A DNA stretch of 64,000 bases. Origin: Victivallis sp. Marseille-Q1083 (lineage in GTDB: Bacteria > Verrucomicrobiota > Lentisphaeria > Victivallales > Victivallaceae). The position numbers and the translations under genes are program-made. This document shows positions 1 through 64,000 of this stretch, one piece after another (within the stretch, counting starts at the first letter, position 1; every line of letters begins with the position of its first letter). The stretch covers positions 3,755,339 to 3,819,338 of the forward strand of contig NZ_CAHJXL010000001.1 of NCBI RefSeq assembly GCF_903645315.1, in the 5' to 3' direction. The notes beneath the pieces were generated by a model. That model saw only the letters and a list, made by a program, of their open reading frames with translations, was not told the origin of the DNA and made no database searches.

Positions 1-37
1 CATGACCTGTTCCCATATTTCCAGCTTGCTATTTTAT

Positions 38-67
38 AGTATAGGACTAGGTCTAGTTTTCTGTCAA
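38..67 (-). promoter_or_regulatory. sigma70-type promoter reading out of the window
   Basis: On the minus strand TTGACA and TATACT are separated by 18 nt. It points left, so its gene lies outside the window. Apart from this promoter nothing else is recognisable in bases 1-200. Confidence 0.6.
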
Positions 68-200
68 TACCCTTGAAATAAATTTGCTTAAAAAATCATT
101 TGGAAGGATCCGGTTCCGGCCGAACTCCGTCACAACTGCCGACGCCGACGCACGATTCATTCGACGCTTCCGGCGGCATTCCCGCGGTTCCCGGCTGAAA

Positions 201-3122
201 TCATTCCCGTCCGGAGCCGCGGTTCAATTCCTCGATCATCCGCCGCCGGAGCTCCCGGTAGGAGGTATTCGGGTAGTCTGCGAGCAGTTGCTTGAGGAAC
301 GCGGTGCGGCCGGCGGCCTGGAGCATCTTCAGCATGGCGAAGTCCTCGTAGGTTTCCCGGGCCGTTTCGGATGAAAAGGTCGGGACCGGTCCGCTGACAC
401 CGGGATAAAAGATTTGATAATCCAAACTGAGCCCGTCGTAATCATTCCAGGGATTGCCGTTGAACGTCGAATAAGAGTAGACGCCAAACCCGTCGAAGCC
501 ATTTTGGAATGCTTTCCAGGCCAGCCAGCGGTCCTGCCACGGGAAGAGGTAAAACGCTTTGCCTTTATGCTCCGCATCCCACAGCGGATGCGGCCGGCGG
601 TGGGCCTGGTCGAAATAGAGCGCGAAGAGCGGAACGGAATAATCGACCAGCGGGTACCAGTCGCCGAAATTCGCGAGAATTTCTTCGTCGGACGAGTAGC
701 CGGTATTGGTCCAGCAGGCCGGATTGCAGAAAATTTGCAGTTCCGGCCGGCCGGCTTTGATAAACTTGATGCACTCGCCCATGAAACGGGCGTTGGCACC
801 GGTTTTCGGTTCGTCCCACAATTCGAGCATGTAGCGTTCCGGGCCGATGTGGTGGGCGGCGAGGTCACCGGTGAGGCGGTCGAGATAGGCGTCGATCTCC
901 CGTTGCATTTCGTCGGTGAGCGGCTGGTCGGCGTCGCCTTGGAGGCTGTAGCCGAGCTGGACGAGCCGGCGCGGCAGGCCCATCAGGTGAAATTTGACTT
1001 CACGGCGGGAGGCGAGGGCGCGTCCGAACGGATTGTCCAGCGGATTGAGCATGAAAAAATTGACGCCGAGCGATTGGCAGTAATCGGCCAATTTTTCATA
1101 ATAATCGGCCCGGTAAAACGGAAACTGGTGCGGCTGGTAGCCGATCCAGGCATCGAGAAAAAGATTTTCCGGCGCGGTCAGATTGACGGCTTTGACGTCG
1201 ACGGCGATCGGGACGCGGTGTGATTGGCCGCCGGCGCTCAGCATCAGTTCATATCGCCCGGCGGCCTCCGTCCGGCTTTTCAGATTGACAACGACTGCGG
1301 CTCCGCCGCCGGGCGGCAGGTGCAGGCGGGGAAAATCGGCGATTTCCGGGCCGTTGACCAAATAGCGTGCCATCAATTCCGGATTCATCAGGTTGTCTCT
1401 GGAAAACAGCGGCCGCAATACCGTGCCGTCCGAACGCAGGTTGACGATGCCGGCGGCCAGGAGTTCGGCTTGCAGGCGTTCGTTGCCGCCCTGCAGCTCC
1501 AGTTCCAAATCCAGCGGCCGCGACTCGGAGGTGTTCAACAGGAAAAAGAGCAGATCTTCCTGTTCGTTGCCGAGCATAGTCAGCGATACCGGCTGGTTGA
1601 GGCGCTCCGGCGGCGGAAATTTGGCGTGTGCCGGCGTCCAGGCGTCGAATGGAACATTGGAGAAGACGAAAGGCGGGAGCGTCTTGAAGTTTTGTTTCAA
1701 CTGCCGCTGCCACGCTTTGAATTCGTCCGGGGTGTAGCGGGTGGTGAAGATCCCGGTCAGAATTTCCGGCTGTGGCACCGCCGGCGGCAGACTGGAACGC
1801 AGCAGAGCGAATTGATCCGGGACATATTGCGTCCCGCCCGGAATGGCCGGAAAGGTGGTGATCCGGGTGAATTTGATCGAACCGTCGGCGTTTTTCAAAT
1901 AGCGTTTGCGGCTCAACTCCAGCCGCCAGTCACAGGCGGTGAAATTGCCGTCGGCGGTCAGTTCCGCCAGCGGAATCAGAATTTCCGCGCTCCAGCCGTC
2001 GTCGTCGTCAGCGACGGCGGAGCGAATGTCCAGCGCCCGGCCGCTGCGGGTCGGATCGACGACCCGGGAGGCGTCGAATTTGACTTTTCCGTCGGAATTG
2101 AGCAGGAAATCGAAATAATGCATTTTGTACAGATCGGCCCGGTAAAACATCACTTGAACCTGGTTTTCGTACCAGTCGGCCTCGCCGCCCGGCCGGGCGA
2201 TGAAACGCGCCGCCATTTCCGGTTCCCGGCAATCGAAAGCGATGTACAAGCCGTCCGGCGTCAGTGCAGCGTATGCCCTGGTCAATTCATCCGGAGTCTG
2301 GTCGTTGTAAACGTCACAGCCGGTGGTCAGCGTCAGCGGCGGCAATTGCGAAAGCAGCTCGGCGGCCGGTTTGCCGTCGATGCGCGGGGTCTCCGCCAGG
2401 ACGGTGCTGGGCAACAGTTCCGGCGGCCGGGCCAGTTGAGGCGGTACGCCGGGCTGAACCGCCGGCACGGCTTCGGCTTCGCCCCAGATATACACTTCAT
2501 TGCAGCCGAATTCGCCGCCGTGGTTTTCGATACGCAAATATCGTCCGGGCGCCGCTTCGGCAAACTGCCAGTGCAGCAGCGTCTGCAGTTCGTCGAGCGC
2601 CATGCCCGTGGTTCCGGCTTGAACGCGGTGGAATTGGCCGTCGTCGCCGGCAGTGAAGAATTGAACTTCCAGTGTCGTGCGGGCTTCATCGAGCAGGGCG
2701 CTCATCGATACCGCCTGAAAAGCCCCGGCCTGCCTGAGGTCGAATTCAATGATTCCCGGCGCGTCCGGCGAATAGGCCGGCAGGATGATCCGGTAATATT
2801 TGTACATTTCGCCGTTGTTCAGTTCGTCCGGCAGTCCGTAGGAACTCTGGCTGACGAGATTGCGGGTGGTGAATACGCCGTCGGTTGGAATGGCGTTTTC
2901 GTCGAGCAGGGTCGGATTGTTGGACAGCAGTTTGCCGGGCAGCGTGCCGGATTTGCTGCCGTCCGGCCAGCGGTAATCCGCCGCCCGGGCCGTTCCGCAG
3001 AACCGGCAGAGAAGCAGGCTTCCCGCCAGGAGCAGAGAGAGTCGTTTTAAGTGTCCGGGTGAACGGCGGCGGCAAACGTGAAGCATCCGGCGGACGAGGA
3101 AAGAGAGGTGTGGAGTTCGCAT
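201..3122 (-). CDS. Secreted glycosidase-like protein with CBM9-like domain and DUF4091/GH123-like C-terminal half
   Basis: A 973-residue exported protein, probably acting on polysaccharides or glycoconjugates outside the cytoplasm. A hydrophobic signal segment lies at about residues 28-47, ending ...GTARA. The middle part (about 245-450) resembles the CBM9-like sugar-binding fold, with the family phrase YIAFDCREPE and a following FFxxxxNSDGK-type stretch. The last third has a (beta/alpha)8-like hydrolase appearance, with LFLDAWIGYQ and the acidic motif ELWDEPKTGAN, similar to DUF4091/GH123-like proteins. It is the last gene of an operon with the GntR-like regulator, pseudopilin and GH99-like gene, starting 3 nt after the upstream stop. 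Substrate is not predictable; the exact family is inferred. Confidence 0.7.
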   Translation of the reverse strand: MRTPHLSFLVRRMLHVCRRRSPGHLKRLSLLLAGSLLLCRFCGTARAADYRWPDGSKSGTLPGKLLSNNPTLLDENAIPTDGVFTTRNLVSQSSYGLPDELNNGEMYKYYRIILPAYSPDAPGIIEFDLRQAGAFQAVSMSALLDEARTTLEVQFFTAGDDGQFHRVQAGTTGMALDELQTLLHWQFAEAAPGRYLRIENHGGEFGCNEVYIWGEAEAVPAVQPGVPPQLARPPELLPSTVLAETPRIDGKPAAELLSQLPPLTLTTGCDVYNDQTPDELTRAYAALTPDGLYIAFDCREPEMAARFIARPGGEADWYENQVQVMFYRADLYKMHYFDFLLNSDGKVKFDASRVVDPTRSGRALDIRSAVADDDDGWSAEILIPLAELTADGNFTACDWRLELSRKRYLKNADGSIKFTRITTFPAIPGGTQYVPDQFALLRSSLPPAVPQPEILTGIFTTRYTPDEFKAWQRQLKQNFKTLPPFVFSNVPFDAWTPAHAKFPPPERLNQPVSLTMLGNEQEDLLFFLLNTSESRPLDLELELQGGNERLQAELLAAGIVNLRSDGTVLRPLFSRDNLMNPELMARYLVNGPEIADFPRLHLPPGGGAAVVVNLKSRTEAAGRYELMLSAGGQSHRVPIAVDVKAVNLTAPENLFLDAWIGYQPHQFPFYRADYYEKLADYCQSLGVNFFMLNPLDNPFGRALASRREVKFHLMGLPRRLVQLGYSLQGDADQPLTDEMQREIDAYLDRLTGDLAAHHIGPERYMLELWDEPKTGANARFMGECIKFIKAGRPELQIFCNPACWTNTGYSSDEEILANFGDWYPLVDYSVPLFALYFDQAHRRPHPLWDAEHKGKAFYLFPWQDRWLAWKAFQNGFDGFGVYSYSTFNGNPWNDYDGLSLDYQIFYPGVSGPVPTFSSETARETYEDFAMLKMLQAAGRTAFLKQLLADYPNTSYRELRRRMIEELNRGSGRE

Positions 3123-3125
3123 CGG

Positions 3126-6100
3126 TTAATTTTCCAGTGGTTCGGAGTTATGTCTGATGGAGAATTTTCGCAGGTCGCCTTTGAAATATTGCGTCGCCGC
3201 GCCGACCGGTCCGTTGGGGACGGTAGTTCCGCCGAAAGCGGAAGGCTTGACGGTATAGCCGCGGCTGAAAAACGGAAATGTCTTACTTTTTTCGTCGACG
3301 GAGAACTTGATTTGTTGGTGGTCGTAGTTGACTTTTATCCGGCTCCAGCGATTGCGGGGGATGGTCAGCCCGGTTGCGAACGGCTGGTTCCAGGTGCCGA
3401 CCGCATAGGAGGCAATCAATTCGTTGTCCCTGGACTGAACCAGTTGCAGCGTGCCGGCAAAATCATAGGCGAAATTCCGGAAGAGCACCTGTTCGCGGTC
3501 GCCGGGCGTCCGCAATTCGATTTCCAGCGTGAAGGGGCCGCGCGGCAGCGCCGCCCGCGGAAAATTGACGTAATTCGATACTCCGTCGAAGGAGAGGTAA
3601 GCCGCGCCGTCCTCCTCCCGCCAGGCCGGGGCGAAGGACCGGTAATCGGCGGGCAACAGGCTGACGGGAGTCTTGTGCATCGGTTCCAGGTAGGAGAAAC
3701 CGCCGCCAAGCTGGGCGTCATAAAACGGTTCGAAGGCGTTGCCGAGCATGGCGCCGCGGTTCGGACCGAATTGGTAATCGAGCTGCGGAATCGTTTCCGA
3801 GGCGATCTCAACCGGCACGACTTTGCCATGAAATTCCGAGAATACCGGCAGGGTTTCGACTGCTCCGGCCGGCCGACGAGGCACAATCGGCCGGGAACGG
3901 TAGATTTTGCCGCTGTCGGTAATGGCCCGCAGTTGAAAGACCGGAAAACGTTCCGGAGAGTGCAGCACCGCGTCAAGCCGCCCGTCCGGGCGGTTCAGCG
4001 GGGCTGGATAATCGACCAGCCGGTCGGCCCGCTCCAGATCCAGCCGGATATTGCGGTTCAGACTCTTGGCGAGTTTGCCCTGTTCCAAGATCTCCCGGAT
4101 GGAGAAACGGTGGCAGCCGACGCCATCCGGATAATCCAGTTCGAGGATGGCCCGGTCGGCATACTGCCGGGGAATTTTCAGAATGAATGTGGAGCGCATC
4201 CACCAGAAATAGGTGTAGACCCGGGCTTCGTCCGGTGTTTTCGCCGTCACCTCGCATAAACCGTGCGCCAGGCCGTCGGAACGTACCTCCCAGTCCTTGG
4301 CGTTGAGGACCCGGAAGGTGCCGGTCGTTTTGAGCAGTAAGTCCATCGACGTGAAGGTGCCGAGAATCACCGCGCATCTGTCTTGGTTGAATTCATCGGC
4401 CGAATCGGCGGCGGCCGCCTCTTCATGCCGGTTGAGCACTTCCAGGGTCCGCAGGTTCTCGGCCGTCCGGAGATGGGCGCCGATGGTGAACGTGCCGTCC
4501 GGGTTGGCTGTCGCCTCAAAGTCATTTTGCGATGGAACGCACAGATCGCGCAACGGCTGATGCGTTTCCTTGTAGCGCCAATTTTCGGTCGGCCGCAGTT
4601 CCGTGTAATCGAAGCCGGTGTAAACCGTCGTTTGGCCGGCATTGTCAGTCACGTGCAGTTCCGGGACGACGGCGGCCTGGCCGGCAAGCGTTTCGGTCGC
4701 CACCCGGTAACTGATCGCCATCAGCTTTGCGGTTTCGACGGTTTCGGCCGGAAATTCCATCAGGAGTCCGCCGTCGGCGTCGCGCAGCAGCAATTGCACC
4801 TGCAGGGACGCGGCGGCGGTTCCGTCCGGGATATTGAGAATTTCATAATTGATCAATTCTCCGAGCCTGGCGCGCTGCCGGCTGGAAAGAACCAGATTGG
4901 GGACGGCGAGATCGTCGCCCGGCATCGGCGACGGCGGTTCCCCCCGCAACCGGCGGATATAGTAGCGTATCAGGCGGGCATAAGTATAACTGTTGGCCAC
5001 CGTCGGCTGGAAACTGGTGTTCTCGTTGGCTTCATTCCATTCGAAAAATACCAGCAGATCGGGGGCGGCGCGCAGCGCTTCGTCGAAACAGAGCCGAAAC
5101 TGGCGGGTGCCGTATTCACCGACGTTGTTGCCGGACATCGGGTTGATATAGGCATGCTGCAGATAGGCGCCGAGCAGTTTGCCCCGATATTCCGGCCGGT
5201 CCAGCTCGGCGAGGATGATCGGCAGCATATAATCGCGATACCAGGGCAGCACGACGGCTTCGTCGAGCATTTCACGGGACGATGATGCGATATCCTTGAC
5301 CTGCAGAATCAACCCATCGGCGGCGTCCAGCATTTCCCTGACCGCGTTGCGGTACGCCGTCAGAAATTCCGGCGGCGGGGTTTGGCCGGCAGCCGCATAA
5401 CGGGCGAAATCGGCATGGAATTCGTAAAACGGCATATCGCCGAACAACAGGAACCGGTCGCCGATTTCCGGATCGCTTTTCAAGCGTTCGGAGAGCTCCT
5501 TCAGCTCCTTCGGCGTAGCGGCGCCGTAACGGAAGATGACCGCCTTGCCGCCGATGCGCGGCGATTGCGGCGCATTCACCGCCACCTTGAAATATTCACG
5601 CAGCAGCGCATAGTCGTCGGGATAATAGTACATCGGCGCGACCGGCAGATGAGTCAGGCCGTACGGCTCGAACTCTTCGCGGTGCTTGGCTTCGATGGCC
5701 AGCTTGTTCCGGTAGGCGTCCAGATAATCGAGCGAAGCGAAACCGTCGATGCCGTAATTCTGCAGCAGTTTCACTTCCCGGAGGTAGCCCTCTTCGCGGC
5801 CGTCCTCGCGGCCGCGAAGGGTGACGTCGGTCAGCAGAGGCCGGTCGATCCAGTAACCCATGAAGTTCTGCATCAGTTCATACGGTTCCCACTGCGCGTA
5901 AAAGAAGGTCCTGCCGCCGGCCGGAGTGCGCGCGGGAGGTTCGTAAAAAGAATACTGGACATCGCGGCGGTAGGCCAGACTGCCGGCTCCGGCCGGGGAG
6001 AGGCAGCCGGCGAGAAGCAGCCAGAGTAGCCCGCTCCGGAGCCACCCGGCCGTCATCGGCAGCCATCCCGGGCGGACCGGGAGGCGGAATACTTCCCGGC

Positions 6101-6146
6101 AGACATGGGCAATTTTCGGCAGCCAATCCGGCGGAATGTTTTTCAT
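3126..6146 (-). CDS. Secreted GH71/GH99-like glycoside hydrolase with C-terminal LamG-like domain
   Basis: A roughly 1,006-residue secreted protein. The start at 6146 (MKNIPPDW) is preferred over upstream ATGs because it follows the pseudopilin stop by only 7 nt. A membrane-type signal ending in a LLLAGC lipobox lies at about residues 32-47, so it may be a lipoprotein. The N-terminal half resembles the (beta/alpha)8 enzymes of GH71/GH99 type: repeated tyrosine-rich strands, LLQNYGIDGFASLDY, and an acidic FFEWNEANENT motif near residue 370. The last 180 residues (YLSFDGVSNYVNFP onward) resemble a laminin-G/concanavalin-like carbohydrate-binding domain. Likely an endo-acting polysaccharide hydrolase; substrate unknown. 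Confidence 0.7.
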   Translation of the reverse strand: MKNIPPDWLPKIAHVCREVFRLPVRPGWLPMTAGWLRSGLLWLLLAGCLSPAGAGSLAYRRDVQYSFYEPPARTPAGGRTFFYAQWEPYELMQNFMGYWIDRPLLTDVTLRGREDGREEGYLREVKLLQNYGIDGFASLDYLDAYRNKLAIEAKHREEFEPYGLTHLPVAPMYYYPDDYALLREYFKVAVNAPQSPRIGGKAVIFRYGAATPKELKELSERLKSDPEIGDRFLLFGDMPFYEFHADFARYAAAGQTPPPEFLTAYRNAVREMLDAADGLILQVKDIASSSREMLDEAVVLPWYRDYMLPIILAELDRPEYRGKLLGAYLQHAYINPMSGNNVGEYGTRQFRLCFDEALRAAPDLLVFFEWNEANENTSFQPTVANSYTYARLIRYYIRRLRGEPPSPMPGDDLAVPNLVLSSRQRARLGELINYEILNIPDGTAAASLQVQLLLRDADGGLLMEFPAETVETAKLMAISYRVATETLAGQAAVVPELHVTDNAGQTTVYTGFDYTELRPTENWRYKETHQPLRDLCVPSQNDFEATANPDGTFTIGAHLRTAENLRTLEVLNRHEEAAAADSADEFNQDRCAVILGTFTSMDLLLKTTGTFRVLNAKDWEVRSDGLAHGLCEVTAKTPDEARVYTYFWWMRSTFILKIPRQYADRAILELDYPDGVGCHRFSIREILEQGKLAKSLNRNIRLDLERADRLVDYPAPLNRPDGRLDAVLHSPERFPVFQLRAITDSGKIYRSRPIVPRRPAGAVETLPVFSEFHGKVVPVEIASETIPQLDYQFGPNRGAMLGNAFEPFYDAQLGGGFSYLEPMHKTPVSLLPADYRSFAPAWREEDGAAYLSFDGVSNYVNFPRAALPRGPFTLEIELRTPGDREQVLFRNFAYDFAGTLQLVQSRDNELIASYAVGTWNQPFATGLTIPRNRWSRIKVNYDHQQIKFSVDEKSKTFPFFSRGYTVKPSAFGGTTVPNGPVGAATQYFKGDLRKFSIRHNSEPLEN

Positions 6147-6153
6147 CGCTTTT

Positions 6154-6828
6154 TCAATCTTCCCAGTTGGTGCTGTACGAATAACCGCGGCCGTAGTAAC
6201 CTTCCTTCTGGGTGCGGCTTTCGACATGGCCGTCGAGATAGAGGACATTGGCTTTGTAAAGGCCGTGCGAACTTTCGGTGGCGCTGTCGACGGTCGGGTA
6301 ATCGACCATCAACGCGCAGCCGCCGTTGTCGCTCAACCGGGCGCGGGAACCCTTGTCATAGGTCCAGGTCAGGCTGTTGTGGAAGCCGCCGAAATACAGA
6401 TAGCTGGAATACCAGGTGCCTTCCCAGTTGGCATGCCAAGAGTCGACGACGCTTTCCGACAGCGGACAGAAGAACAGTTCCGTCGGTTTCTGGTCCCAGA
6501 CGAACGGAATGTATTCGGCCGAGATCAGCAGTCCAAGCCCGGAGTACCAGCCGGAACCGACCCGGATGACCGAAGTGTCGACCTGGCCGCCGGCGTCGGT
6601 ATTGGTGTACGGGTCGACATTGAGATTCTGGCGCTGGTGCGGAATCAGGTCGGCGTTGTCGTTGCCGTACAGATTGATATACAGCCCCAACTGCTTCTGG
6701 TTGTTGGTACATTTGATCAGTTGGGCGGTGCGTTTGGCCCGGGCGAGGGCCGGCAGCAGCATGCTGGCAAGTATCGCAATAATTGCAATTACGACCAACA
6801 GCTCGATCAGTGTGAATCTTTGCTTCAT
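6154..6828 (-). CDS. Pseudopilin-like protein (prepilin N-terminal methylation motif, DUF1559-like)
   Basis: A 224-residue protein starting [13 protein letters not shown] at 6828, with AAAGGA as ribosome binding site. The N-terminus is a type IV prepilin leader (cleavage expected before the F of FTLIE) followed by one hydrophobic helix. The C-terminal part has a conserved HG...LYLDGHV motif like the H-X9-DG signature of the many short pseudopilins of Planctomycetes, Verrucomicrobia and Lentisphaerota. Such proteins are exported and remain membrane-anchored; their role is unproven, possibly part of a surface structure for polysaccharide capture. It sits 23 nt after the regulator gene and 7 nt before a secreted glycosidase. 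Confidence 0.85.
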
Positions 6829-6851
6829 GATGGAATCCTTTCCGGTTCGTT

Positions 6852-8303
6852 TTAAGTTGTTCCCTGGAGAAATATTTGTTTTTCCTCGGCGATGGCGACG
6901 GTTTCGTCGACGGTCAGCAATCCGTTGGCCAACTGCTGCAGTTCCCGGTACAGCCGCGCCTGCAGTCGGTGGGCCAGCGGCTGATTGGTGAATTGCCGGT
7001 GCAGTGTGATGAATTTTTCGCATTCATCGAGCGTATATTGCGGAAAAAGCCGCTGGAATTCCGGCAGGATGCTGCGTTTCAGCGGGATGACATTCATCAT
7101 CGACAGAATATTGTGCTGAATGGCATCGCTGAACAGAAAATGCAGAAATTCCTGCGCCTCTTCCCGGTGCCGGCTGAATTTGCAGATGCTCAGAAAACTT
7201 GACGCGCAAGCCGAGGCCAGATTGCCAGGTTCCGGCCAGATCGGCGTCTGCCGGAGCCGGGTCGGCAGGTTGGGCAATTTTATCAGCAGGTAGTTGCTCC
7301 AGGCCGGATACAGTAGCTGCGTGCCGTTGACGAAAGCGGCAAACTGGCTGGTCAGTTCGTTTTGGATGCCGTAGAAAATATTCTTGAAGCGGCTCAGAGC
7401 CCGGATCGATTCGCAATCGCGGCGGAAGGTATCCTTGGTATAGCCGGCGTGAAATCCGCGTCCGGCCAGGATGGCGCAAGGCGTTTCCGCCAGGAAAATA
7501 TCTTCCGGCACCCGTTGGCGGTAATGCGGCAGAACCTCCAGCAGATTCTGTTCGCCGCTGTGCTCGAAATCGCCGAGGCCGCATTGTTCCCAGAGCTGGA
7601 GGTTGGCGAACAATGACCAGAAGACGATGTAAACCGGAAAGTATTTGTCGAGCAGTCCGGCCGGCGCGTTTTCCAGGCATTCGCTCCAGCAGGAGGACGG
7701 ATCGGCCAGTTGCCGGACCAGCTCAGGCGGCAGCGGCGCCAGCAAAGCCGGATTGGTCAGGTGGTACGAGCAGCTCTGGACCAGGTCGCAATTCATGCTT
7801 TCCGCATAATCGGGTGCCTGCGCCAGACTCAGTGAACGCGGCAGATAGACGATTTCCGCCTGGTAGTGCCGCTGGTGATTGAACAGCCGGACGCATTCGT
7901 CCCAGAAATTTTTCTGTGACGGTAAATTTTCAAACAGCAGGATGCGCAGTTGCTGCGTAGCGCCGAATTCATAATACCCGTTGAAATTCAAAGGGTAAAC
8001 TTTGGAGAAATCCAATTCCGGCAGCGGTGCTCTGGATGGCTTGTCCGGTTCGTCCGGGGCGGTGAAAGTGCCTTTCCGGCCGTTGCGGACGATCAGTTTT
8101 TTGTCCAGAAAGTAATTCAGCGCCATATTGACGGTTTGCCGGGAAATGCCGAGTTCTTCCGCCAAATCCCGTTCCGACGGCAGCCGGGTGCCGCCGGGGT
8201 TGGTTTGGATAAACTCTTTCAGACACTCCTGCAGTTGCTGGTAGATCGGGGTGATGGAATCCCGGTTCAACTGCAGACGCGCTTTGATTGCTTTTACCGA
8301 CAT
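6852..8303 (-). CDS. GntR-type regulator fused to an extracellular solute-binding-protein-like domain
   Basis: A 483-residue cytoplasmic regulator. Residues 15-80 are a GntR winged helix: [33 protein letters not shown], then a GRKGTF wing. From about residue 95 to the end it resembles family-1 ABC sugar-binding proteins (RILLFENLP..., [20 protein letters not shown]), but without a signal peptide, so the binding-protein fold probably serves as the ligand sensor. It is first in an operon with a pseudopilin and two secreted glycosidases and is therefore a likely local regulator, presumably responding to a released oligosaccharide. Three 10-bp-spaced ATTGG repeats lie just downstream of its promoter. 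Start chosen at the first ATG of the conserved frame. Confidence 0.8.
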
Positions 8304-8338
8304 GGTTCGTTCTTTTCAAATCTCATGGTTGATTGATG

Positions 8339-8363
8339 CCAATACAGTCCAATGCTTGCCAAT
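8339..8363 (-). promoter_or_regulatory. Triple 10-bp-phased ATTGG repeat, operator candidate
   Basis: On the minus strand ATTGG occurs three times at exactly 10-bp spacing (plus-strand CCAAT at 8339, 8349 and 8359). The repeats start at the predicted transcription start of the GntR-type regulator gene, so all lie on one helix face in the early leader. An autoregulatory site is the simplest reading; not proven. Confidence 0.45.
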
Positions 8364-8369
8364 GTGAAT

Positions 8370-8398
8370 AGTATAGCAAAAAAATCATCAGAAGTCAA
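8370..8398 (-). promoter_or_regulatory. Promoter of the GntR-type regulator operon
   Basis: Minus-strand TTGACT, a 17-nt spacer with a T-tract, then TATACT preceded by TGC (extended -10). It lies about 67 nt upstream of the regulator start. The other half of the 8304-8598 gap holds the divergent SDR promoter. Confidence 0.75.
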
Positions 8399-8546
8399 CC
8401 CTTCCCGGCTTTTTTTTCCGAATTTTAATTGTAAATCAACACCAGGTGCAGATTTTGGGCCTTCTCGGCAGCGCCACTTGCCGGAATAGCCCCGCGTCCG
8501 GCCCGGAGCAGATTGGGAGAAAGTTGCCGGAAAAAACGAAATCGTC

Positions 8547-8575
8547 TTGATTTGTAAAGCCGGACCGAATACAGT
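8547..8575 (+). promoter_or_regulatory. Promoter of the SDR gene
   Basis: TTGATT, 17-nt spacer, TACAGT; ends 23 nt before the SDR start. Weaker match to consensus than the divergent promoter. Confidence 0.5.
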
Positions 8576-8598
8576 AGAGCTTAAAAAAATGGAAAGCT

Positions 8599-9339
8599 AT
8601 GGCCGGTGAAACTGAAAAACGCGTGAAAAATATCATTATCATCGGCGCTTCGTCCGGCATCGGCCGGGCGTTGGCGTTGCAGTACGGCCGGAATCCGGAA
8701 ATCCGGCTCGGGCTGGCGGCCCGCCGGGAAGGGGAGTTGCGGGATGCGGCTGTCCGTTCGGCTGCCGGTTGTGAAATTCAAACGTTCGATCTGGAACAAC
8801 GCGACCGGGCGGAACGGCTGGACGCGCTGCTGGCGCGTTTTGACAGGATCGACCTGGTGATCTATTGCGCCGGTTTTGGAGAGCTCAATCCGCAGCTCGA
8901 CTGGGCGCTTTGCCGCCGGACGCTGGAAGTCAATGTCACCGGCTTTACCGAAGTGGTCAACCTGGTTTACCGCCGCCTGGCGGAGCAGAAGCATGGCCAA
9001 TTGGCGGTGATTTCGTCGGTCGGCGGCTGGCGCGGGTTTGAAAACGACAGCGGTTATTCCGCTTCCAAAGCCTATATGCGTTATTATCTGGAAGGGCTGG
9101 CCCGCAAAGCGAACCGGGAAAAAAGCGGCGTACGGTGTGTGACCATCCTGCCGGGCTTCGTCGATACGGCGATGGCCAAGGGAGGCCCGTTTTTCTGGAT
9201 GTGTTCGCCCGAAACTGCCGCGGCTCAAATCATTGCCGGTTTGCGACGCCGGAAACGTTATCTTTATGTGACCCGCCGCTGGCGCCTGGTCGGCTGGCTG
9301 TTGAGATTGCTGCCGTATCCGTGGTTCGAGCGTTTGTAG
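8599..9339 (+). CDS. Short-chain dehydrogenase/reductase (SDR family)
   Basis: A 246-residue classical SDR, an NAD(P)-dependent oxidoreductase of the cytoplasm. The Rossmann motif GASSGIGRAL is at residues 15-24, the NAG-like element is YCAGFGE, and the active site is Y153-x3-K157 (YSASK). The C-terminal segment (WRLVGWLLRLLPYPWFERL) is hydrophobic and may touch the membrane, as in several SDRs acting on lipids or ketoacyl substrates. A GGAAAG sequence close to the ATG serves as ribosome binding site. It is monocistronic and convergent with the glycosidase operon that ends at 9459. Substrate unknown. Confidence 0.85.
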   Translation: MAGETEKRVKNIIIIGASSGIGRALALQYGRNPEIRLGLAARREGELRDAAVRSAAGCEIQTFDLEQRDRAERLDALLARFDRIDLVIYCAGFGELNPQLDWALCRRTLEVNVTGFTEVVNLVYRRLAEQKHGQLAVISSVGGWRGFENDSGYSASKAYMRYYLEGLARKANREKSGVRCVTILPGFVDTAMAKGGPFFWMCSPETAAAQIIAGLRRRKRYLYVTRRWRLVGWLLRLLPYPWFERL

Positions 9340-9458
9340 CCGGCAGGCAAAACTGCCGCCTCCGGGAGGAGAGTCCGGGGGCGGCGGGGAGTGAATTGGT
9401 TCGTTCGAGTTTTCTGCCGGGGAGACGTTGAATTGCCCGCCGGCGGACGCGGGGGCAA

Positions 9459-11798
9459 TTAGTGTCCGCCGCCGGCGTGACAGGCAGTCAACAGCCGGGC
9501 GATGGCCTCGCGGGCGGCTTGCAGCTCCTGCGGATCGACGGTGTGTTCATCGAGCGACCGGGCCAGCGTTTCCGGCACCTTCAGCAGCGCCTCGGCGTTC
9601 TCCAGCCAGGCGGCATCCGGAGCGGGTGCTCCCTGTTTCACGGCGTCGACCGCCTCGGCCAGCAACCGGAAATACCAGTAGTCCTCAATTCCATCGCGGA
9701 TCAGTTTCAGGCGCAGCGAAGGCACCGGTCCGGCGGCGGCGGTGTACATCAGGTTGCCGTCGCCGTTGGTGTTGAAGTAGGTTGCCGGCGCCCAGTTGGT
9801 CAACGGCGCGCCGTCGAGGAAGGCCTCTTTGCTCCACAGCAGATAATAGTAGAGGAAGCCGTCGGTTTGATATTTCCAGGCCTGCACGCCCATCAGCAGC
9901 CGTTGCGCCAGCCCCGGATTTTCGATGAAGAAGTTGTACGGCTTGTACGGGGAGGCGTAGATGTACCACCAGACCTGCTTGCCGCGGGCCCGGGCGGCGG
10001 CGATTTCGGTCGGATGCGCTTCATAAGCCGGCACATCCGGGACCCAGATGTCGATGCAGTCGTCCAGGTTGCTGTCAAGTCCGAACGAGTAATCGCGCGC
10101 CGTCGTCATCTGCGGGATATTGGGATAAGTCCGCTTGATTTCCGACAAGATTTCCCGGGCGGCCGCATAGAACTCTTCGGAAATTTCATCGAAGGAGTAA
10201 ATATAACCGCGGTCGAGCACGCCGGCCGCTTCGTATTGCGGGACGAAGGTCTTCAGTTGTTCGTCCATGATCCGGTTGCGGGCCCAGGCCGGATAGTGGT
10301 TCAGATCGGCGTCGTTGCGCCACGGCTGGACGTAGGTCAGGTTGAAGCGGCCGGCGCCGTGGTCGAGCCGGAATTTGACATCCTCCGCCGGACGGGGACC
10401 TTCATAGATCGTATCCGGATTGACCCGGTGGGTCAACGCCAGTAACTGGCATTGCCGCCGGTAAGCGTCCCGCGCCGCCGGATCGGCGAAATTGTTCTCG
10501 ACCGGTCCCATCGACAGTTGAGTCGCAATCGGATAGGGCGACCCGGGCGGCAGGGTGAAATCATACACTTCCACGGTCAACGCCAATTCCCGTTCCGGCA
10601 TGCCTTCCGCCGACAGTTGCAGTTTGCCCCGGTAAAGGCCGGCCGGCTGATCGGCCGGAATCGTGACGTCGACATAGAAGCTCTGGAACTTGAACGGTTC
10701 CAGATCCAGTTCGGCCACCTGTTCCAGCAGCGGATCCGGCCACCAGCCCGTCCGGCTGACTTCATAGGGCGGCAATGCGCAGTTGACATAGCCGATCGGC
10801 GCGATCGCAACGGCGGCGGCCGGCAATTCCGTGCCGTCCGATGTCTTCAGGGGGCCGGCCGTTCGGATTGAGACGCGGTGCAGTGCCTGCCTCGGCAATA
10901 ATATTACCTGCAAGCCTTCCGCCTCGCCGCGGGCGGCGGAAATTCGGCCGGCTTCCGTCAGCGTTCCGTGGAAGGTCGGGCCGTCGCGGTGGACTTTTTC
11001 CGTCGCGTCGGCGAACGAAGCGACGCAGATTTCTTCCGGCTGGCGGTCGTGAAAGGCGTCGAGGGCGCGTTGATCATTCAGGGTCTGCACCAATTCGCGC
11101 GCCTCTTCCAGTCGGTCGAAACTGCCGGCCGGCGGAGAGAGCCGTTCGGTTGCCGGCAATTGATTCAATGCAGCCAGGCGTTGCTGAGCCGCCTGATAAT
11201 TCTGTTCCATCGCTTTCTGCAGGAGAGCCGGCCGGTCGTCCCGGTCGGTCGGCGCCGCGGCCGCCAGCCGGCCGGTCAAATCCGCCAGCGGGGCGCTGAG
11301 CCGGTCGGCGGTCTCCAGTTTCACCGGGCCGACCCAGACGGTGATGTCTTCGGACGGTTCGCAGCTGAAGATATGAATTTCATTGACATGGCGCAGGTTC
11401 TTGCGGCGCAGAAATTCACTGTCCAGCACCACCTCCTGGTAGCCGGGCTGCAGCGAAACGTCGTATTGTCCCCAGAATTCGCCATCCCGCAACTGCAGGT
11501 AAATCGGATTGGCCTTTTCGGCGTAAAACCGGAAGATGACGCGTTCCACATTGCGCCAGTCGTCGTGCCGGTTGCCGGTAAAGACGATTGCCGGCCAGCG
11601 TTCGCCGGAGCCGTAACGTTCGAACACCAGCTTGCCGCAGCAGCCACCTTGGCCGTCCGGCCAATCCGACACCGTCCAGCGGGTGTTGTCGCGCACCGTC
11701 CAGGCGTTGAAGTCATCCTGGTTGATCAAAATTTCGGCGTTGGCCGTCCCGGTCCAGCCCAACAGCCAGATGCCGAGAAAAAAACTTAGCAGCTTCAA
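9459..11798 (-). CDS. Secreted DUF4091-domain (GH123-like) glycosidase candidate
   Basis: A 779-residue exported protein with a signal peptide at residues 1-20 (cleavage after TANA). Residues 25-170 form a beta-rich galactose-binding-like module. The C-terminal 450 residues match the DUF4091 pattern: a central YIYSFDEISEEFY with adjacent D-E acids, typical of the substrate-assisted GH123 type, and near the end DGNLMY followed by SLRLKLIRDGIEDYWYFRLL, the most conserved DUF4091 stretch. Enzymes of this kind cleave N-acetylgalactosamine-containing glycans, but most homologues are uncharacterised. It starts 2 nt after the upstream stop, as last gene of the 15453-9459 operon. Confidence 0.8.
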   Translation of the reverse strand: MKLLSFFLGIWLLGWTGTANAEILINQDDFNAWTVRDNTRWTVSDWPDGQGGCCGKLVFERYGSGERWPAIVFTGNRHDDWRNVERVIFRFYAEKANPIYLQLRDGEFWGQYDVSLQPGYQEVVLDSEFLRRKNLRHVNEIHIFSCEPSEDITVWVGPVKLETADRLSAPLADLTGRLAAAAPTDRDDRPALLQKAMEQNYQAAQQRLAALNQLPATERLSPPAGSFDRLEEARELVQTLNDQRALDAFHDRQPEEICVASFADATEKVHRDGPTFHGTLTEAGRISAARGEAEGLQVILLPRQALHRVSIRTAGPLKTSDGTELPAAAVAIAPIGYVNCALPPYEVSRTGWWPDPLLEQVAELDLEPFKFQSFYVDVTIPADQPAGLYRGKLQLSAEGMPERELALTVEVYDFTLPPGSPYPIATQLSMGPVENNFADPAARDAYRRQCQLLALTHRVNPDTIYEGPRPAEDVKFRLDHGAGRFNLTYVQPWRNDADLNHYPAWARNRIMDEQLKTFVPQYEAAGVLDRGYIYSFDEISEEFYAAAREILSEIKRTYPNIPQMTTARDYSFGLDSNLDDCIDIWVPDVPAYEAHPTEIAAARARGKQVWWYIYASPYKPYNFFIENPGLAQRLLMGVQAWKYQTDGFLYYYLLWSKEAFLDGAPLTNWAPATYFNTNGDGNLMYTAAAGPVPSLRLKLIRDGIEDYWYFRLLAEAVDAVKQGAPAPDAAWLENAEALLKVPETLARSLDEHTVDPQELQAAREAIARLLTACHAGGGH

Positions 11799-11800
11799 GG

Positions 11801-13498
11801 TCAGTTCCTTCCGTTGTTGAATTCCAGTTGTGCCGCCGCCCGGTTCCAGCCGCTGTCGACCGCCTGGCAGGTGACGATATGCCGTCCCGGCGCCAGGGCG
11901 CGGTTGTCGATGACGAATTGCGGTTTGACATCCTGCTGAATCAGATCACCGTCGATGAACCAGTCATACCGCTGAATCGAGCGGCCGTCCCGCGCTTTGG
12001 CTTCGGCGCGGAATTCGGTTTTCATCGCCTGTTCCGTGGCGCCGTAGGCCGGTTGAGTGATGATGACCTCCGGCGCCGGCGCGACGAAATAACGCCGGGC
12101 GATCGCTTCAGCTTCGGCCATGAATTCCGGGCTGCTGCCGCCGTAGAAAGCCAGCCCCGGCATCTCCGGCGCCGCCTGCCGGAACATTTTGATCAGTTCT
12201 TCGACTTCGGCGGCGGTCAGAATCTTTTCCGGATGGAAATCCGCCGTTTTTTCGAACATGCCGATCAGCGGGATCGTCCGCTCGATGACGCCGAGCCGGC
12301 GGGCATATTCGACCCGCCGCAGCATATCCGGCGGCTCGACGCCCCAGTTGATGTTGTATATATTCTTCAAATGGGACTGGCATTCGACGATCAGCAAATC
12401 CGGTTGGCCGGCTTCGATCAGCGGTTCGATCGAATCTTCGCCGCGCCAATAGACGGCGATAAATTGTTCCGGCCTGGCTTGCTTGGCGGCCAGGATGCCG
12501 GCGACGGAGTGGTCGATCTTGGCGTTGTTTTTGACGACATTCGGGTCTTCCTGCGCATTTATTTCTGCTCCGAGGCGGGTTTTGCCCTGCCACTCGTCAA
12601 CCTGCAATCCCATCGCATCGCGGTAATCAAGGTAACACTTGATAAATTCGGCTTCGGTTTCGATATACGGGTTGTTCGGGCCGTATATCCACGACAGGGT
12701 CAGGTAGCCGGCCGACGGATTGACGCCGCTGACATCGCCGGAATTGATCAGCGAGTCGCGGTGTTGCTGCGGAATGCCGTTGAAAATATGGAAAATATAA
12801 GGGACGGACACCGGCGGCAGCAAAGCGGACGGATAGTGCCGGATGGCCGGCTGCAGCGGCTGTGCCGGCGTCGGCGGCTGGCCGTTCAGTTCGATGGTCA
12901 AGGTCGGTTCTCCCAGCGTTATGGCGTAATCGCCTTCCGACGGCGTGCCGTGAACGATGCCGCCGACCCGCAGGAGCAGGCCGTAATTGGGCCGGTCCAT
13001 ATAAAGCCAGCGCCGCACCTCGTCGGTGATATCGATGTTGTAAGTTTCCGCCTCCGGGTCGATGGTCCAGGCGGTGCCGCCGGCCCAGTCGAGGCTGTTG
13101 TCGATGTTGTAATATTTGTTGCGGTCGAGCGGCCAGCTTGTCCGGCCGTCGCTGAATTGCCAGTCGGCCCGTTCGTTCCAGGCCTGGCGGAGCGCGGCAA
13201 GTTCCAGCGGGGGCAGCGGACCCTTGCCGCCCTTGATCCGCAGGGAGCCGGACAGCGTCGCCCGACCGACATCACCGGCCGCCGCCGCATCCAGGCCGGA
13301 CAGGTCGAATCGGATCAGTCCGCGGCTGGCCCGGTCATTGGCCAGCTTGACAATTTCCAGCCGGTTGGCGGCAAACGGCGCTTGCGACGAAACGGTTCCA
13401 TACAATTCCGGCTGCAGCGCGGTCCGGACGGCGTCGCCGGCCCGGCAGAGGCCGGTCATGCCCAGTAGACAGCTCAATACAATCGCTTTGCCCGTCAT
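11801..13498 (-). CDS. Secreted DNRLRE-like beta-domain protein with a putative hydrolase-like centre
   Basis: About 565 residues. The ATG at 13498 is preferred over the one two codons upstream because the AAAGG site would otherwise touch the start codon. It has a signal peptide (IVLSCLLGMTGLCRA). Residues 25-200 look like a DNRLRE-type jelly-roll: repeated RGLIRFDLSGL, WNERADWQFSDG, and ...NYGLLLRV before a closing strand. The central part (IFHIFNGIPQQ ... FIAVYWRGEDS ... GLAFYGGSSPEF) resembles a TIM-barrel-like region of unknown family, and the last 90 residues resemble an Ig-like fold. It sits between the pseudopilin and the DUF4091 gene, so it probably acts on the same glycan. Confidence 0.6.
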   Translation of the reverse strand: MTGKAIVLSCLLGMTGLCRAGDAVRTALQPELYGTVSSQAPFAANRLEIVKLANDRASRGLIRFDLSGLDAAAAGDVGRATLSGSLRIKGGKGPLPPLELAALRQAWNERADWQFSDGRTSWPLDRNKYYNIDNSLDWAGGTAWTIDPEAETYNIDITDEVRRWLYMDRPNYGLLLRVGGIVHGTPSEGDYAITLGEPTLTIELNGQPPTPAQPLQPAIRHYPSALLPPVSVPYIFHIFNGIPQQHRDSLINSGDVSGVNPSAGYLTLSWIYGPNNPYIETEAEFIKCYLDYRDAMGLQVDEWQGKTRLGAEINAQEDPNVVKNNAKIDHSVAGILAAKQARPEQFIAVYWRGEDSIEPLIEAGQPDLLIVECQSHLKNIYNINWGVEPPDMLRRVEYARRLGVIERTIPLIGMFEKTADFHPEKILTAAEVEELIKMFRQAAPEMPGLAFYGGSSPEFMAEAEAIARRYFVAPAPEVIITQPAYGATEQAMKTEFRAEAKARDGRSIQRYDWFIDGDLIQQDVKPQFVIDNRALAPGRHIVTCQAVDSGWNRAAAQLEFNNGRN

Positions 13499-13600
13499 AA
13501 TCATCCTTTCTGTAAAGCGGCGTGGGGATCATACCCGGCGGAGTACTCAAAACCATCCGGAAGAGTCGTATTTCCGGATGGCTGGTTCAGGTTCGGCCGA

Positions 13601-14293
13601 TCAGTTGCTGGTGGTTTCCTTGTTGTAGCACCACATCGAATAATCGCCGCCGTAATAGCTCAACACATAGTGCATCCGCAGTTCTTTGTAAAAATCGACG
13701 TGGCCGTCGGCGAAACCGATGTTGGTGCCGCCATGCCGCGCCGAAGCGCCCTGACCGCCGACATCCATCTGGTCCCAGGTGTACATGACCAATGTCCAGT
13801 AGCTGGATTTGTTGACCGTTCCGTCGACGAAAACGCCTTTGGTGCTCGGACTGATGATCGACGACATCTTGTAACCGGCGTTGCCGCCACTGATATCATT
13901 CTCCGTCATATGGTTCTTGGCGTAGGAAAAGGCCGGCCGGGTGCTTTCCACCGGACAGTGGAAGATCTGGTTGTCTTCCCAGGCCATGTTGTCACCCGCT
14001 TTGCCGCTGTTCGGGTCGACCGAACCGGTATACGGCCACAGTTGCGCGGTCCACCAGTCTTCGGCCACGCCATAAGCGCCGTCGCGCCACCGCCAGGTCA
14101 ATACCATGTAGTCGTCATAGTCGTTGGAATACATGATGTTGGCCAGGCCGATCTGTTTGAGGTTGCTGATGCATTTGACCTGCTGCGCCTTGGCCTTGGC
14201 CTTGCCCAGAGCCGGCAGCAACATGCTGGCCAGGATTGCAATGATTGCAATCACGACCAACAGTTCGATCAGTGTGAATTTCTTGTTCGTCAT
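13601..14293 (-). CDS. Pseudopilin-like protein (prepilin N-terminal methylation motif)
   Basis: A 230-residue protein beginning [14 protein letters not shown], with a strong AAGGAG site 7 nt upstream. The prepilin leader and single hydrophobic helix are followed by SNLKQIGLA and a C-terminal [17 protein letters not shown], the H-x8-DG signature of these short pseudopilins. Its ATG overlaps the TGA of the upstream regulator (ATGA at 14290-14293), so translation of the two is probably coupled. Exported and membrane-anchored by family analogy; precise role unknown. Confidence 0.85.
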
Positions 14294-15453
14294 CTTTCTA
14301 CTCCTTGGATTTGTGGTTGGTTCAGTGATATTGGGGATAGAATGTCGTTTCTGGTATAAATCGGCTCCAGCTTCAGCGGCCGGCATGACGAAATGGTTTC
14401 CCGTTCGTGAATCCGCAGATCGATATAGTTGATCAGGCAGAAATCCTGGCTGCTCGATTTCTGCAGCAGAAACTGCCAGCTCATTTCCGAAATGGCCTGA
14501 ACGTTGTTGTCAACGAAGGTCGGCTGCGGATAGAGATTCTCGGTGCCGATTTCCTCCGAAGCGATCACCGAGACGTCCTCGCCGATTCCGATGCCTTCCT
14601 TCATGCAGTAACGGTACAGCAGCGGCAGGCAAAGCGAGTGGACGATGATCGCCGTCGGCGCGTGCCCGCTGTGAAACAAGCCGTCCAAGCGCCGGAACAA
14701 CACCTCTTCCTCACAGGAATAATGAACCGCCCATTCCGGATAAACCGGCAGCGCCTGTTCGGCCATCGTCCGGTAGTAGCTTTCACGCCACAGCAGCGCG
14801 ATCTGCCACGGGAACCCCAGATCCACCGCATGAATGTAGGCAATGCGCCGATGACCGCGTTCGAACAGGTATTTTAGCTGCAGTTCAATCAGGTTCGGCG
14901 GGTCGATGACCGCCGGCCCCTGCGACGGCCGGTAGCGCGGCAGGACGACGACATTGTGAACGTTGCGGCTGTTGAACTCCTTGACGATTTCGTCGTTGGC
15001 CGGCAGCAACAGAAAAGCCTGGCGGATCTTTTTTTCTTCGATCAATTGGACGTACGCCGAAATTGTCGCGTAATAATTGACGTGGTGGAGGCGCATCGCG
15101 TAATTGTATTCGGTCCCCTGGGCGATCAGATGATTGACCAGCAAGGAGGCAAACGAGCGGGGATCGCGCAGATAATTGATCTCGCTGCAGGCGACGATGT
15201 CGACAATCCGATCCTGTTCCGGCAGTTCCGCTTCCAGATCGAGGGTGGTCCGGTAGATGCCGGAACGTTTGCGCGTTTCCAGCAACTGGCGGGCCACCAG
15301 GTCGCCGATGGCGTTTTCGATGACACACCGGCCGAGTCCGCTCTCTTCGACCATGGTCCGGATCGGCGGCAGGGCTTCTCCATGATTCAATGAATGGAAA
15401 AGGCCTTGAACGTACTGTTCCGCTTTCAATCGTTTTTTTTCCCGCAAACCCAT
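14290..15453 (-). CDS. GntR-like winged-helix regulator with LacI/PBP1-type sensor domain (copy 1)
   Basis: About 387 residues from MGLREKKR, the start shared with its paralogue at 17682. A start four codons upstream is possible. Residues 8-75 are a GntR-type winged helix ([14 protein letters not shown], then a RKRSGIYR wing). The rest resembles the periplasmic-binding-protein-like sensor of LacI/GntR-hybrid regulators: [35 protein letters not shown], and [21 protein letters not shown]. Probably a sugar-responsive transcription factor controlling the operon it heads, including its own gene. Very similar along its whole length to the regulator at 16546-17682, which indicates a local duplication. 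Confidence 0.8.
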
Positions 15454-15517
15454 TTTTTCATCCATTTTAAACCGGATGATGTCACATCCGATCGTTCCAT
15501 TTTTATTCTGTACAAGT

Positions 15518-15546
15518 ATTATAGCAAAAAAAATCACAAAATGCAA
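15518..15546 (-). promoter_or_regulatory. Promoter of regulator copy 1
   Basis: Minus-strand TTGCAT, 17-nt T-rich spacer, TATAAT preceded by TGC. The upstream block (TTGTGTAAAA ... TTTGCACAGCTATTGC) is conserved in front of regulator copy 2, so it probably contains the regulator's own binding site. It lies in the 15454-15708 gap; nothing else is seen there. Confidence 0.75.
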
Positions 15547-15708
15547 TAGCTGTGCAAATTATTTTTCAAATTTTTTACACAAGATTTTTCTTGGTCAATT
15601 TTCACTTTGAGCTTAATCTGTCGAAATGCTCACCTTTTATTGGACAATCATCAATCGAAATTGTGCTTTAATCGATTGAAATAAAAGAAAACTGGCACAA
15701 AAAAGAAT

Positions 15709-15749
15709 AAAAAAAATCCGGATTTCCCCGCAGACGGGGAAGATCCGGA
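15709..15749 (-). terminator. Rho-independent terminator of the pseudopilin gene
   Basis: On the minus strand the arms TCCGGATCTTCCCCG and CGGGGAAATCCGGA enclose a 4-nt loop and are followed by a run of eight T. It lies about 32 nt after the pseudopilin stop and closes the 17682-15781 pair. Confidence 0.85.
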
Positions 15750-15780
15750 GGAAGCCGGGCCGTTTTCGGCGTCCGGTGGT

Positions 15781-16518
15781 TCAATTGCACCAGGGCGTGT
15801 AGTATTTCTTGTAGAAACCGAGGTTGTCTCCGACCAGTTCGTTGAGCACCGCGCTGCTGGCCGAGCCGTCGCCCAGGACGTAATTCATCCGGTTGTCGTG
15901 GCGGAAGCGGATGCGTCCGGTGGTGTTGCCGCTCGCGTCGATGTCGGTAATCCAATGCGAGTCGTCCAGGAAGGTATAAGTGCCGTCGCAGAACAGAATC
16001 GAACTTGACGCATACGGCGCGCCGGACAGCGCTGCGGCGCTTTGATAGGATTCTTCGTGGGCCGCGCAAGCCGCGCAGTGATGCCAGGTCCCCCAGACCC
16101 GCAGGGACTTCATGAACGAATGGTTGTAACCATAGCTGAAGCATGACTTCGAGTCCGGCCAACTGCCTTCGGTCCAATCATCCGGCGGGGTGTCCGAATA
16201 GAATTGCGCCTGGTTGAAATCCGAATTGCTCGGGCAGCGATAGACATCCGAACCGGACAGATACCCCGAACCGTTGAGCAGGCCGACGACGGCAGTCTGC
16301 TGCATATACTTGCTTTCCTTGTACAGTTCGACCGGATAGCTGTTGAAATCGTCGGAGTACATGATCGTCGCCAGGCCCAGCTGCTTCAGGTTGCCGAGAC
16401 ATTTGATGGCCTGCGCTTTCGCTTTCGCTTTGCTCAGTGCCGGCAGCAACATGCTGGCTAATATGGCTATGATAGCAATTACGACCAGCAATTCAATTAG
16501 TGTGAAACTCTTTTTCAT
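15781..16518 (-). CDS. Pseudopilin-like protein (prepilin N-terminal methylation motif)
   Basis: A 245-residue protein starting [13 protein letters not shown], with a near-perfect AAAGGAGG site. It has the prepilin leader, one hydrophobic helix and the [18 protein letters not shown] stretch typical of this family. The C-terminal motif is [16 protein letters not shown] (H-x9-DG). Four cysteines (FSYG- and HHCAACAAH regions) may form disulfides after export. It follows regulator copy 2 by 27 nt and ends at its own terminator, so unlike its two paralogues it has no glycosidase in the same transcript. Confidence 0.85.
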
Positions 16519-16545
16519 CGTCTGCCTCCTTTGATGTTGGTTATG

Positions 16546-17682
16546 TCAGGTATTGATCGAATCTTTCAGCCAGGTTTCATCGTAACGGACTGCGGCGCAG
16601 TCGGACAGCCGCCGGACCGATTGCCCTTCGTGGATTTTCAGGTCGATGTAATTGATCAGACAGAAATCCTGTTTGCGGTGTTTCTGCAGCAGGAACTGCC
16701 AGCTCATTTCGGCGATGGCCTTCACGTCGTTGTCGGCGCAGGTCGGTTGCGGATAAAGATTTTCGGTGCCGATTTCCTCCGAAGCGATCACCGAGATGTC
16801 CTCGCCGATCCGCAGGCCGTGCTTCATGCAGTAGCGGTACAGCGCCGGCAGGCAGAACGAATGGGTGATGATCGCCGTCGGAACGTGACTGCTGTGAAAC
16901 AACGTGTCCAGCCGCCGGAACAGCACTTCGTCCTCCCAGGAGTAATGGACCGCCCATTCCGGATAAACCGGCAGCGCATGCTCGGCCATCGTCCGGTAGT
17001 AGCTCTCCCGCCACAGCAGCGCGATCAGGTAGGGAAAACCCAGATCCACCGCATGGATATAGGCGATCTGCCGGTGTCCCTGGGAGAAAAGGTAATCCAG
17101 CTGCAGTTCGATCAGATTCGGCGGATCGATGACCGCCGGTCCCTTCGACGGCCGGTAGCGGGGCAGCACGACGACGTTGTGGACATCGCAGCTGTTGAAT
17201 TCCTTGGCGATTTCCTCGTTGGACGGCAGCAGCAGAAAGGCCTGTTTCAACTGTTTTTCTTCGATCAATTGGGTGTAGGCGGAAATGGCCGCATAGTAAC
17301 TGACCCGGTGGAGCCGCATCGCGTAGTTGTATTCGGTTCCTTTGACGATCAAATGGTTGACCAGTTGCGAGGCGAACGATTTCGGGTCGCGCAGGTAATC
17401 GATTTCGCTGCAGGCGACGATGTCGACGATGCGTTCGGTCGCCGCCGGCTCCCGGTTCGTATCCAGGTCCAGCGTCGTCCGGTAGATGCCGGAACGTTCC
17501 CTGGTTTCCAGCAGATGACGGGCGACCAGGTTGCCGATCGCATTTTCAAGCAAACTGCGGCCGAGGCCGCTCTCTTCGACCATTGTCCGGATCGGCGGCA
17601 ACGCCTCACCGTGGTTCAGAGAACGGAACAGGCCCAGAACGTATTGTTCCGCCTTCCGTCGTTTTTCTTCCCGTAATCCCAT
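16546..17682 (-). CDS. GntR-like winged-helix regulator with LacI/PBP1-type sensor domain (copy 2)
   Basis: A 378-residue paralogue of the regulator at 14290-15453, starting MGLREEKRRKAEQY. The N-terminal GntR-type winged helix ([24 protein letters not shown]) and the sensor domain ([37 protein letters not shown]) are nearly the same as in copy 1, and differences concentrate in the wing-linker region (DTNREPAATERIVD). Sites in the sensor are largely kept, so both may sense related ligands. Its promoter and upstream block are conserved with copy 1, suggesting cross-regulation. It heads a two-gene transcript with the pseudopilin at 15781. Confidence 0.8.
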   Translation of the reverse strand: MGLREEKRRKAEQYVLGLFRSLNHGEALPPIRTMVEESGLGRSLLENAIGNLVARHLLETRERSGIYRTTLDLDTNREPAATERIVDIVACSEIDYLRDPKSFASQLVNHLIVKGTEYNYAMRLHRVSYYAAISAYTQLIEEKQLKQAFLLLPSNEEIAKEFNSCDVHNVVVLPRYRPSKGPAVIDPPNLIELQLDYLFSQGHRQIAYIHAVDLGFPYLIALLWRESYYRTMAEHALPVYPEWAVHYSWEDEVLFRRLDTLFHSSHVPTAIITHSFCLPALYRYCMKHGLRIGEDISVIASEEIGTENLYPQPTCADNDVKAIAEMSWQFLLQKHRKQDFCLINYIDLKIHEGQSVRRLSDCAAVRYDETWLKDSINT

Positions 17683-17738
17683 TGGAACAAACCTTTTATT
17701 TCATTGCTTCATTGATTTGTCATGGCTTTCTGGAATAT

Positions 17739-17767
17739 AGTATAGCAAAATTTTTCACAAAAAGCAA
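17739..17767 (-). promoter_or_regulatory. Promoter of regulator copy 2
   Basis: Minus-strand TTGCTT, 17-nt spacer, TATACT preceded by TGC. The flanking block TTTTTTACACAA / TGTGC...CACAAAA (plus strand) is shared with the copy 1 promoter. The remaining part of 17683-18000 shows no gene. Confidence 0.7.
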
Positions 17768-18000
17768 CAGTTGTGCGAATTATTTTGCATTTTTTTTACA
17801 CAAATAAAATATTTATCCGGAGCGCCATGTTCTGTTTTCGGTGGAATCGGCACAAACCGCTTGCGCCGAACAATCGGACAAATCACACACGGAACCGGAG
17901 TTAGGCGGGAAACTCTCACAGTATCCCGGCCGCCGAAATCATTTCCTGTTCCGGTCTCCCGGCCGGTCCGGCCGGGAAATCCGCGAGAAACACACGCCGC

Positions 18001-19539
18001 TCAGACGACGGTGAATTGTGCTTCCCCGGCCGGCACCGGCAACGTCCGCCCGGCGACGTTCAGCCTGTAAGGCCGATTGCTGCTGGTCCGGATGTGGCCG
18101 TCCTGATAGACCAGTTCGGTGACGGTGTCGCCGAACGAATAATTGGCGATGCCGAGCCGGCCGGCGATTCGGGGCGGCAGCGCCCAGTCGATTGTGTCGG
18201 TAAAGGCGTTGGCTTGGTAGATGCCGATGACGTTTTCGAGAAAGAGCGCGATCGGTCCCAATGCCGACCAGCCGCAGAAATCCGGCCGGACCAGCTCCGT
18301 GCCGTGCTGCGCCGGTTCCGGCAGATTCGGGTGGTAGCATTCCCAGACGGTATGCGGTTCATAGTCGCGGTAAGTGCGGTACATGTGGTCGAGAATCCGG
18401 CGGGCGGTGGCGTTGGCCAGGTCGAATTTGCCGTAATTTTCCAAACCTTTGATTCCCATGTAGGCGGTCGGCAGCCAGATCGAGCCGCGCCAGTAATCGC
18501 CGGTTTCGGCGTTGAAGTCGGCATCGTCGCGGGCGACGGTCACCCACGGCACCGGACCGCCGAGCTTGGCCGGGCCGGTCAGGTAACGGCACATCCGGTC
18601 GACCGCTTCCGGGGCCGGGATGCCGGACAGCAGCGGCCAGAACGACGCCGGCGTCAGGCATTTGATCTTTTCCTGCGTATCGCCATTGATATCGTAATAG
18701 ATGCCGTCGGCGTCGTCCCAGTAATGGCAATTGAGTTTGGCTTTGATCGCTTCGAATTTCCCCTGCCATTCGGCGGCCAGTTCCGGCCGGTCGATCAATT
18801 CGGCAATCCGGGCGATCCGGTGTGCGGCCAATCCCTGCTGGGCGATGGCGTCGACCCAGAGCATGCGCGGATGATTCGGCCGTTCCGTTTCGGCACGGCG
18901 ACCGGTCCGGCCGCGCGGCGTGTTGTCCATGCCGCTGCGGCCGCCTTCCCAGAAATAGCCGTTCTCCCGTTTGACCAGGCAGGTGCGGGCCCGGGTGAAC
19001 GGGGTTTGGACGCCCGGTTCGGTCAAACTGTCGAAAAAGGCGAAATGCTTCTGCAGATACTGTTTTTCGAGCAGCAATCGCTCCAGATGGGCACGGTCGC
19101 CGGTCATCAGCGCGTAACTGTATTCCGCCCAGGCGAACAACGGCGGGTTGTCGGAAATATGGATGCGGACCGGAACGGTTTCGCCGTCGTGACAACCGCT
19201 CCAGTCCGGTGGATTGCGGGTGACGATTTTCGGCAGCGGCACCCCATCGTACAGCGGCTGGTAGAAATTGTTCAACGTTTCGATGCCGGGAAAGACATTG
19301 GCGGCATATTTGCAGAAAAACATCATGAAGCAACTGTCCCAGATCCAGATGTCGCTGTCCAGAAAGGCTTCATCCATATAAGGCGTCTGCGGCATGCCGG
19401 GAATTGCCTTGACATGGTCGTGGGCGAGCTCCCAGGCGCGTTGGTAGAAATCCAGATAGGCCGGACATTCGTCGAAGATCGGCTGCGGCAGTTCGCGTCG
19501 CCAGCCGGTGTTGCGGATATCAAAATTTTTCGGTTTCAT
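18001..19539 (-). CDS. GH37/GH63-like (alpha/alpha)6-barrel glycosidase, cytoplasmic
   Basis: A 512-residue protein without signal peptide. It has the trehalase/GH63-type pattern: IWIWDSCFMMFFCKY near residue 65, a conserved NGYFWEGGRSGMDNTPR segment holding a likely acid catalyst, and DYWRGSIWLPTAYMGIKGL near residue 355, followed by HTVWECYHPN. Family members hydrolyse alpha-linked disaccharides or mannosylglycerate-type compounds inside the cell. It has its own promoter and is divergent from the LacI regulator at 19967, which probably controls it. Annotation as a family-level glycosidase is firm; trehalose as substrate is not supported specifically. Confidence 0.75.
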   Translation of the reverse strand: MKPKNFDIRNTGWRRELPQPIFDECPAYLDFYQRAWELAHDHVKAIPGMPQTPYMDEAFLDSDIWIWDSCFMMFFCKYAANVFPGIETLNNFYQPLYDGVPLPKIVTRNPPDWSGCHDGETVPVRIHISDNPPLFAWAEYSYALMTGDRAHLERLLLEKQYLQKHFAFFDSLTEPGVQTPFTRARTCLVKRENGYFWEGGRSGMDNTPRGRTGRRAETERPNHPRMLWVDAIAQQGLAAHRIARIAELIDRPELAAEWQGKFEAIKAKLNCHYWDDADGIYYDINGDTQEKIKCLTPASFWPLLSGIPAPEAVDRMCRYLTGPAKLGGPVPWVTVARDDADFNAETGDYWRGSIWLPTAYMGIKGLENYGKFDLANATARRILDHMYRTYRDYEPHTVWECYHPNLPEPAQHGTELVRPDFCGWSALGPIALFLENVIGIYQANAFTDTIDWALPPRIAGRLGIANYSFGDTVTELVYQDGHIRTSSNRPYRLNVAGRTLPVPAGEAQFTVV

Positions 19540-19692
19540 CGCTTGTCTTTCATTGGAATGGATTGAATAAACGAATGAAGAAGATACCGCAGTTTACCGG
19601 GAACGCAAATCCTTTGCCGGAAAATCGATGGTTTTTGACGGCGGTTTTCCTGAAATGCCGCTTCCGCCGGGAGGCGTCCCGAGGCTGAAATT

Positions 19693-19741
19693 CCGTATTT
19701 TAGGCGGTTGAATAATACCGTATTTGGGGCGGCAAGGTCAA
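19693..19741 (-). promoter_or_regulatory. Promoter of the GH37/63-like gene with two 15-bp direct repeats
   Basis: Minus-strand TTGACC at 19741-19736, an 18-nt spacer, TATTAT at 19717-19712. Two direct repeats (plus strand CCGTATTTTAGGCGG at 19693-19707 and CCGTATTTGGGGCGG at 19718-19732) are 25 bp apart: one fills the spacer, the other lies just downstream of the -10. Good operator candidates. Confidence 0.6.
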
Positions 19742-19802
19742 TCTGCCCCCGGATGAAATCATTGAAAAATTGATAATTTTTCGTTATTTTTATGAAAATA
19801 TT

Positions 19803-19816
19803 TGCAACATGTTGCA
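19803..19816. promoter_or_regulatory. Perfect 14-bp palindrome, LacI-type operator candidate
   Basis: TGCAACATGTTGCA lies in the intergenic region between the divergent GH37/63-like gene and the LacI regulator, about 70 bp upstream of the regulator promoter. Palindromes of this length are typical LacI-family sites; the pairing with this regulator is inferred from position only. Confidence 0.45.
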
Positions 19817-19887
19817 GTGATTGGCAAAATGATAACCTGCTCAATTTTAAAGGAATTAAAAAATATTCAAAATTTTTCATTGAGGAG

Positions 19888-19916
19888 TTGACATTGTTTT
19901 TGTTTTTTGCTATACT
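19888..19916 (+). promoter_or_regulatory. Promoter of the LacI regulator
   Basis: TTGACA, 17-nt T-rich spacer, TATACT preceded by TGC. It shows that the regulator must start downstream, at 19967 rather than at an ATG inside the promoter. Confidence 0.8.
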
Positions 19917-19966
19917 TTATTCAGGACACTAGTTGCATTATTTTCAAAACATGGACTGAAGAACGA

Positions 19967-20986
19967 ATGGATATCAGAACATTTGCAAAATTGTTGAACG
20001 TTTCCGAGTCGACCGTTTCCCGTGCTTTCAGCGGCAAATCGCCGGTACGCTCCGAGACCAAGCGCCGTATCTTTCAAAAAGCAGCCGAAGTCGGTTATCG
20101 TCCGAACGGTCACCTGGCCTGCAATAATATTCCGTTTGCCCGGGATCAGGTGGTGGTCATCCATACGCTGGCCGGAACGCAGCTCGGGCTGGACTATATG
20201 TTTGCCGAGATGTTCGAGGGAATCAATGCGGTATTTCAGACGGAGCAGTGGCAGGTCAGCCCGCATCTGCTGTTCAACGACATCCCGTTGCTCGACGATT
20301 TTTATTACGATGTGTTCAAGGCGGCGAACATTCACGGCATCATCTGCGGTTGTGAAACCGATTTGTATGAGTCGCTGAAAGAACGGCTCGACTTCTGGGC
20401 GAAACCGTTCGTGCTGATCGGCAACAACAATCCCCGCCACGACAATTGCGTCCGGGTGGACATCGAAGCCGGCGGCCGCATGGTCGGCGAATATTTCCGG
20501 CGGATCGGCCGCCGTCATCCGGCGGTGGTGCTCGGCGACTACAAACGGGAGTGCTTGGTCGATCTCGAACAACCGCTGTCGCGGGGCAAGGAACGCGGCT
20601 TTCTCGCCGGCATCGGGCTGCCGCGGGAGGAGGTCATCTGGATTCCGGGCGGTTACAGTTATGCCGACGGTTTTGCCAGTTGCCTGAAGCTGCTGCATAC
20701 CGGGGCGCCGTTCGACTGCGTGTTCTGCGGCAACGACATTCTGGCGACCGGCTTCCTGGCGGCGGCCCATGCCAACGGCATCAAAGTGCCGGAAGAGGTG
20801 GCGGTATTCGGTTTTGACAATGTCGAAGTATCGCAATTTACCATTCCGGCTCTGAGTACGGTCGATTTGCGGCGGCGGGAAGTCGGGCGGGCGGCGGCCA
20901 CCGGCTTGCTGGATATCATCAAGCACCGGGACAACCAGGTGAATATGACGCTGAAGCCCCAGTTGATTCTGCGGGAGTCGGCGTGA
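19967..20986 (+). CDS. LacI-family transcriptional regulator
   Basis: A 339-residue regulator starting MDIRTFAKLLNVSES; the upstream in-frame ATG lies inside the promoter. Residues 3-22 form the helix-turn-helix and ...STVSRAFSGKSPVRSETKRRI the rest of the DNA-binding headpiece. The C-terminal sensor has LacI marks: HGIICGCE, IGNNNPRHDNCVRVDIEAGG, CVFCGNDILATGFLAAA and VAVFGFDNVEVSQF. Likely represses the divergent GH37/63-like gene and itself through the palindrome or direct repeats between them, responding to a sugar. Confidence 0.85.
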   Translation: MDIRTFAKLLNVSESTVSRAFSGKSPVRSETKRRIFQKAAEVGYRPNGHLACNNIPFARDQVVVIHTLAGTQLGLDYMFAEMFEGINAVFQTEQWQVSPHLLFNDIPLLDDFYYDVFKAANIHGIICGCETDLYESLKERLDFWAKPFVLIGNNNPRHDNCVRVDIEAGGRMVGEYFRRIGRRHPAVVLGDYKRECLVDLEQPLSRGKERGFLAGIGLPREEVIWIPGGYSYADGFASCLKLLHTGAPFDCVFCGNDILATGFLAAAHANGIKVPEEVAVFGFDNVEVSQFTIPALSTVDLRRREVGRAAATGLLDIIKHRDNQVNMTLKPQLILRESA

Positions 20987-21160
20987 CCTGTCCGGATCGG
21001 GGACGCTTTTTGCTTTGCCGCATACCCTGATTCCGGAAAATATCAGTCGCTTTTCTGGGCCGGTGAACGATTGGGGCATTTGCTTTTCCGCCGTTTCCGG
21101 AGTATGGTTTCCCCGTTTCGGAAACAGGAAGACGAAAATGGCCGGAGAGCTTACTGAATC

Positions 21161-21562
21161 ATGGAAAAGAAATTGATTTTGCAGTTGGCTTCCCCGCCCG
21201 GGGAAGCGCTGTGGGAATTGTATGAAGCGTTGAATTGGAACCGGCATGTCAAGCAGCCGGCCGCGGGGCTGGAGCTGGCGCATCGGCAGGCGTTCCGGAC
21301 GGCGGCGATGTATGACGGCGAAAAACTGGTTGGTGTCGGCAGAGTGGTTTCCGACGGCGTGATTGCCGCTTTGCTGTGCGGTCTCGGGGTGCATCCGGGA
21401 TATCGGCGGCGCGGCATCGGCCGGCGGCTGGTGGGGGTGCTGGCCGCCGAATGCGCCGCGGCGAAGCTTCATCTGGAGTTGCTGTGCGAACCGGAGTTGT
21501 TCGACTTTTACCGCCGTTGCGGATTCGAACCGTTTCTGGCCGGAATGCGATTGAAAATTTGA
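21161..21562 (+). CDS. GNAT-family N-acetyltransferase
   Basis: A 133-residue protein with the acetyl-CoA-binding signature LGVHPGYRRRGIGRRLV (motif A, R/Q-x-x-G-x-G/A) in the middle and a C-terminal YRRCGFEPF (motif B). GNAT proteins transfer an acetyl group to a small molecule or protein amine; the acceptor here is unknown. It lies 7 nt upstream of an MFS transporter, so the two are probably co-transcribed. The gap 20987-21160 contains an imperfect GTTTCCG/CGGAAAC inverted repeat but no clear terminator. Confidence 0.8.
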   Translation: MEKKLILQLASPPGEALWELYEALNWNRHVKQPAAGLELAHRQAFRTAAMYDGEKLVGVGRVVSDGVIAALLCGLGVHPGYRRRGIGRRLVGVLAAECAAAKLHLELLCEPELFDFYRRCGFEPFLAGMRLKI

Positions 21563-21569
21563 CTGCAAA

Positions 21570-22772
21570 ATGAATTTGCCGCCTGCCAAAATTGCCGATC
21601 CAGCGATCCGCGCCCGGATTCTGTTGGTCATCATCTACATCGGTTTTGTCAGCCTGGGATTGCCGGATACGGTGCTCGGCGTGGCCTGGGACTATATGCG
21701 CGTCGACTTCGGCGAACCGATTTATTACGCCGGCTTTTTGACGATGCTGCTGACGCTCTGTTCGGCGGTGTCGAGTTTCATGAGCGGGGCTGTGCTGCGG
21801 CGGGTGGGAACCGGCCGGCTGCTGATGATCTGCGGCTACCTGACCGGGTTTTCGCTGCTGGGGGATGCGCTTTTGCCGGTATTCTGGGGGTTGCTGCTGC
21901 TGACCGTGCCGCTGGGGTTTGGGCAGGGGGCGGTCGATACCGGCATGAATTTCTACGTGGCCAAGCATTATTCCAGCCGGGACATGAGCTGGCTGCACTG
22001 CTGCTGGGGGATCGGGGCCAGCGCCGGACCGACCGTGGTGACGCTGGTCATTGCCGCCGGCTGGTCATGGCGGTGGTCTTACGGACTGATCGCTTCGATT
22101 CAAATTGTCCTGGCGACGCTTTTTCTGGCCGCGTTGGGGTTATGGCGCGAGTCCGGCGGCACCGCGGCCGGCACGGTGGAAGGGCTTGCCGCGGCCGGTG
22201 AAACCGTGACGCGTGACGTGCGCTTCTGGTGCTGCGCGCTGATTTTCTGGGCTTATACCGGCATTGAAGTGTCGATCGGTTTGTGGAGCTATACGTTGCT
22301 GACGACTTTGCGGCAGGTGCCGGCGGAGGCGGCCGGTTACTGGGTGGCCGGTTACTGGGGCGCGTTGACGGCCGGCCGGTTTCTGCTCGGCATTTTTGCC
22401 GACCGGATCGGCAACCGCCGCTTGATTCGCTGCAGCACGGCCGGTGCGATGCTGGCCGGAATATTGCTGGCCGTTCCCGGGGGGCGGTGGCTGGCGCTGG
22501 CGGCATTGCTGCTGGCCGGCTTTTCGCTGGCTTCGCTGTATCCGTGCATGATGCACGAAGCGCCCCGGCGTTTCAATGACGCGACCGCCGGCATTTTGAC
22601 CGGTTATCAGGGCGGAGCCGGGGCGCTCGGCATTGCGATGATCCCGCCGCTGGTCGGTTATATCGCCGCGCGGACGACCTTCGGAATTTTGCCGTACGTG
22701 GTATTCGGCCTGTCGCTGGCAATCTTTCTGATGCAGGTCCGGGTGGACGGCTGGCGTTTGGCCCGCCGCTGA
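21570..22772 (+). CDS. MFS transporter, FucP-like sugar permease type
   Basis: A 400-residue inner-membrane protein with 12 predicted hydrophobic segments. The opening segment IGFVSLGLPDTVLGVAWDYMR, the charged loop RRVGTGRLLM after helix 3 and GFGQGAVDTGMNFYV are characteristic of the fucose/glucose permease branch of the major facilitator superfamily. Probably a proton-coupled importer of a monosaccharide or small sugar derivative. It starts 7 nt after the GNAT gene. Substrate not predictable. Confidence 0.75.
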   Translation: MNLPPAKIADPAIRARILLVIIYIGFVSLGLPDTVLGVAWDYMRVDFGEPIYYAGFLTMLLTLCSAVSSFMSGAVLRRVGTGRLLMICGYLTGFSLLGDALLPVFWGLLLLTVPLGFGQGAVDTGMNFYVAKHYSSRDMSWLHCCWGIGASAGPTVVTLVIAAGWSWRWSYGLIASIQIVLATLFLAALGLWRESGGTAAGTVEGLAAAGETVTRDVRFWCCALIFWAYTGIEVSIGLWSYTLLTTLRQVPAEAAGYWVAGYWGALTAGRFLLGIFADRIGNRRLIRCSTAGAMLAGILLAVPGGRWLALAALLLAGFSLASLYPCMMHEAPRRFNDATAGILTGYQGGAGALGIAMIPPLVGYIAARTTFGILPYVVFGLSLAIFLMQVRVDGWRLARR

Positions 22773-22928
22773 AATTGGCGGCGAAGACCGTTTCCGCAGG
22801 CCGAAGGGGCGCCGGAATTATTTTTTGGCGTTTGAGCGTCGAGCTGTTTTTCGTTTTTTTAGGCAATATTCCGGCGCGGCAGTTTTTTCTTCCGGCGCCG
22901 GAGCGATAAACCGGGGTAAAAGCAGAAA

Positions 22929-24200
22929 ATGACAAATGTCGAGGTTCCGGCGGAAAACTGGCGGAGAAAAATTGCTATTTTCCTGACTGCCCAGACCATT
23001 TCCCTGTTCGGCTCCTCGCTGGTGCAATTTGCGATTATCTGGCATATCGCCTTGTCCACGCTGTCCGGCGCGATGATGACCATTGCGACGCTCTGCGGTT
23101 TTCTGCCGCAGATCGCGATCGCGCTGTTCGGCGGCGTCTGGATCGACCGTTACAACCGCAAATGGCTGGTCATACTGCCGGATGCGGCGATTGCGCTGGC
23201 GACGTTCGGGGTGGCGATCGCCTTTCTCGCCGGCTATCGGGAACTCTGGCTGCTGTTTGCCGTGCTGGTCGTCCGTTCGGCCGGAACCGGCATTCAGACT
23301 CCGGCGGTCAACGCCTTGATTCCGCAAATCGTGCCGGCGGAAAAATTGATCCGGATCAACGGCGTTTACAGCAGCATCACTTCGCTGATGATGTTTTTGT
23401 CGCCGGCGGCCAGCGGGGCGGTTCTGATGTTCATGACGATTGAGGCGACTTTTTTCATCGACGTGGCGACTGCGGCCGTCGGCATCGGCTTGCTGTTCAC
23501 TTTCCCGGTGCCGGCGATCCGGGAAGCGGCGGAAAATCGACTGCAATCCAATTGGCGGAACATCCAGCAGGGTTTGGGCTATTTGCGCGATCACGCTTTT
23601 ATCCGCCGTTTGCTGCTCTTTTTGTTTGCCGTAACTATTTCGATCAGCCCGGCCGCCTTTTTGACGCCGTTGCTGGTCGGGCGTTCCTTCGGCGATGAAG
23701 TCTGGCGGCTTTCCGCCAGTGAAATGGTCTTCAGCGCCGGCGCGGCGGCCGGCGGCATGTTGATTGCCGCCTGGGGCGGTTTCCGCAACCGGCTGCATAC
23801 GACGATTCTGGCCGGTTTGCTGTACGGCGCGTTGATGATCGGCCTGGGCGTCGCGCCGGTTTTCTGGAGTTATCTGTTGTTCAATTTCCTGATCGGCATT
23901 ACGATGCCCTGTTTCAGCGCGCCGCTGACCGCATTGCTGCAGGAGAAAGTGGATCCGGCGATGCACGGCCGGGTGTTCAGTCTGGTGCAAATCGCCAATT
24001 GCTGCGGCCTGCCGCTCGGGATGGTGCTGTTCGGGCCGCTGGCGGACCGGATCGCGGTCGGAAGGTTGCTGGCCGGGGCCGGGGTGCTGGTGATCGCTCT
24101 GTCGTTGTTTGCATTCCGGAGCCGGGAATTTACCGGTGCAGGGATCACGGCCCGGCCGTCCGGCGGCAAAGATGGCGAGTTTTCCGGATCGCCGCGTTGA
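22929..24200 (+). CDS. MFS transporter, drug-efflux (EntS/MefA-like) type
   Basis: A 423-residue membrane protein with 12 hydrophobic segments and the motif GGVWIDRYNRKWLVI, the loop 2-3 signature of exporters related to EntS and macrolide efflux proteins (D-R-x-x-R/K). It also has SAGTGIQTPAVNALIPQIV and GRVFSLVQIANCCGLPLGM. An export role is likely; the substrate could be a drug-like compound or a secreted metabolite. The upstream gap (22773-22928) holds a GCGCCGGAAT/ATTCCGGCGC inverted repeat with T-rich flanks. The stop codon overlaps the -35 box of the next promoter. Confidence 0.75.
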   Translation: MTNVEVPAENWRRKIAIFLTAQTISLFGSSLVQFAIIWHIALSTLSGAMMTIATLCGFLPQIAIALFGGVWIDRYNRKWLVILPDAAIALATFGVAIAFLAGYRELWLLFAVLVVRSAGTGIQTPAVNALIPQIVPAEKLIRINGVYSSITSLMMFLSPAASGAVLMFMTIEATFFIDVATAAVGIGLLFTFPVPAIREAAENRLQSNWRNIQQGLGYLRDHAFIRRLLLFLFAVTISISPAAFLTPLLVGRSFGDEVWRLSASEMVFSAGAAAGGMLIAAWGGFRNRLHTTILAGLLYGALMIGLGVAPVFWSYLLFNFLIGITMPCFSAPLTALLQEKVDPAMHGRVFSLVQIANCCGLPLGMVLFGPLADRIAVGRLLAGAGVLVIALSLFAFRSREFTGAGITARPSGGKDGEFSGSPR

Positions 24201-24225
24201 CAGTGCGGCCTTTCGCCGATATAAT
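24197..24225 (+). promoter_or_regulatory. Consensus sigma70 promoter
   Basis: TTGACA, exactly 17 nt, TATAAT: a full consensus match. The -35 overlaps the stop of the MFS gene, so the next gene is transcribed independently at high basal level, with a leader of about 45 nt. Confidence 0.85.
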
Positions 24226-24274
24226 ATTTTCTCGTAGCGGAATCGTTTATGAATGACACAGCAAGGACGGAAAA

Positions 24275-26497
24275 ATGATGCATTACAAGACGCGCCGGGG
24301 AATGGTGCTTGAATTGGAACAGGACGGAATCGCTTATGCGTTTCACCAGGCGGAGTCGCCGTGGCGTGGCCGCTGGCTGTGGCGCGTCGATGCCGGGCCG
24401 GCGGAATATATCGAATTGCGCGGCAAGGCGGATTGTTACAGCGGCGGCGCCAAAGATATGCAGTTGCAGGTGAGTTATCAGGTTTGCGACGGCGGGTTGG
24501 AGTGCCGGGTGCAGTTGACCAATGCCGCTTTGCTGGTCGGGCACCGGGTGGATTTACTGCGCTGGCAGGTCGGGGTGGATTGCCTGATGCTCTCCTATCC
24601 GGAATTTCTCGATAAATTTTCTCCGTCCGGCGCCCGGGTGGAGAACAGTCATTTCTGGTGCGCCCTGGCGACGCCCTCCGGCAAACGGTTGGCGGTGGTT
24701 TCACCCGATCGGGTGGCCGGCTGGCGGGGCTTGTACGATGACCGCCGGGCCGGGTACAGCCGGGGCGACCGGCCGTCCGGCGGCCATCAGATCGGGACGA
24801 TCGCGGTCGATCTGCTCAATGCCGGGGAGAAATTGCCGGTGCGGGTGACGCCGCCGCCGGTGGAATTGGCGCCCGGCGAACAGCGGGAATGGCGTTTTTA
24901 TCTGATACCCTGCCGTTCCGAGCCGGAGATGTGGGCCCGGACGGCCGAATATACCCGGGCCGCCTGCGTGGCATTTGCCGCCAGCGGCAATGAACCCGGC
25001 CGGTTGGCCGGCGGCCGGATTTTTGCGCCGGCGGGTGAAACGCTGACGATCCGCTATCCGGAGGAGAAGTCGCTGACTGCCGATGAAATCCGCATCGATG
25101 GCGAGAACAGCTGGATCGGCAGGGCGCAGCCGACGGAGATTGCCGCGGTTGCGGTGCGAGATTTTGCGCTGCGGCTGCCGGCGCGGAACGAATTCGGCAA
25201 TTCCTATCAGTTCAGCATCGAGTGCGGCGCCCGGACGACGACCGGCAGCATTTACAGTTGGGCGGATTGGACGCGTTATTTGCTGAGTGCCGCCAGCTAT
25301 GCGAAAAGCCGGCCGCCGCGCGGTACTCATGTCATGGAAGCGTATATGCCGGTGCTCGCCTGGATTGCGGCGGAAAAAATTGACCCGCTGCCGACCCGGC
25401 GGGCCAGGATCGAATCCTTTTTCGAAGAGGAGTTGTTCAATTGTTCCTATACGCCGGACGGCGAACCGTTGTGTTTTCCGCACCGGATTCAGAATCATGC
25501 GTTCGTCATCGATTTGTGCCGCGAGATGTACGGGCTCGACGGCGATTTGAAATGGCGGCGGCGGGCCGACCGGCTGGTCACTTATCTGCTCGGCTGCCGG
25601 GGTGCCGACGGCGGACTTTATGCGCACCACGGCCGGCAGCATTATACTTCGGTGATTTATCCGGCCCGCTCGCTGTATGAATATGCCGAATCGTTGCGGG
25701 CCGACGAGCCGAAACGGGCGGCGGAAATCATCGACGCGCTGCGGCCGGTGTTCGCCGATTTGCTGTGCCGCCGCGACAATATCGGCACGGAGGGCGCGCC
25801 CTGTTATGAAGACGGCGCGATCGCCTGTACGGCGCAGCAGTTGGCGTTTTGGGCCTGGAAGGAGAAGGCGCCGGAGTACCTGCCGGCGGCGGAAGCGGTG
25901 ATGCGGGGGCACGATTGCGTCGAATGGCGCGGTCCGGATGCGACGACGCACGGCGCGTCGGTGCGTTTCTGGGAGACCTTCTGGGCGATCGGCTGGCGGA
26001 ACTGCCTGAATACGCCGCACGGCTGGAGCGCCTGGACCGGCGAAGCGTATTATTTCCTCTATCTGGCTTCCGGCAAGTTGGAATACTGGCGGAAATTCCT
26101 GATGAATCTGACCGCCTGCCTGCACCTTTTCGAGCTGCGCAGTTCGACGCTTTATTTCTGTTATTCGCCGGAAAGCGTTATTTTCGACGGCGTCGACCGG
26201 CAATGGTCCGGCGAACGCTATCTGGAGATGGCTCCGACGCCGGGCAACTGGGAGGAGGGCGGTTGTGAATCGCACGAAATTACCAAGATGATCCAGGATT
26301 TTCTGCTGTATTCCGCTTATGTCTGGGAGGAAGATGGCAAGGTGCGGGCGTTGAATGCCACGGTCGAAGCCGGCGGCAAAGTCGTTGCGGCCAATGCCCG
26401 GATCAAGCAGGTTTACGTCAACCGGTCCGTGCAGAAAAACTTGACCGCGGCTTTGCCGCTGATCTATCACGGCAATCCGGCGGGAGAAGGAAAATAA
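24275..26497 (+). CDS. Cytoplasmic (alpha/alpha)-barrel protein, putative glycosidase
   Basis: A 740-residue protein without signal peptide, starting 7 nt after AAGGA. The first 320 residues are beta-rich and the remainder looks like an (alpha/alpha)6 barrel: THVMEAYMPVLAWIAAEKID, QNHAFVIDLCREMYGLDGD, and aromatic-rich WGWRN-like stretches such as FWETFWAIGWRNCLNTPHGWSAWTGE. This architecture is common among hydrolases and lyases that process oligosaccharides, but no diagnostic family motif is certain. It is expressed from its own consensus promoter and is convergent with the FAD oxidoreductase gene. Given the neighbours a role in cytoplasmic sugar breakdown is plausible. Confidence 0.6.
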   Translation: MMHYKTRRGMVLELEQDGIAYAFHQAESPWRGRWLWRVDAGPAEYIELRGKADCYSGGAKDMQLQVSYQVCDGGLECRVQLTNAALLVGHRVDLLRWQVGVDCLMLSYPEFLDKFSPSGARVENSHFWCALATPSGKRLAVVSPDRVAGWRGLYDDRRAGYSRGDRPSGGHQIGTIAVDLLNAGEKLPVRVTPPPVELAPGEQREWRFYLIPCRSEPEMWARTAEYTRAACVAFAASGNEPGRLAGGRIFAPAGETLTIRYPEEKSLTADEIRIDGENSWIGRAQPTEIAAVAVRDFALRLPARNEFGNSYQFSIECGARTTTGSIYSWADWTRYLLSAASYAKSRPPRGTHVMEAYMPVLAWIAAEKIDPLPTRRARIESFFEEELFNCSYTPDGEPLCFPHRIQNHAFVIDLCREMYGLDGDLKWRRRADRLVTYLLGCRGADGGLYAHHGRQHYTSVIYPARSLYEYAESLRADEPKRAAEIIDALRPVFADLLCRRDNIGTEGAPCYEDGAIACTAQQLAFWAWKEKAPEYLPAAEAVMRGHDCVEWRGPDATTHGASVRFWETFWAIGWRNCLNTPHGWSAWTGEAYYFLYLASGKLEYWRKFLMNLTACLHLFELRSSTLYFCYSPESVIFDGVDRQWSGERYLEMAPTPGNWEEGGCESHEITKMIQDFLLYSAYVWEEDGKVRALNATVEAGGKVVAANARIKQVYVNRSVQKNLTAALPLIYHGNPAGEGK

Positions 26498-26544
26498 CCG
26501 GTTGCGAGGCCGGCGGAGCCGGGATGGAATTCCGGACATAAAAA

Positions 26545-26583
26545 CGATTTCGCCGCCGGCGAACCTTCCCGGCGGCGAAATCG
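26545..26583. terminator. Bidirectional terminator hairpin between convergent genes
   Basis: Perfect 14-bp stem, CGATTTCGCCGCCG paired with CGGCGGCGAAATCG, 11-nt loop. A short T-run follows on the minus strand and a T-rich stretch on the plus strand. It separates the genes ending at 26497 and 26660. Confidence 0.7.
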
Positions 26584-26659
26584 TTGGTTGTTGCAGTTTC
26601 AGCGCCGCAGGGGGCAACGCTGCCCTGCGCTGACCGGGCAAAAGATTGAAGCGCCTCCG

Positions 26660-27913
26660 TCACGGCTCCAGGATCTGGTTTTGCGGCGGTGCCGTCAGGG
26701 CATCGCGGACTGACCGGGGGGCAAGGGCGGCCGGTGAACACCGGTGTTTGACCGCCAGCGCCGCCGCCACGCCGGCGGCCTGGCCGATGTTGCCGACGAT
26801 CGGCATCACCCGGTAGGAGCTCATGGCGATGTGCGAGCCGCTGATGATCCGGCCGGCCAGCAGCAGGTTGTCGACCCGCAGCGGCACCAGGGACCGGTAG
26901 GGAATGCCGTAACCGTTCCACGGGGCATGGCAGCGCACCTCTTCCCCCCAGATGTCCAGTTCGTATTTGCCGACCGCAACGGTGTCGTCCGGGAACTGGT
27001 TGTTCATCACCTCTTCGCTGGACAGGACGTGCAAGCCCTTGACCCGGCGTACTTCCCGCAAACCGATTTTCGGCGCCAGCGTGACGGTATAACCGTTTTC
27101 CCGCAGCAGGGCGTGGTCGCGCTCCATCAGTTGCAGGGCGGTCTGCTGGGCCCGGCCGACGGCGACGCTGTCGCGGGTATCGGCGCATTCGGTCCGGCAG
27201 CCCCAGTGCAGGTAAATGCCGTCGTTGGCGGCGACCGCCTTGGCCGGGTCGGCATGGAACCAGTAATCCTCCTGCGGCAGCACGCCGAGCCTGACATTTT
27301 CCAGCCGGGTCATATCGAACGGCGGAAAACCCGGCAGTTTCTGCGAAATATACATCCAGGTGACCTGCTGGACCTGGTTGTCGCGTTGTGCGGGCGCGTG
27401 GCGTTCCCCGAAGTCGCTGCGGGCGTCGCGGCCGTACATGATCTCGCAACCGGCCAATTCGGCGAACCAGCCGGTTCCGGTCGCTTCGATGAACATTTTA
27501 GCGGTGATTTCCCGCCGGATTGATTCGCAGTCGACTTCGATGGCGTCAATGTGACCGCCGTCGCCGCGAACGCCGGTCAGCCGGGCGCCGGTCATGATTT
27601 CCAGGTTGGTTTCCCGGCCGCAGATAGCGGCGATGGCATGCAGCCAGCCGGACGGCAGGAACCAGTTGACGCCGTGCTGAAGCGCATGACGGGAGATGCA
27701 ACGGTTTAGAATTTCCAGCAAAATACCCCGGGTGGGCTGGCCGCAGAGCATCGCCACAAAGTAGTCGGTCAGCGCCCCGCCGAGCACCAGGTCTTCTTCC
27801 ACCAGCAGTGTCCGGGCGCCGCTACGGGCCGCCGCCACCGCCGCGGTGATGCCGCCGACCCCGCCGCCGGCCACCACCACATCGTATTGCACCGGATGTT
27901 TGATTGTTTTCAT
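26660..27913 (-). CDS. FAD-dependent oxidoreductase
   Basis: A 417-residue protein starting MKTIKHPVQYDVVVAGGG (AGGGAA ribosome site). The N-terminal GxGxxG-type dinucleotide motif AGGGVGGITAAVAAARSG is at about residues 13-30, followed by LLVEEDLVLGGALT. The C-terminal FAD region is LLLAGRIISGSHIAMSSYRVMP...GQAAGVAAAL, the pattern of FAD_oxidored (PF12831-like) proteins. These enzymes are common near polysaccharide genes in Lentisphaerota and Planctomycetes; the substrate is unknown. It lies 92 nt downstream of the Rrf2 gene on the same strand and may be read from the same promoter. Confidence 0.75.
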   Translation of the reverse strand: MKTIKHPVQYDVVVAGGGVGGITAAVAAARSGARTLLVEEDLVLGGALTDYFVAMLCGQPTRGILLEILNRCISRHALQHGVNWFLPSGWLHAIAAICGRETNLEIMTGARLTGVRGDGGHIDAIEVDCESIRREITAKMFIEATGTGWFAELAGCEIMYGRDARSDFGERHAPAQRDNQVQQVTWMYISQKLPGFPPFDMTRLENVRLGVLPQEDYWFHADPAKAVAANDGIYLHWGCRTECADTRDSVAVGRAQQTALQLMERDHALLRENGYTVTLAPKIGLREVRRVKGLHVLSSEEVMNNQFPDDTVAVGKYELDIWGEEVRCHAPWNGYGIPYRSLVPLRVDNLLLAGRIISGSHIAMSSYRVMPIVGNIGQAAGVAAALAVKHRCSPAALAPRSVRDALTAPPQNQILEP

Positions 27914-28005
27914 GGATGGTTCCCTATTTGGTTTTGGACAAAGAAAGATGGATCGGGCGAAAAAATAGCATCGCCCGATTCGGTTTTCAAGGCGGGATCG
28001 CGGCG

Positions 28006-28452
28006 TCAGATGCAATAATCGAAAATACCGTCATCGGCATTGCGGCGGTGATACCGGCCGATGATGTCCTGCAGTGTGACGGCGGCCAGGCTCTCTTTGA
28101 TTTTGGCGTTCAGTTGCATCCAGATGTCGTGGGCGGCGCATTGCAGGCTGCGTTCGCAATAGGTCGGATTCTGCACACAGTCGACCAGCCGGACCGGCCC
28201 TTCCATGATTTCGATGATCGACAGCACGCTGATTTCCTGCGGCGGCCGGGCCAAACGGTAGCCGCCTTTGGCGCCGCGGATCGATTTAACCATTCCGGCG
28301 TTCCGCAGTTCGAGGATCAGCCGGCCGATGTATTTTTCCGATAGCTGCTGAGATCGGGCGATGTCGCGAATCAGGCGCGGCGCGTCGTTTTCGTGCACTG
28401 CCAGATCGAGCAGGATGCGCAACCCGTAACGTCCTTTGGTGGAAATTTTCAT
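28006..28452 (-). CDS. Rrf2-family regulator with three conserved cysteines, sulfur/Fe-S type
   Basis: A 148-residue protein with the classic N-terminus MKISTKGRYGLRILLDLA and winged helix (ARSQQLSEKYIGRLILELRNAGMVKSIRGAKGGY). Three cysteines, C92-x6-C99-x5-C105, resemble the cluster-binding cysteines of IscR, so it may sense Fe-S or sulfur status. It is divergent from cysK and an O-acetylhomoserine sulfhydrylase gene, a placement seen for sulfur-responsive CymR/IscR-type regulators. Palindromic sites flank both promoters, so it probably represses both directions. Confidence 0.85.
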   Translation of the reverse strand: MKISTKGRYGLRILLDLAVHENDAPRLIRDIARSQQLSEKYIGRLILELRNAGMVKSIRGAKGGYRLARPPQEISVLSIIEIMEGPVRLVDCVQNPTYCERSLQCAAHDIWMQLNAKIKESLAAVTLQDIIGRYHRRNADDGIFDYCI

Positions 28453-28483
28453 ATCTGCTTCCTCGACGGATAATAAATAAAAT

Positions 28484-28498
28484 CTACTGAAACAGTAG
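28484..28498. promoter_or_regulatory. 15-bp perfect palindrome, Rrf2 operator candidate
   Basis: CTACTG-AAA-CAGTAG lies 32 nt upstream of the Rrf2 start, just downstream of a minus-strand TTGACA (28529-28524) with a poor -10. A degenerate copy matching 11 of 15 positions is at 28700-28714, downstream of the cysK promoter. Confidence 0.6.
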
Positions 28499-28657
28499 TT
28501 AAAATGCCTCTGGAATTGTGGTTTGTCAAATTCGGTTCGGACTTTTTTATCGGGACTGCCTGGACGGTCGTCCCGGCGGCTGTCGCCGGAAGAAGGCTGG
28601 CTTCGAGCCGGTTGAGGAGTGACAGCTATTTTTTTATGTTTTTCCTCCTGCGGCGAT

Positions 28658-28714
28658 TTGACATTTTCGGCTTGGCGCAGTAAGCTAAAGATATTAACAA
28701 TACTAAAATGGTAG
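28658..28714 (+). promoter_or_regulatory. cysK promoter and second operator copy
   Basis: TTGACA at 28658, a 17-nt spacer and a weak -10 TAAGCT. The sequence ATACTAAAATGGTAG (28700-28714) resembles the palindrome at 28484. The rest of the 28453-28752 gap has no gene. Confidence 0.55.
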
Positions 28715-28752
28715 AGATTTTTTATTCAACAATTCGGGGAAAGGAGTCAATT

Positions 28753-29682
28753 ATGAGTGGAATCGTCAATAACATTCTGGAAACAATCGGGGAAACGCCG
28801 CTGGTGCGGATCAATAAACTGAATCACGGCCGGGCTGAGGTGCTGGTCAAGGTGGAGTATTTCAATCCGGGCGGCAGCGTCAAGGACCGCATCGGCCTGG
28901 CGATGATCGAAGCGGCGGAAAAAAGCGGCGCGCTGCAGCCCGGCGGCCTGATCATTGAGCCGACCAGCGGCAATACCGGCATCGGCCTGGCGTTGGCGGC
29001 GGCGGTCAAAGGTTACCGGTTGATTCTGACGATGCCGGAAACCATGAGCGTCGAACGGCGCAAACTGTTGTCGGCTTATGGGGCGGAATTGGTGTTGACC
29101 GACGGCGGAGCGGGGATGAAAGGGGCGATTGCCAGGGCTGAGGAGCTGCACGCGCAGCATCCCGGTTCGATCATTCCGCAGCAATTCGAAAATCCGGCCA
29201 ATCCGGCCTGCCATCGCGCCCATACCGCGGAGGAAATCTGGCGTGACGCCGGCGGGCAGGTGGATGCGTTTGTTGCCGGCGTCGGCACCGGCGGCACTTT
29301 GACCGGCGTCGGCGAGGTGCTGAAGGCACGCAATCCGCAGGTGGCGCTGGTGGCGGTGGAGCCGGACGCCAGTCCGGTCCTGTCCGGCGGCAAGCCCGGC
29401 GCGCATAAACTGCAGGGCATCGGCGCCGGGTTCGTGCCGAAGGTACTCGATACCGGGATCATCGACCGGATTGTCCGGGTTTCAGCCGAGGACGCCGGTC
29501 GAACCGCCCGGGCGGCGGCCGGAGAGGAGGGGCTGCTGATCGGCATCTCTTCCGGAGCGGCGCTTTATGCGGCGCTGCAATTGAGCGAACGGGCGGAGTT
29601 TGCCGGCAAGCGTATCGTAGCGTTGCTGCCGGATGGCGGGGAACGTTATCTTTCCACCTGGCTGTTCGACACCGGGGCGTGA
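28753..29682 (+). CDS. cysK: Cysteine synthase A (O-acetylserine sulfhydrylase)
   Basis: A 309-residue PLP enzyme making L-cysteine from O-acetylserine and sulfide in the cytoplasm. Start at [18 protein letters not shown], with AAAGGAG 6 nt upstream; an in-frame ATG 45 nt earlier lies in the operator. The PLP lysine is K44 in [11 protein letters not shown], the substrate loop is [12 protein letters not shown] (69-80), and the phosphate-binding loop is [13 protein letters not shown]. Length and motifs are those of CysK rather than cystathionine beta-synthase. It is followed after 18 nt by the O-acetylhomoserine sulfhydrylase gene and is probably regulated by the divergent Rrf2 protein. Confidence 0.95.
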
Positions 29683-29700
29683 AAAGAGGAGTGACGGTTT

Positions 29701-30990
29701 ATGAGTGAAAAAAAATATCATATTGAAACGTTGGCGCTTCATGCCGGCCAGGCGCCCGACCCGGCGACCCGGGCCTGTGCGGTGCCGGTTTACCGGACCA
29801 CCGCCTATCATTTCCGCAATTCCCGGCACGGCGCCGATCTGTTCGCGCTGCGGGAAAGCGGCAATATTTACGCCCGGCTGATGAATCCAACCAATGAGGT
29901 GCTGGAGCAGCGTCTAGCCGTCCTGGAGGGCGGCAAGGCGGCCCTGACTTTGGCCAGCGGCACGGCGGCGATTTATTTTGCCGTTACCAACATTTTGAAG
30001 CAGGGTGACGAGCTGGTCGCCGCCAACAATCTTTACGGCGGTACGTTCACGCAGTTCGATGCCATTCTGCCGCAGCAGGGCATTCATGTCAACTTTGTTC
30101 CGGTCAACGATTTTGCGGCGGCGGAAGCGGCGGTCACCGACCGGACCCGGGCGATTTATATCGAAACGGTCGGCAATCCGGGGCTCGATGTGGCGGATAT
30201 CGAACAATACGCTTCACTGGCGCACCGGCATCACCTGCCGCTGATCGTCGATGCGACCTTTACGCCTCCGACCTTGCTGCGGCCGATTGAGCACGGCGCC
30301 GATATCGTCATCCATTCGCTGTCCAAATGGATTGGCGGCCACGGCACCGGCATCGGCGGCGTGGTGATCGATGCCGGCAAATTCGATTGGAGCGACCCGA
30401 AGTTCACTTTGTACAATGAGCCGGACCGCGGGTATCACGGCTTGCGCTTTGCGCACGATTTGGGTGAGTCGAATGCCCTGGCGTTCCTGCTGCGGCTGCG
30501 GATTGTCGGCTTGCGCAACCAGGGACCGACTCTGGCGCCGGATGCCGCCTGGCTGTTCCTGCAGGGGGTGGAGTCATTGCCGCTCCGAATGAGGCAGCAC
30601 AGTGAAAATGCGCTGAAAACGGCGGAATTCCTCCAGCGCCATCCGAAAGTCGCCTGGGTACGCTATCCGGGATTGCCGGCCGATCCGGCTTTCCGCCTGG
30701 CGCAAAAATATTTACCGGACGGCTGCGGCGGCATGGTGGTTTTCGGCGTCAAAGGCGGCAGCGCCGAAGGAATCAAGCTGGTGGACAATATCGAGCTGTT
30801 CAGCCTGCTGGCCAACGTCGGCGACGCCAAAAGCCTGATTATTCATCCGGCCAGCACGACCCATTCGCAGTTGAGTGATGAGGCGCAGCGCGCCGCCGGC
30901 CTGCAGCCGGAACTGGTCCGGCTGTCGATCGGCCTGGAGCATAGCGACGACATCATCGGCGCATTGGGCGAGGCGCTGGATTCGATTTGA
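29701..30990 (+). CDS. metY: O-acetylhomoserine sulfhydrylase (Cys/Met metabolism PLP enzyme)
   Basis: A 429-residue protein of the gamma-type Cys/Met PLP family. Features are TLALHAGQAPDPATRA near the N-terminus, the PLP lysine K209 in HSLSKWIGGHG, ASGTAAIYFAVTNI, and the C-terminal HPASTTHSQLSDEAQRAAG and RLSIGLEHSDDI, typical of O-acetylhomoserine (thiol)-lyases. It makes homocysteine from O-acetylhomoserine and sulfide. Together with cysK it forms a two-gene sulfur assimilation operon that ends at a terminator at 31020. Confidence 0.9.
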   Translation: MSEKKYHIETLALHAGQAPDPATRACAVPVYRTTAYHFRNSRHGADLFALRESGNIYARLMNPTNEVLEQRLAVLEGGKAALTLASGTAAIYFAVTNILKQGDELVAANNLYGGTFTQFDAILPQQGIHVNFVPVNDFAAAEAAVTDRTRAIYIETVGNPGLDVADIEQYASLAHRHHLPLIVDATFTPPTLLRPIEHGADIVIHSLSKWIGGHGTGIGGVVIDAGKFDWSDPKFTLYNEPDRGYHGLRFAHDLGESNALAFLLRLRIVGLRNQGPTLAPDAAWLFLQGVESLPLRMRQHSENALKTAEFLQRHPKVAWVRYPGLPADPAFRLAQKYLPDGCGGMVVFGVKGGSAEGIKLVDNIELFSLLANVGDAKSLIIHPASTTHSQLSDEAQRAAGLQPELVRLSIGLEHSDDIIGALGEALDSI

Positions 30991-31019
30991 CGGCGGTTGC
31001 CGGTGTGCGATAATGGAGA

Positions 31020-31064
31020 CAGCCGGATTCTGAGCCGAGATGAGTTCGGTCCGGAATCCGGCTG
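31020..31064 (+). terminator. Terminator of the cysK-metY operon
   Basis: Arms CAGCCGGATTC and GAATCCGGCTG (11 bp) enclose a 23-nt loop, followed by TGATGTTTTT. Confidence 0.75.
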
Positions 31065-31195
31065 TGATGTTTTTCCGGTTCAGACATGGCGTCCGGGCTT
31101 GGCGGATGGTTGCTCCGGTTTCGGCGATAGGCGCATCTGGTTTCATCCCTATGAGAGAAAACTTTGAAAAATGTAACTTATTTGTTGATGAGCTC

Positions 31196-31224
31196 TTGAC
31201 AAATGAGTAATTTTGTGGTATACT
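31196..31224 (+). promoter_or_regulatory. Strong sigma70-type promoter
   Basis: TTGACA, 17-nt spacer, TATACT. The nearest downstream sequence is a structured stretch ending in a terminator at about 31369, not an open frame. Confidence 0.75.
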
Positions 31225-31230
31225 GAAATA

Positions 31231-31369
31231 ATCATTATAGCGGAATTGTGTTTGAGGGGGGACGGTAATTGCCGGTCGCGCCGTCGATTGACGCCGCGGA
31301 GGCCCGGAAACCGGTAAAAAGAACAGGATCAGTTGATTGGGTAAGGAAACTGAGCGGTGTTCTTTCTTT
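31231..31369 (+). ncRNA. Candidate structured small RNA or leader/attenuator
   Basis: Between the promoter at 31196-31224 and a terminator-like hairpin there are about 140 nt without a plausible ORF. The segment has local hairpins (CCGGAAACCGG; GACGG...CCGTC). It ends in a two-part stem, AAAGAACA...TGTTCTTT with inner TCAGTT/AACTGA, directly followed by CTTTTTTT. It may be an independent small RNA or an attenuator of the downstream kinase genes. No known riboswitch was recognised. Confidence 0.4.
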
Positions 31370-31580
31370 TTTTCGGTTTTGAATGCAGAAACACCTTTAT
31401 TTGTGAATAGTTGTTAATTGCCATGAAGCGTTTTCAAAAAATACCGGCAACCCTGTCGCCGTCATTGGTGGAAAATTTCCGGGCTGGAAATGGTGGGTGG
31501 CAGTCTGACGGGTTGTGTGCGAATGGTGGCGCCGGAAGGAGAAGAACTGGCCGGCGGGGAAGAGCTGGGATATTTTTCGT

Positions 31581-32141
31581 TCTTCTGGCGCCGGTCTCGG
31601 TTGGGCGATCGTCCAGCGGCTGGTGATCCAGATGGGCGGGAATATTCGGGTGGAGAACGTGTTGGGACAGGGCGGTACTTTTGTCATCGAATTGCCCGGG
31701 ACTGCCGTGGCGGAACCGGTTTCGCCGCTTGCGTCTGCAGCTCCGGGACACTATATTGATGAGAAGAAACTGCAAGTGCTGGTGGTCGACGATGTGGCGA
31801 TGAACCGCAAGGTGCTGGCCGCCATGTTGAGGAAATTGCAGATGGCGCCGATTGTCGCCGAAGCCGGACGCGAGGCGCTGGATATCCTGCAGCGGACCAG
31901 GCCCGATCTGGTGCTGACCGACTTGTGGATGCCGGAGATGAACGGCGACGTGCTGGCGGCCGCCATTCACGGGCTGGCCGGGTGTGCCGATTTGAGCATC
32001 GTGGCGGTGACGGCGGATACCGAAGCGGAGGAAAATTTCAATACCGAACATTTTTATGATATTTTGTTGAAACCGGGGAATCTGGAAAAACTGGAAAACA
32101 TGTTTGCCAGGCTCAGGGGAGAACATTTGATTGCCTCGTGA
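31581..32141 (+). pseudogene. Remnant of a hybrid sensor kinase (C-terminal ATPase end plus receiver domain)
   Basis: The recognisable frame begins inside a HATPase domain (GAGLGWAIVQRLVIQMGGNI, the last glycine box) and continues through a complete receiver domain: VLVVDDVAMNRKVL with the acidic pair, phosphoacceptor D in LVLTDLWMPEMNGD, and conserved K in ILLKPGNLEKL. The kinase part that should precede it is absent. The sequence 31370-31580 is non-coding. It is close in sequence to the receiver of the intact kinase downstream, so it is the tail of a deleted tandem paralogue. The receiver could still be made as a stand-alone protein if an internal start is used. Confidence 0.7.
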
Positions 32142-32206
32142 AGGCGGAACTGCAAATTGCAATTGTAAGGGAGAATGACCGATCCGTGAGGGCGGTCGAA
32201 GGCGGA

Positions 32207-35200
32207 ATGCTGACAGATGAGGTAAGACGGAAACTTGGCGTGCCGCCGGTCGGATGGCGGAAATTCCTGGCGGTCATCCTGCTGGTGCTGGCCGGCTGGT
32301 GTGCCGGTCGGGCGGCCGGGGAGACGGAAGCGGTTGCCTTGACCACCAACAAGAATATCTTATTCATCAGTTCCTGCAATGCGTCGCAGCGCTGGACGAA
32401 TGATGTGATGGCCGGTTTTCGCGAATACTTTCACCATCTCAATCTGCCGGTGGTCATCAATGTTCAGGAATTGGATGTCATGGGCAACCCCAGCCTGCAG
32501 CCGCGGGAACGGGAACTGGCGTTGTTGCGCGAGCAGTTGGCGATCGGCGGCTACGATCTGGTGGTGACGCTGGACAATCCGGCCGCTGATCTCTTTTTCG
32601 ACGATGTTCTGGAGGTGCCGTCCGGAACGCCGTGGCTGTTCCTCGGCTATGACTGTCCCAATGTCAACCGGCGTTCCCAACGTCCCGGCGTGACCGGATT
32701 GAGCATGCCGTTGAGTGCGTTGTCGACCTTGGAAATTGCATTGCAATTGTTGCCGGCGACGGAGAAAGTGGCATTCGTGCTCGACGGCAGGGCGAATGGG
32801 TTCAGCATGATGCGGTGCATTCTGGAGGAATGCGACCGGGTTCCCGGCGTGGAATTGCTGCCGATCTGCGGCCGGGAATATTCTACCGAAGAAATGCTGG
32901 CCGAGATTGCCGGGTTGCCGAAAAATTCGTTGGTTATTTTCCACAGTTGGGCTTCCGTCAAGGAGCCGGTCCAGATCCGCCAGAAGCAAATCGTGGAGAA
33001 GATCAGGCAGATTTATGCCGGGCCGATTTTTTCGACGCTGGACAACGGCCTGGATGACGGAGCCATCGGCGGCGTAATTACCGTCGGCCGGCAACACGGC
33101 CGGGAAGGCGGTGCCGTTGCCGAACGCATTTTGAACGGCGAAGCGCCGGAAGCGATCGCCTTCCGCCGCGGCGGAGACCGGGCCATCTTTGATTACCGGC
33201 GTTTGCTGGCGGCCGGGTTGTCGCCGGCGTTGCTGCCGGCCGGTGCCGAGCTGCGGAACCGGCCGGTTTCTTTCTGGCAGCAATACCGCGATGAGTTGTT
33301 CTATGGCGGTTTGGGGGTGCTGCTGGCGTTCGGCGGGGTTGCCGCCGGTCTGTTTTTTTATTTCTGGCATTTGAAGCGCTTGAATATCATCTTCAAGGCG
33401 ATGCCGGCCCATGCGGTGGTGGCCGACGCGGCCGGCCGCATTCACTTTTTTCAGGCTGATTTGCCGGCTGGTTCCGGTGAAATCCGTTTTTTTACTGATT
33501 TGCCGGAGGACGTGCAGCGTACTTTTGAAGAGCCCATTCGGGCCGTCCTTGCCGATGGCCGCCCGATGACGGTCGAGTACCGTTATATGAATCGCTGGCG
33601 GCGCGCCGAACTCGTCCGGTTGCCCAAAACGGTTTTCGGCGTCAGGGCCGTCATGTGGACTTCGGTGGAGATCGACGAATTGCACAATCTGGCCGAACGG
33701 TTCCGGCTGACCTTGAATTCCATCGGCGACGGCGTCATTGCCGTCGATGCCGACGGCCGGATTACGCTGGTCAATCGGGTTGCCGCCCGGTTGACCGGTT
33801 ATCGGAAAGAGGAATTGACCGGGCAGTTGCTTGAGGAGAAGCTCCAGGTGCTCCGGTCGGGAAAGGCTGCGCCGCTCCGGGAGGCGCTGGCGGGGAAGTG
33901 GCCGGTTGATACCGGCGGGCCCGCCGAACTGGTGGCCAGGGATGGCCGGCGTTACCACATCGCCGACAATATCTCCCCGATCCGGGACGATTCCGGGCAG
34001 GTGACCGGGGCGGTCATCGTTTTCCGCGATGTGACCGGGGAGTTGGCCAAGCAGATTCGTCTGGAGCGGCAGAATGTCTTTTTGCAGACGGCGGCGGAAG
34101 TGGCGGAGATGACTTATTTCGCCTGGAGCGAGGATGGCACGCCGCCGGACTGGGAGGTTGGCGGCAATTGGGGCCGGCGGGAGGACGGGACGGTATCGAC
34201 GACGGAAGAGTGGGTTGCGCCGAAAGATTTGGCCGCATTCCGGGCCGCCTGGGACGAAATGCTGGCGGGGAGGCGGGATACGCTAACCGTCGTCTATGCC
34301 GCCGGCAGCGAGAATAAGGATCGCATCTTTGAAATGCGTGCGGTCCGGAAACGGCTGGAAGAGGACGGGCGGGTGGAATTTTTTGGCATCATCCGGGATA
34401 TTACCGCCGCGACCCGGGCCGAGCAGCAGCGCAGCAATTTATCTTTGATGTTCCAGGCTTTATTGACCAATTTGCCGTGCAGCGTTTTCGTCAAGGATAT
34501 CGCCGACGACTATCGCTTGATCATGTGCAACGAGGCCAGCGGGAAACTGCTCGGCCGGCCCGTGTCGGAGTTGATCGGCCGGACTGCTTACGACCTGCTG
34601 CCGCGCCGGCAGGCCGAAGAGATTGCCGCGCAGGACTGTGAAGCGGCGGAACTGGGGACGTTGACGGAGCGTTTCGCCGAATTCACCGACCGGCAGGGGA
34701 GTTTCCATAAGGGCAAATTCCTGCGCCGGGTGGTCGTCAGGGCCGATGGCAGCAAAGTGCTGCTGAGTGTCTGCGTTGATGTCACGGCGGAAATGCGTTG
34801 GGAAAAAGAGATGCGGGAGACGAATCACCTGTTGAATCTGATCGTCAATTCACTACCCTGCATTTTATGGATCAAGGATATCAGCGATATGCACCGCTAT
34901 CTGCTGATCAACAACTCTTACAGCAAGTTGATGCAGACGCCGGCGGATGACGTGATCGGCAAAACCGATTTCGATCTGCATCCGGTCGAATTTGCCCGGA
35001 AATATGTCGAAGACGACCGGGCGGTGATTGCCGCCGGCTGTCCGCAGGAATACGAAGAATATCTGCAGGGCAGGGACAGGCGGCTTTCCATTCGCACGGT
35101 GAAAATTCCGCTGCAGAATTACAAACCGGGCCGGACGCTGCTGCTGGGAATGAGTTTCGATGTCACCGAATTGATCGAGAGCCGCAATCAGTTGCGGGAA

Positions 35201-37669
35201 ACCAACAATATCCTTCAGGGGATTCTCGACGAACTGCCGGCAATGATCATGGTCAAAGACATCAAAAACGATTTCCGCTACATCCAGTGGAACCGGATGG
35301 CGGAACGGCTGACCGGCACGTCGGCGGCGGAAGCGCTGGGACGGAACAATGCCGAAATTCCGGCTTTCGCCGAATTTGCCGAACAGTTCCGGCAAGCAGA
35401 GCAACTGGCGGCGGCCAGCGGCAGTGCCGAAAGCCTCAATACTTTCCGCGGTGGCGATGGTGCGCTTCATATGGTCAGCACCCAGCAACTGCGGATCAGC
35501 GCCGGCAACTCTTCGGACTGGCTGTTGCTGGACATGAGCATGGACGTCACCGAGGAAAAACGGCTGGAAGCGGAGCGGCAGCGGCTGATGAGCGAATTGC
35601 AGCATTACGCCGAACAGGAGCACCTGCTCAGCAGTTGCCTGGAGGCGATCATGTTGCATGAGGATGATGATACGGCGATTCGGATTGTGTTGCGCGCCGT
35701 CGGGGAGCATCTGAACGGTTCCCGCAGTTATATCATGCGCTACGACTATGAGCGGCAACTGGCGGTTCCATTCCGCGAGTGGAATGCGCCCGGAACGCAA
35801 CCGGCGATTGCGGCCGGCCGGATCGCGCCGCAGCCGTTCCGACAGACTGAAAAGTGGTTCCTGAAAATCAAGCGGGAAAATTTCTGGGGTGCCGGGGATA
35901 CTGCTTCGCCACAGGCTCAGGAAGAGTTGGAAAGCTGGGGGCCGGTGGTGCTGGAGTGGGACATGCGGTCGATCTATTTTTGCGCCATCCAGCTCGACAA
36001 CGAGCATTTCTGGGGGCATGTCGGCGTGGTTTACGAGGATCGGCCTTATGTCTTTTCCGAACACGACACCCAGCTTTTGCAGGTGGCGGCGCATTTGATC
36101 GAGATCATTCTGGCGCGCCGGGAGAAACGCATGGAGCTGGAGCGCAGTGAGTATGAAAAGCTGCTGATCATGGATACCATTCGCATTCCGATCCTGCTTT
36201 TCGACGCGCGGATGAATCTGATCCGCTGCAACAATGCGGCGCTGGAAATCGCCGGTATTCCGGAGGAGCAGGTGTACCGCCAGGCGTGCTGGGAAAGTTT
36301 CTGCGGCGAGACTGCCCGGCCGGCGGCCTGTCCGGTTCAGTTGGCGCACGACGACCAGTTGGAACATACCCGGGAGCTGGAAGTCAAAGGCCGGCTGTTC
36401 CAGTTGCGGGCTTATCCGATTATAGTCGACGGTAAATTGCTTTACATCATGAAAACCATGGTCGATATCACGGCGCTGCATGAAACCCAGCAGCAGTTGA
36501 CCCGGGCGCTGCTGGAAGCGCAGGGCGCCAGCAAGGCGAAAAGTTATTTCCTGGCGACGATGAGTCATGAATTGCGGACGCCGTTGAATGCGGTCATCGG
36601 TTTCAGCGAATTGCTGCAGAACAGCAGCCTGCCGCCGGCAGAGCAGTTGGAATATTTGAAATCGATCAATCTGGCCGGCAATTCGCTGCTCTGTTTGATC
36701 AACGATGTGCTGGATCTGTCCAAACTGGAAGCCGGCCAGACGGTGCTGGAGAGCAAGCCGACCGACCTGATGGTATTGTTGCGCGAGATTCAGTCGGTGT
36801 TTCAGTACAAGGTGCGGGAGAAAAAATTGACGTTCCTGCTGGAAGTCGAAGCGAATTTGCCGATGCTGTATCTCGACCATTTGCGGTTGCGGCAGATTTT
36901 GTTGAACTTAGTCGGCAATGCGGTGAAGTTCACCGACCAAGGCGGCGTCACGGTGTCGGCGGCGTTCCGGAAAAGCGATGCCGAACGGGGGAGCTTGTCC
37001 ATCCGGGTCAGGGATACCGGCATCGGCATCAAGCCGGAAGCGCTCGATAAGATCTTTCAGCCGTTCGGCCAGCAGGACGCGGCCCGGGATACTCATGTTT
37101 ATAAGGGAACCGGCCTCGGTCTGACGATCTCCCAGCGGTTGATCGTGCGGATGGGCGGAACCATCGGCGTGGAGAGTGAAGTCGGCCGCGGCAGTTGTTT
37201 TACCATCGAGCTGCCGGCGGTGAAGTTTTCCGGCATCGTGCAGGCCAACGCCCGGCCGAAGGAGCATCGGCTGATTTCGGGAGGGCAGATCCGCATTCTG
37301 GTGGTGGACGATGTGCCGATGAATCTCAAAGTGTTGTCGGCGATGCTTCGAAAACTGGACGTGGTGCCGCTGCTGGCCGGTTCCGGCGAAGAGGTATTGC
37401 GGATTCTGAGCCGGGAGGAGAAAAAACCGGATCTGGTGCTGACCGACATGTGGATGCCGGGGATGAACGGCGATGCGCTGGCGGCAGCCATTCACGCTCT
37501 GCCCGGTTGCGCCGGCTTGAAGGTGGTGGCGGTGACGGCGGATACCGAGGCCAATCAAAATTTCGCCGTCGAAGAGTTTGCCGAAATATTGCTGAAACCG
37601 ATCACGCTGGAGAAGCTGACCGCTCTGCTGGCCGGCTTCCGGGATGCTTCCGGAAAAGATGAAGAATAA
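32207..37669 (+). CDS. Hybrid sensor histidine kinase with periplasmic-binding sensor and multiple PAS domains
   Basis: A 1,820-residue membrane kinase. The ATG at 32207 gives a conventional signal peptide; a GTG at 32138 overlapping the upstream stop is an alternative. Order: signal peptide; periplasmic ABC-substrate-binding-like sensor (about 22-350, NILFISSCNASQRW, VTLDNPAADLF); transmembrane helix about 365-388; five or more PAS/PAC units (MTLNSIGDGVIAVD-type repeats; LNLIVNSLPCILWIKDIS; GILDELPAMIMVKDIK); a GAF-like domain; HisKA (MSHELRTPLNAVIGFSELL, His near 1454); HATPase (LVGNAVKFT, GTGLGLTISQ); receiver with D in LVLTDMWMPGMNGD near 1745. Likely senses a ligand outside the cell and relays phosphate internally. 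No separate output regulator is adjacent. Confidence 0.85.
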   Translation: MLTDEVRRKLGVPPVGWRKFLAVILLVLAGWCAGRAAGETEAVALTTNKNILFISSCNASQRWTNDVMAGFREYFHHLNLPVVINVQELDVMGNPSLQPRERELALLREQLAIGGYDLVVTLDNPAADLFFDDVLEVPSGTPWLFLGYDCPNVNRRSQRPGVTGLSMPLSALSTLEIALQLLPATEKVAFVLDGRANGFSMMRCILEECDRVPGVELLPICGREYSTEEMLAEIAGLPKNSLVIFHSWASVKEPVQIRQKQIVEKIRQIYAGPIFSTLDNGLDDGAIGGVITVGRQHGREGGAVAERILNGEAPEAIAFRRGGDRAIFDYRRLLAAGLSPALLPAGAELRNRPVSFWQQYRDELFYGGLGVLLAFGGVAAGLFFYFWHLKRLNIIFKAMPAHAVVADAAGRIHFFQADLPAGSGEIRFFTDLPEDVQRTFEEPIRAVLADGRPMTVEYRYMNRWRRAELVRLPKTVFGVRAVMWTSVEIDELHNLAERFRLTLNSIGDGVIAVDADGRITLVNRVAARLTGYRKEELTGQLLEEKLQVLRSGKAAPLREALAGKWPVDTGGPAELVARDGRRYHIADNISPIRDDSGQVTGAVIVFRDVTGELAKQIRLERQNVFLQTAAEVAEMTYFAWSEDGTPPDWEVGGNWGRREDGTVSTTEEWVAPKDLAAFRAAWDEMLAGRRDTLTVVYAAGSENKDRIFEMRAVRKRLEEDGRVEFFGIIRDITAATRAEQQRSNLSLMFQALLTNLPCSVFVKDIADDYRLIMCNEASGKLLGRPVSELIGRTAYDLLPRRQAEEIAAQDCEAAELGTLTERFAEFTDRQGSFHKGKFLRRVVVRADGSKVLLSVCVDVTAEMRWEKEMRETNHLLNLIVNSLPCILWIKDISDMHRYLLINNSYSKLMQTPADDVIGKTDFDLHPVEFARKYVEDDRAVIAAGCPQEYEEYLQGRDRRLSIRTVKIPLQNYKPGRTLLLGMSFDVTELIESRNQLRETNNILQGILDELPAMIMVKDIKNDFRYIQWNRMAERLTGTSAAEALGRNNAEIPAFAEFAEQFRQAEQLAAASGSAESLNTFRGGDGALHMVSTQQLRISAGNSSDWLLLDMSMDVTEEKRLEAERQRLMSELQHYAEQEHLLSSCLEAIMLHEDDDTAIRIVLRAVGEHLNGSRSYIMRYDYERQLAVPFREWNAPGTQPAIAAGRIAPQPFRQTEKWFLKIKRENFWGAGDTASPQAQEELESWGPVVLEWDMRSIYFCAIQLDNEHFWGHVGVVYEDRPYVFSEHDTQLLQVAAHLIEIILARREKRMELERSEYEKLLIMDTIRIPILLFDARMNLIRCNNAALEIAGIPEEQVYRQACWESFCGETARPAACPVQLAHDDQLEHTRELEVKGRLFQLRAYPIIVDGKLLYIMKTMVDITALHETQQQLTRALLEAQGASKAKSYFLATMSHELRTPLNAVIGFSELLQNSSLPPAEQLEYLKSINLAGNSLLCLINDVLDLSKLEAGQTVLESKPTDLMVLLREIQSVFQYKVREKKLTFLLEVEANLPMLYLDHLRLRQILLNLVGNAVKFTDQGGVTVSAAFRKSDAERGSLSIRVRDTGIGIKPEALDKIFQPFGQQDAARDTHVYKGTGLGLTISQRLIVRMGGTIGVESEVGRGSCFTIELPAVKFSGIVQANARPKEHRLISGGQIRILVVDDVPMNLKVLSAMLRKLDVVPLLAGSGEEVLRILSREEKKPDLVLTDMWMPGMNGDALAAAIHALPGCAGLKVVAVTADTEANQNFAVEEFAEILLKPITLEKLTALLAGFRDASGKDEE

Positions 37670-37673
37670 TGCC

Positions 37674-37823
37674 ATGCCCGATCTCGACGGGTTTCGAAAA
37701 CATCTGCGGCCGGAAGCGGCGTTTCCGGCGTTGGCGGCCGCCAGCCGCCGGGAGGAAATCGAAGTCGGCGGTATCGTCGTTTCCGGTTCTTTTGCGGCCG
37801 GAGATTTCAGCGGATTAGCCTGA
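37674..37823 (+). CDS. Small 49-residue ORF truncated by the IS1380 end
   Basis: Begins 4 nt after the kinase stop (MPDLDGFRKHL...) and ends at a TGA created by the first bases of the IS1380 inverted repeat at 37819. It is probably the N-terminal piece of a third gene in the kinase operon cut off by the insertion. The remainder is not found on the other side of the element, so an associated deletion is likely. No recognisable domain. Confidence 0.4.
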   Translation: MPDLDGFRKHLRPEAAFPALAAASRREEIEVGGIVVSGSFAAGDFSGLA

Positions 37824-38439
37824 ATGTTGCATGAAACTTTCGAATCGTCGAGAAATGTTCAGAAGATTCGGAAGTTTTTATTTTCAGAGTCGGATATTGT
37901 CGTTTTTTTGCAAATTGAGCATATTCCCCCTTTCCCCCGTTGTTGTTCGGCGAGCCGGGGACAGCTCTCCAAGGTTTTATTCCCAAGCGATGATTTTCGC
38001 AGCGATCAAGCGGAGGAGTTCCTGATTTGGACAAGCACTTGAAAGAGCAACATAAATTTTTCTGGTATTCCGCCGAATAATGGCACCGATTTTCACCAGG
38101 TATAAGCGAATGCTGCCGCAGGTAGCCTCGGCAAATTGAGTTCCTGTCAACAACAATGCCCGAAACCGTTCCATGAGAATATAAGCCAAACTTGAAAGCA
38201 GAAGCCGGAATTGATTTGCCGCAAAGTCATGGCAGCTCGTCCGATCAGCGAAAAGATCCAGCTGCTGTTCCTTGATCCTATTATGAAAAAGTCAAGAGAC
38301 TGACTCTTTCTTTGTTTGTATTTTTCCTGTTATTTGTTGTTATTTGCGAAACTCCGCCTCAAAGGGCAGAGGACTTCCATCTGTAAATATTTTTACAGTC
38401 TTCCAATTAAAGATTATCTTCTGGTTGCGGTTCGGGCAA

Positions 38440-38600
38440 AAATCGGACACTATTATTGACGACAACTCTTGAATGAATTCAAGGTTTCGCATTTTGCTGT
38501 TCCACTCTGAAATAGCACTCGCAAACTGTTTTACATGATCCCCTCGGATCAAGGAGCAAACGAACGACGTGCTAAAAAGAACCGAATTTCACAGTCACAG
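38440..38600 (-). ncRNA. Bridge RNA of the IS110-type element
   Basis: Read on the minus strand, the non-coding end contains in order: TCCTTGATCC (38555-38546), identical to the left target half; AAAACAG (38532-38526), the reverse complement of CT plus the right target half; ACAGCAA (38500-38494), 6 of 7 like the element's right end ATAGCAA; ATAATAG (38456-38450), the reverse complement of CT plus the element's left end. The first pair is enclosed by a stem GCACgTCG / CGAGTGC (38572-38565 with 38521-38515). The second pair surrounds a hairpin TTGAAT/ATTCAA. This is the loop order known from IS110-family bridge RNAs: target-binding loop, then donor-binding loop. RNA ends are approximate. Confidence 0.75.
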
Positions 38601-38629
38601 CAAACAGAATCTCCGAAACTACTTAAATC

Positions 38630-39679
38630 TTATTCACTTGCGGATACCATGTAATCACGTTCCTGGAGCCACACGGCCCGAAGCGCATAGAGCAATTTCT
38701 TGCCGATGATCGAAATAGCCCGTTGTGGACTGGCCCCCTTATGAAGCAAGGCTCCATATCTGGCCCGAATCTCCAGATTGTACGACACCGACCTCCACGC
38801 CGACTGGATCAGGATGGCATGCAGTTGCTTTTTCTTGCGATTCCCGGCGGATTTGACGGCCTCGTGTTCGCCGCTGCCGACCAACCTCGGTGCGAATCCC
38901 ACATACGACCTCAGCGAATCCTTGTCTTCAAAGCGCAGCAAGCCCCACAATTCGGCCTGCAGCATCACCGCCGTATGAAACCCGACGCCAGGTATACTCT
39001 GTAGATGCTTCTGTACTTTGTCGCGCTTCAAACGCTTCAGACACCGCCGTTCATCGCGGATCACATGCAGTTTCTCTTCTCTGAGAAAACGCAGTTCCCG
39101 CAACATGCTCTGCAAGGCATAATCGTAACGCTTTGCCGCGTCCGCATACATCATTTTCAAAGAACTTCCAGACCAACTTCCAAACTTCAACCCCATGAAA
39201 TTCAGGTGTCCTTTGATCCGGTTTTTGACCCTGGTTATATTGCCGGTCAGTTTCGTTTCACGTCTGACCAGGTTTCTCAATTCCAAATTATCTTCAGGCG
39301 GAATATAGATCCCTTCCAATGTCCGGTTCTCCAGTTCCCGCGCCAATTTTCGGCTGTCCACCGCATCGTTCTTGCGGTCGCGCTCCTTGCCGCTGGTCGG
39401 CACGTCCGCCGGGTTGATTACGATATTCTCAATCCCGAGCTCACACAATCGCCGGTGCGCCCAGAATCCGCTGAATCCTGCCTCGTAAACGCTCCGGTAC
39501 TCGGCGCCCGGATAGTTCATCTTCAGATACTTCGCCAACATCTCAGGGCTCGGATTCATGCTGAACTTGTCCAGTTCACGGTGGCAATGCCGCAAATTCA
39601 CCACCCAACTTTCCTTGTGCACATCAATTCCGACAAATATCACTTGACCTTCGAACGATACCGTGCTACATTTTCTCAT
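38630..39679 (-). CDS. IS110-family recombinase (transposase)
   Basis: A 349-residue DEDD recombinase that, by family knowledge, works with a bridge RNA to join donor and target. Start at MRKCSTVSF, with AAAAGGAG upstream. The N-terminal RuvC-like catalytic residues are D19 (VGIDVHKES), E66 (SVYEAGFSG), D105 and D108 (KNDAVD). The C-terminal Transposase_20 part has IPGVGFHTAVMLQAELWG (helix-hairpin-helix-like), YVGFAPRLVGSGE with the likely nucleophilic serine region, and KSAGNRKKKQLHAILIQSAW. It appears intact, so the element may be active. Confidence 0.9.
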   Translation of the reverse strand: MRKCSTVSFEGQVIFVGIDVHKESWVVNLRHCHRELDKFSMNPSPEMLAKYLKMNYPGAEYRSVYEAGFSGFWAHRRLCELGIENIVINPADVPTSGKERDRKNDAVDSRKLARELENRTLEGIYIPPEDNLELRNLVRRETKLTGNITRVKNRIKGHLNFMGLKFGSWSGSSLKMMYADAAKRYDYALQSMLRELRFLREEKLHVIRDERRCLKRLKRDKVQKHLQSIPGVGFHTAVMLQAELWGLLRFEDKDSLRSYVGFAPRLVGSGEHEAVKSAGNRKKKQLHAILIQSAWRSVSYNLEIRARYGALLHKGASPQRAISIIGKKLLYALRAVWLQERDYMVSASE

Positions 39680-40944
39680 GGCTGATGTCTCCTTTTGTGA
39701 TGTTTTAACTGTCTGCATGACTCTGTCCGTCAGAGCCGATGTCTTATTTTACAGTATCACATCTTTGAGAATCAGCCTCTTTCATTTCATAACCGCTACC
39801 TCATTCCTTTTTACCATAGCAACTGTTTTCCATCTCACCTCGGGCGCAATAGACTTTTTCATAAAGATATTGTCCATCATCATCAAGATTGGTGACGATA
39901 AAACGATTATTCGGTCCGGGGGAGTTGAATTCCGCTTTGGCAATCACCCGGCGCGGGTATTTCCAAGTTCCTGCCGCATATTCGAACTGAGTAAACAGTT
40001 TTGCTTTTTCATGTGTTTCGTTGTAAAGTGCTTCCGCTTTCACTTGAAGATCTTTTGATAATTCCAGCAAACGTGGATTTTTCGCCAATCCGACAATATA
40101 TTTGACCTCATTTTTATCACACCAGTTCAGCATTTTCTGCCGACAAAAGCCACTGTCTCCCCGGAAAATAATCTTAACCTTCGGCCATTTCTGCCGAAAG
40201 CGCTTTACCAGTAGCGAGAGAATCGCCCAGGCATGCTTGGCCGCATCAATTTTTGATGGACGCAAATAAGCCACAAGCAATTGATCCCCGCAGAAAACAT
40301 ACAACGGCAAAAAGCAATAGTGGTCATAATAGCCATGAAAAAAGCGATTTTCCTGCATCCCGTAAGTGAGGTCATCGGTAGCATCGAAATCAAGAATCAA
40401 TTCTCGAGGCGGCGTGGAAAAACTTTCGATAAAGAATTCGACAAACAATCGGCTCAAATCTACGCAAGCACGACGATCGATTCCATTTTCGAATCGACAT
40501 AAAGTGCTTGGAGTGGCGAGTTGACGATCACGACCGACAACAGTTTGAATCAGCGGATCAGTTCGCAATTCATGATGGTCATTGAGATCTTCATGGCCGG
40601 CAACCAAACCAAAAACTCGTTGACGAAGCATGCTCAGATAGGAATGCTCAACTTTTCCGGGCTGTCGAATATCAAAAGAATCCAGCAGGTTACCGGCGCG
40701 CCGGGTCAAACCGAGTTTGCGGTCGAATTCTTTCACAAAAAGCAACCCGCCGTCACTGCTGATATCTCCACCGGCGAAATTGAATTCAATTTTTCTGCTT
40801 TTCGGACCTTGAAAGACCGGAATCGAAACATTACATTTTGTCATTGGCAGACCTCGGCGTTATATTGTGATGTAAGATATTACAATATAATACGTTAGTC
40901 GAGAATCTGCCTCTTTGTTTTTGAAAATTTACGCAATATTCAGG

Positions 40945-41226
40945 CTAGAATTCGCCGTTGAATTCGACTTCCAGCCACATCCGGCGGTAGATTTTCGGGT
41001 ATCCCTCGTAGGCGTCCAGGCTTCGCAAATGGCGATCCGTGATGAGGTAAAGCACGCCGTCGACGCTTTCGCCCTCCGCAAAGTCAATGTCGGCGTAAAG
41101 GCGCTCCGTCAGGCGGTAGTTCGGCAGTCGCGCCGCGCCCAGTGCTCGCGCGCCGGGACATCGTTTCTGCATGCGCACCGGCTCCATGTTGCTCCCGTAG
41201 GCAAGGTACAAAATCAGGCTGTTCAT
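40945..41226 (-). CDS. Gamma-glutamylcyclotransferase-like (AIG2/GGCT) protein, C-terminally shortened
   Basis: 93 residues from MNSLILYLAYGSNM (ribosome site CGGAG). The YGSNM loop at residues 9-13 and LDAYEGYPKIYRR near residue 75 are GGCT-fold signatures; the family cleaves gamma-glutamyl amides to 5-oxoproline. Members are usually 110-150 residues, and this one stops at a TAG exactly at the IS1380 boundary, so the end is probably lost. Together with the amidoligase at 42400 it forms a pair known from phage and bacterial gene neighbourhoods. First prophage-side gene after the IS cluster. Confidence 0.75.
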   Translation of the reverse strand: MNSLILYLAYGSNMEPVRMQKRCPGARALGAARLPNYRLTERLYADIDFAEGESVDGVLYLITDRHLRSLDAYEGYPKIYRRMWLEVEFNGEF

Positions 41227-41278
41227 CGTGGCTCCGTGTTTCGCCGGCAGGGAAATCCCCGCCGGCATGATGTTTTGA

Positions 41279-41632
41279 TCAAAATGCAACATACTTCCAG
41301 TCGGGCGGTGGAAGCGGATTTTTCTTGAGGTCGACGAATTCGACGTTGCGCGAAAAAAGGCATCGCGGAACCTGCGCGTCGGCAAAATCGCCGTCCTCGG
41401 TGGTCGCTACGATCAGGGCGTTGCCCGCGATCACCGTCGGTCCGGCGAGCCGGAATCCCCAGGTCTGCGGCTTCAAGCGCGCTTCTTCGTCGCAGACCAA
41501 GGTGTGGTTTTCACCCAGATCCACGCACTGGATCATCTCGTATCCGATCTGTTGGTAAAAAGCGTGCAGTTCGTTTTCGAGTTGGATTTCCTCCACCTTC
41601 TGTTCCATCGCGTTGATAAAAATCGCTCTCAT
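41279..41632 (-). CDS. DUF3846-like small prophage/plasmid protein
   Basis: A 117-residue protein starting MRAIFINAMEQKVEE, with AAAGG 6 nt upstream. The pattern HTLVCDEEARLKPQTWGFRL...GNALIV resembles DUF3846, a domain of unknown function frequent in mobile elements and phages. It overlaps no neighbour and is transcribed with the cyclotransferase-like gene. Function unknown. Confidence 0.6.
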   Translation of the reverse strand: MRAIFINAMEQKVEEIQLENELHAFYQQIGYEMIQCVDLGENHTLVCDEEARLKPQTWGFRLAGPTVIAGNALIVATTEDGDFADAQVPRCLFSRNVEFVDLKKNPLPPPDWKYVAF

Positions 41633-41726
41633 TTGGCACCTTTTCGATTTGGTTTTCTGAACTGTCATACATTGCCATGAAAGTCCTTGAATAGCAAGCG
41701 CATATAAAACTATAATTCTTTTATTA

Positions 41727-42053
41727 TCAAGGCTTTTCGATTATTCCATTGGTGTCGTTGTCCGTTGTCTGCAAATCGGCGTCCTCCAGCTCGTAATGGG
41801 CGAATCCGAGGACGGTCAGCCGTTGCAGGAAAAGTTGCGCCGCCTTTGCTGGATCGGCGGGAAGTTCGTACTTTTCCTGCCCGACAAAACTCAGCGTCTG
41901 GCGCATGAACGCCACCGGCTCCAGATGGCTGTTGAACGGGTTCTGCTTCATCGCTTCGACGATTTCAAACGCGGTCGCGCCGGTGAAAAACTCGCCGGTG
42001 CATTCGACGGGATTGCCTTCAAAATCGGTGTCGTGAATTCGGATTTTCATCAT
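41727..42053 (-). CDS. Hypothetical prophage protein
   Basis: 108 residues from MMKIRIHDTDFEGNP, with AAGGAG 6 nt upstream. It is a small alpha/beta protein with EFFTGATAFEIVEAMKQNPF in the middle and an acidic C-terminus. It is not recognised as a known family. Lies between the DUF3846-like gene and the amidoligase pseudogene on the same strand, so probably belongs to the same accessory block. Confidence 0.6.
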   Translation of the reverse strand: MMKIRIHDTDFEGNPVECTGEFFTGATAFEIVEAMKQNPFNSHLEPVAFMRQTLSFVGQEKYELPADPAKAAQLFLQRLTVLGFAHYELEDADLQTTDNDTNGIIEKP

Positions 42054-42399
42054 TCGCTCGCTCCTTACGTTGGGCGACGTTTGCGCACATTCGCGCCTGT
42101 CGCCGCGGTTAGCTTTTTTCTGATCCAGCGGGGGTTCTGCTCGATGCATAAAATCGAACGTTACCCCTTAACTTCGCAACCGTAGTCATATTTTTTATTA
42201 CCATTGCGTGCGGTTGCCTCATAAAAAATCTGCGATTTTGGCGAGTTCGACTTCAACGGCGACTTGCTATCCAAGTCAAGTCGTGCTCAGTCAAAACCGC
42301 GAGATTTATTCCAACTTTATTGTCAAACAGCGGCTTGCTTGTCAGGCAAGCCATGCTCACTGCAGAGCGGGCTTTCGCCCGCCCGCCTGCGTTCCTTTT
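42054..42399. repeat. Non-coding gap with two related hairpin repeats
   Basis: No gene is seen. Two related palindromic units lie 71 bp apart: GACTTG-ctatc-CAAGTC at 42261-42277 and GGCTTGC-ttgtcag-GCAAGCC at 42332-42352, each followed by TGCTCA. They are followed by a GCGGGCTTTCGCCCGC hairpin near the amidoligase stop. They may be REP-like units or part of a terminator. Confidence 0.4.
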
Positions 42400-43293
42400 T
42401 TACTCCGGTCTGCCGTTCTTCCAAGCGGCGCTTCCCGGCATCCGTTTCAAAAGGTGCATCCGCACGTTTTTGAACTCGTCGCCGATCATCCCGAGGCGCA
42501 GGAGGAACACCCGCGTGTCGTACTTGGCGCTTGCCTCGTTGTAAGGGCGCTGGTTTTTCGTGCTCGCCGCGCGCGCGGTTTTGGCGAGCGCCGCAATCCC
42601 GAGGCAAAGGGCGATGTGCGCCTTGACCTCGCCAGCGTGCGTCGTGCCGTTGAAAAGGCGGAACTCCACCGTGCCGGTGCGCCACACGTTGTTGAGGTTG
42701 ATTGCACGGTAGCGGGCGCTGTCATAATGGCTCGGGTTCGGGTTTTCGTAACCGAATCACGCGCGGTTCAGCGCTTCGCGGCTTTGCGGTTTCGCCGCTT
42801 CGAGGCGCTCGATGAAACTGCGGTTTGTCCGGCGGGTGTAGTTGTTGATCCGGCGCTGAAGCGTTCCGGCGGCTTTCAAAATCAGCTCTTCCTACTTGTA
42901 AAAAATCCGCGCGAGGTTCGCGATCTGGCGGGCGGAAAATTCGCTGACTCCGACGTGGACGTGCTGGCTGGTGCATTCCGGTGTTTTTGCGCCCGCTTTG
43001 CGAAGCTCGCGCACCACTGCTTGGAGGGTTTCGAGGTCTTCCCATTTCAGGATCGGCGTCACCACTTCGGCGCTGGTCGCGCAGCTTCCGAGGCTACCGT
43101 CGGAAACCGCTTTCCATTCGCGCCCGTCGGGTGCGAAAACCCTCCAAGTGTCGTAAGCGCCGCCGGTGTACCGGACGCTTCCGCCGACCACGCTGTGGAT
43201 CGCTTTTGCCGCGCGCTCGCGGGAAATTCCGGTGTACTCCAATTCCGTCCCGAAGGAAAGTTCCTTCGCCGTCGCCATCGTGTTGTTGCTCAT
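42400..43293 (-). pseudogene. Amidoligase (Amidoligase_2-like) gene with two in-frame stop codons
   Basis: The frame starts MSNNTMATAKELSFGTELEYTG and continues for 297 codons. Amidoligase signatures are FGTELEYTGISRERA at the N-terminus, TSQHVHVGVSEF (His-x-His-x-G), and TVEFRLFNGT near residue 210; such ATP-dependent ligases join amino groups to carboxylates such as glutamate. A TAG at codon 134 (42892-42894, within YK-stop-EELILK) and a TGA at codon 179 (42757-42759, in NRA-stop-FGYENP, where W is expected) interrupt it. Homology and codon use continue to a TAA at 42400. Probably inactivated. Confidence 0.75.
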
Positions 43294-43636
43294 TGTTGCC
43301 TCCGTTGTTAGGTCTGAGCTTTTTTCGTCGTCCCGCGCAGTTCCAAGCTCCGCACTTCGTACTATTCATAACTTACCATGGAAAGCATTTATAGCGAGTA
43401 ATTTATGCAAGATAAGCCGATAATAAACATTGATAATAAAGACGTTGCATGCTTAATTTTCGGCATGTCTCCGATATGGAATTATGCAAGCGAAATCCAT
43501 GAAAATATCAAAAAAAGATAATTGGCATTCTCCCGCAGAGAGGTAATAAAAATATGCCCACATTTGCGCACTAAGCCCCCAACGTTCGCTGATCTAGGGG
43601 CGGTCTGAACCGCCCTGATGCTGAGTAAAAATAAAA

Positions 43637-43665
43637 GCCCGGCAAAGGGCGATTGTGCGCGATTG
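43637..43665 (+). repeat. 29-bp direct repeat, left copy
   Basis: GCCCGGCAAAGGGCGATTG... occurs again at 45144-45172 with one mismatch in 29 (A/T at position 16). The two copies bracket the AAA ATPase gene. Confidence 0.8.
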
Positions 43666-43744
43666 TTGAGGGGATGACGTTGCATGAATACATCTTTTCA
43701 TTGATAAGTATAGCCGAAAACAACACAACCTTTCAACAAAAAAC

Positions 43745-43772
43745 TTGACTATTTACAAAAACACGTTACATT
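43745..43772 (+). promoter_or_regulatory. Promoter of the ATPase gene
   Basis: TTGACT, 16-nt spacer, TACATT; about 55 nt upstream of the ATPase start. Confidence 0.5.
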
Positions 43773-43826
43773 ATTGACATGTTGGACCGACATACGGTGC
43801 TACTTTTCAGTGAAGTGAGGTATTTT

Positions 43827-45119
43827 ATGATAATCAAACGGGATCAATATCTGCAAAAACTTATTAATCGCCAATGGAATGGTCTTATCAAGGTCATTAC
43901 CGGAATTCGTCGTTGTGGCAAGTCTTACCTTTTGCGTAATATTTTCAAAGAATATCTTTTGTCCCAAGGGGTAAAACCAGAACAGATTATTCATTTGGAA
44001 CTAGATTTGACCAGCAATATTCGTTACCGCAATCCGCTTGAGCTGGCGCAGTATGTTCATGATCGCATTGACGGGAAAAACGAAAAGTTTTATCTCTTTA
44101 TTGATGAAATTCAGATGTCCGAACCGGTAAAAAATCCATACCTTCCTGATGGCAAGAAAATAACATTCTATGATACCTTGAATGATTTTAAAGCAATGCA
44201 AAACCTTGATGTCTATGTCACTGGCAGCAATTCAAAGATGCTTTCCACTGACATTCTTACCGAATTTCGTGGTCGTGGTGATGAAATCAGGATTCATCCG
44301 CTTTCCTTTGCTGAATTTTATTCTGCAATCGGTGGCGATAAACAGGAAGCATTCAAACAATATGCTTATTATGGCGGAATGCCGCTGGTTCTCATGCAAA
44401 AGGATGATGGGGAAAAATCAGCATATCTGACTTCGCTTTTTTCAGAGGTTTATTTGAAGGATATTATTGAGCGTAAAAAGATTGAATACCCGGATGAACT
44501 GTCGCAAATTTTAGATTTGCTCTGTTCGTCTATCGGATCGCTTTCTAATCCCTCTAAAATCGCCGATACCATTCGTTCGAGAAAAGGGGTAAAAGTCTCT
44601 GCAAATACATTAAAGAGTTACTTGGAATATCTGAAAGATGCGTTTTTGTTCTGCGAGTGCAAGCGTTATGATGTAAAGGGAAAAGCATACTTTGAATACC
44701 CCATGAAATATTATTGTGAGGATATTGGGTTACGCAATGCCAGAACTGGTTTTCGCCAAATGGAAATGACTCACATCGTGGAAAATATGATCTGTTCGGA
44801 ATTACGGCAGAGAGATTTTAATATTGATGTCGGCATCGTCTACAAAAATGGAAAAAGTAAAAACGGATCCAATATAAAAATTTCGCGTGAAATCGACTTT
44901 ATAGCATCAAAAGGTAATAGAAAATTTTATATTCAGTCTGCCTTTGCGATGCCAGATGAAGAAAAAAGGGTAACCGAATTAAAACCATTTTCGTTAACTG
45001 GAGATTCATTTCCGAAAATAGTTGTTCGTCAGGATATCGGAAATCCATGGTATGATGACAGTGGTTTTTTGAATATTGGGCTGATTGATTTTCTACTCGA
45101 TACATCCTATCTGAATTGA
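43827..45119 (+). CDS. AAA-family ATPase with DUF4143 domain
   Basis: A 430-residue protein from MIIKRDQYLQKLINRQ (GAGG ribosome site). Walker A is GIRRCGKSYLLRN at about residues 23-35 and Walker B is FYLFIDEIQMSE at about 89-100, with sensor-like VYVTGSNSKML. The C-terminal half (LKDIIERKKIEYPDEL; YFEYPMKYYCEDIGLRNA; REIDFIASKGNRKFYIQ) is a DUF4143 region with a PD-(D/E)xK-nuclease-like look. Such ATPases are widespread single genes of unknown role and turn up as phage cargo. It is oriented against the phage genes, is about 40% GC, and lies between 29-bp direct repeats: signs of a separately acquired cassette. Confidence 0.85.
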   Translation: MIIKRDQYLQKLINRQWNGLIKVITGIRRCGKSYLLRNIFKEYLLSQGVKPEQIIHLELDLTSNIRYRNPLELAQYVHDRIDGKNEKFYLFIDEIQMSEPVKNPYLPDGKKITFYDTLNDFKAMQNLDVYVTGSNSKMLSTDILTEFRGRGDEIRIHPLSFAEFYSAIGGDKQEAFKQYAYYGGMPLVLMQKDDGEKSAYLTSLFSEVYLKDIIERKKIEYPDELSQILDLLCSSIGSLSNPSKIADTIRSRKGVKVSANTLKSYLEYLKDAFLFCECKRYDVKGKAYFEYPMKYYCEDIGLRNARTGFRQMEMTHIVENMICSELRQRDFNIDVGIVYKNGKSKNGSNIKISREIDFIASKGNRKFYIQSAFAMPDEEKRVTELKPFSLTGDSFPKIVVRQDIGNPWYDDSGFLNIGLIDFLLDTSYLN

Positions 45120-45136
45120 AATTGGATCTATGACAA

Positions 45137-45178
45137 AAAAAGCGCCCGGCAAAGGGCGTTTGTGCGCGATTGCCGGGC
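45137..45178 (-). terminator. Rho-independent terminator of the minus-strand prophage transcript
   Basis: On the minus strand GCCCGGCAA pairs with TTGCCGGGC (9 bp, 17-nt loop), followed by GC and seven T. It lies immediately after the stop at 45185 and includes the right copy of the 29-bp direct repeat. The left repeat copy no longer folds. Confidence 0.75.
45144..45172 (+). repeat. 29-bp direct repeat, right copy
   Basis: Pairs with 43637-43665 (28 of 29 identical). Confidence 0.8.
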
Positions 45179-45184
45179 TATGCG

Positions 45185-45514
45185 TTATTCGGGAACTTCG
45201 ACGGCCACGTCCTTGATCGACAACTCGGTCAGCTTTTTCTGAAGCGCGTCATACGACTTCTTGGCGGCGGCTTTAAGCTGTACTGCCTGTTCGTGCGTGA
45301 TTTTTCCGTCGGTCACCATAGCGTCGATTTTCTGTTCGACGAGGGTTGCGCCGCCTGCGGTGTAGGCGATGTCGAGCACCGTGCCTACGGTTTTGTGGAT
45401 CGCGGCGACCTTTTCCTGCGTGAAGTAACTGCATCCGCACATGGTTCCCATGCCGAGGGCAAAGGCGATGAGGAGAGCAAAAACGGCGGTGATTTTCTGG
45501 GTTTTCGTGGTCAT
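45185..45514 (-). CDS. Small membrane-anchored prophage protein
   Basis: 109 residues from MTTKTQKITAVFALLIAFAL, with AAAGGA upstream. One N-terminal hydrophobic helix is followed by cysteines in GTMCGCSYF, reminiscent of a lipobox though not a perfect match. The remainder is helical with repeated K/E. It lies in the lysis-type small-gene block upstream of the terminator, so it may act at cell lysis, but no family is recognised. Confidence 0.6.
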   Translation of the reverse strand: MTTKTQKITAVFALLIAFALGMGTMCGCSYFTQEKVAAIHKTVGTVLDIAYTAGGATLVEQKIDAMVTDGKITHEQAVQLKAAAKKSYDALQKKLTELSIKDVAVEVPE

Positions 45515-45534
45515 AAAAATTCCTTTGTTTTGAG

Positions 45535-45759
45535 TTAGAGACCGAAGAATGACACGGAAAACGATTTGTTGTCCGACCAATTCGGCGCTCTGATTTTGGT
45601 GGCTTCGGCTTTGACAGCGCCTACCGTTGTGCCGTTATTGCGCTTGAGTGATTTTTTTTCGTTCGGCTCGTAGAATTCGCGGTAGACGATATTCTGAGCA
45701 CATCCGGCGGTGAGCAAAAAAAACACCACCCCGATTGCGGGGATGAGCCGCTTATACAT
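45535..45759 (-). CDS. Small prophage lipoprotein
   Basis: 74 residues starting MYKRLIPAIGVVFFLLTAGC, with AAGGAG upstream. A clean lipobox LTAG-C at residue 20 predicts an N-terminal lipoprotein. Its start overlaps the end of the upstream gene's extended frame by 8 nt. Small lipoproteins here resemble Rz1-type spanin partners by position, but sequence does not prove this. Confidence 0.6.
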   Translation of the reverse strand: MYKRLIPAIGVVFFLLTAGCAQNIVYREFYEPNEKKSLKRNNGTTVGAVKAEATKIRAPNWSDNKSFSVSFFGL

Positions 45760-46195
45760 CCTGAATCTCCTTCTTTTTCCGGCATACGGCACAGTCGCAT
45801 GGGGCAATCCAACCAGACCAGCCAAAGTGTTGGCAGACATTCCCGAAGCGGCGCGCCTGATTCATCACGATCCAACGGCGCGGATTGTACCATCCGAACT
45901 GCGTCTTGGCGACGCGGTAGCCGTTGCGTTTGAAGCGGTCGTTGGAGGCGGTAAACTTTTCTTTGCTCTGATCGCTTTCGTGCTACTCAATGTCGTGGAT
46001 GAACGCAATGACCGCGAGGCTCGGATGCAGTACGAAAATGGCGTTTCTCAGCCATTCGGGGAAAGCGTCCGGTCCGATGCCGTTGTAGATGGAGCAGAGT
46101 TCCTGCATATTGTATTTTGCGATGATTTCACGGTTTTCTAGCTGAAACTCCTCAGCAAGACGCTTCAGCTCTAAAATCTCTTTGAGTCGATTCAT
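45752..46195 (-). pseudogene. Phage protein gene with an in-frame TAG
   Basis: The frame starts MNRLKEILELKRLAEEFQ at 46195 and meets TAG at 45983-45985 after AVIAFIHDIE. In the same frame a convincing protein continues: HESDQSKEKFTASNDRF, WYNPRRWIVMNQARRF and CDCAVCRKKKEIQDV, ending TAA at 45752 just past the next start codon. The full 147-codon product resembles phage proteins of unknown function containing an FIHDxxY motif, where the stop would replace Y. The upstream 70 codons may still be made. Confidence 0.65.
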
Positions 46196-46202
46196 GAATT
46201 GA

Positions 46203-48331
46203 TTACTCCAAGGTGAATTTGGGATCGATATAGAGGAATCCCGCCTGCGAATACCAGTTGAAATGGATTTTTACATCGATGGCGGCGGTCGTGTGGATGG
46301 TGACCGGGATTGTTAGCACGTACTGGGTCAAGCCGGAATCGTTGTTCCACGTGCTGACGGTATCCGGCGACCAACTGCCGTCGGTGGAGCTGTAATACAC
46401 ATCCGCGCCGTCGCCGTTGGGGACGGATAACTGCACAATCAGTTTTTTGTACAGCTCAGTTAAGTCGCTCAGATTTTTGGCGGCGGCGTAGATTTTCAAC
46501 GTCTTGACACCGGTTGCCGTTGGGGTGATTTGAATTCCCTTGAACGGCGCACGTCCCAGCGACAAATCGGTGGTGGCGTTATAGCTGTTATTCCAGATTT
46601 TCAAACTCGCCGGTGCTCCGCCGGTGCGATAAACATTCCACGTGTCGCAGATGCAGTTTTCGGTGCGGTGGACGAAATGCCCATCATCAGTTTCGCTTCC
46701 GCAAATGATGCCGTAGGCGTTGTTGGTGGAGCTCGAACTGATAGTATTACTGCGAAGCGGCGCATTGGAAGCGTCAACATACAAAAAACAGTAATCGGAA
46801 TAGCTGGACGCGACTCCAATATCGTTGACATCACACCGCCGCAGGCTGCGGCGTTTTCTTTGCCCAGCGTCAACTGGCGGACTCGCACGGTCGAATTGTC
46901 TTTGACATAGATAGCGTACCCCGGATACCACGTCGCCACGGAATCCAAATCCGCAACCATGCCACAACAGCGCACCGAACCCTTAAACCGGCTGTTTGCC
47001 ATTTGCAAATTGCTTCCATAAAAGGCGCCGCCGCGCGGATGGTTGACAGTAATATTGTCCGCCAGCACACTCTCCGCGCCGCCGTAATAACTGGAAAAAT
47101 TCAGCTCCAAAGCGGCGTAGTAATTCAGATTTGAGCTGCTTTTCAAAGTGCTGTAATACATGCCGTTGCCGGAGGAGTCCAAGCCGTTGGTTTCCGCCAT
47201 TTGAATGGTCACATTCTGAATGACTTTCTCGTAACCCGGAACACTGTTGCCGCTTCCCGCCATTCCGCCGGAGGAACTGCCGCTGAAGCTGAACACGCGA
47301 CCGGCACTCTCAATCAGCCAGCATTCCGGCAGATTTACAGTGATATTTTCCACGCGAAATTCATCGGCATTGGCGCAACTCATCAGGGGCGACGCCACGG
47401 ATAATTTAGCCGGAGCGCTTCCGAGCTGACGCACGGTTTCAACCCGGATATTGCGCATGCACACATGGCTGTAGCCGGAACCGGAAAAAAGTTGCGGCAG
47501 ATATTCATAAGTGCCATTCAAAAGCAGATTGAAGGTGATGTTTTCAAACGAGGCAAACATCCCGCTCCCCGAATTCGACATTTGAAGCGGAACACCCACG
47601 GAGCCGCTTGGACCGCCGGAACCGTATTGCGAAGTCGTCACAAAGACCTGCACATTGCTGACGGCGACATAATTTGCCGTTTCGAGGTAAACGCTGTGGA
47701 TACTGCCGGAACCGTAGCCGCCCGAATTGGCAACATGGTTGATGATGGTGTTTTTCAAACTGAACACCCGTGCCGATTTGACATGCACAAAGGCGCGGCT
47801 GTAACTGGTGGTCACCGGTGTAGTATAGCTGGACAATTCAAGATTGACGCCCTTTGCGCCGAATTTACAGTGGTCAACCGAAATCGCGCCAATATTCGTT
47901 GTATTGGTGAACGCAAATACCGGTTGAGTTGCCATGGTTGCATCCCGAAAAAGGTAGATGAGGTTCAAGGCAAAGTTCTTGATGTTCGGCAACGAGAGAT
48001 ACTCACTGGAGGTCACCGCTTTGACATTGGCATATTCGGCACTGTCAGCGCCCCATGCGCTCTGCCCCGCCGACGGCATCAGTTTATAAAAATGGTCAGT
48101 CGCCTTGGGCATGCCGATGAAGAGTAAATTTGCTACCGAGCAAGTTCCCACCGGCAATGTCACCGCTGAAGTTTCCGCCGTGCGTCGGATCAGATAGCAG
48201 GTGTTTTCCGCCAACGCCGAAGATGTTGCCGGCAGAGTTTTCAGCGCTTTCGCCGGCGTTGTGCCATTGCCGGCAGTGGCAATCGACGGGTCGACGTAAA
48301 CCACATTAAAATCAATATTGGAAAAGTACAT
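46203..48331 (-). pseudogene. Phage tail-fibre-like beta-helix protein gene with a frameshift
   Basis: Starts MYFSNIDFNVVYVDP at 48331 (AAGGAG, 4 nt). About 495 codons of Gly/Ser/Asn-rich repeats follow (SVDHCKFGAKGVN; VENITVNLPE; NVTIQMAETNG), typical of right-handed parallel beta-helix tail fibres or spikes that bind or cut surface polysaccharide. Near 46835-46850 the reading must move one base back (-1) to continue as DVNDIGVASSYSDYCFLYVDASN ... HFNWYSQAGFLYIDPKFTLE, ending TAA at 46203. Total about 709 codons. No good slippery heptamer was seen, so a one-base deletion is the simpler reading. Confidence 0.7.
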
Positions 48332-48339
48332 ATCACTCC

Positions 48340-48795
48340 TTAACTGAAAATTTGATACTGAGTTTCGGCATTGATTGGCGAGGCGATTTCAGCAGGCGGA
48401 ATTTGGGTCAGTCCGTCACCGGATGAGCCTCCTGAAATGGAGCTGGAAGACTCCAGTTGATCCGAGAATACTGCATAACTGGTGGCTTCCACAGCAATGC
48501 CACTTCCTCCTGAAACGCTTCCCCATACCAATGCGCCGTTTTTAACGGTTAAGACTTCTCCCTCCGCGCCCATCGGAATCGACCGGATCACGCCGTTGAT
48601 GGTATAAAGCACAGCGGGCCGGGTCGATAGCGGTATGGATTCGGCATCAAACGGACTGGAGGCAACTTGAATGCGTGAACCGTTGTGATCGACATAGATT
48701 TCACGCTGGTCGGTTACCACAATAAATTGTCCGTTTGACACCGAGGTGCTGGAGAGTTGAGCCTTCGTCCCGATTTTAGGTCTGAAGACTGCCAT
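48340..48795 (-). CDS. Phage tail-associated protein
   Basis: A 151-residue protein, MAVFRPKIGTKAQLSST, with IVVTDQREIYVDHNGSRIQV and a Gly/Ser-rich C-terminus. The N-terminal stretch resembles the short adapter found in front of tail-fibre genes of many siphophages. It ends 9 nt before the tail-fibre start and begins 9 nt after the next upstream gene. Function inferred from position. Confidence 0.6.
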   Translation of the reverse strand: MAVFRPKIGTKAQLSSTSVSNGQFIVVTDQREIYVDHNGSRIQVASSPFDAESIPLSTRPAVLYTINGVIRSIPMGAEGEVLTVKNGALVWGSVSGGSGIAVEATSYAVFSDQLESSSSISGGSSGDGLTQIPPAEIASPINAETQYQIFS

Positions 48796-48804
48796 GAATG
48801 ATCC

Positions 48805-49218
48805 TTACCCCAAGGTTTGCCAGGTCAATGCGGCGGCGACAGCGGCTTCGGTTGCCAGCGTCGAAACGCTGGGCGTTGCCGCGAGCGTTGCGCCGCCAAT
48901 CTTTTTGCCACTGGCGGAGGCGTCGCCGGTGGCGCTTGCCACAATGATTTGTGCGCTCGCAGAGGCGGCAACCTTTGCCATTTTGCCGTTCGCCGTTGTC
49001 TGGGCGGTGTTGGCGGCAGTTTGTGCAGTGCTTGCCGCAGTTCCGGCATTGGTGGCCTTGGTGTCAATGGCACTGGTCACGGCACTTACAGCTTTGGTTG
49101 TCAGGACATCGGTATCCAGATTGGTGAGCGTCGTCACAATTTTCTTATCGATACGCACGGCGTTGCCGGTCGCATCGCCGGTCAGAAGAGTTCCGGCAGT
49201 ACCGGCAACTTTACTCAT
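48805..49218 (-). CDS. Alanine/threonine-rich phage structural protein
   Basis: 137 residues, MSKVAGTAGTLLTGDATGN, with a long Ala/Thr heptad-like section (AGTAASTAQTAANTAQTTA) that suggests a coiled-coil tail-fibre stalk. The IS630 copy ends only 13 nt upstream of its start, and no Shine-Dalgarno sequence is left, so expression has probably been lost or depends on IS-borne transcription. Confidence 0.6.
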   Translation of the reverse strand: MSKVAGTAGTLLTGDATGNAVRIDKKIVTTLTNLDTDVLTTKAVSAVTSAIDTKATNAGTAASTAQTAANTAQTTANGKMAKVAASASAQIIVASATGDASASGKKIGGATLAATPSVSTLATEAAVAAALTWQTLG

Positions 49219-49286
49219 CTTGGATGAAATATAGATTCGGCAATTAACATACGTGCAATATTTGCTTGATGGTGTATATTATCATC

Positions 49287-49922
49287 ATGGAAACTCAAGA
49301 TGCCCGAAAACTCGATAAGGTCGCTCTTGAAGAGCGGCGCAAGCAGGCCGTGAGATTGTATCAAAGCGGCAAATGTAATAATTGTACAGAAATCGGAAAA
49401 ATCGTCGGAGCGCACCGCAACACGGTGGGCAAGTGGATAAGCAGGTGGAAAAAAAGCGGCTTGCCTGCTTTGAAAGTAAAGAAATGCGGTCGTCCAGTCG
49501 GCTTTGGACGCCGTCTGCTTCCGCATGAAGAGAGTAAGATACGGAAAGATTTGGTCGATCATTGTCCGGATCAGTTAAGATTGCCATTTGCGCTCTGGAC
49601 TCGTCAGGTGGTACGGTTGCACATCAAAATTTCCTTTGGAATCGAAATACCAGTCCGAACCATGGGGGAGTACTTGAAACGCTGGGGATTTACGCCGCAA
49701 AAACCAGTTAAGAAAGCTTATCAGCGCAATGAGGCGCACGTTCAAAAATGGCTGATTGAGGAGTATCCCCGAATCAAAAAGCTGGCAAAATCAGAAGATG
49801 CGGATATCTTTTGGGGGATGAAACAGGAATTCGCAATGACGAGGCCAAGGGCCGCAGTTATGCACCGAAAGGCAACACCCCGGTGCAAGCAGTCAATCCG
49901 GTACGCGAACAAGTTAATATGA
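49287..49922 (+). CDS. IS630 transposase, first frame (orfA), copy 1
   Basis: About 211 residues starting METQDARKLDKVALEERR; the upstream ATG is absent in copy 2, so this start is preferred. It holds the N-terminal helix-turn-helix regions (YQSGKCNNCTEIGKIVGAHRNTV, HTH_23/HTH_29 type) that bind the element ends, and winged-helix residues up to KRWGFTPQKPVKKAYQ. To make full transposase the ribosome must shift -1 at TTTTGGGGGA (49809-49818) into orfB; the same arrangement is kept in copy 2. Confidence 0.85.
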   Translation: METQDARKLDKVALEERRKQAVRLYQSGKCNNCTEIGKIVGAHRNTVGKWISRWKKSGLPALKVKKCGRPVGFGRRLLPHEESKIRKDLVDHCPDQLRLPFALWTRQVVRLHIKISFGIEIPVRTMGEYLKRWGFTPQKPVKKAYQRNEAHVQKWLIEEYPRIKKLAKSEDADIFWGMKQEFAMTRPRAAVMHRKATPRCKQSIRYANKLI

Positions 49923-50326
49923 TCAGCGCGATTACCAACCAGGGGAAAACTCATTTCATGTTTTACAGCGAAACGATGACGGCTCAACTCCTGATCCAAT
50001 TCATGGAACGTCTGATTCGTCAAAATGAGCGGAAAGTGTATTTGATTCTGGATAACCTGCAGGTTCACCACAGCAAAACGTTGACTGGTTTTCTGCAGGA
50101 AAACGCGGCTTTCATCAAGTTATTTTTCTTGCCGAGCTACAGTCCCGACCTGAACCCGGATGAATATCTCAACCGCGACTTGAAATCAAATCTGAGCAAC
50201 AAGCCCTTGGGGCGCGCCAAAGGAAAAATAACCGAACATGCCAAGCAACATATGGAAATGATAGCTGAACAGCCGGAACGAATCAAGAAATTATTCCATT
50301 CCAAGACTGTTTTATATGCAAGTTAG
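49811..50326 (+). CDS. IS630 transposase, second frame (orfB, DDE domain), copy 1
   Basis: About 170 residues containing the catalytic DDE core: D in WGDETGIRND at the frame junction, D in VYLILDNLQVHHSK, and E in LPSYSPDLNPDEYLNRDLK. It lacks an independent start with ribosome binding site, supporting expression as a -1 frameshift fusion with orfA. It ends at TAG 16 nt before the right element end. Confidence 0.85.
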   Translation: MGDETGIRNDEAKGRSYAPKGNTPVQAVNPVREQVNMISAITNQGKTHFMFYSETMTAQLLIQFMERLIRQNERKVYLILDNLQVHHSKTLTGFLQENAAFIKLFFLPSYSPDLNPDEYLNRDLKSNLSNKPLGRAKGKITEHAKQHMEMIAEQPERIKKLFHSKTVLYAS

Positions 50327-50342
50327 TTAGTTGCCGGTACAA

Positions 50343-50657
50343 TATTGGGTAAATATCATGCCGTTTGTATTTAAAAAATCACACAAATGTTTGTTCCCGG
50401 TCACCGGACAGGAGGGCGTTTTTATCCGGTGGAGATGAAAAAGAACGCCAATCACGGACAAGGACGCGGCAAAGCTCTTTTCCAAGCCGGGGAGGCCGGG
50501 GAACATACCGGCGCCGGTGCGCTCCGGCCGGATATGAAAGGATGCAAATGCCTTTCCCTGAAAAACGGAAATTCAAAGCATCCGCATTTGAAACGGAAGA
50601 TGCGCTGAAAGTCAGGCTTCAGCATTGCCGACGCTTTTTCCCGGCCTGTCTGTCGGG
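50343..50657. other. Non-coding sequence between IS630 copy 1 and the hybrid kinase
   Basis: No gene is supported. It contains CACCGGA...TCCGGTG (50412-50441), a 7-bp stem that could end the minus-strand kinase transcript, though without a long T-run. Confidence 0.4.
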
Positions 50658-53600
50658 CTATGGCTTGTCTCCGCTCCCGTTTCCCGAGGCTTCACTGTGC
50701 GCCGGGGGCGTGATGCCGGCCGGATCGGATTTGCAGTAATGGTCGATGATCGCCTGCAGGGTACGCAGCGTGATCGGTTTCAGCAGGATATCCTGGAATT
50801 CCTCCGGTTTCTCCCCGACGATCTGCGAGTCCGCCGTTACTGCAATCACCGGAATTCCGGCGGCGCCCGGCGCCGCGTGGATTTTCTGCGCCAGCTCGTC
50901 TCCGTTCATTCCGGGCATCCAGAGGTCGGTCAGTACCAGGTCGAATTCACAATCCCGGGCCAGCAGCGCCAACGCTTCTTCACCGGACGTCGCCAATACG
51001 CATGCCGCCGGTACTTTGCGCAGCATCGCCTGCAGCACCTTCAGATTCATCACCACATCGTCGACCAGCAGTATCCGGACTCGATCAGCTCCGGTGAACT
51101 GCCCGTCCGCGGGGGAAACCGCAGGCGCAGCCGTTTCGCCTTTTTCATAGCGGATGCCGGCCAACCGGATCGTAAACGTGCTGCCCTTCTGAGGAACACT
51201 GGTCAGGTCGATGGCGCCGTTCATCTTTTTTACCAGCCGTAAAGAAATCGCCAGTCCGAGGCCGGTGCCTTCGTAAACCTGATTGCCGCGGGTGGCGTAG
51301 CTCTGGACAAACGGATTGAAAATCGCCTTCTGGTCTTCCTCGGAAATCCCGATCCCGGTGTCGGAGACCTGAATGATGAGTTCTCCGTTTTCCGCGCCGT
51401 CCGGAACAAACACCACCTTTACGCCGACCTCTCCGCGATGGGTGAATTTCACCGCGTTGCCGATCAGATTGAGCAGCACCTGACGCAGGCGCAGGGCATC
51501 CACATAGAGAACCGGGGGCAACTCGGTGCTGCTGACGTTCAGGGCGATGTCCTTCTCCTTCGCCTTGAGCCGGAACACCGCGGTCATCTCCGCCAGCAAC
51601 GCCGCCACATCGGTTTTGCCGGGAATGACATTCAACTGGTCGGCTTCCAGCTTGGAAAGATCCAGCACGTCGTTGATCAGGTTCAGCAGCGCGGTTCCGG
51701 CATAGTTGATCGACTGCAAATATTCCAGTTGTTCCTCCGGAGCGACGACTTCGGTCTGCAGGAGTTCGGAAAATCCGATCACCGCATTCAACGGGGTCCG
51801 CAGCTCGTGGCTGATCGTCGCCAGGAAGAAGCTTTTGGCGCGGTTGGCGTTCTCCGCGTCTTTCAGCGCTTCGGCCAGCTTCCGCTGGATTTTATTGAAT
51901 TCGGTGGTTTCCACCAGCGTCGCCAGCACATTGACCAGCTTGCCGTCGACGATGATCGGATAGGCGGTCATCTGGTAGTCGCGGCCGTGCAGTTGCATAT
52001 TTTTGGCATGCTCCCGACGATCGGCGCAGCAGAGCAGGATCGGGCAATCCGGCAGCGTTTTCGGCTGGCCGCAGATGGTCAGCGAAAACGGCTGTGAATA
52101 CATTTCCTCCTCGGTGGCGCCGGTCAACTCGAATGTGGCGTTGTTGACCCGGACCAGGTTGTTTTCGGCATCGAACAGCATGACCGGGATTTTCATTTTG
52201 TCGAACAGCAAAAGTTTTTCCATTTCACTGCTGCGCAGCTGTTCGCGGGTGCGGCGGCGCTCCAGGATAATCTGCACAATGTGCGCGATCGAGGTCAGGA
52301 GATTCCGTTCATGCGGATTCAACACCCGAACCTCGCCCCGAAAAGCGATGCCGATATACCCCCACAGCCGGTTATCCAGCCGGATTCCGGCGTCAACCAG
52401 TGAAGTCACTTTCGCCTGCCGCATGTATTGCGCCCACTCCGGGCCGATCGCGTCCCATTCCGCCGGATTGAAATTCGTCTTTTCATAAATCCGTTCGTTT
52501 TCCAATTCCCGGCGCCGTCCCGCTTCATCGGCCAGCCCGACTTCCGGAAGCTCCATCTCCGCTCCGGGAATCTGGTATTTCGCCGCCGGAACCGGCCGAT
52601 TCGTTCCGTCGTTGAAGCGGAAAACACAGGCGCAGAACGCATTCAGCGAAGTGACGGCTTCCGCCAGCACCAGTTTCAACGCTTCTTCTTCGTCCGCTTC
52701 GGCGGAAAACCGCTCAAAAATACCGTTGAGCATACGTTCTTCTTCAGCATAAGACCGGACATCTTCCAACAGCTTCCGCATCTGAAGCTCCTGCTGCTTC
52801 TCCTCCTGAATGTCGCGGATGATGCCGAGAAATTCCGGCCGGCTCCCCGCGTCCGGCGTATATCGCTTCACGCGCATTTCATAATACCGGCAATCACTGC
52901 CGGCTCCCGCCCGGTAGCAGAGTTTGATTTCGTCGGTTTCCCGTCTCTTCAAAGACTGCCAGGCGGCATTGAATTCATCCTGGTCTTCGGGGACGATCCA
53001 GTCGCGCATCGGCAGCCATTTTCCGGCAGCGTCTTTCCCCCAATAATCCGCGAGAAGGCTGTGGTGAAGCGGCCGGCCGTCGGAATCGGCCTGGAAATAC
53101 CCCATATGCACCATATCCGCCGCATGGCGCAGAAAAGCGTTTTGCGTGTCGATGTAGTCGCGTTTTTCATACTCGGCGGTCACGTCGCGAAAAATCAGCA
53201 CGCCGCCGGTGATTTCCTGTTTCTGGTTGCGGATCGGGGATGCGCAGTCGGCGATATGCCGCCGGGAACCGTCCCGGGCGATCAGGTCGGTATGGTTGGC
53301 CAGTTCCCGGACTTCACCGGTGCGCAGAGCTTCCGTCAGGGGAGACGTCACTTTGCCGCCGTCGATATAGCTGACGATATTGAAAATCCCATCGAGTTTC
53401 TTTCCCCGCGCCTCGTCCAGGGAATAACCGGTCAACATGCCGGCGACCGGATTCATGAATGTCACATGTTCCTCCACATCGGTGGCGATTACGCCGTCGC
53501 CGATGGACTCCAGTGTAATGCGGAGCTCTTCGGCGATTCTCCTGACTTCCAGATGCGCTTCGTGGAGCTCGGTATTGTTGCTGCCGATCTTCAGGAACGT

Positions 53601-54971
53601 ATCTTTGCCGAACGGGTTTCCGGACGGCAGCGGCAGCACTTCGACGTGTCTGAACTGGTTGTTCCATTCGTAATCGAATTCCACATGCCGGTTCGAATCA
53701 CGGGCTTCGCGAATTGCTTCCTGCAGCCGCTTTTCCGCGGATTCCGGCCAGGCGATATCGCAATCCGAATTTTTTTTGATCTCATTCGCATACAGTTGCG
53801 TTCCGGAACCATCGTAAACCGCGATGCGCAACGGCAGATTTTCAAAAAGCGTCACCATCTTGCGCTGGGAAATGCGGCGGTAAAGCAGAAAGAGGACTCC
53901 GCCCGACAAAAGGATGAAGACGATGGCCCCGCTCCACAAAACCTCATTGCGATACCGGGTGAGAAAATCGGGAGGAATATTCACGAGTTCAACGTCTCCG
54001 GGCAAAGCGGTTTTCCGAATGCCGTGCCGTTCCAATGCTCCGTAATCGAGCATTTTGTGGGATTTGCCGGTTTGAAACGGAATATCGGAGGCGCGTTCTC
54101 CGTTCAGCAGCCTGATCGCCATCAGTGCGGCCATACGGCTGTCTTCGCGGCCGATGCTCATTACGCCGCCGTCGACTCCCATTCGCATATAGCTATCCAG
54201 CCGCCCCAGGATCAGGCCGGGAAAGACTTCCTTTATCTGCTTCATGATGGTTCCGGCAGTCCCCGCCGCCCCGTCTTTGGAAGAACTCCACGCATGGTAG
54301 ATCAGAATGGAATCCGGCGGCAGAGCCGCCACTTTTTCCAGCATTTCCCCGGTGCTGAACTCGGAACCGCTGATGATCAGCGTTTTTTCCCGCAGATCTT
54401 CCGGCAGGTTGCGGAATGCCTCCAGCTGCCGCCTGCCGCTGGCGGAAGCTTCGAGCAGAACCGCGAATTGCCGGGTATTAGGCAGGAGCCGGGCGCCGAA
54501 CTCGATATTGCCGAATTTCCTGATTTGGCCGAGCAGCCCGGTGACATTCATTCTCTGCTGAATATCCGCCGGAAGCGCGCCGTTATAGCGCAGCAGCAGC
54601 AGCGGCACATCCTTTTGCAGCTTGAGTTTTCCGTCGATAAACAGATCGCCGGCGTCATTGTTGGTGGCCACAACCAGATCGTACCGGCCGGAATCAAGCC
54701 GGGCCTGCAGAGCCCGGATATCTTCGGCAACCGGCTTCACTCCGGGCTGGTAGCGGACTCCCAATTGGAAGATTTCATAGTTGACCATCCGGCCCGCGTT
54801 GCTCAAGGTCTGCCGGAAAGTATGCGACAGCTCACTCACCCACGGATCGGCAAACGAATAGCTGTCGATCATCAGTACTCCCCGCGCCCGCTCCGCGGAC
54901 AAGGTAAGTGTGAAGAAAAATAAGACCGCCAATATGGCCGGCAACCGGGGAATCTGTCTGGACCTTGTCAT
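50658..54971 (-). CDS. Hybrid sensor histidine kinase with periplasmic-binding sensor domain
   Basis: A 1,437-residue protein starting MTRSRQIPRLPAILAVLFFF, with AAAGG 10 nt upstream. Order: signal peptide (to about 27); ABC-substrate-binding-like periplasmic sensor (30-335; GVLMIDSYSFADPWV, DLVVATNNDAGDLF); transmembrane helix about 345-365; PAS/PAC units (ITLESIGDGVIATDVEEHV and others); GAF-like domain; HisKA with HELRTPLNAVIGFSELL near 1053; HATPase with LIGNAVKFTHRG near 1172 and GTGLGLAISLRLV; receiver with D in LVLTDLWMPGMNGD near 1349. A shorter paralogue of the kinase at 32207. Lies with a LacI gene between two IS630 copies. Confidence 0.85.
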   Translation of the reverse strand: MTRSRQIPRLPAILAVLFFFTLTLSAERARGVLMIDSYSFADPWVSELSHTFRQTLSNAGRMVNYEIFQLGVRYQPGVKPVAEDIRALQARLDSGRYDLVVATNNDAGDLFIDGKLKLQKDVPLLLLRYNGALPADIQQRMNVTGLLGQIRKFGNIEFGARLLPNTRQFAVLLEASASGRRQLEAFRNLPEDLREKTLIISGSEFSTGEMLEKVAALPPDSILIYHAWSSSKDGAAGTAGTIMKQIKEVFPGLILGRLDSYMRMGVDGGVMSIGREDSRMAALMAIRLLNGERASDIPFQTGKSHKMLDYGALERHGIRKTALPGDVELVNIPPDFLTRYRNEVLWSGAIVFILLSGGVLFLLYRRISQRKMVTLFENLPLRIAVYDGSGTQLYANEIKKNSDCDIAWPESAEKRLQEAIREARDSNRHVEFDYEWNNQFRHVEVLPLPSGNPFGKDTFLKIGSNNTELHEAHLEVRRIAEELRITLESIGDGVIATDVEEHVTFMNPVAGMLTGYSLDEARGKKLDGIFNIVSYIDGGKVTSPLTEALRTGEVRELANHTDLIARDGSRRHIADCASPIRNQKQEITGGVLIFRDVTAEYEKRDYIDTQNAFLRHAADMVHMGYFQADSDGRPLHHSLLADYWGKDAAGKWLPMRDWIVPEDQDEFNAAWQSLKRRETDEIKLCYRAGAGSDCRYYEMRVKRYTPDAGSRPEFLGIIRDIQEEKQQELQMRKLLEDVRSYAEEERMLNGIFERFSAEADEEEALKLVLAEAVTSLNAFCACVFRFNDGTNRPVPAAKYQIPGAEMELPEVGLADEAGRRRELENERIYEKTNFNPAEWDAIGPEWAQYMRQAKVTSLVDAGIRLDNRLWGYIGIAFRGEVRVLNPHERNLLTSIAHIVQIILERRRTREQLRSSEMEKLLLFDKMKIPVMLFDAENNLVRVNNATFELTGATEEEMYSQPFSLTICGQPKTLPDCPILLCCADRREHAKNMQLHGRDYQMTAYPIIVDGKLVNVLATLVETTEFNKIQRKLAEALKDAENANRAKSFFLATISHELRTPLNAVIGFSELLQTEVVAPEEQLEYLQSINYAGTALLNLINDVLDLSKLEADQLNVIPGKTDVAALLAEMTAVFRLKAKEKDIALNVSSTELPPVLYVDALRLRQVLLNLIGNAVKFTHRGEVGVKVVFVPDGAENGELIIQVSDTGIGISEEDQKAIFNPFVQSYATRGNQVYEGTGLGLAISLRLVKKMNGAIDLTSVPQKGSTFTIRLAGIRYEKGETAAPAVSPADGQFTGADRVRILLVDDVVMNLKVLQAMLRKVPAACVLATSGEEALALLARDCEFDLVLTDLWMPGMNGDELAQKIHAAPGAAGIPVIAVTADSQIVGEKPEEFQDILLKPITLRTLQAIIDHYCKSDPAGITPPAHSEASGNGSGDKP

Positions 54972-55252
54972 TTGTGTACGACCTTTCCGATCATTGGTTC
55001 ATGGGGAATGGCGGGAAGTGGAGTCCGACGGCCTGCCGGATTCCATGTCCGGAGTAGAAATGCATAAAAAAATCGCAGGCGTTTCCGGATTTGCGGTTCC
55101 GCTTCAAAGCGAAACGGGGCAGGCAATGGAGAAAAGATTGGTGAACATGGTAACGGGAAAGTCTGCGGCTGATCGATGAATTTTTCCGTCGTGTTGCGAT
55201 TATTGCAACAATGCCGCATGAACCTTCCTCATTATGATAGCCCGGGCTTCGT

Positions 55253-55314
55253 CCGGAGGTATTCCTCCGGATTGAAGCATTGTTTAATATACAGTCCGAA
55301 TTGCGCCGGGTCAA
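55253..55314 (-). promoter_or_regulatory. Promoter and leader hairpin of the IS-flanked hybrid kinase
   Basis: Minus-strand TTGACC (55314-55309), 17-nt spacer, TATATT (55291-55286). Just downstream is a perfect CCGGAGG-aata-CCTCCGG hairpin (55270-55253). The leader is then nearly 300 nt long (to 54972) without a convincing ORF, so post-transcriptional control is possible. Confidence 0.6.
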
Positions 55315-55390
55315 GCGGCGCACCGCTGAACTTACGGATTGCCGTCAGACGCGCCGGGCGTAAATTCAACTTTTTCCGCTCACATGAAAA

Positions 55391-56470
55391 TCATTCATAA
55401 AGCAGAAAAACACCCGGTTCCAGTTCCATGTATTCGACCAGGGGAAGCGATTTGATTCGCCGCGAATCATTCGAGCAGAGCGCCAAGGCGGTTTCAGCTC
55501 CCCGGCGTCCGATTTCGTGCAGACTGTACCGGCGTATGACAATGCTGGAATCCACGTCCGGGCCGTTGCCGGCCACCAAACTCCGCGACGGAAAGGTCTG
55601 CACATATTTGAACACATTTTCGGTTTCAATGGCGCACACGCTGTCGATGTGAAGCTTGCGCCGGCCGGAGTCTTTCAGCAACAAGTCTTTGATGGAGTTG
55701 ATGAAAGGAATGTAGTGACAAGCCCAGACTCCCTCCGTGTCCTTATCTTCAAATGGAGCAAGCAGATCCGGCAACGCCGCCGACCAGACGGGCATTTCCC
55801 GGATATTTTCCGGCAAGACGCCGTTGTTCAGCAGTGTCTCGCGGTAGCCGCGCGCCATTTCCCGGTTCATCAAAGTGGTGTGGGAAACCATAATGATGCT
55901 GAATTTACGGCATCCCAGGGCCAGTTGGCGCAAAGCGGCTTGCCGTCCCGTTTCGTAATCATGGAAGCGGAGCTGATAAAATCCGGGAAGATCGGTTCCG
56001 CCGTACATCGTGACGACCGGCGGATGCTCCGGATATTTGGCGACCAGCTCCTGAATATGCCGGGTCGTATACGGCTGCTCATGCAAATGCAGGGAAGGAA
56101 TATAGAGAATGGCGTCGACATGCTGGTACAGCATTTGCTCGAAAGCTTCCGCCTCCGCCTCGAAAGTGCTCTCGCACGGCTGGATGGAAAGACATTTGCC
56201 ATGTTGCTTGAGTACTTTGGAAAGGCCGAAAAGCACCGGTTCGGTGAGCATGGGAAAACAGTGTCCGATCACGAAGCCGATGCAGCCGGAATTTTTAGAA
56301 TGCAGGGCTTTGGCATGATAATTGACCTGAAAATTCACTTCCTCCGCTTTGGCGCGGATCCGGTCATAAGTGGCGCGGCTGACGTGCGCCTCCGCCTGCG
56401 GGTAATTCAACACGCGGGAAACGGCGGCATGGGAAACACCGCATAATTTTGCAAATTCACGAATATTCAT
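55391..56470 (-). CDS. LacI-family transcriptional regulator
   Basis: A 359-residue regulator starting MNIREFAKLCGVSHAAVSRVLN; an upstream in-frame start lies in the promoter. It has the N-terminal helix-turn-helix, the hinge region RAKAEEVNFQVNYHAKAL and a PBP1-like sensor (IGFVIGHCFPMLTEPVLFGL; DAILYIPSLHLHEQP; VWACHYIPFINSI; SLVAGNGPDVDSSIVIRRYSLHEIG). LacI proteins usually repress sugar-utilisation genes; none is adjacent. It sits upstream of the hybrid kinase on the same strand in the IS630-bounded segment and could regulate it. Confidence 0.85.
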   Translation of the reverse strand: MNIREFAKLCGVSHAAVSRVLNYPQAEAHVSRATYDRIRAKAEEVNFQVNYHAKALHSKNSGCIGFVIGHCFPMLTEPVLFGLSKVLKQHGKCLSIQPCESTFEAEAEAFEQMLYQHVDAILYIPSLHLHEQPYTTRHIQELVAKYPEHPPVVTMYGGTDLPGFYQLRFHDYETGRQAALRQLALGCRKFSIIMVSHTTLMNREMARGYRETLLNNGVLPENIREMPVWSAALPDLLAPFEDKDTEGVWACHYIPFINSIKDLLLKDSGRRKLHIDSVCAIETENVFKYVQTFPSRSLVAGNGPDVDSSIVIRRYSLHEIGRRGAETALALCSNDSRRIKSLPLVEYMELEPGVFLLYE

Positions 56471-56512
56471 CGCGCCGGGTTCTCCTGATACGACATAACT
56501 CTCCTCCCTTAT

Positions 56513-56541
56513 ATTATATTCCACAGATTTCCTGAAATCAA
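56513..56541 (-). promoter_or_regulatory. Promoter of the IS-flanked LacI regulator
   Basis: Minus-strand TTGATT, 17-nt spacer, TATAAT; about 42 nt from the regulator start. Confidence 0.7.
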
Positions 56542-56627
56542 CTCCTTTCTTTGGTATTTCGGCACAAACCATCAGCAAATCACAGGAATGAGGAAAAAAT
56601 AAAAGAAATTATTGTACCGGCAACTAA

Positions 56628-57143
56628 CTAACTTGCATATAAAACAGTCTTGGAATGGAATAATTTCTTGATTCGTTTCGGCTGTTCAGCTATCATTTCC
56701 ATATGTTGCTTGGCATGTTCGGTTATTTTTCCTTTGGCGCGCCCCAAGGGCTTGTTGCTCAGATTTGATTTCAAGTCGCGGTTGAGATATTCATCCGGGT
56801 TCAGGTCGGGACTGTAGCTCGGCAAGAAAAATAACTTGATGAAAGCCGCGTTTTCCTGCAGAAAACCAGTCAACGTTTTGCTGTGGTGAACCTGCAGGTT
56901 ATCCAGAATCAAATACACTTTCCGCTCATTTTGACGAATCAGACGTTCCATGAATTGGATCAGGAGTTGAGCCGTCATCGTTTCGCTGTAAAACATGAAA
57001 TGAGTTTTCCCCTGGTTGGTAATCGCGCTGATCATATTAACTTGTTCGCGTACCGGATTGACTGCTTGCACCGGGGTGTTGCCTTTCGGTGCATAACTGC
57101 GGCCCTTGGCCTCGTCATTGCGAATTCCTGTTTCATCCCCCAA
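56628..57143 (-). CDS. IS630 transposase, second frame (orfB, DDE domain), copy 2
   Basis: Same catalytic DDE core as copy 1 (WGDETG, LILDNLQVHHSK, SPDLNPDEYLNRD) with one visible residue change, QPKRI for QPERI. Expected to be made only by -1 frameshifting from orfA. Confidence 0.85.
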   Translation of the reverse strand: MGDETGIRNDEAKGRSYAPKGNTPVQAVNPVREQVNMISAITNQGKTHFMFYSETMTAQLLIQFMERLIRQNERKVYLILDNLQVHHSKTLTGFLQENAAFIKLFFLPSYSPDLNPDEYLNRDLKSNLSNKPLGRAKGKITEHAKQHMEMIAEQPKRIKKLFHSKTVLYAS

Positions 57144-57667
57144 AAGATATCCGCATCTTCTGATTTTGCCAGCTTTTTGATTCGGGGATACTCCTCAATC
57201 AGCCATTTTTGAACGTGCGCCTCATTGCGCTGATAAGCTTTCTTAACTGGTTTTTGCGGCGTAAATCCCCAGCGTTTCAAGTACTCCCCCATGGTTCGGA
57301 CTGGTATTTCGATTCCAAAGGAAATTTTGATGTGCAACCGTACCGCCTGACGAGTCCAGAGCGCAAATGGCAATCTTAACTGATCCGGACAATGATCGAC
57401 CAAATCTTTCCGTATCTTACTCTCTTCATGCGGAAGCAGACGGCGTCCAAAACCGACTGGACGACCGCATTTCTTTACTTTCAAAGCAGGCAAGCCGCTT
57501 TTTTTCCACCTGCTTATCCACTTGCCCACCGTGTTGCGGTGCGCTCCGACGATTTTTCCGATTTCTGTACAATTATTACATTTGCCGCTTTGATACAATC
57601 TCACGGCCTGCTTGCGCCGCTCTTCAAGAGCGACCTTATCGAGTTTTCGGGCATCTTGAGGTTCCAT
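57032..57667 (-). CDS. IS630 transposase, first frame (orfA), copy 2
   Basis: Starts MEPQDARKLDKVALEERR; the ATG two residues into the copy 1 leader peptide is AGG here, which fixes the start. Carries the same N-terminal helix-turn-helix domains as copy 1 and the same -1 shift region in front of orfB. Confidence 0.85.
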   Translation of the reverse strand: MEPQDARKLDKVALEERRKQAVRLYQSGKCNNCTEIGKIVGAHRNTVGKWISRWKKSGLPALKVKKCGRPVGFGRRLLPHEESKIRKDLVDHCPDQLRLPFALWTRQAVRLHIKISFGIEIPVRTMGEYLKRWGFTPQKPVKKAYQRNEAHVQKWLIEEYPRIKKLAKSEDADIFWGMKQEFAMTRPRAAVMHRKATPRCKQSIRYANKLI

Positions 57668-57780
57668 GATGATAATATACACCCTCAAGTAAATATTGCA
57701 CGTATGTTAATTGCCGAATCTATACAGTTATGTTGCGTGTTGGACAAATGAAAACGGAAATTTAACAATCGAGGTGTACT

Positions 57781-58130
57781 ATGTTGGCAGTCGTGAAAAC
57801 GCCCCATACTGAGATTTCGATTAATGGCGACGGGGCCGTCAGTATCTCAAAAAACAGTTTTCCGTGGAGATTCTGTGCGCGGACGAGGACGACGAACGTC
57901 TGGTAAACGTCCGGGACACGGATTACTGGAAAACGCAGGTTACTCCCGGCTCTCTGCTTATGGGTTTCCGGCTCAAGCATGATCTGACACAGAGCGATTT
58001 AGCGGAACGTTCCGGTATTTCGCAGGTTATGATCAGCGACTACGAGACTGGAAAGCGCAAGTTGACTATGAAAGCCGCGACAAAATTTGGCACGGCGTTG
58101 GGCGAAACTCCGGAAAAGTTTTTCCCGTAA
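57781..58130 (+). CDS. XRE/HigA-like helix-turn-helix protein, frameshifted at A-AAA-AAC
   Basis: Starts MLAVVKTPHTEISING at 57781 (GAGG ribosome site). After codon SK the frame must slip -1 at the heptamer A AAA AAC (57849-57855) to continue KQFSVEILCADEDDERLVNVRDTDYWKTQ and the XRE domain LTQSDLAERSGISQVMISDYETGKRKLT. The family has this two-part layout (acidic N-terminal segment, C-terminal XRE) and often acts as antitoxin or phage repressor. A AAA AAC is a classical -1 slippery sequence, but a lost A in a homopolymer is equally possible. Without a shift the C-terminal 88 codons could start at an internal ATG (57864). Confidence 0.65.
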
Positions 58131-58149
58131 TCTGCTCGATTAAATCATG

Positions 58150-58193
58150 AATCTGCCTAATTTCTTATGCGAGGTAGGCAGATTCATTTTTTT
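58150..58193 (+). terminator. Rho-independent terminator of the XRE gene
   Basis: AATCTGCCTA and TAGGCAGATT form a 10-bp stem with a 15-nt loop, followed by CATTTTTTTG. The stem touches the end of the minus-strand tail-chaperone extension at 58184. Confidence 0.8.
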
Positions 58194-58498
58194 GTGCAAA
58201 ACACATCCCTCAGCACCGTCAACGGTGCTTTGATCACCGTTTTCGGCTTAATGCAGTAGGGATTGAAGTCGGCGGATTTCGCCGGTTTACTCTTCTTGGG
58301 GTTGCGGACTAAATTCACCACCAGCGCCATCAGACTTGCGGTCTGCTCCCACTCGAACCTGCCGCGCGCCTCCGCTAACGCGGCAAGCTCCCGGAGCGTC
58401 AGGGGATCGGGATTGACTCCGGCGATTCCGGCGAGTTCGAGGATGATTTCGTCAATGCTTCGAGCGCATCGTCGATTTTGCCGTCCAGTGCCGGGTCG
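58184..58498 (-). CDS. Tail assembly chaperone extension (GT-like), -1 frame
   Basis: In the -1 frame relative to the chaperone gene, an open frame overlaps its last 100 nt and continues: SIDEIILELAGIAGVNPDPLTLRELAALAEARG, then WEQTASLMALVVNLVRNPKK, to a TGA at 58184. PDPLTLRELAALAEAR is typical of the second part of G/GT tail-chaperone pairs, which phages make by programmed -1 frameshift. The frame has no ATG, GTG or TTG start in the overlap, which supports a shift rather than a separate start. No perfect slippery heptamer is visible. Confidence 0.6.
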   Translation of the reverse strand, partial: RPGTGRQNRRCARSIDEIILELAGIAGVNPDPLTLRELAALAEARGRFEWEQTASLMALVVNLVRNPKKSKPAKSADFNPYCIKPKTVIKAPLTVLRDVFCTKK

Positions 58499-58905
58499 TC
58501 CAGCAACGCTGTCAGCGCCTGTTTACCTTTCGCTTCGAAGCGCCGGGTAGCCGCCAGAATCTTTTGAAATACCCGACGCTTCACTTCGGGGAAAAAATCA
58601 ATGATCTCGTCCAGCAGAGCGGAAGTCGCCAATTCAATCGCATCGCCTGCCATCGCCCGCCCGAACTCTTCGTCGGAGACATTTTTGGCGTCGGCCTCCG
58701 ATTTGCACACGGCGTAAAGCACATCGACCAGCAGGACGGGATCGCTGGCAAGCCGTTCCAGCAGATCGACCTTGGGCGTTTTGCCCGGTTCCAGCGTGAT
58801 GATGTTGGCGAGATCCACACCGCATAGGGCGCGCACCCGCTTGATTGTCCCGACATTGACATTGATAATCCAGGCGCGCCCGGTGTTGTCAGTAAATGAC
58901 TTCAT
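58399..58905 (-). CDS. Phage tail assembly chaperone (G-like)
   Basis: A 168-residue protein starting MKSFTDNTGRAWIINVNV, with GGAGG 5 nt upstream. The pattern WxIxxxVxxIKRVRALCGVDL, DPVLLVDVLYAVCKSEADAKNVSDEEFGRAM is that of siphophage tail assembly chaperones, which protect the tape-measure protein during tail assembly. It lies downstream of the tail tube gene as expected. Its C-terminus (KSSSNSPESPESIPIP) is low-complexity, and the -1 frame carries the conserved extension (58184-58498). The tape-measure gene that should follow is missing in this window. Confidence 0.75.
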   Translation of the reverse strand: MKSFTDNTGRAWIINVNVGTIKRVRALCGVDLANIITLEPGKTPKVDLLERLASDPVLLVDVLYAVCKSEADAKNVSDEEFGRAMAGDAIELATSALLDEIIDFFPEVKRRVFQKILAATRRFEAKGKQALTALLDDPALDGKIDDALEALTKSSSNSPESPESIPIP

Positions 58906-58920
58906 CTTTTCCTCCAAATT

Positions 58921-59330
58921 TTATTTCCACTGCGGGGCGCGGGTGGAGGCGGTGGGTTTCACTGTAACGTTCACGCTCAACGCCTCTTCCAAAGGCTGTT
59001 CAATCGAAAATCCGGTGATCGACCAGTCGGCATCCAAGCGCCGCCCGCGCCGTCCGTCACAAAGAGCGACAGCGCGGTATTGCCGAAATACGCCGCCTGA
59101 AACGCCTGAAAATCGGCATCCTCCGTGTCGTAAAGAATCGCAAATTCAAGCGATGCTTCTTTCAATGCCGCCACGGAAGCACGCCAGCCTTTGGTCGCCC
59201 GCGTGGTGACATCGGCTTCGCCCGACTCAAGATTCAAGGTCAAATCTTTGACGTTTTTGACCTCCGTCGCGCCGGTCGTCCCGGCGGTTCCGCGCAGAAG
59301 TTTGGCATCCAAGCCAAGTACAATTGCCAT
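58921..59330 (-). pseudogene. Phage major tail (tube) protein gene with a C-terminal frameshift
   Basis: Starts MAIVLGLDAKLLRGTAGTTGATE at 59330. The middle part, VKNVKDLTLNLESGEADVTTRATKGWRASV and FAILYDTEDADFQAFQAAYF, is typical of siphophage tail tube proteins that polymerise round the tape measure. The unshifted frame ends at 58977 with an implausible WMPTGRSPDFRLN tail. A -1 shift near 59036-59048 restores LDADWSITGFSIEQPLEEALSVNVTVKPT and a TAA at 58921, 16 nt before the next start. Probably a single-base deletion in a GC-rich stretch. Confidence 0.7.
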
Positions 59331-59339
59331 AGATAAAAT

Positions 59340-59432
59340 CTCCAATTTTATGAGGTTTGGGGTTTGAGGTTTGGGGTTTTGGGGTTGAGCCGTGAGATAA
59401 TGCAATTCAAACTTCATTGCTCACATCTCAAA
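59340..59432 (-). repeat. Intergenic stem-loop element upstream of the tail tube gene
   Basis: On the minus strand it contains CCAAACCTCAAACCCC, CAAACCTCATAAAATT and the ribosome binding site, with an opposing GGTTTGAGATGTGAG further upstream. A closely related element precedes the decoration-protein gene (61334-61433). Confidence 0.6.
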
Positions 59433-59440
59433 CCTGTGGT

Positions 59441-59824
59441 TCATCGAACTGATTTTTCCCATAAGGATGGGAGTTTGCTTGCCGTCCGTTCCAAAGTCGG
59501 CGCCATCGGCGGGCGTTTGGGGTAGCGGCGTTTGCGGTATTTGCCGCCGAATTCGTGTGCGGTCATCGCCGTGCCGATCATGGACGCCGCTGGACCAATC
59601 ACCACCGACTGCCGTTTTTTCTCCACTCCGAAGAGAAGCGAGTTTTTCAACAAGCCGCGCCGGGTATTGGGTGGAGCGCCGGGAGCGGAGGCATGTTCGG
59701 AAGTGGAAACTTGGTTGCGCGCCGCTTTGCGGATATAGGCTCCGGCACGGCAGAGAGCCGTGTTGTTTCCGCGCTGAACCGCGAGCAGAATCCAGCGTTC
59801 GGCGAATTCAATCCGGCACTTCAT
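59441..59824 (-). CDS. Phage neck/tail completion protein (HK97 gp10-like)
   Basis: A 127-residue basic protein starting MKCRIEFAERWILLAV. RAGAYIRKAARNQVSTSEHASAPGAPPNTRRGLLKNSLLFGV...SVVIGPAAS and the ending MAPTLERTASKLPSLW match the HK97-gp10-like family of head-tail joining/tail completion proteins. Its ATG overlaps the TGA of the upstream gene by 4 nt (ATGA), indicating translational coupling. Confidence 0.65.
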   Translation of the reverse strand: MKCRIEFAERWILLAVQRGNNTALCRAGAYIRKAARNQVSTSEHASAPGAPPNTRRGLLKNSLLFGVEKKRQSVVIGPAASMIGTAMTAHEFGGKYRKRRYPKRPPMAPTLERTASKLPSLWEKSVR

Positions 59825-60213
59825 TTGATCTTCTTGAAGGTCAACTCAATAACGCTGGTGAATTGGTTCCGCTCGCGCAGATGATCGGCACTGTAAATGG
59901 GGTTGTAGGCAACCACCAGACACGTCGCGTCCAAAATTTTCTGGTTCAGAAAATCCAGCCCCAGTTTCTCGGTGAAGCGCAGGAGTTCCGTCAAATCATC
60001 TTCGGTTGCCCGTTTCAAAATGCCGATCTGCACCTTCAACAGCTCCTCGTGATTGGCACGGGAAAGTGTCTTGTACTCCGTTGACAACGGCACCACCACC
60101 ACTCTCATCTCCTCCAGATCGCGCAGTTCAAATTCTGGTGCAAACTGGACTTCCGCCTGATATTCAGCGAGTTGATCGGCAACGGCTTCCGCTATCTTCA
60201 AAACTTCACTCAT
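59821..60213 (-). CDS. Phage head-tail connector/minor structural protein
   Basis: A 130-residue protein starting MSEVLKIAEAVADQLAEYQ (GGAGG, 8 nt). VVVVPLSTEYKTLSRANHEELLKVQIGILKRA and ATCLVVAYNPIYSADHLRERNQFTSVIELTFK resemble proteins between the capsid and tail genes of lambda/HK97-like siphophages (tail completion or minor tail type). Role inferred from order and resemblance only. Confidence 0.6.
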   Translation of the reverse strand: MSEVLKIAEAVADQLAEYQAEVQFAPEFELRDLEEMRVVVVPLSTEYKTLSRANHEELLKVQIGILKRATEDDLTELLRFTEKLGLDFLNQKILDATCLVVAYNPIYSADHLRERNQFTSVIELTFKKIK

Positions 60214-60218
60214 CTGTG

Positions 60219-60458
60219 TTACCTCCGTATCAATGCAATCACAATATTTCCGATGGCGGCTAAAAGTGCAATCAACGCCGCGCCCTACGCCGACATCATC
60301 GTTTTTTGCATATCAGCGGCGGGTTTACAGGGTGGATGGTGATGCTCACTTGCCTTGAAATGCATATTCAGCATCCCGCGCAATTCTGCAATATCAAGAC
60401 GTGCCTGATTGAGGTTGTCCCAGATGTCGCGATGATCGGGATTATCTCCATTTGCCAT
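60219..60458 (-). pseudogene. Small phage membrane protein gene with an in-frame TAG
   Basis: Starts MANGDNPDHRDIWDNLNQARLD at 60458 (GGGAG). It reaches TAG at 60285-60287 after MMSA, then continues in the same frame with GAALIALLAAIGNIVIALIRR, a clear transmembrane helix, to a TAA at 60219. That TAA falls between GGAGG and the next gene's start. The preserved helix shows the TAG is internal to the ancestral 79-codon gene. The product without the helix would be a soluble 57-residue piece. Confidence 0.65.
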
Positions 60459-60808
60459 CAAATATCTCCCATCTCTTTTGTATGAACACGACGTGTCCAG
60501 TGATATGTCCCGCATCAGCGCCAAACCGATTCGCCGTTGGGGGCGAGCACCTCGTAACGGACACCGTCATAGATGACGGCATCTCCGCGTTCGGGATTGT
60601 TTTGCAGTTCCGAACCGGCGATCAGGAAATCACGGCTTTCGGTGCGAATTGTGACTCCATATTCATTTTCTGCCCGGAACAATGTTTTTCCACGCGTCAC
60701 ATTGACCTTGATTCTTTCGCCGCTCCGACGCACATAGAGGGCGGGAACGGAAAGCTCCTGCAAACGCTGGTACTCCAACCATTCCGATGCCTGTTTCAGG
60801 GGTCCCAT
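60458..60808 (-). pseudogene. Phage head-tail joining protein gene with an in-frame TGA
   Basis: Starts MGPLKQASEWLEYQRLQELSV at 60808 (TAATG overlap with the upstream stop). The frame meets TGA at 60515-60517 after ESVWR, but continues CGTYHWTRRVHTKEMGDI to a TGA overlapping the next ATG. The ending RxHTKE is typical of this small head-tail joining family, and W is expected at the interrupted codon. The shortened 97-residue product may still fold. Confidence 0.6.
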
Positions 60809-61333
60809 TATTGCTCCGCAAGAATGCCGTAAGACCGAAGTGCCGTCAGAATTTCATTGAGTTTACTGCTGAGTGACGCAACGGCATCGCGCGTGCCCAA
60901 ATCGGTCAATGCCGGAATGATGTTGGAAGGCAGAGCTGCCGGAATTGTCCACAATATTGGGAATCATTCCCACCGCCGGCGTGGAAGAAGAGCCCCCCGA
61001 CGCAATCGGCGCATTCAAAAGCACACGCACCGATTCATCCCCCGCCTCCACATCGGCAATCGCTTTACCGAGATAATGATTGGACGCAGAAAACAGCGTC
61101 GCTTGTTTTGCTCCGGCATCCCAGTAAAGCGTCGAACCGGACGGGATCGCCCCGGCAGCTTTGACCACATCAAACACACCGACCACAGCAAGACTACCGA
61201 GCGTTCCCGCTTCGATGTCAAGTCTGGCAATGCCAACGAGATCGGCAAGGACAATCACATCGCCGGCGGCAACGGCTTCATTCGGGCGATAATCAATCGA
61301 ATCGCCCTTCTGCACATATTTCGCGTACATCAT
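60808..61333 (-). pseudogene. DUF2190-like capsid decoration protein gene with a late frameshift
   Basis: Starts MMYAKYVQKGDSIDY at 61333 (GGAG). VQKGDSIDYRPNEAVAAGDVIVLADLVGIA...TLGSLAVVGVFDVVKA...GSTLYWDA is the DUF2190 pattern, a head decoration/stabilisation protein of siphophages. About 60938 a +1 shift is needed to pass from NIVDNSGSS to LPSNIIPALTDLGTRDAVASL and reach a TAA that overlaps the next ATG (60808). The unshifted frame ends at 60863 with an unlikely tail (HARCRCVTQQ). Only the last 45 residues are affected. Confidence 0.7.
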
Positions 61334-61433
61334 AAAATTCTCCGAATTTTATAGGTTTGAGATTTGAGGTTTGGAAGATTTGGCGTGGAGTCGGAAGTTT
61401 TTCAAACCTCAAACCCCACATCTTCAAACCAAG
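61334..61433 (-). repeat. Intergenic stem-loop element upstream of the decoration gene
   Basis: CAAACCTCAAA and TTTGAGGTTTG can form an 11-bp stem, with outer GGTTTGA/TCAAACC. The segment nearest the gene (CTCAAACCTATAAAATTCGG) resembles that in front of the tail tube gene at 59340. Confidence 0.65.
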
Positions 61434-61435
61434 AC

Positions 61436-63481
61436 TCAGGCGGCGCCGTTGGCTTTGAGCATGCCGCGGTGATCCTGTTCGCGCACGCCGACGTCGAAAT
61501 AGACGCGGAACCACATGCCGAGCACGTTGAAATCAAGGTCGCCGCGCTCCACGGTCGGGGTGCGCTTGCCTTTGAGATAGCCGATCTCAAACGTATCCAC
61601 CTGTCCCGGCGCGCCAAAGAGATACCACGAATTGGCACTGGCGCCCGGATACGCGCTGTTGGCAAGATACGGGGAACTTACCACCTGCAAATTTTCGTCG
61701 GCAAGCACATTCACGGAGGGACGGACGGTGTTTTCGGTGCTGCCGGACATGATGAGCGTCGCGCCGCGCGTCAGCTCAATGGCGAGATACTTGAGCGAAG
61801 TCGGTACCACCAAGTAGCGCGGTTCCACACTGATCGGTTGATTGTCGCCGTCAATTTGGTCGAGATACATCTGAATCGCCTTTTTGAGGCTGTCGCCGGA
61901 GAGTGTGCTTGCGGCGCCGCCGAGCAGGTTCTTGTGGGCGTTGTGGAAAAGATTTTTCCCGTCCGCCTGAACCGGATTTGCCAAAAGGCGGCTGAAAAAG
62001 AGCTGGTCGATCAGCCGCGCCGCGCGGTTGCCCATGGCGACGGGGACTTTCATGAACGCGCCCAGATCGTCGTTGATGATCATGCGGCGGGTCAGGCAGA
62101 ACTTTTTCCCATAGGTGTCGAGCTGATTTTTCGCGCCTTCTTCGATCAAGCCGCCGTCCTTGATTTCTCCGTCGGGGGCGACCGGCAGGAGGTCTCCGAC
62201 ATCGGTCAGGCGAAAGCGGTCATTCTCCTTAAAGTCATTCAAATCACCGGTGGAGCAGAGTTTCAATGCGGTAATCGGCTGTGCTTCGTAGCTTTGCAAC
62301 AGCTTCTTGTTGTCGACGTTGGAGAGGATTCCGGGCAGGCTCACGGTCGAGAACGCCGCCTGAATCGCCGCATTGTCGAAGCTCCGGGGCACGCTCATTC
62401 CCTCAATGCACATACATTCAAGCATCAGGTTCTTGAGCGGCATATCCATGTCCGGCATCGCGGCTTCAAGAGTCTGTTCGCCGTAGGCTTTGAGCATCAC
62501 ATCTTCAGCAATGCCCGCACGCAAACACATAGCCGCCTCCAAAGTTTTGCGGGTGGCGGGAGCATCGGTTTTGACGACGATGTTGACATCGGCACTTGGT
62601 TGTTTGGCGCGGTAGGCGGCAAGGATGTGCTCCGACGCGGTGGCGGCATCCCAGCCATCGGTGATGGCTTTTGCCTCGACTTCGGGAAATTCGCCGTTGC
62701 AGAGCGTGTGGATTTTGAGCACGCGCTCCCGTTCGGACTGCATGGCGGCGTTCGCCGTGTCGGGGGCGGGAGCCGGCACTGCCGCAGTTGCCTGGACTTC
62801 CGGCGCGGCTTCGATTTTTGTTTCGGTTTCATTCATCTGAATCATTTCTCCTTTGAGTTGCCCCAAAAAGTTGCCACCCTCGCTCACGGAGCTCGGGTCT
62901 TTTTGCGTTGCAAAAAGCTTCGGGTACTTTTCGGGGACCCCGCTCTCCATCATTCCGTGCGGCTTTGCCGTACTCGTGACTTCGAGAGAGGTATTTTTGA
63001 GTTTAAATTGTGCGGTAACTTTCATCTGGGTGGAGGAATCCGCCCCGACTGCGACGACCGATACTTCCCGGAGCGTCGATTTTTTGATGTGGTAAAAGGG
63101 TCCGGCATGTTCGATGCCGTTGACCGGACGTTTGCCCTGCACCAGCTCGGCGTCTTCGACTTCCGCTCCGATGGAGAGTTGCCAGTCGGCACCGGCTTTC
63201 GCCTGTGCGACAATGCCGTCGGCTTTATCGCCCTCCGCGACGATTTCGCCGGAGATGGTGAGCTGGTTTTCCGCGACGGCGGCATGAACCAGACCGACCC
63301 GGCTGGAAGTGTGGTTTTCGTGATTGGTGAGCAACGGCACGCTTTCAGGGATGCTCATTCCGGCAAGGTCTACCACTACCGGATGCTTCCAGCCGGGGAG
63401 TTTCATTTTGCCGCCGGAATACGCCAGCCCGTTGACTTTCGGGCGGCTTCCCGCGGCTTCGATCAGGACAAATTCATTCAT
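61436..63481 (-). CDS. Prohead protease-major capsid protein fusion
   Basis: A 681-residue protein from MNEFVLIEAAGSRPKVNG (GAGGA ribosome site). Residues 1-160 resemble a HK97-type prohead (S78-like) protease: PLLTNHENHTSSRVG with a candidate catalytic His, and LSIGAEVEDAELVQG with a Ser position. The Ala/Pro/Glu-rich stretch from about 210 to 260 is a scaffold-like linker. Residues 270-681 are a major capsid protein (LTRRMIINDDLGAFMKVPVAMGNRAARLIDQLFF; PRYLVVPTSLKYLAIELT; RVYFDVGVREQDHRGMLKANG). The fusion means protease and capsid are made one-to-one and later processed. It overlaps the portal gene by 8 nt. Intact. Confidence 0.85.
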   Translation of the reverse strand: MNEFVLIEAAGSRPKVNGLAYSGGKMKLPGWKHPVVVDLAGMSIPESVPLLTNHENHTSSRVGLVHAAVAENQLTISGEIVAEGDKADGIVAQAKAGADWQLSIGAEVEDAELVQGKRPVNGIEHAGPFYHIKKSTLREVSVVAVGADSSTQMKVTAQFKLKNTSLEVTSTAKPHGMMESGVPEKYPKLFATQKDPSSVSEGGNFLGQLKGEMIQMNETETKIEAAPEVQATAAVPAPAPDTANAAMQSERERVLKIHTLCNGEFPEVEAKAITDGWDAATASEHILAAYRAKQPSADVNIVVKTDAPATRKTLEAAMCLRAGIAEDVMLKAYGEQTLEAAMPDMDMPLKNLMLECMCIEGMSVPRSFDNAAIQAAFSTVSLPGILSNVDNKKLLQSYEAQPITALKLCSTGDLNDFKENDRFRLTDVGDLLPVAPDGEIKDGGLIEEGAKNQLDTYGKKFCLTRRMIINDDLGAFMKVPVAMGNRAARLIDQLFFSRLLANPVQADGKNLFHNAHKNLLGGAASTLSGDSLKKAIQMYLDQIDGDNQPISVEPRYLVVPTSLKYLAIELTRGATLIMSGSTENTVRPSVNVLADENLQVVSSPYLANSAYPGASANSWYLFGAPGQVDTFEIGYLKGKRTPTVERGDLDFNVLGMWFRVYFDVGVREQDHRGMLKANGAA

Positions 63482-64000
63482 CTGATTCCTCTTTCTGTTG
63501 CGCCGGAGCAATTTGTGCTTCGGCGGGCGTGATGCCCAAGGTTTTCATCAATGCTTCTTCTTTGGCAATCTGTCGAAGCTCGCTTTCCCAGTCCTTGCCC
63601 TGCTTGGCGTACTCGACGGCAAGCGTCGTGGTGCGGTTGCGCAACCGTATTTCCTGCGCCGTTGCCTCCTTCTGCGGATCGACGTGCTCCACGCCGTCCC
63701 AGAACCAGGTGTGCGGGATTTCCAGCTCGTCGATTTCGATCGCTTTGGCAAGGCGGTATTCGCGGAGCCACGCCTGGAAAATCCGGTCAAGTACCGCGCC
63801 GGCGGTAAAGGATTGATCCACACGGATGCTTTTGTAATAAGTCTGGTGGTCAAGCCTGCCTGATGCGTAATTGTAGCCGCTCGAATTGCCGGCGGCGATG
63901 TTGTACGGCATGTTCAAACAACGGGCAATTTCATTTAAAATCTCGTGTTTGAACTCTGCGTAGGTCGTCGCCGGCTGTTTCGGGTCGAGCTGTCCCATCT
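63474..64000 (-). CDS. Phage portal protein, C-terminal part (runs off the window)
   Basis: At least 174 residues in the window; the N-terminal part lies beyond base 64000. TYAEFKHEILNEIARCLNMPY, SSGYNYASGRLDHQTYYKS and FWDGVEHVDPQKEATAQEIRL are characteristic of lambda-type (Phage_portal_2) portal proteins, which form the dodecameric DNA gateway of the head. Order portal, protease-capsid, decoration, neck is standard for siphophages. The frame is open with no lesion visible here. Confidence 0.85.
   Translation of the reverse strand, partial: MGQLDPKQPATTYAEFKHEILNEIARCLNMPYNIAAGNSSGYNYASGRLDHQTYYKSIRVDQSFTAGAVLDRIFQAWLREYRLAKAIEIDELEIPHTWFWDGVEHVDPQKEATAQEIRLRNRTTTLAVEYAKQGKDWESELRQIAKEEALMKTLGITPAEAQIAPAQQKEESDE

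Follow-up and report, generated by a model that had tools for sequence, protein, structure and literature searches.

What directs an IS110-family element into the middle of an IS1380 transposase gene, and which bases of its RNA read the target? The question is raised by a minus-strand element in the 64,000-nucleotide stretch of the Victivallis sp. Marseille-Q1083 genome analysed here (the window), for which a reading made from the DNA letters alone (the sequence-only reading) had proposed an IS110-type bridge RNA whose target loop, donor loop and four guides could be read against the insertion site. The comparisons described below uphold that proposal with one change: one of the four guides, the left target guide given as TCCTTGATCC, had been placed in the wrong register.

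The recombinase encoded by the element has the DEDD N-terminal domain and Transposase_20 C-terminal domain of the IS110 family (Pfam DEDD_Tnp_IS110, PF01548, and Transposase_20, PF02371, both above cut-off), scores 154 bits against NCBIfam NF033542 'IS110 family RNA-guided transposase' (cut-off 140), and by sequence has ISCro4 (E 1e-5) and IS621 (E 0.0015) as its closest PDB relatives. The frame is open upstream of the likely start (window 39679-39718), where relatives have stops; since L013 and L017 carry stop codons between both candidate starts, the listed ORF start 39718 is too early and 39679 is the likely start. About 350 bases of non-coding DNA lie 3' of the gene, and the RNA lies there, downstream of the recombinase gene as had been claimed. 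In this element, L017 and L103 a subterminal inverted repeat, TATG(N)TAAAAG, occupies the same position four bases in, and L101 has a shorter match; each element's match is weak when taken alone, being reached in 35-108 of 1000 shuffles. Empty IS1380 sites compared with the window junction reveal no target duplication beyond the shared core dinucleotide, and the non-coding RNA carries target and donor guides that match the target and the element ends. By these sequence features 38278-39822 is an IS110-family element of IS1111-like layout, an already known type of system. The coordinates of its parts are collected in Table 1.

Table 1. Features of the IS110-family element and its predicted bridge RNA, in window coordinates.
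Feature	Position	Strand	Basis or remark
IS110-family element	38278..39822	minus	1545 bp including one AG core copy at the right end; nine genomic copies, flanks, empty IS1380 sites
Left end with subterminal inverted repeat TATGGTAAAAAG	39806..39822	minus	Flank comparison, string location
Right end with subterminal inverted repeat (TATG..AAAAAG, other strand)	38278..38293	minus	Flank comparison, string location
Recombinase gene	38630..39679	minus	349 aa, start codon MRKC...
5' part of interrupted IS1380 transposase gene, left target half ...GAAAACAG	39823..40844	minus	NCBIfam NF033539, 296 bits; intact copies
Predicted bridge RNA, target-binding then donor-binding stem-loop	38450..38575	minus	Folds, consensus structure, pair counts on 5 RNAs; bounds are not transcript ends
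Outer stem of target loop, 5' arm AGCACGTCG	38565..38573	minus	Alignment consensus
Outer stem of target loop, 3' arm GCGAGTGCT	38514..38522	minus	Alignment consensus
Left target guide, best-fitting place, CGTTTGCTC + core CT	38552..38562	minus	Top summed match to nine right flanks; covariation in L013, L101, L103
Left guide of the sequence-only reading, TCCTTGATCC	38546..38555	minus	Unsupported as guide; spans the end of the best-fitting guide into the terminal hairpin
Target-loop terminal hairpin TGATCC-GAGG-GGATCA	38536..38551	minus	Folds, pair counts
Right target guide TAAAACAG, core AG	38526..38533	minus	7-8/8 match in each of nine copies
Left donor guide GAACAGCAA	38494..38502	minus	One mismatch to element end TTGCTATGG; LE/RNA covariation
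Donor-loop hairpin CTTGAATTCATTCAAG	38468..38483	minus	Folds, string location
Right donor guide AATAATAG, core AG	38450..38457	minus	Matches element end CATAATAG; RE/RNA covariation

The genome holds 43 matches to the interrupted IS1380 gene, and we fetched 30 of these for comparison of the insertion site. Because the site GAAAACAG-GATCAAGGA is unbroken in 29 of the 30, and the only other one is the window copy, the window junction with its shared AG/CT dinucleotide is exact. The insertion into an IS1380 transposase gene (NF033539) and its point at CT had both been read correctly, and all strings named in the sequence-only reading are present on the minus strand at the places it gave.

The element is present in nine genomic copies and a 135-base fragment (L011). 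Element positions 1246-1380 are identical in eight of the nine copies; L006 has one substitution there, which falls in the outer stem and leaves the guides unaltered, so that the guides are identical in all nine while the flanks differ. On the recombinase strand the left flank reads AACAG in 9/9 copies and AAAACAG in 7/9, which confirms the right target guide AAAACAG of the sequence-only reading, and the right flank reads GA in 9/9 and GAG in 8/9, the exception being the window copy. That reading had named identical guides beside unrelated flanks as evidence against itself, and eight more copies do have the same guides at sites elsewhere. Their sites share AAAACAG|GAG, not AAAACAG|GATCAAGGA; the TCCTTGATCC guide is therefore removed and the remaining guides are kept. 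The further claim that the guide explains a jump of one insertion sequence into another is weakened: 29 of the 30 IS1380 copies examined are empty, eight of the nine insertions lie elsewhere, and IS1380 offers one site of moderate fit (left guide 7/11, right guide 7/8). Apart from its flanks, the window copy differs from L002-L009 at element positions 880 and 914, where the other eight agree. Since the target holds AGGAG, we considered Shine-Dalgarno targeting by this element and found it unsupported, since an ATG that opens an ORF of 100 aa or more follows in only one of the nine copies.

To locate the left guide, each 11-base segment of the non-coding end was compared in turn with the nine right flanks (345 offsets). 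The best offset, CGTTTGCTCCT, sums to 65/99; the second, at 54, is the place proposed before (TCCTTGATCCG), and the next reaches 48. The best place is seven bases upstream on the RNA of the earlier one and ends in both core bases. A sum of 65 was reached in 11 of 2000 shuffled RNAs, and with left and right guides taken together in the right order the observed sum of 130 exceeded every one of 500 shuffles (highest 118). Copy by copy (L001, the window copy, to L009), matches at the best place number 7, 8, 8, 7, 8, 5, 8, 7 and 7 of 11, and those at the earlier place 10, 5, 6, 4, 6, 6, 9, 4 and 4 of 11. The former is best or tied best in 6/9 copies site by site; the earlier place fits better in L001 and L007, and in L006 neither is best. 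The left guide CGTTTGCTC-CT thus best fits the nine sites jointly. Individual matches in its own copies are modest (5-8/11), a point against this placement. In this model a full guide match is not needed, the right side of the target being nearly fixed and the left strict only by the core (GAG in 8/9) and loose beyond.

A folded architecture places these guides in the first of two stem-loops. Pair counts were made on five aligned RNAs (that of this element and those of L013, L017, L035 and L101; L103 is not in the alignment). In the outer stem of the target loop all cells of the ten pairs are paired and 4/10 pairs changed on both sides, so that the GCAC.GTCG/CGA.GTGC stem noted earlier is real; in the terminal hairpin 80.8% of cells are paired and 1/6 pairs changed on both sides. 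Standard pairs and the covariation score both exceeded all 500 shuffles, and RNAalifold, unprompted, returned the same two helices. Weaker controls were the number of pairs changed on both sides (26/500 shuffles) and the number of further pair types (172/500), and single-sequence folding gained only a little over shuffles (z -0.8 to -3). No Rfam family matched in the window at gathering thresholds.

A search of 78 genomes of the family at E 0.001 turned up relatives in 17, and searches at 1e-30 did so in 10 of 197 genomes of the class and 7 of 387 of a phylum sample; an RNA model built from five RNAs had matches in 8 of the 197 class genomes. A genome contig set contained close relatives at three loci, one of them complete, and a viral contig set contained none. 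In four relatives an RNA is present and both flanks can be used, although the right flank of L017 runs to just four bases. At the homologous places the left and right guides match 11/11 and 6/8 in L101 (46% aa identity), 8/11 and 8/8 in L103 (44% aa identity), 8/11 and 5/8 in L013, and 4/4 available and 7/8 in L017; the L103 left-guide match is tied with another offset, and the right junction of L013, which has one extra A before the core, was placed by eye. When RNAs and flanks of these four and the consensus site of the element were permuted, the matched sum of 73 was the best of 120 permutations (next 68). Left out of this test were L099, identical to L013 over the stretches shown; L018, L019 and L100 (left end, no RNA found) and L105 (right end, no RNA); L014, L015, L020, L102 and L104 (partial or distant); L111 (RNA-model match, no recognisable element) and L112 (target loop missing); and L113 and L117 (contig begins inside the RNA). 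L035, L109 and L116, which have an RNA and a right end and neither an intact recombinase nor a mapped left end, were scored apart. These degenerate relatives fit poorly on the left guide (3/11, 6/11 and 2/11, respectively), and with them added 61 of 5040 permutations score as high as the matched arrangement, or 126 of 5040 without the core. L109, L112 and L116 are RNA-model matches for which a protein search found no recombinase nearby, and may be either RNA remnants or non-autonomous elements.

The two copies that fit the earlier place better raise the prospect of a slipped register, in which the imperfect tandem heptamer TTGCTCC TTGATCC of the RNA is read in its first unit at most sites and in its second at a few, namely the window copy and perhaps L007. 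Two of the nine sites do match better seven bases downstream, and if a two-register bridge RNA existed it would be a natural system that broadens its own target range. However, the second register would require the terminal hairpin to be opened and matches just one core base, the difference at L007 is a single base, and the tandem repeat is absent from the relatives. Moreover, the two heptamers resemble each other closely enough that any site suited to one will in part suit the other, which accounts for some of the cross-matching. We consider use of both registers across the nine sites very unlikely, and give a slim chance to a two-register left guide by which the window copy in particular was placed with the second heptamer.

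Even less survives of the explanation that TCCTTGATCC is the left target guide, with the IS1380 gene as the element's intended target. Its match to the window flank, 10/11 against 7/11 for CGTTTGCTC-CT, is unusual for one flank, occurring in just 16 of 5000 Markov-shuffled RNAs, and it is also the better one in L007 (9/11 against 8/11); over all nine flanks a match of this type is about a 3% event. The nine-copy comparison contradicts it as a general guide, with 4-6/11 in the other seven copies, and the homologous place in the relatives has no specificity, 74 of 120 permutations doing equally well. The string has four bases in common with the best-fitting guide and then continues into the terminal hairpin, whose stem takes up 6 of its 10 bases, it matches one of the two core bases, and 29 of the 30 IS1380 copies examined are empty. 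We regard this explanation as highly improbable. That the recombinase protein itself recognises AAAACAG|GAG, with the RNA matches coincidental, would suit the weak left-guide matches of the element's own copies beyond the core-proximal bases, but is barely credible given that the flanks of L101 and L103 are wholly unlike this sequence and their own RNAs differ likewise at the homologous places.

RNA and element ends covary at the donor guides. For the left donor guide, a left end TTGCC goes with GGCAA in the RNA of L101, and TTGCT with AGCA(A/G) in this element, L013, L017 and L103; for the right, a right end ATAAT goes with ATAAT in the RNA of this element, L013 and L017, and ATAAC with ATAAC in L101, L103 and L109. 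Covariation at one position each thus supports the donor guides that had been read as AATAATAG and an imperfect ACAGCAA. The cores show a separate irregularity: the left junction of L006, L101 and L103 has AG as its core and the right one GG, and for L101 and L103 the final guide bases are CC (left guide) and AG (right guide). It is as if one junction retained the core of the target and the other that of the element.

With the left guide placed at CGTTTGCTC-CT, the non-coding RNA in the 3' end of the element very probably serves the DEDD recombinase, whose gene lies immediately upstream, as a bridge RNA (seekRNA). Of its two stem-loops, the first would carry the two target guides on the sides of an internal loop, with a short terminal hairpin between them; the left guide, 5'-CGUUUGCUC-CU-3', would pair with the recombinase strand at AG-GAGCAAACG, and the right guide, 5'-UAAAACAG-3', with the opposite strand. 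The donor guides of the second stem-loop would pair with the joined element ends, and the recombinase would join target and element at the shared AG/CT dinucleotide. The sequences themselves show the junction, the nine target sites, the place where the guide fits best, the covariation with relatives and the fold; we infer that the RNA is transcribed and bound by the recombinase, that a circular intermediate forms, and that the pairings take place.

A second IS110-family element, present in 18 copies (L051-L068), with 23% identity and a long non-coding region upstream, inserts at Shine-Dalgarno sequences. Its left flank reads AGGAG in 18/18 copies and AAAGGAG in 16/18, its right end restores GGGAG before the gene, and in 16/18 copies the right GGAG is followed at 4-12 bases by an ATG opening an ORF of 100 aa or more; such an ATG follows 3.3% of window positions, 10 of 86 AGGAG and 4 of 5 AAAGGAG. 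The leader of this element contains GGAAAGGAG, a candidate guide spelling a Shine-Dalgarno sequence. The second element is nested inside two of the nine copies of the first, L008 and L009, at the same place, the ribosome-binding site of the recombinase gene, and the outer flanks of the two copies differ; the two elements either travelled together or met at this site on two separate occasions. IS900 is another element that inserts beside ribosome-binding sites. The insertion of this second element at such sites may merit its own study; our literature searches, and the passages of PMC7823733 and PMC1525189 consulted, yielded no statement of IS110-family insertion at ribosome-binding sites.

Overall, the nine-copy element is an ordinary but unusually clear natural case, in that nine copies and retargeted relatives permit guide assignment without experiment, and it illustrates that a guide register can be misread from one insertion. 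Among known systems, it resembles the IS1111-group seekRNA elements ISEc11, ISPa11, ISKpn4 and ISPst6, as set out in the accessible text of PMC11187229, in its long non-coding region and RNA 3' of the transposase gene, in an RNA with one segment per target strand, in the length of the transposase (349 aa versus 330-350 aa) and, less clearly, in its putative short subterminal inverted repeats (7-17 bp in that group). On the RNA the guide complementary to the recombinase strand (left) comes before the right one, the same order as the segments complementary to the top and bottom strands there if the top strand is the transposase strand. Unlike that group, as far as the same text describes it, the inverted repeat here is short and imperfect, the C-terminal motif is GFAPRLVGSG (G--P----SG without the L) rather than GL-P----S(t)G, the target is different, and the protein is only distantly related to the sequences compared here. 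In the portion of PMC11187229 that lists targets, the IS110-family element ISEc21 is likewise RNA-guided with a target inside another transposase gene, of the IS3 family, but that gene is the listed target of ISEc21 whereas IS1380 is one of nine sites here.

The resemblance to IS621, as described in the available sections of PMC11208160, lies in a target loop followed by a donor loop, in a left and a right guide per loop placed in an internal loop, and in a CT core within guides that read both target strands; in IS621 the core is part of all four pairings, in line with the left guide assigned here, which ends in both core bases. The differences, within the same sections, are that the RNA of IS621 lies upstream of the recombinase and this one downstream, that the CT strand here is opposite to the recombinase strand, and that the right guide here is at least as long (7-8 bases with the core). 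The left-guide matches are also looser than the low mismatch tolerance reported for IS621 in that source. Away from the core, this natural downstream bridge RNA would tolerate loose pairing of the left guide.
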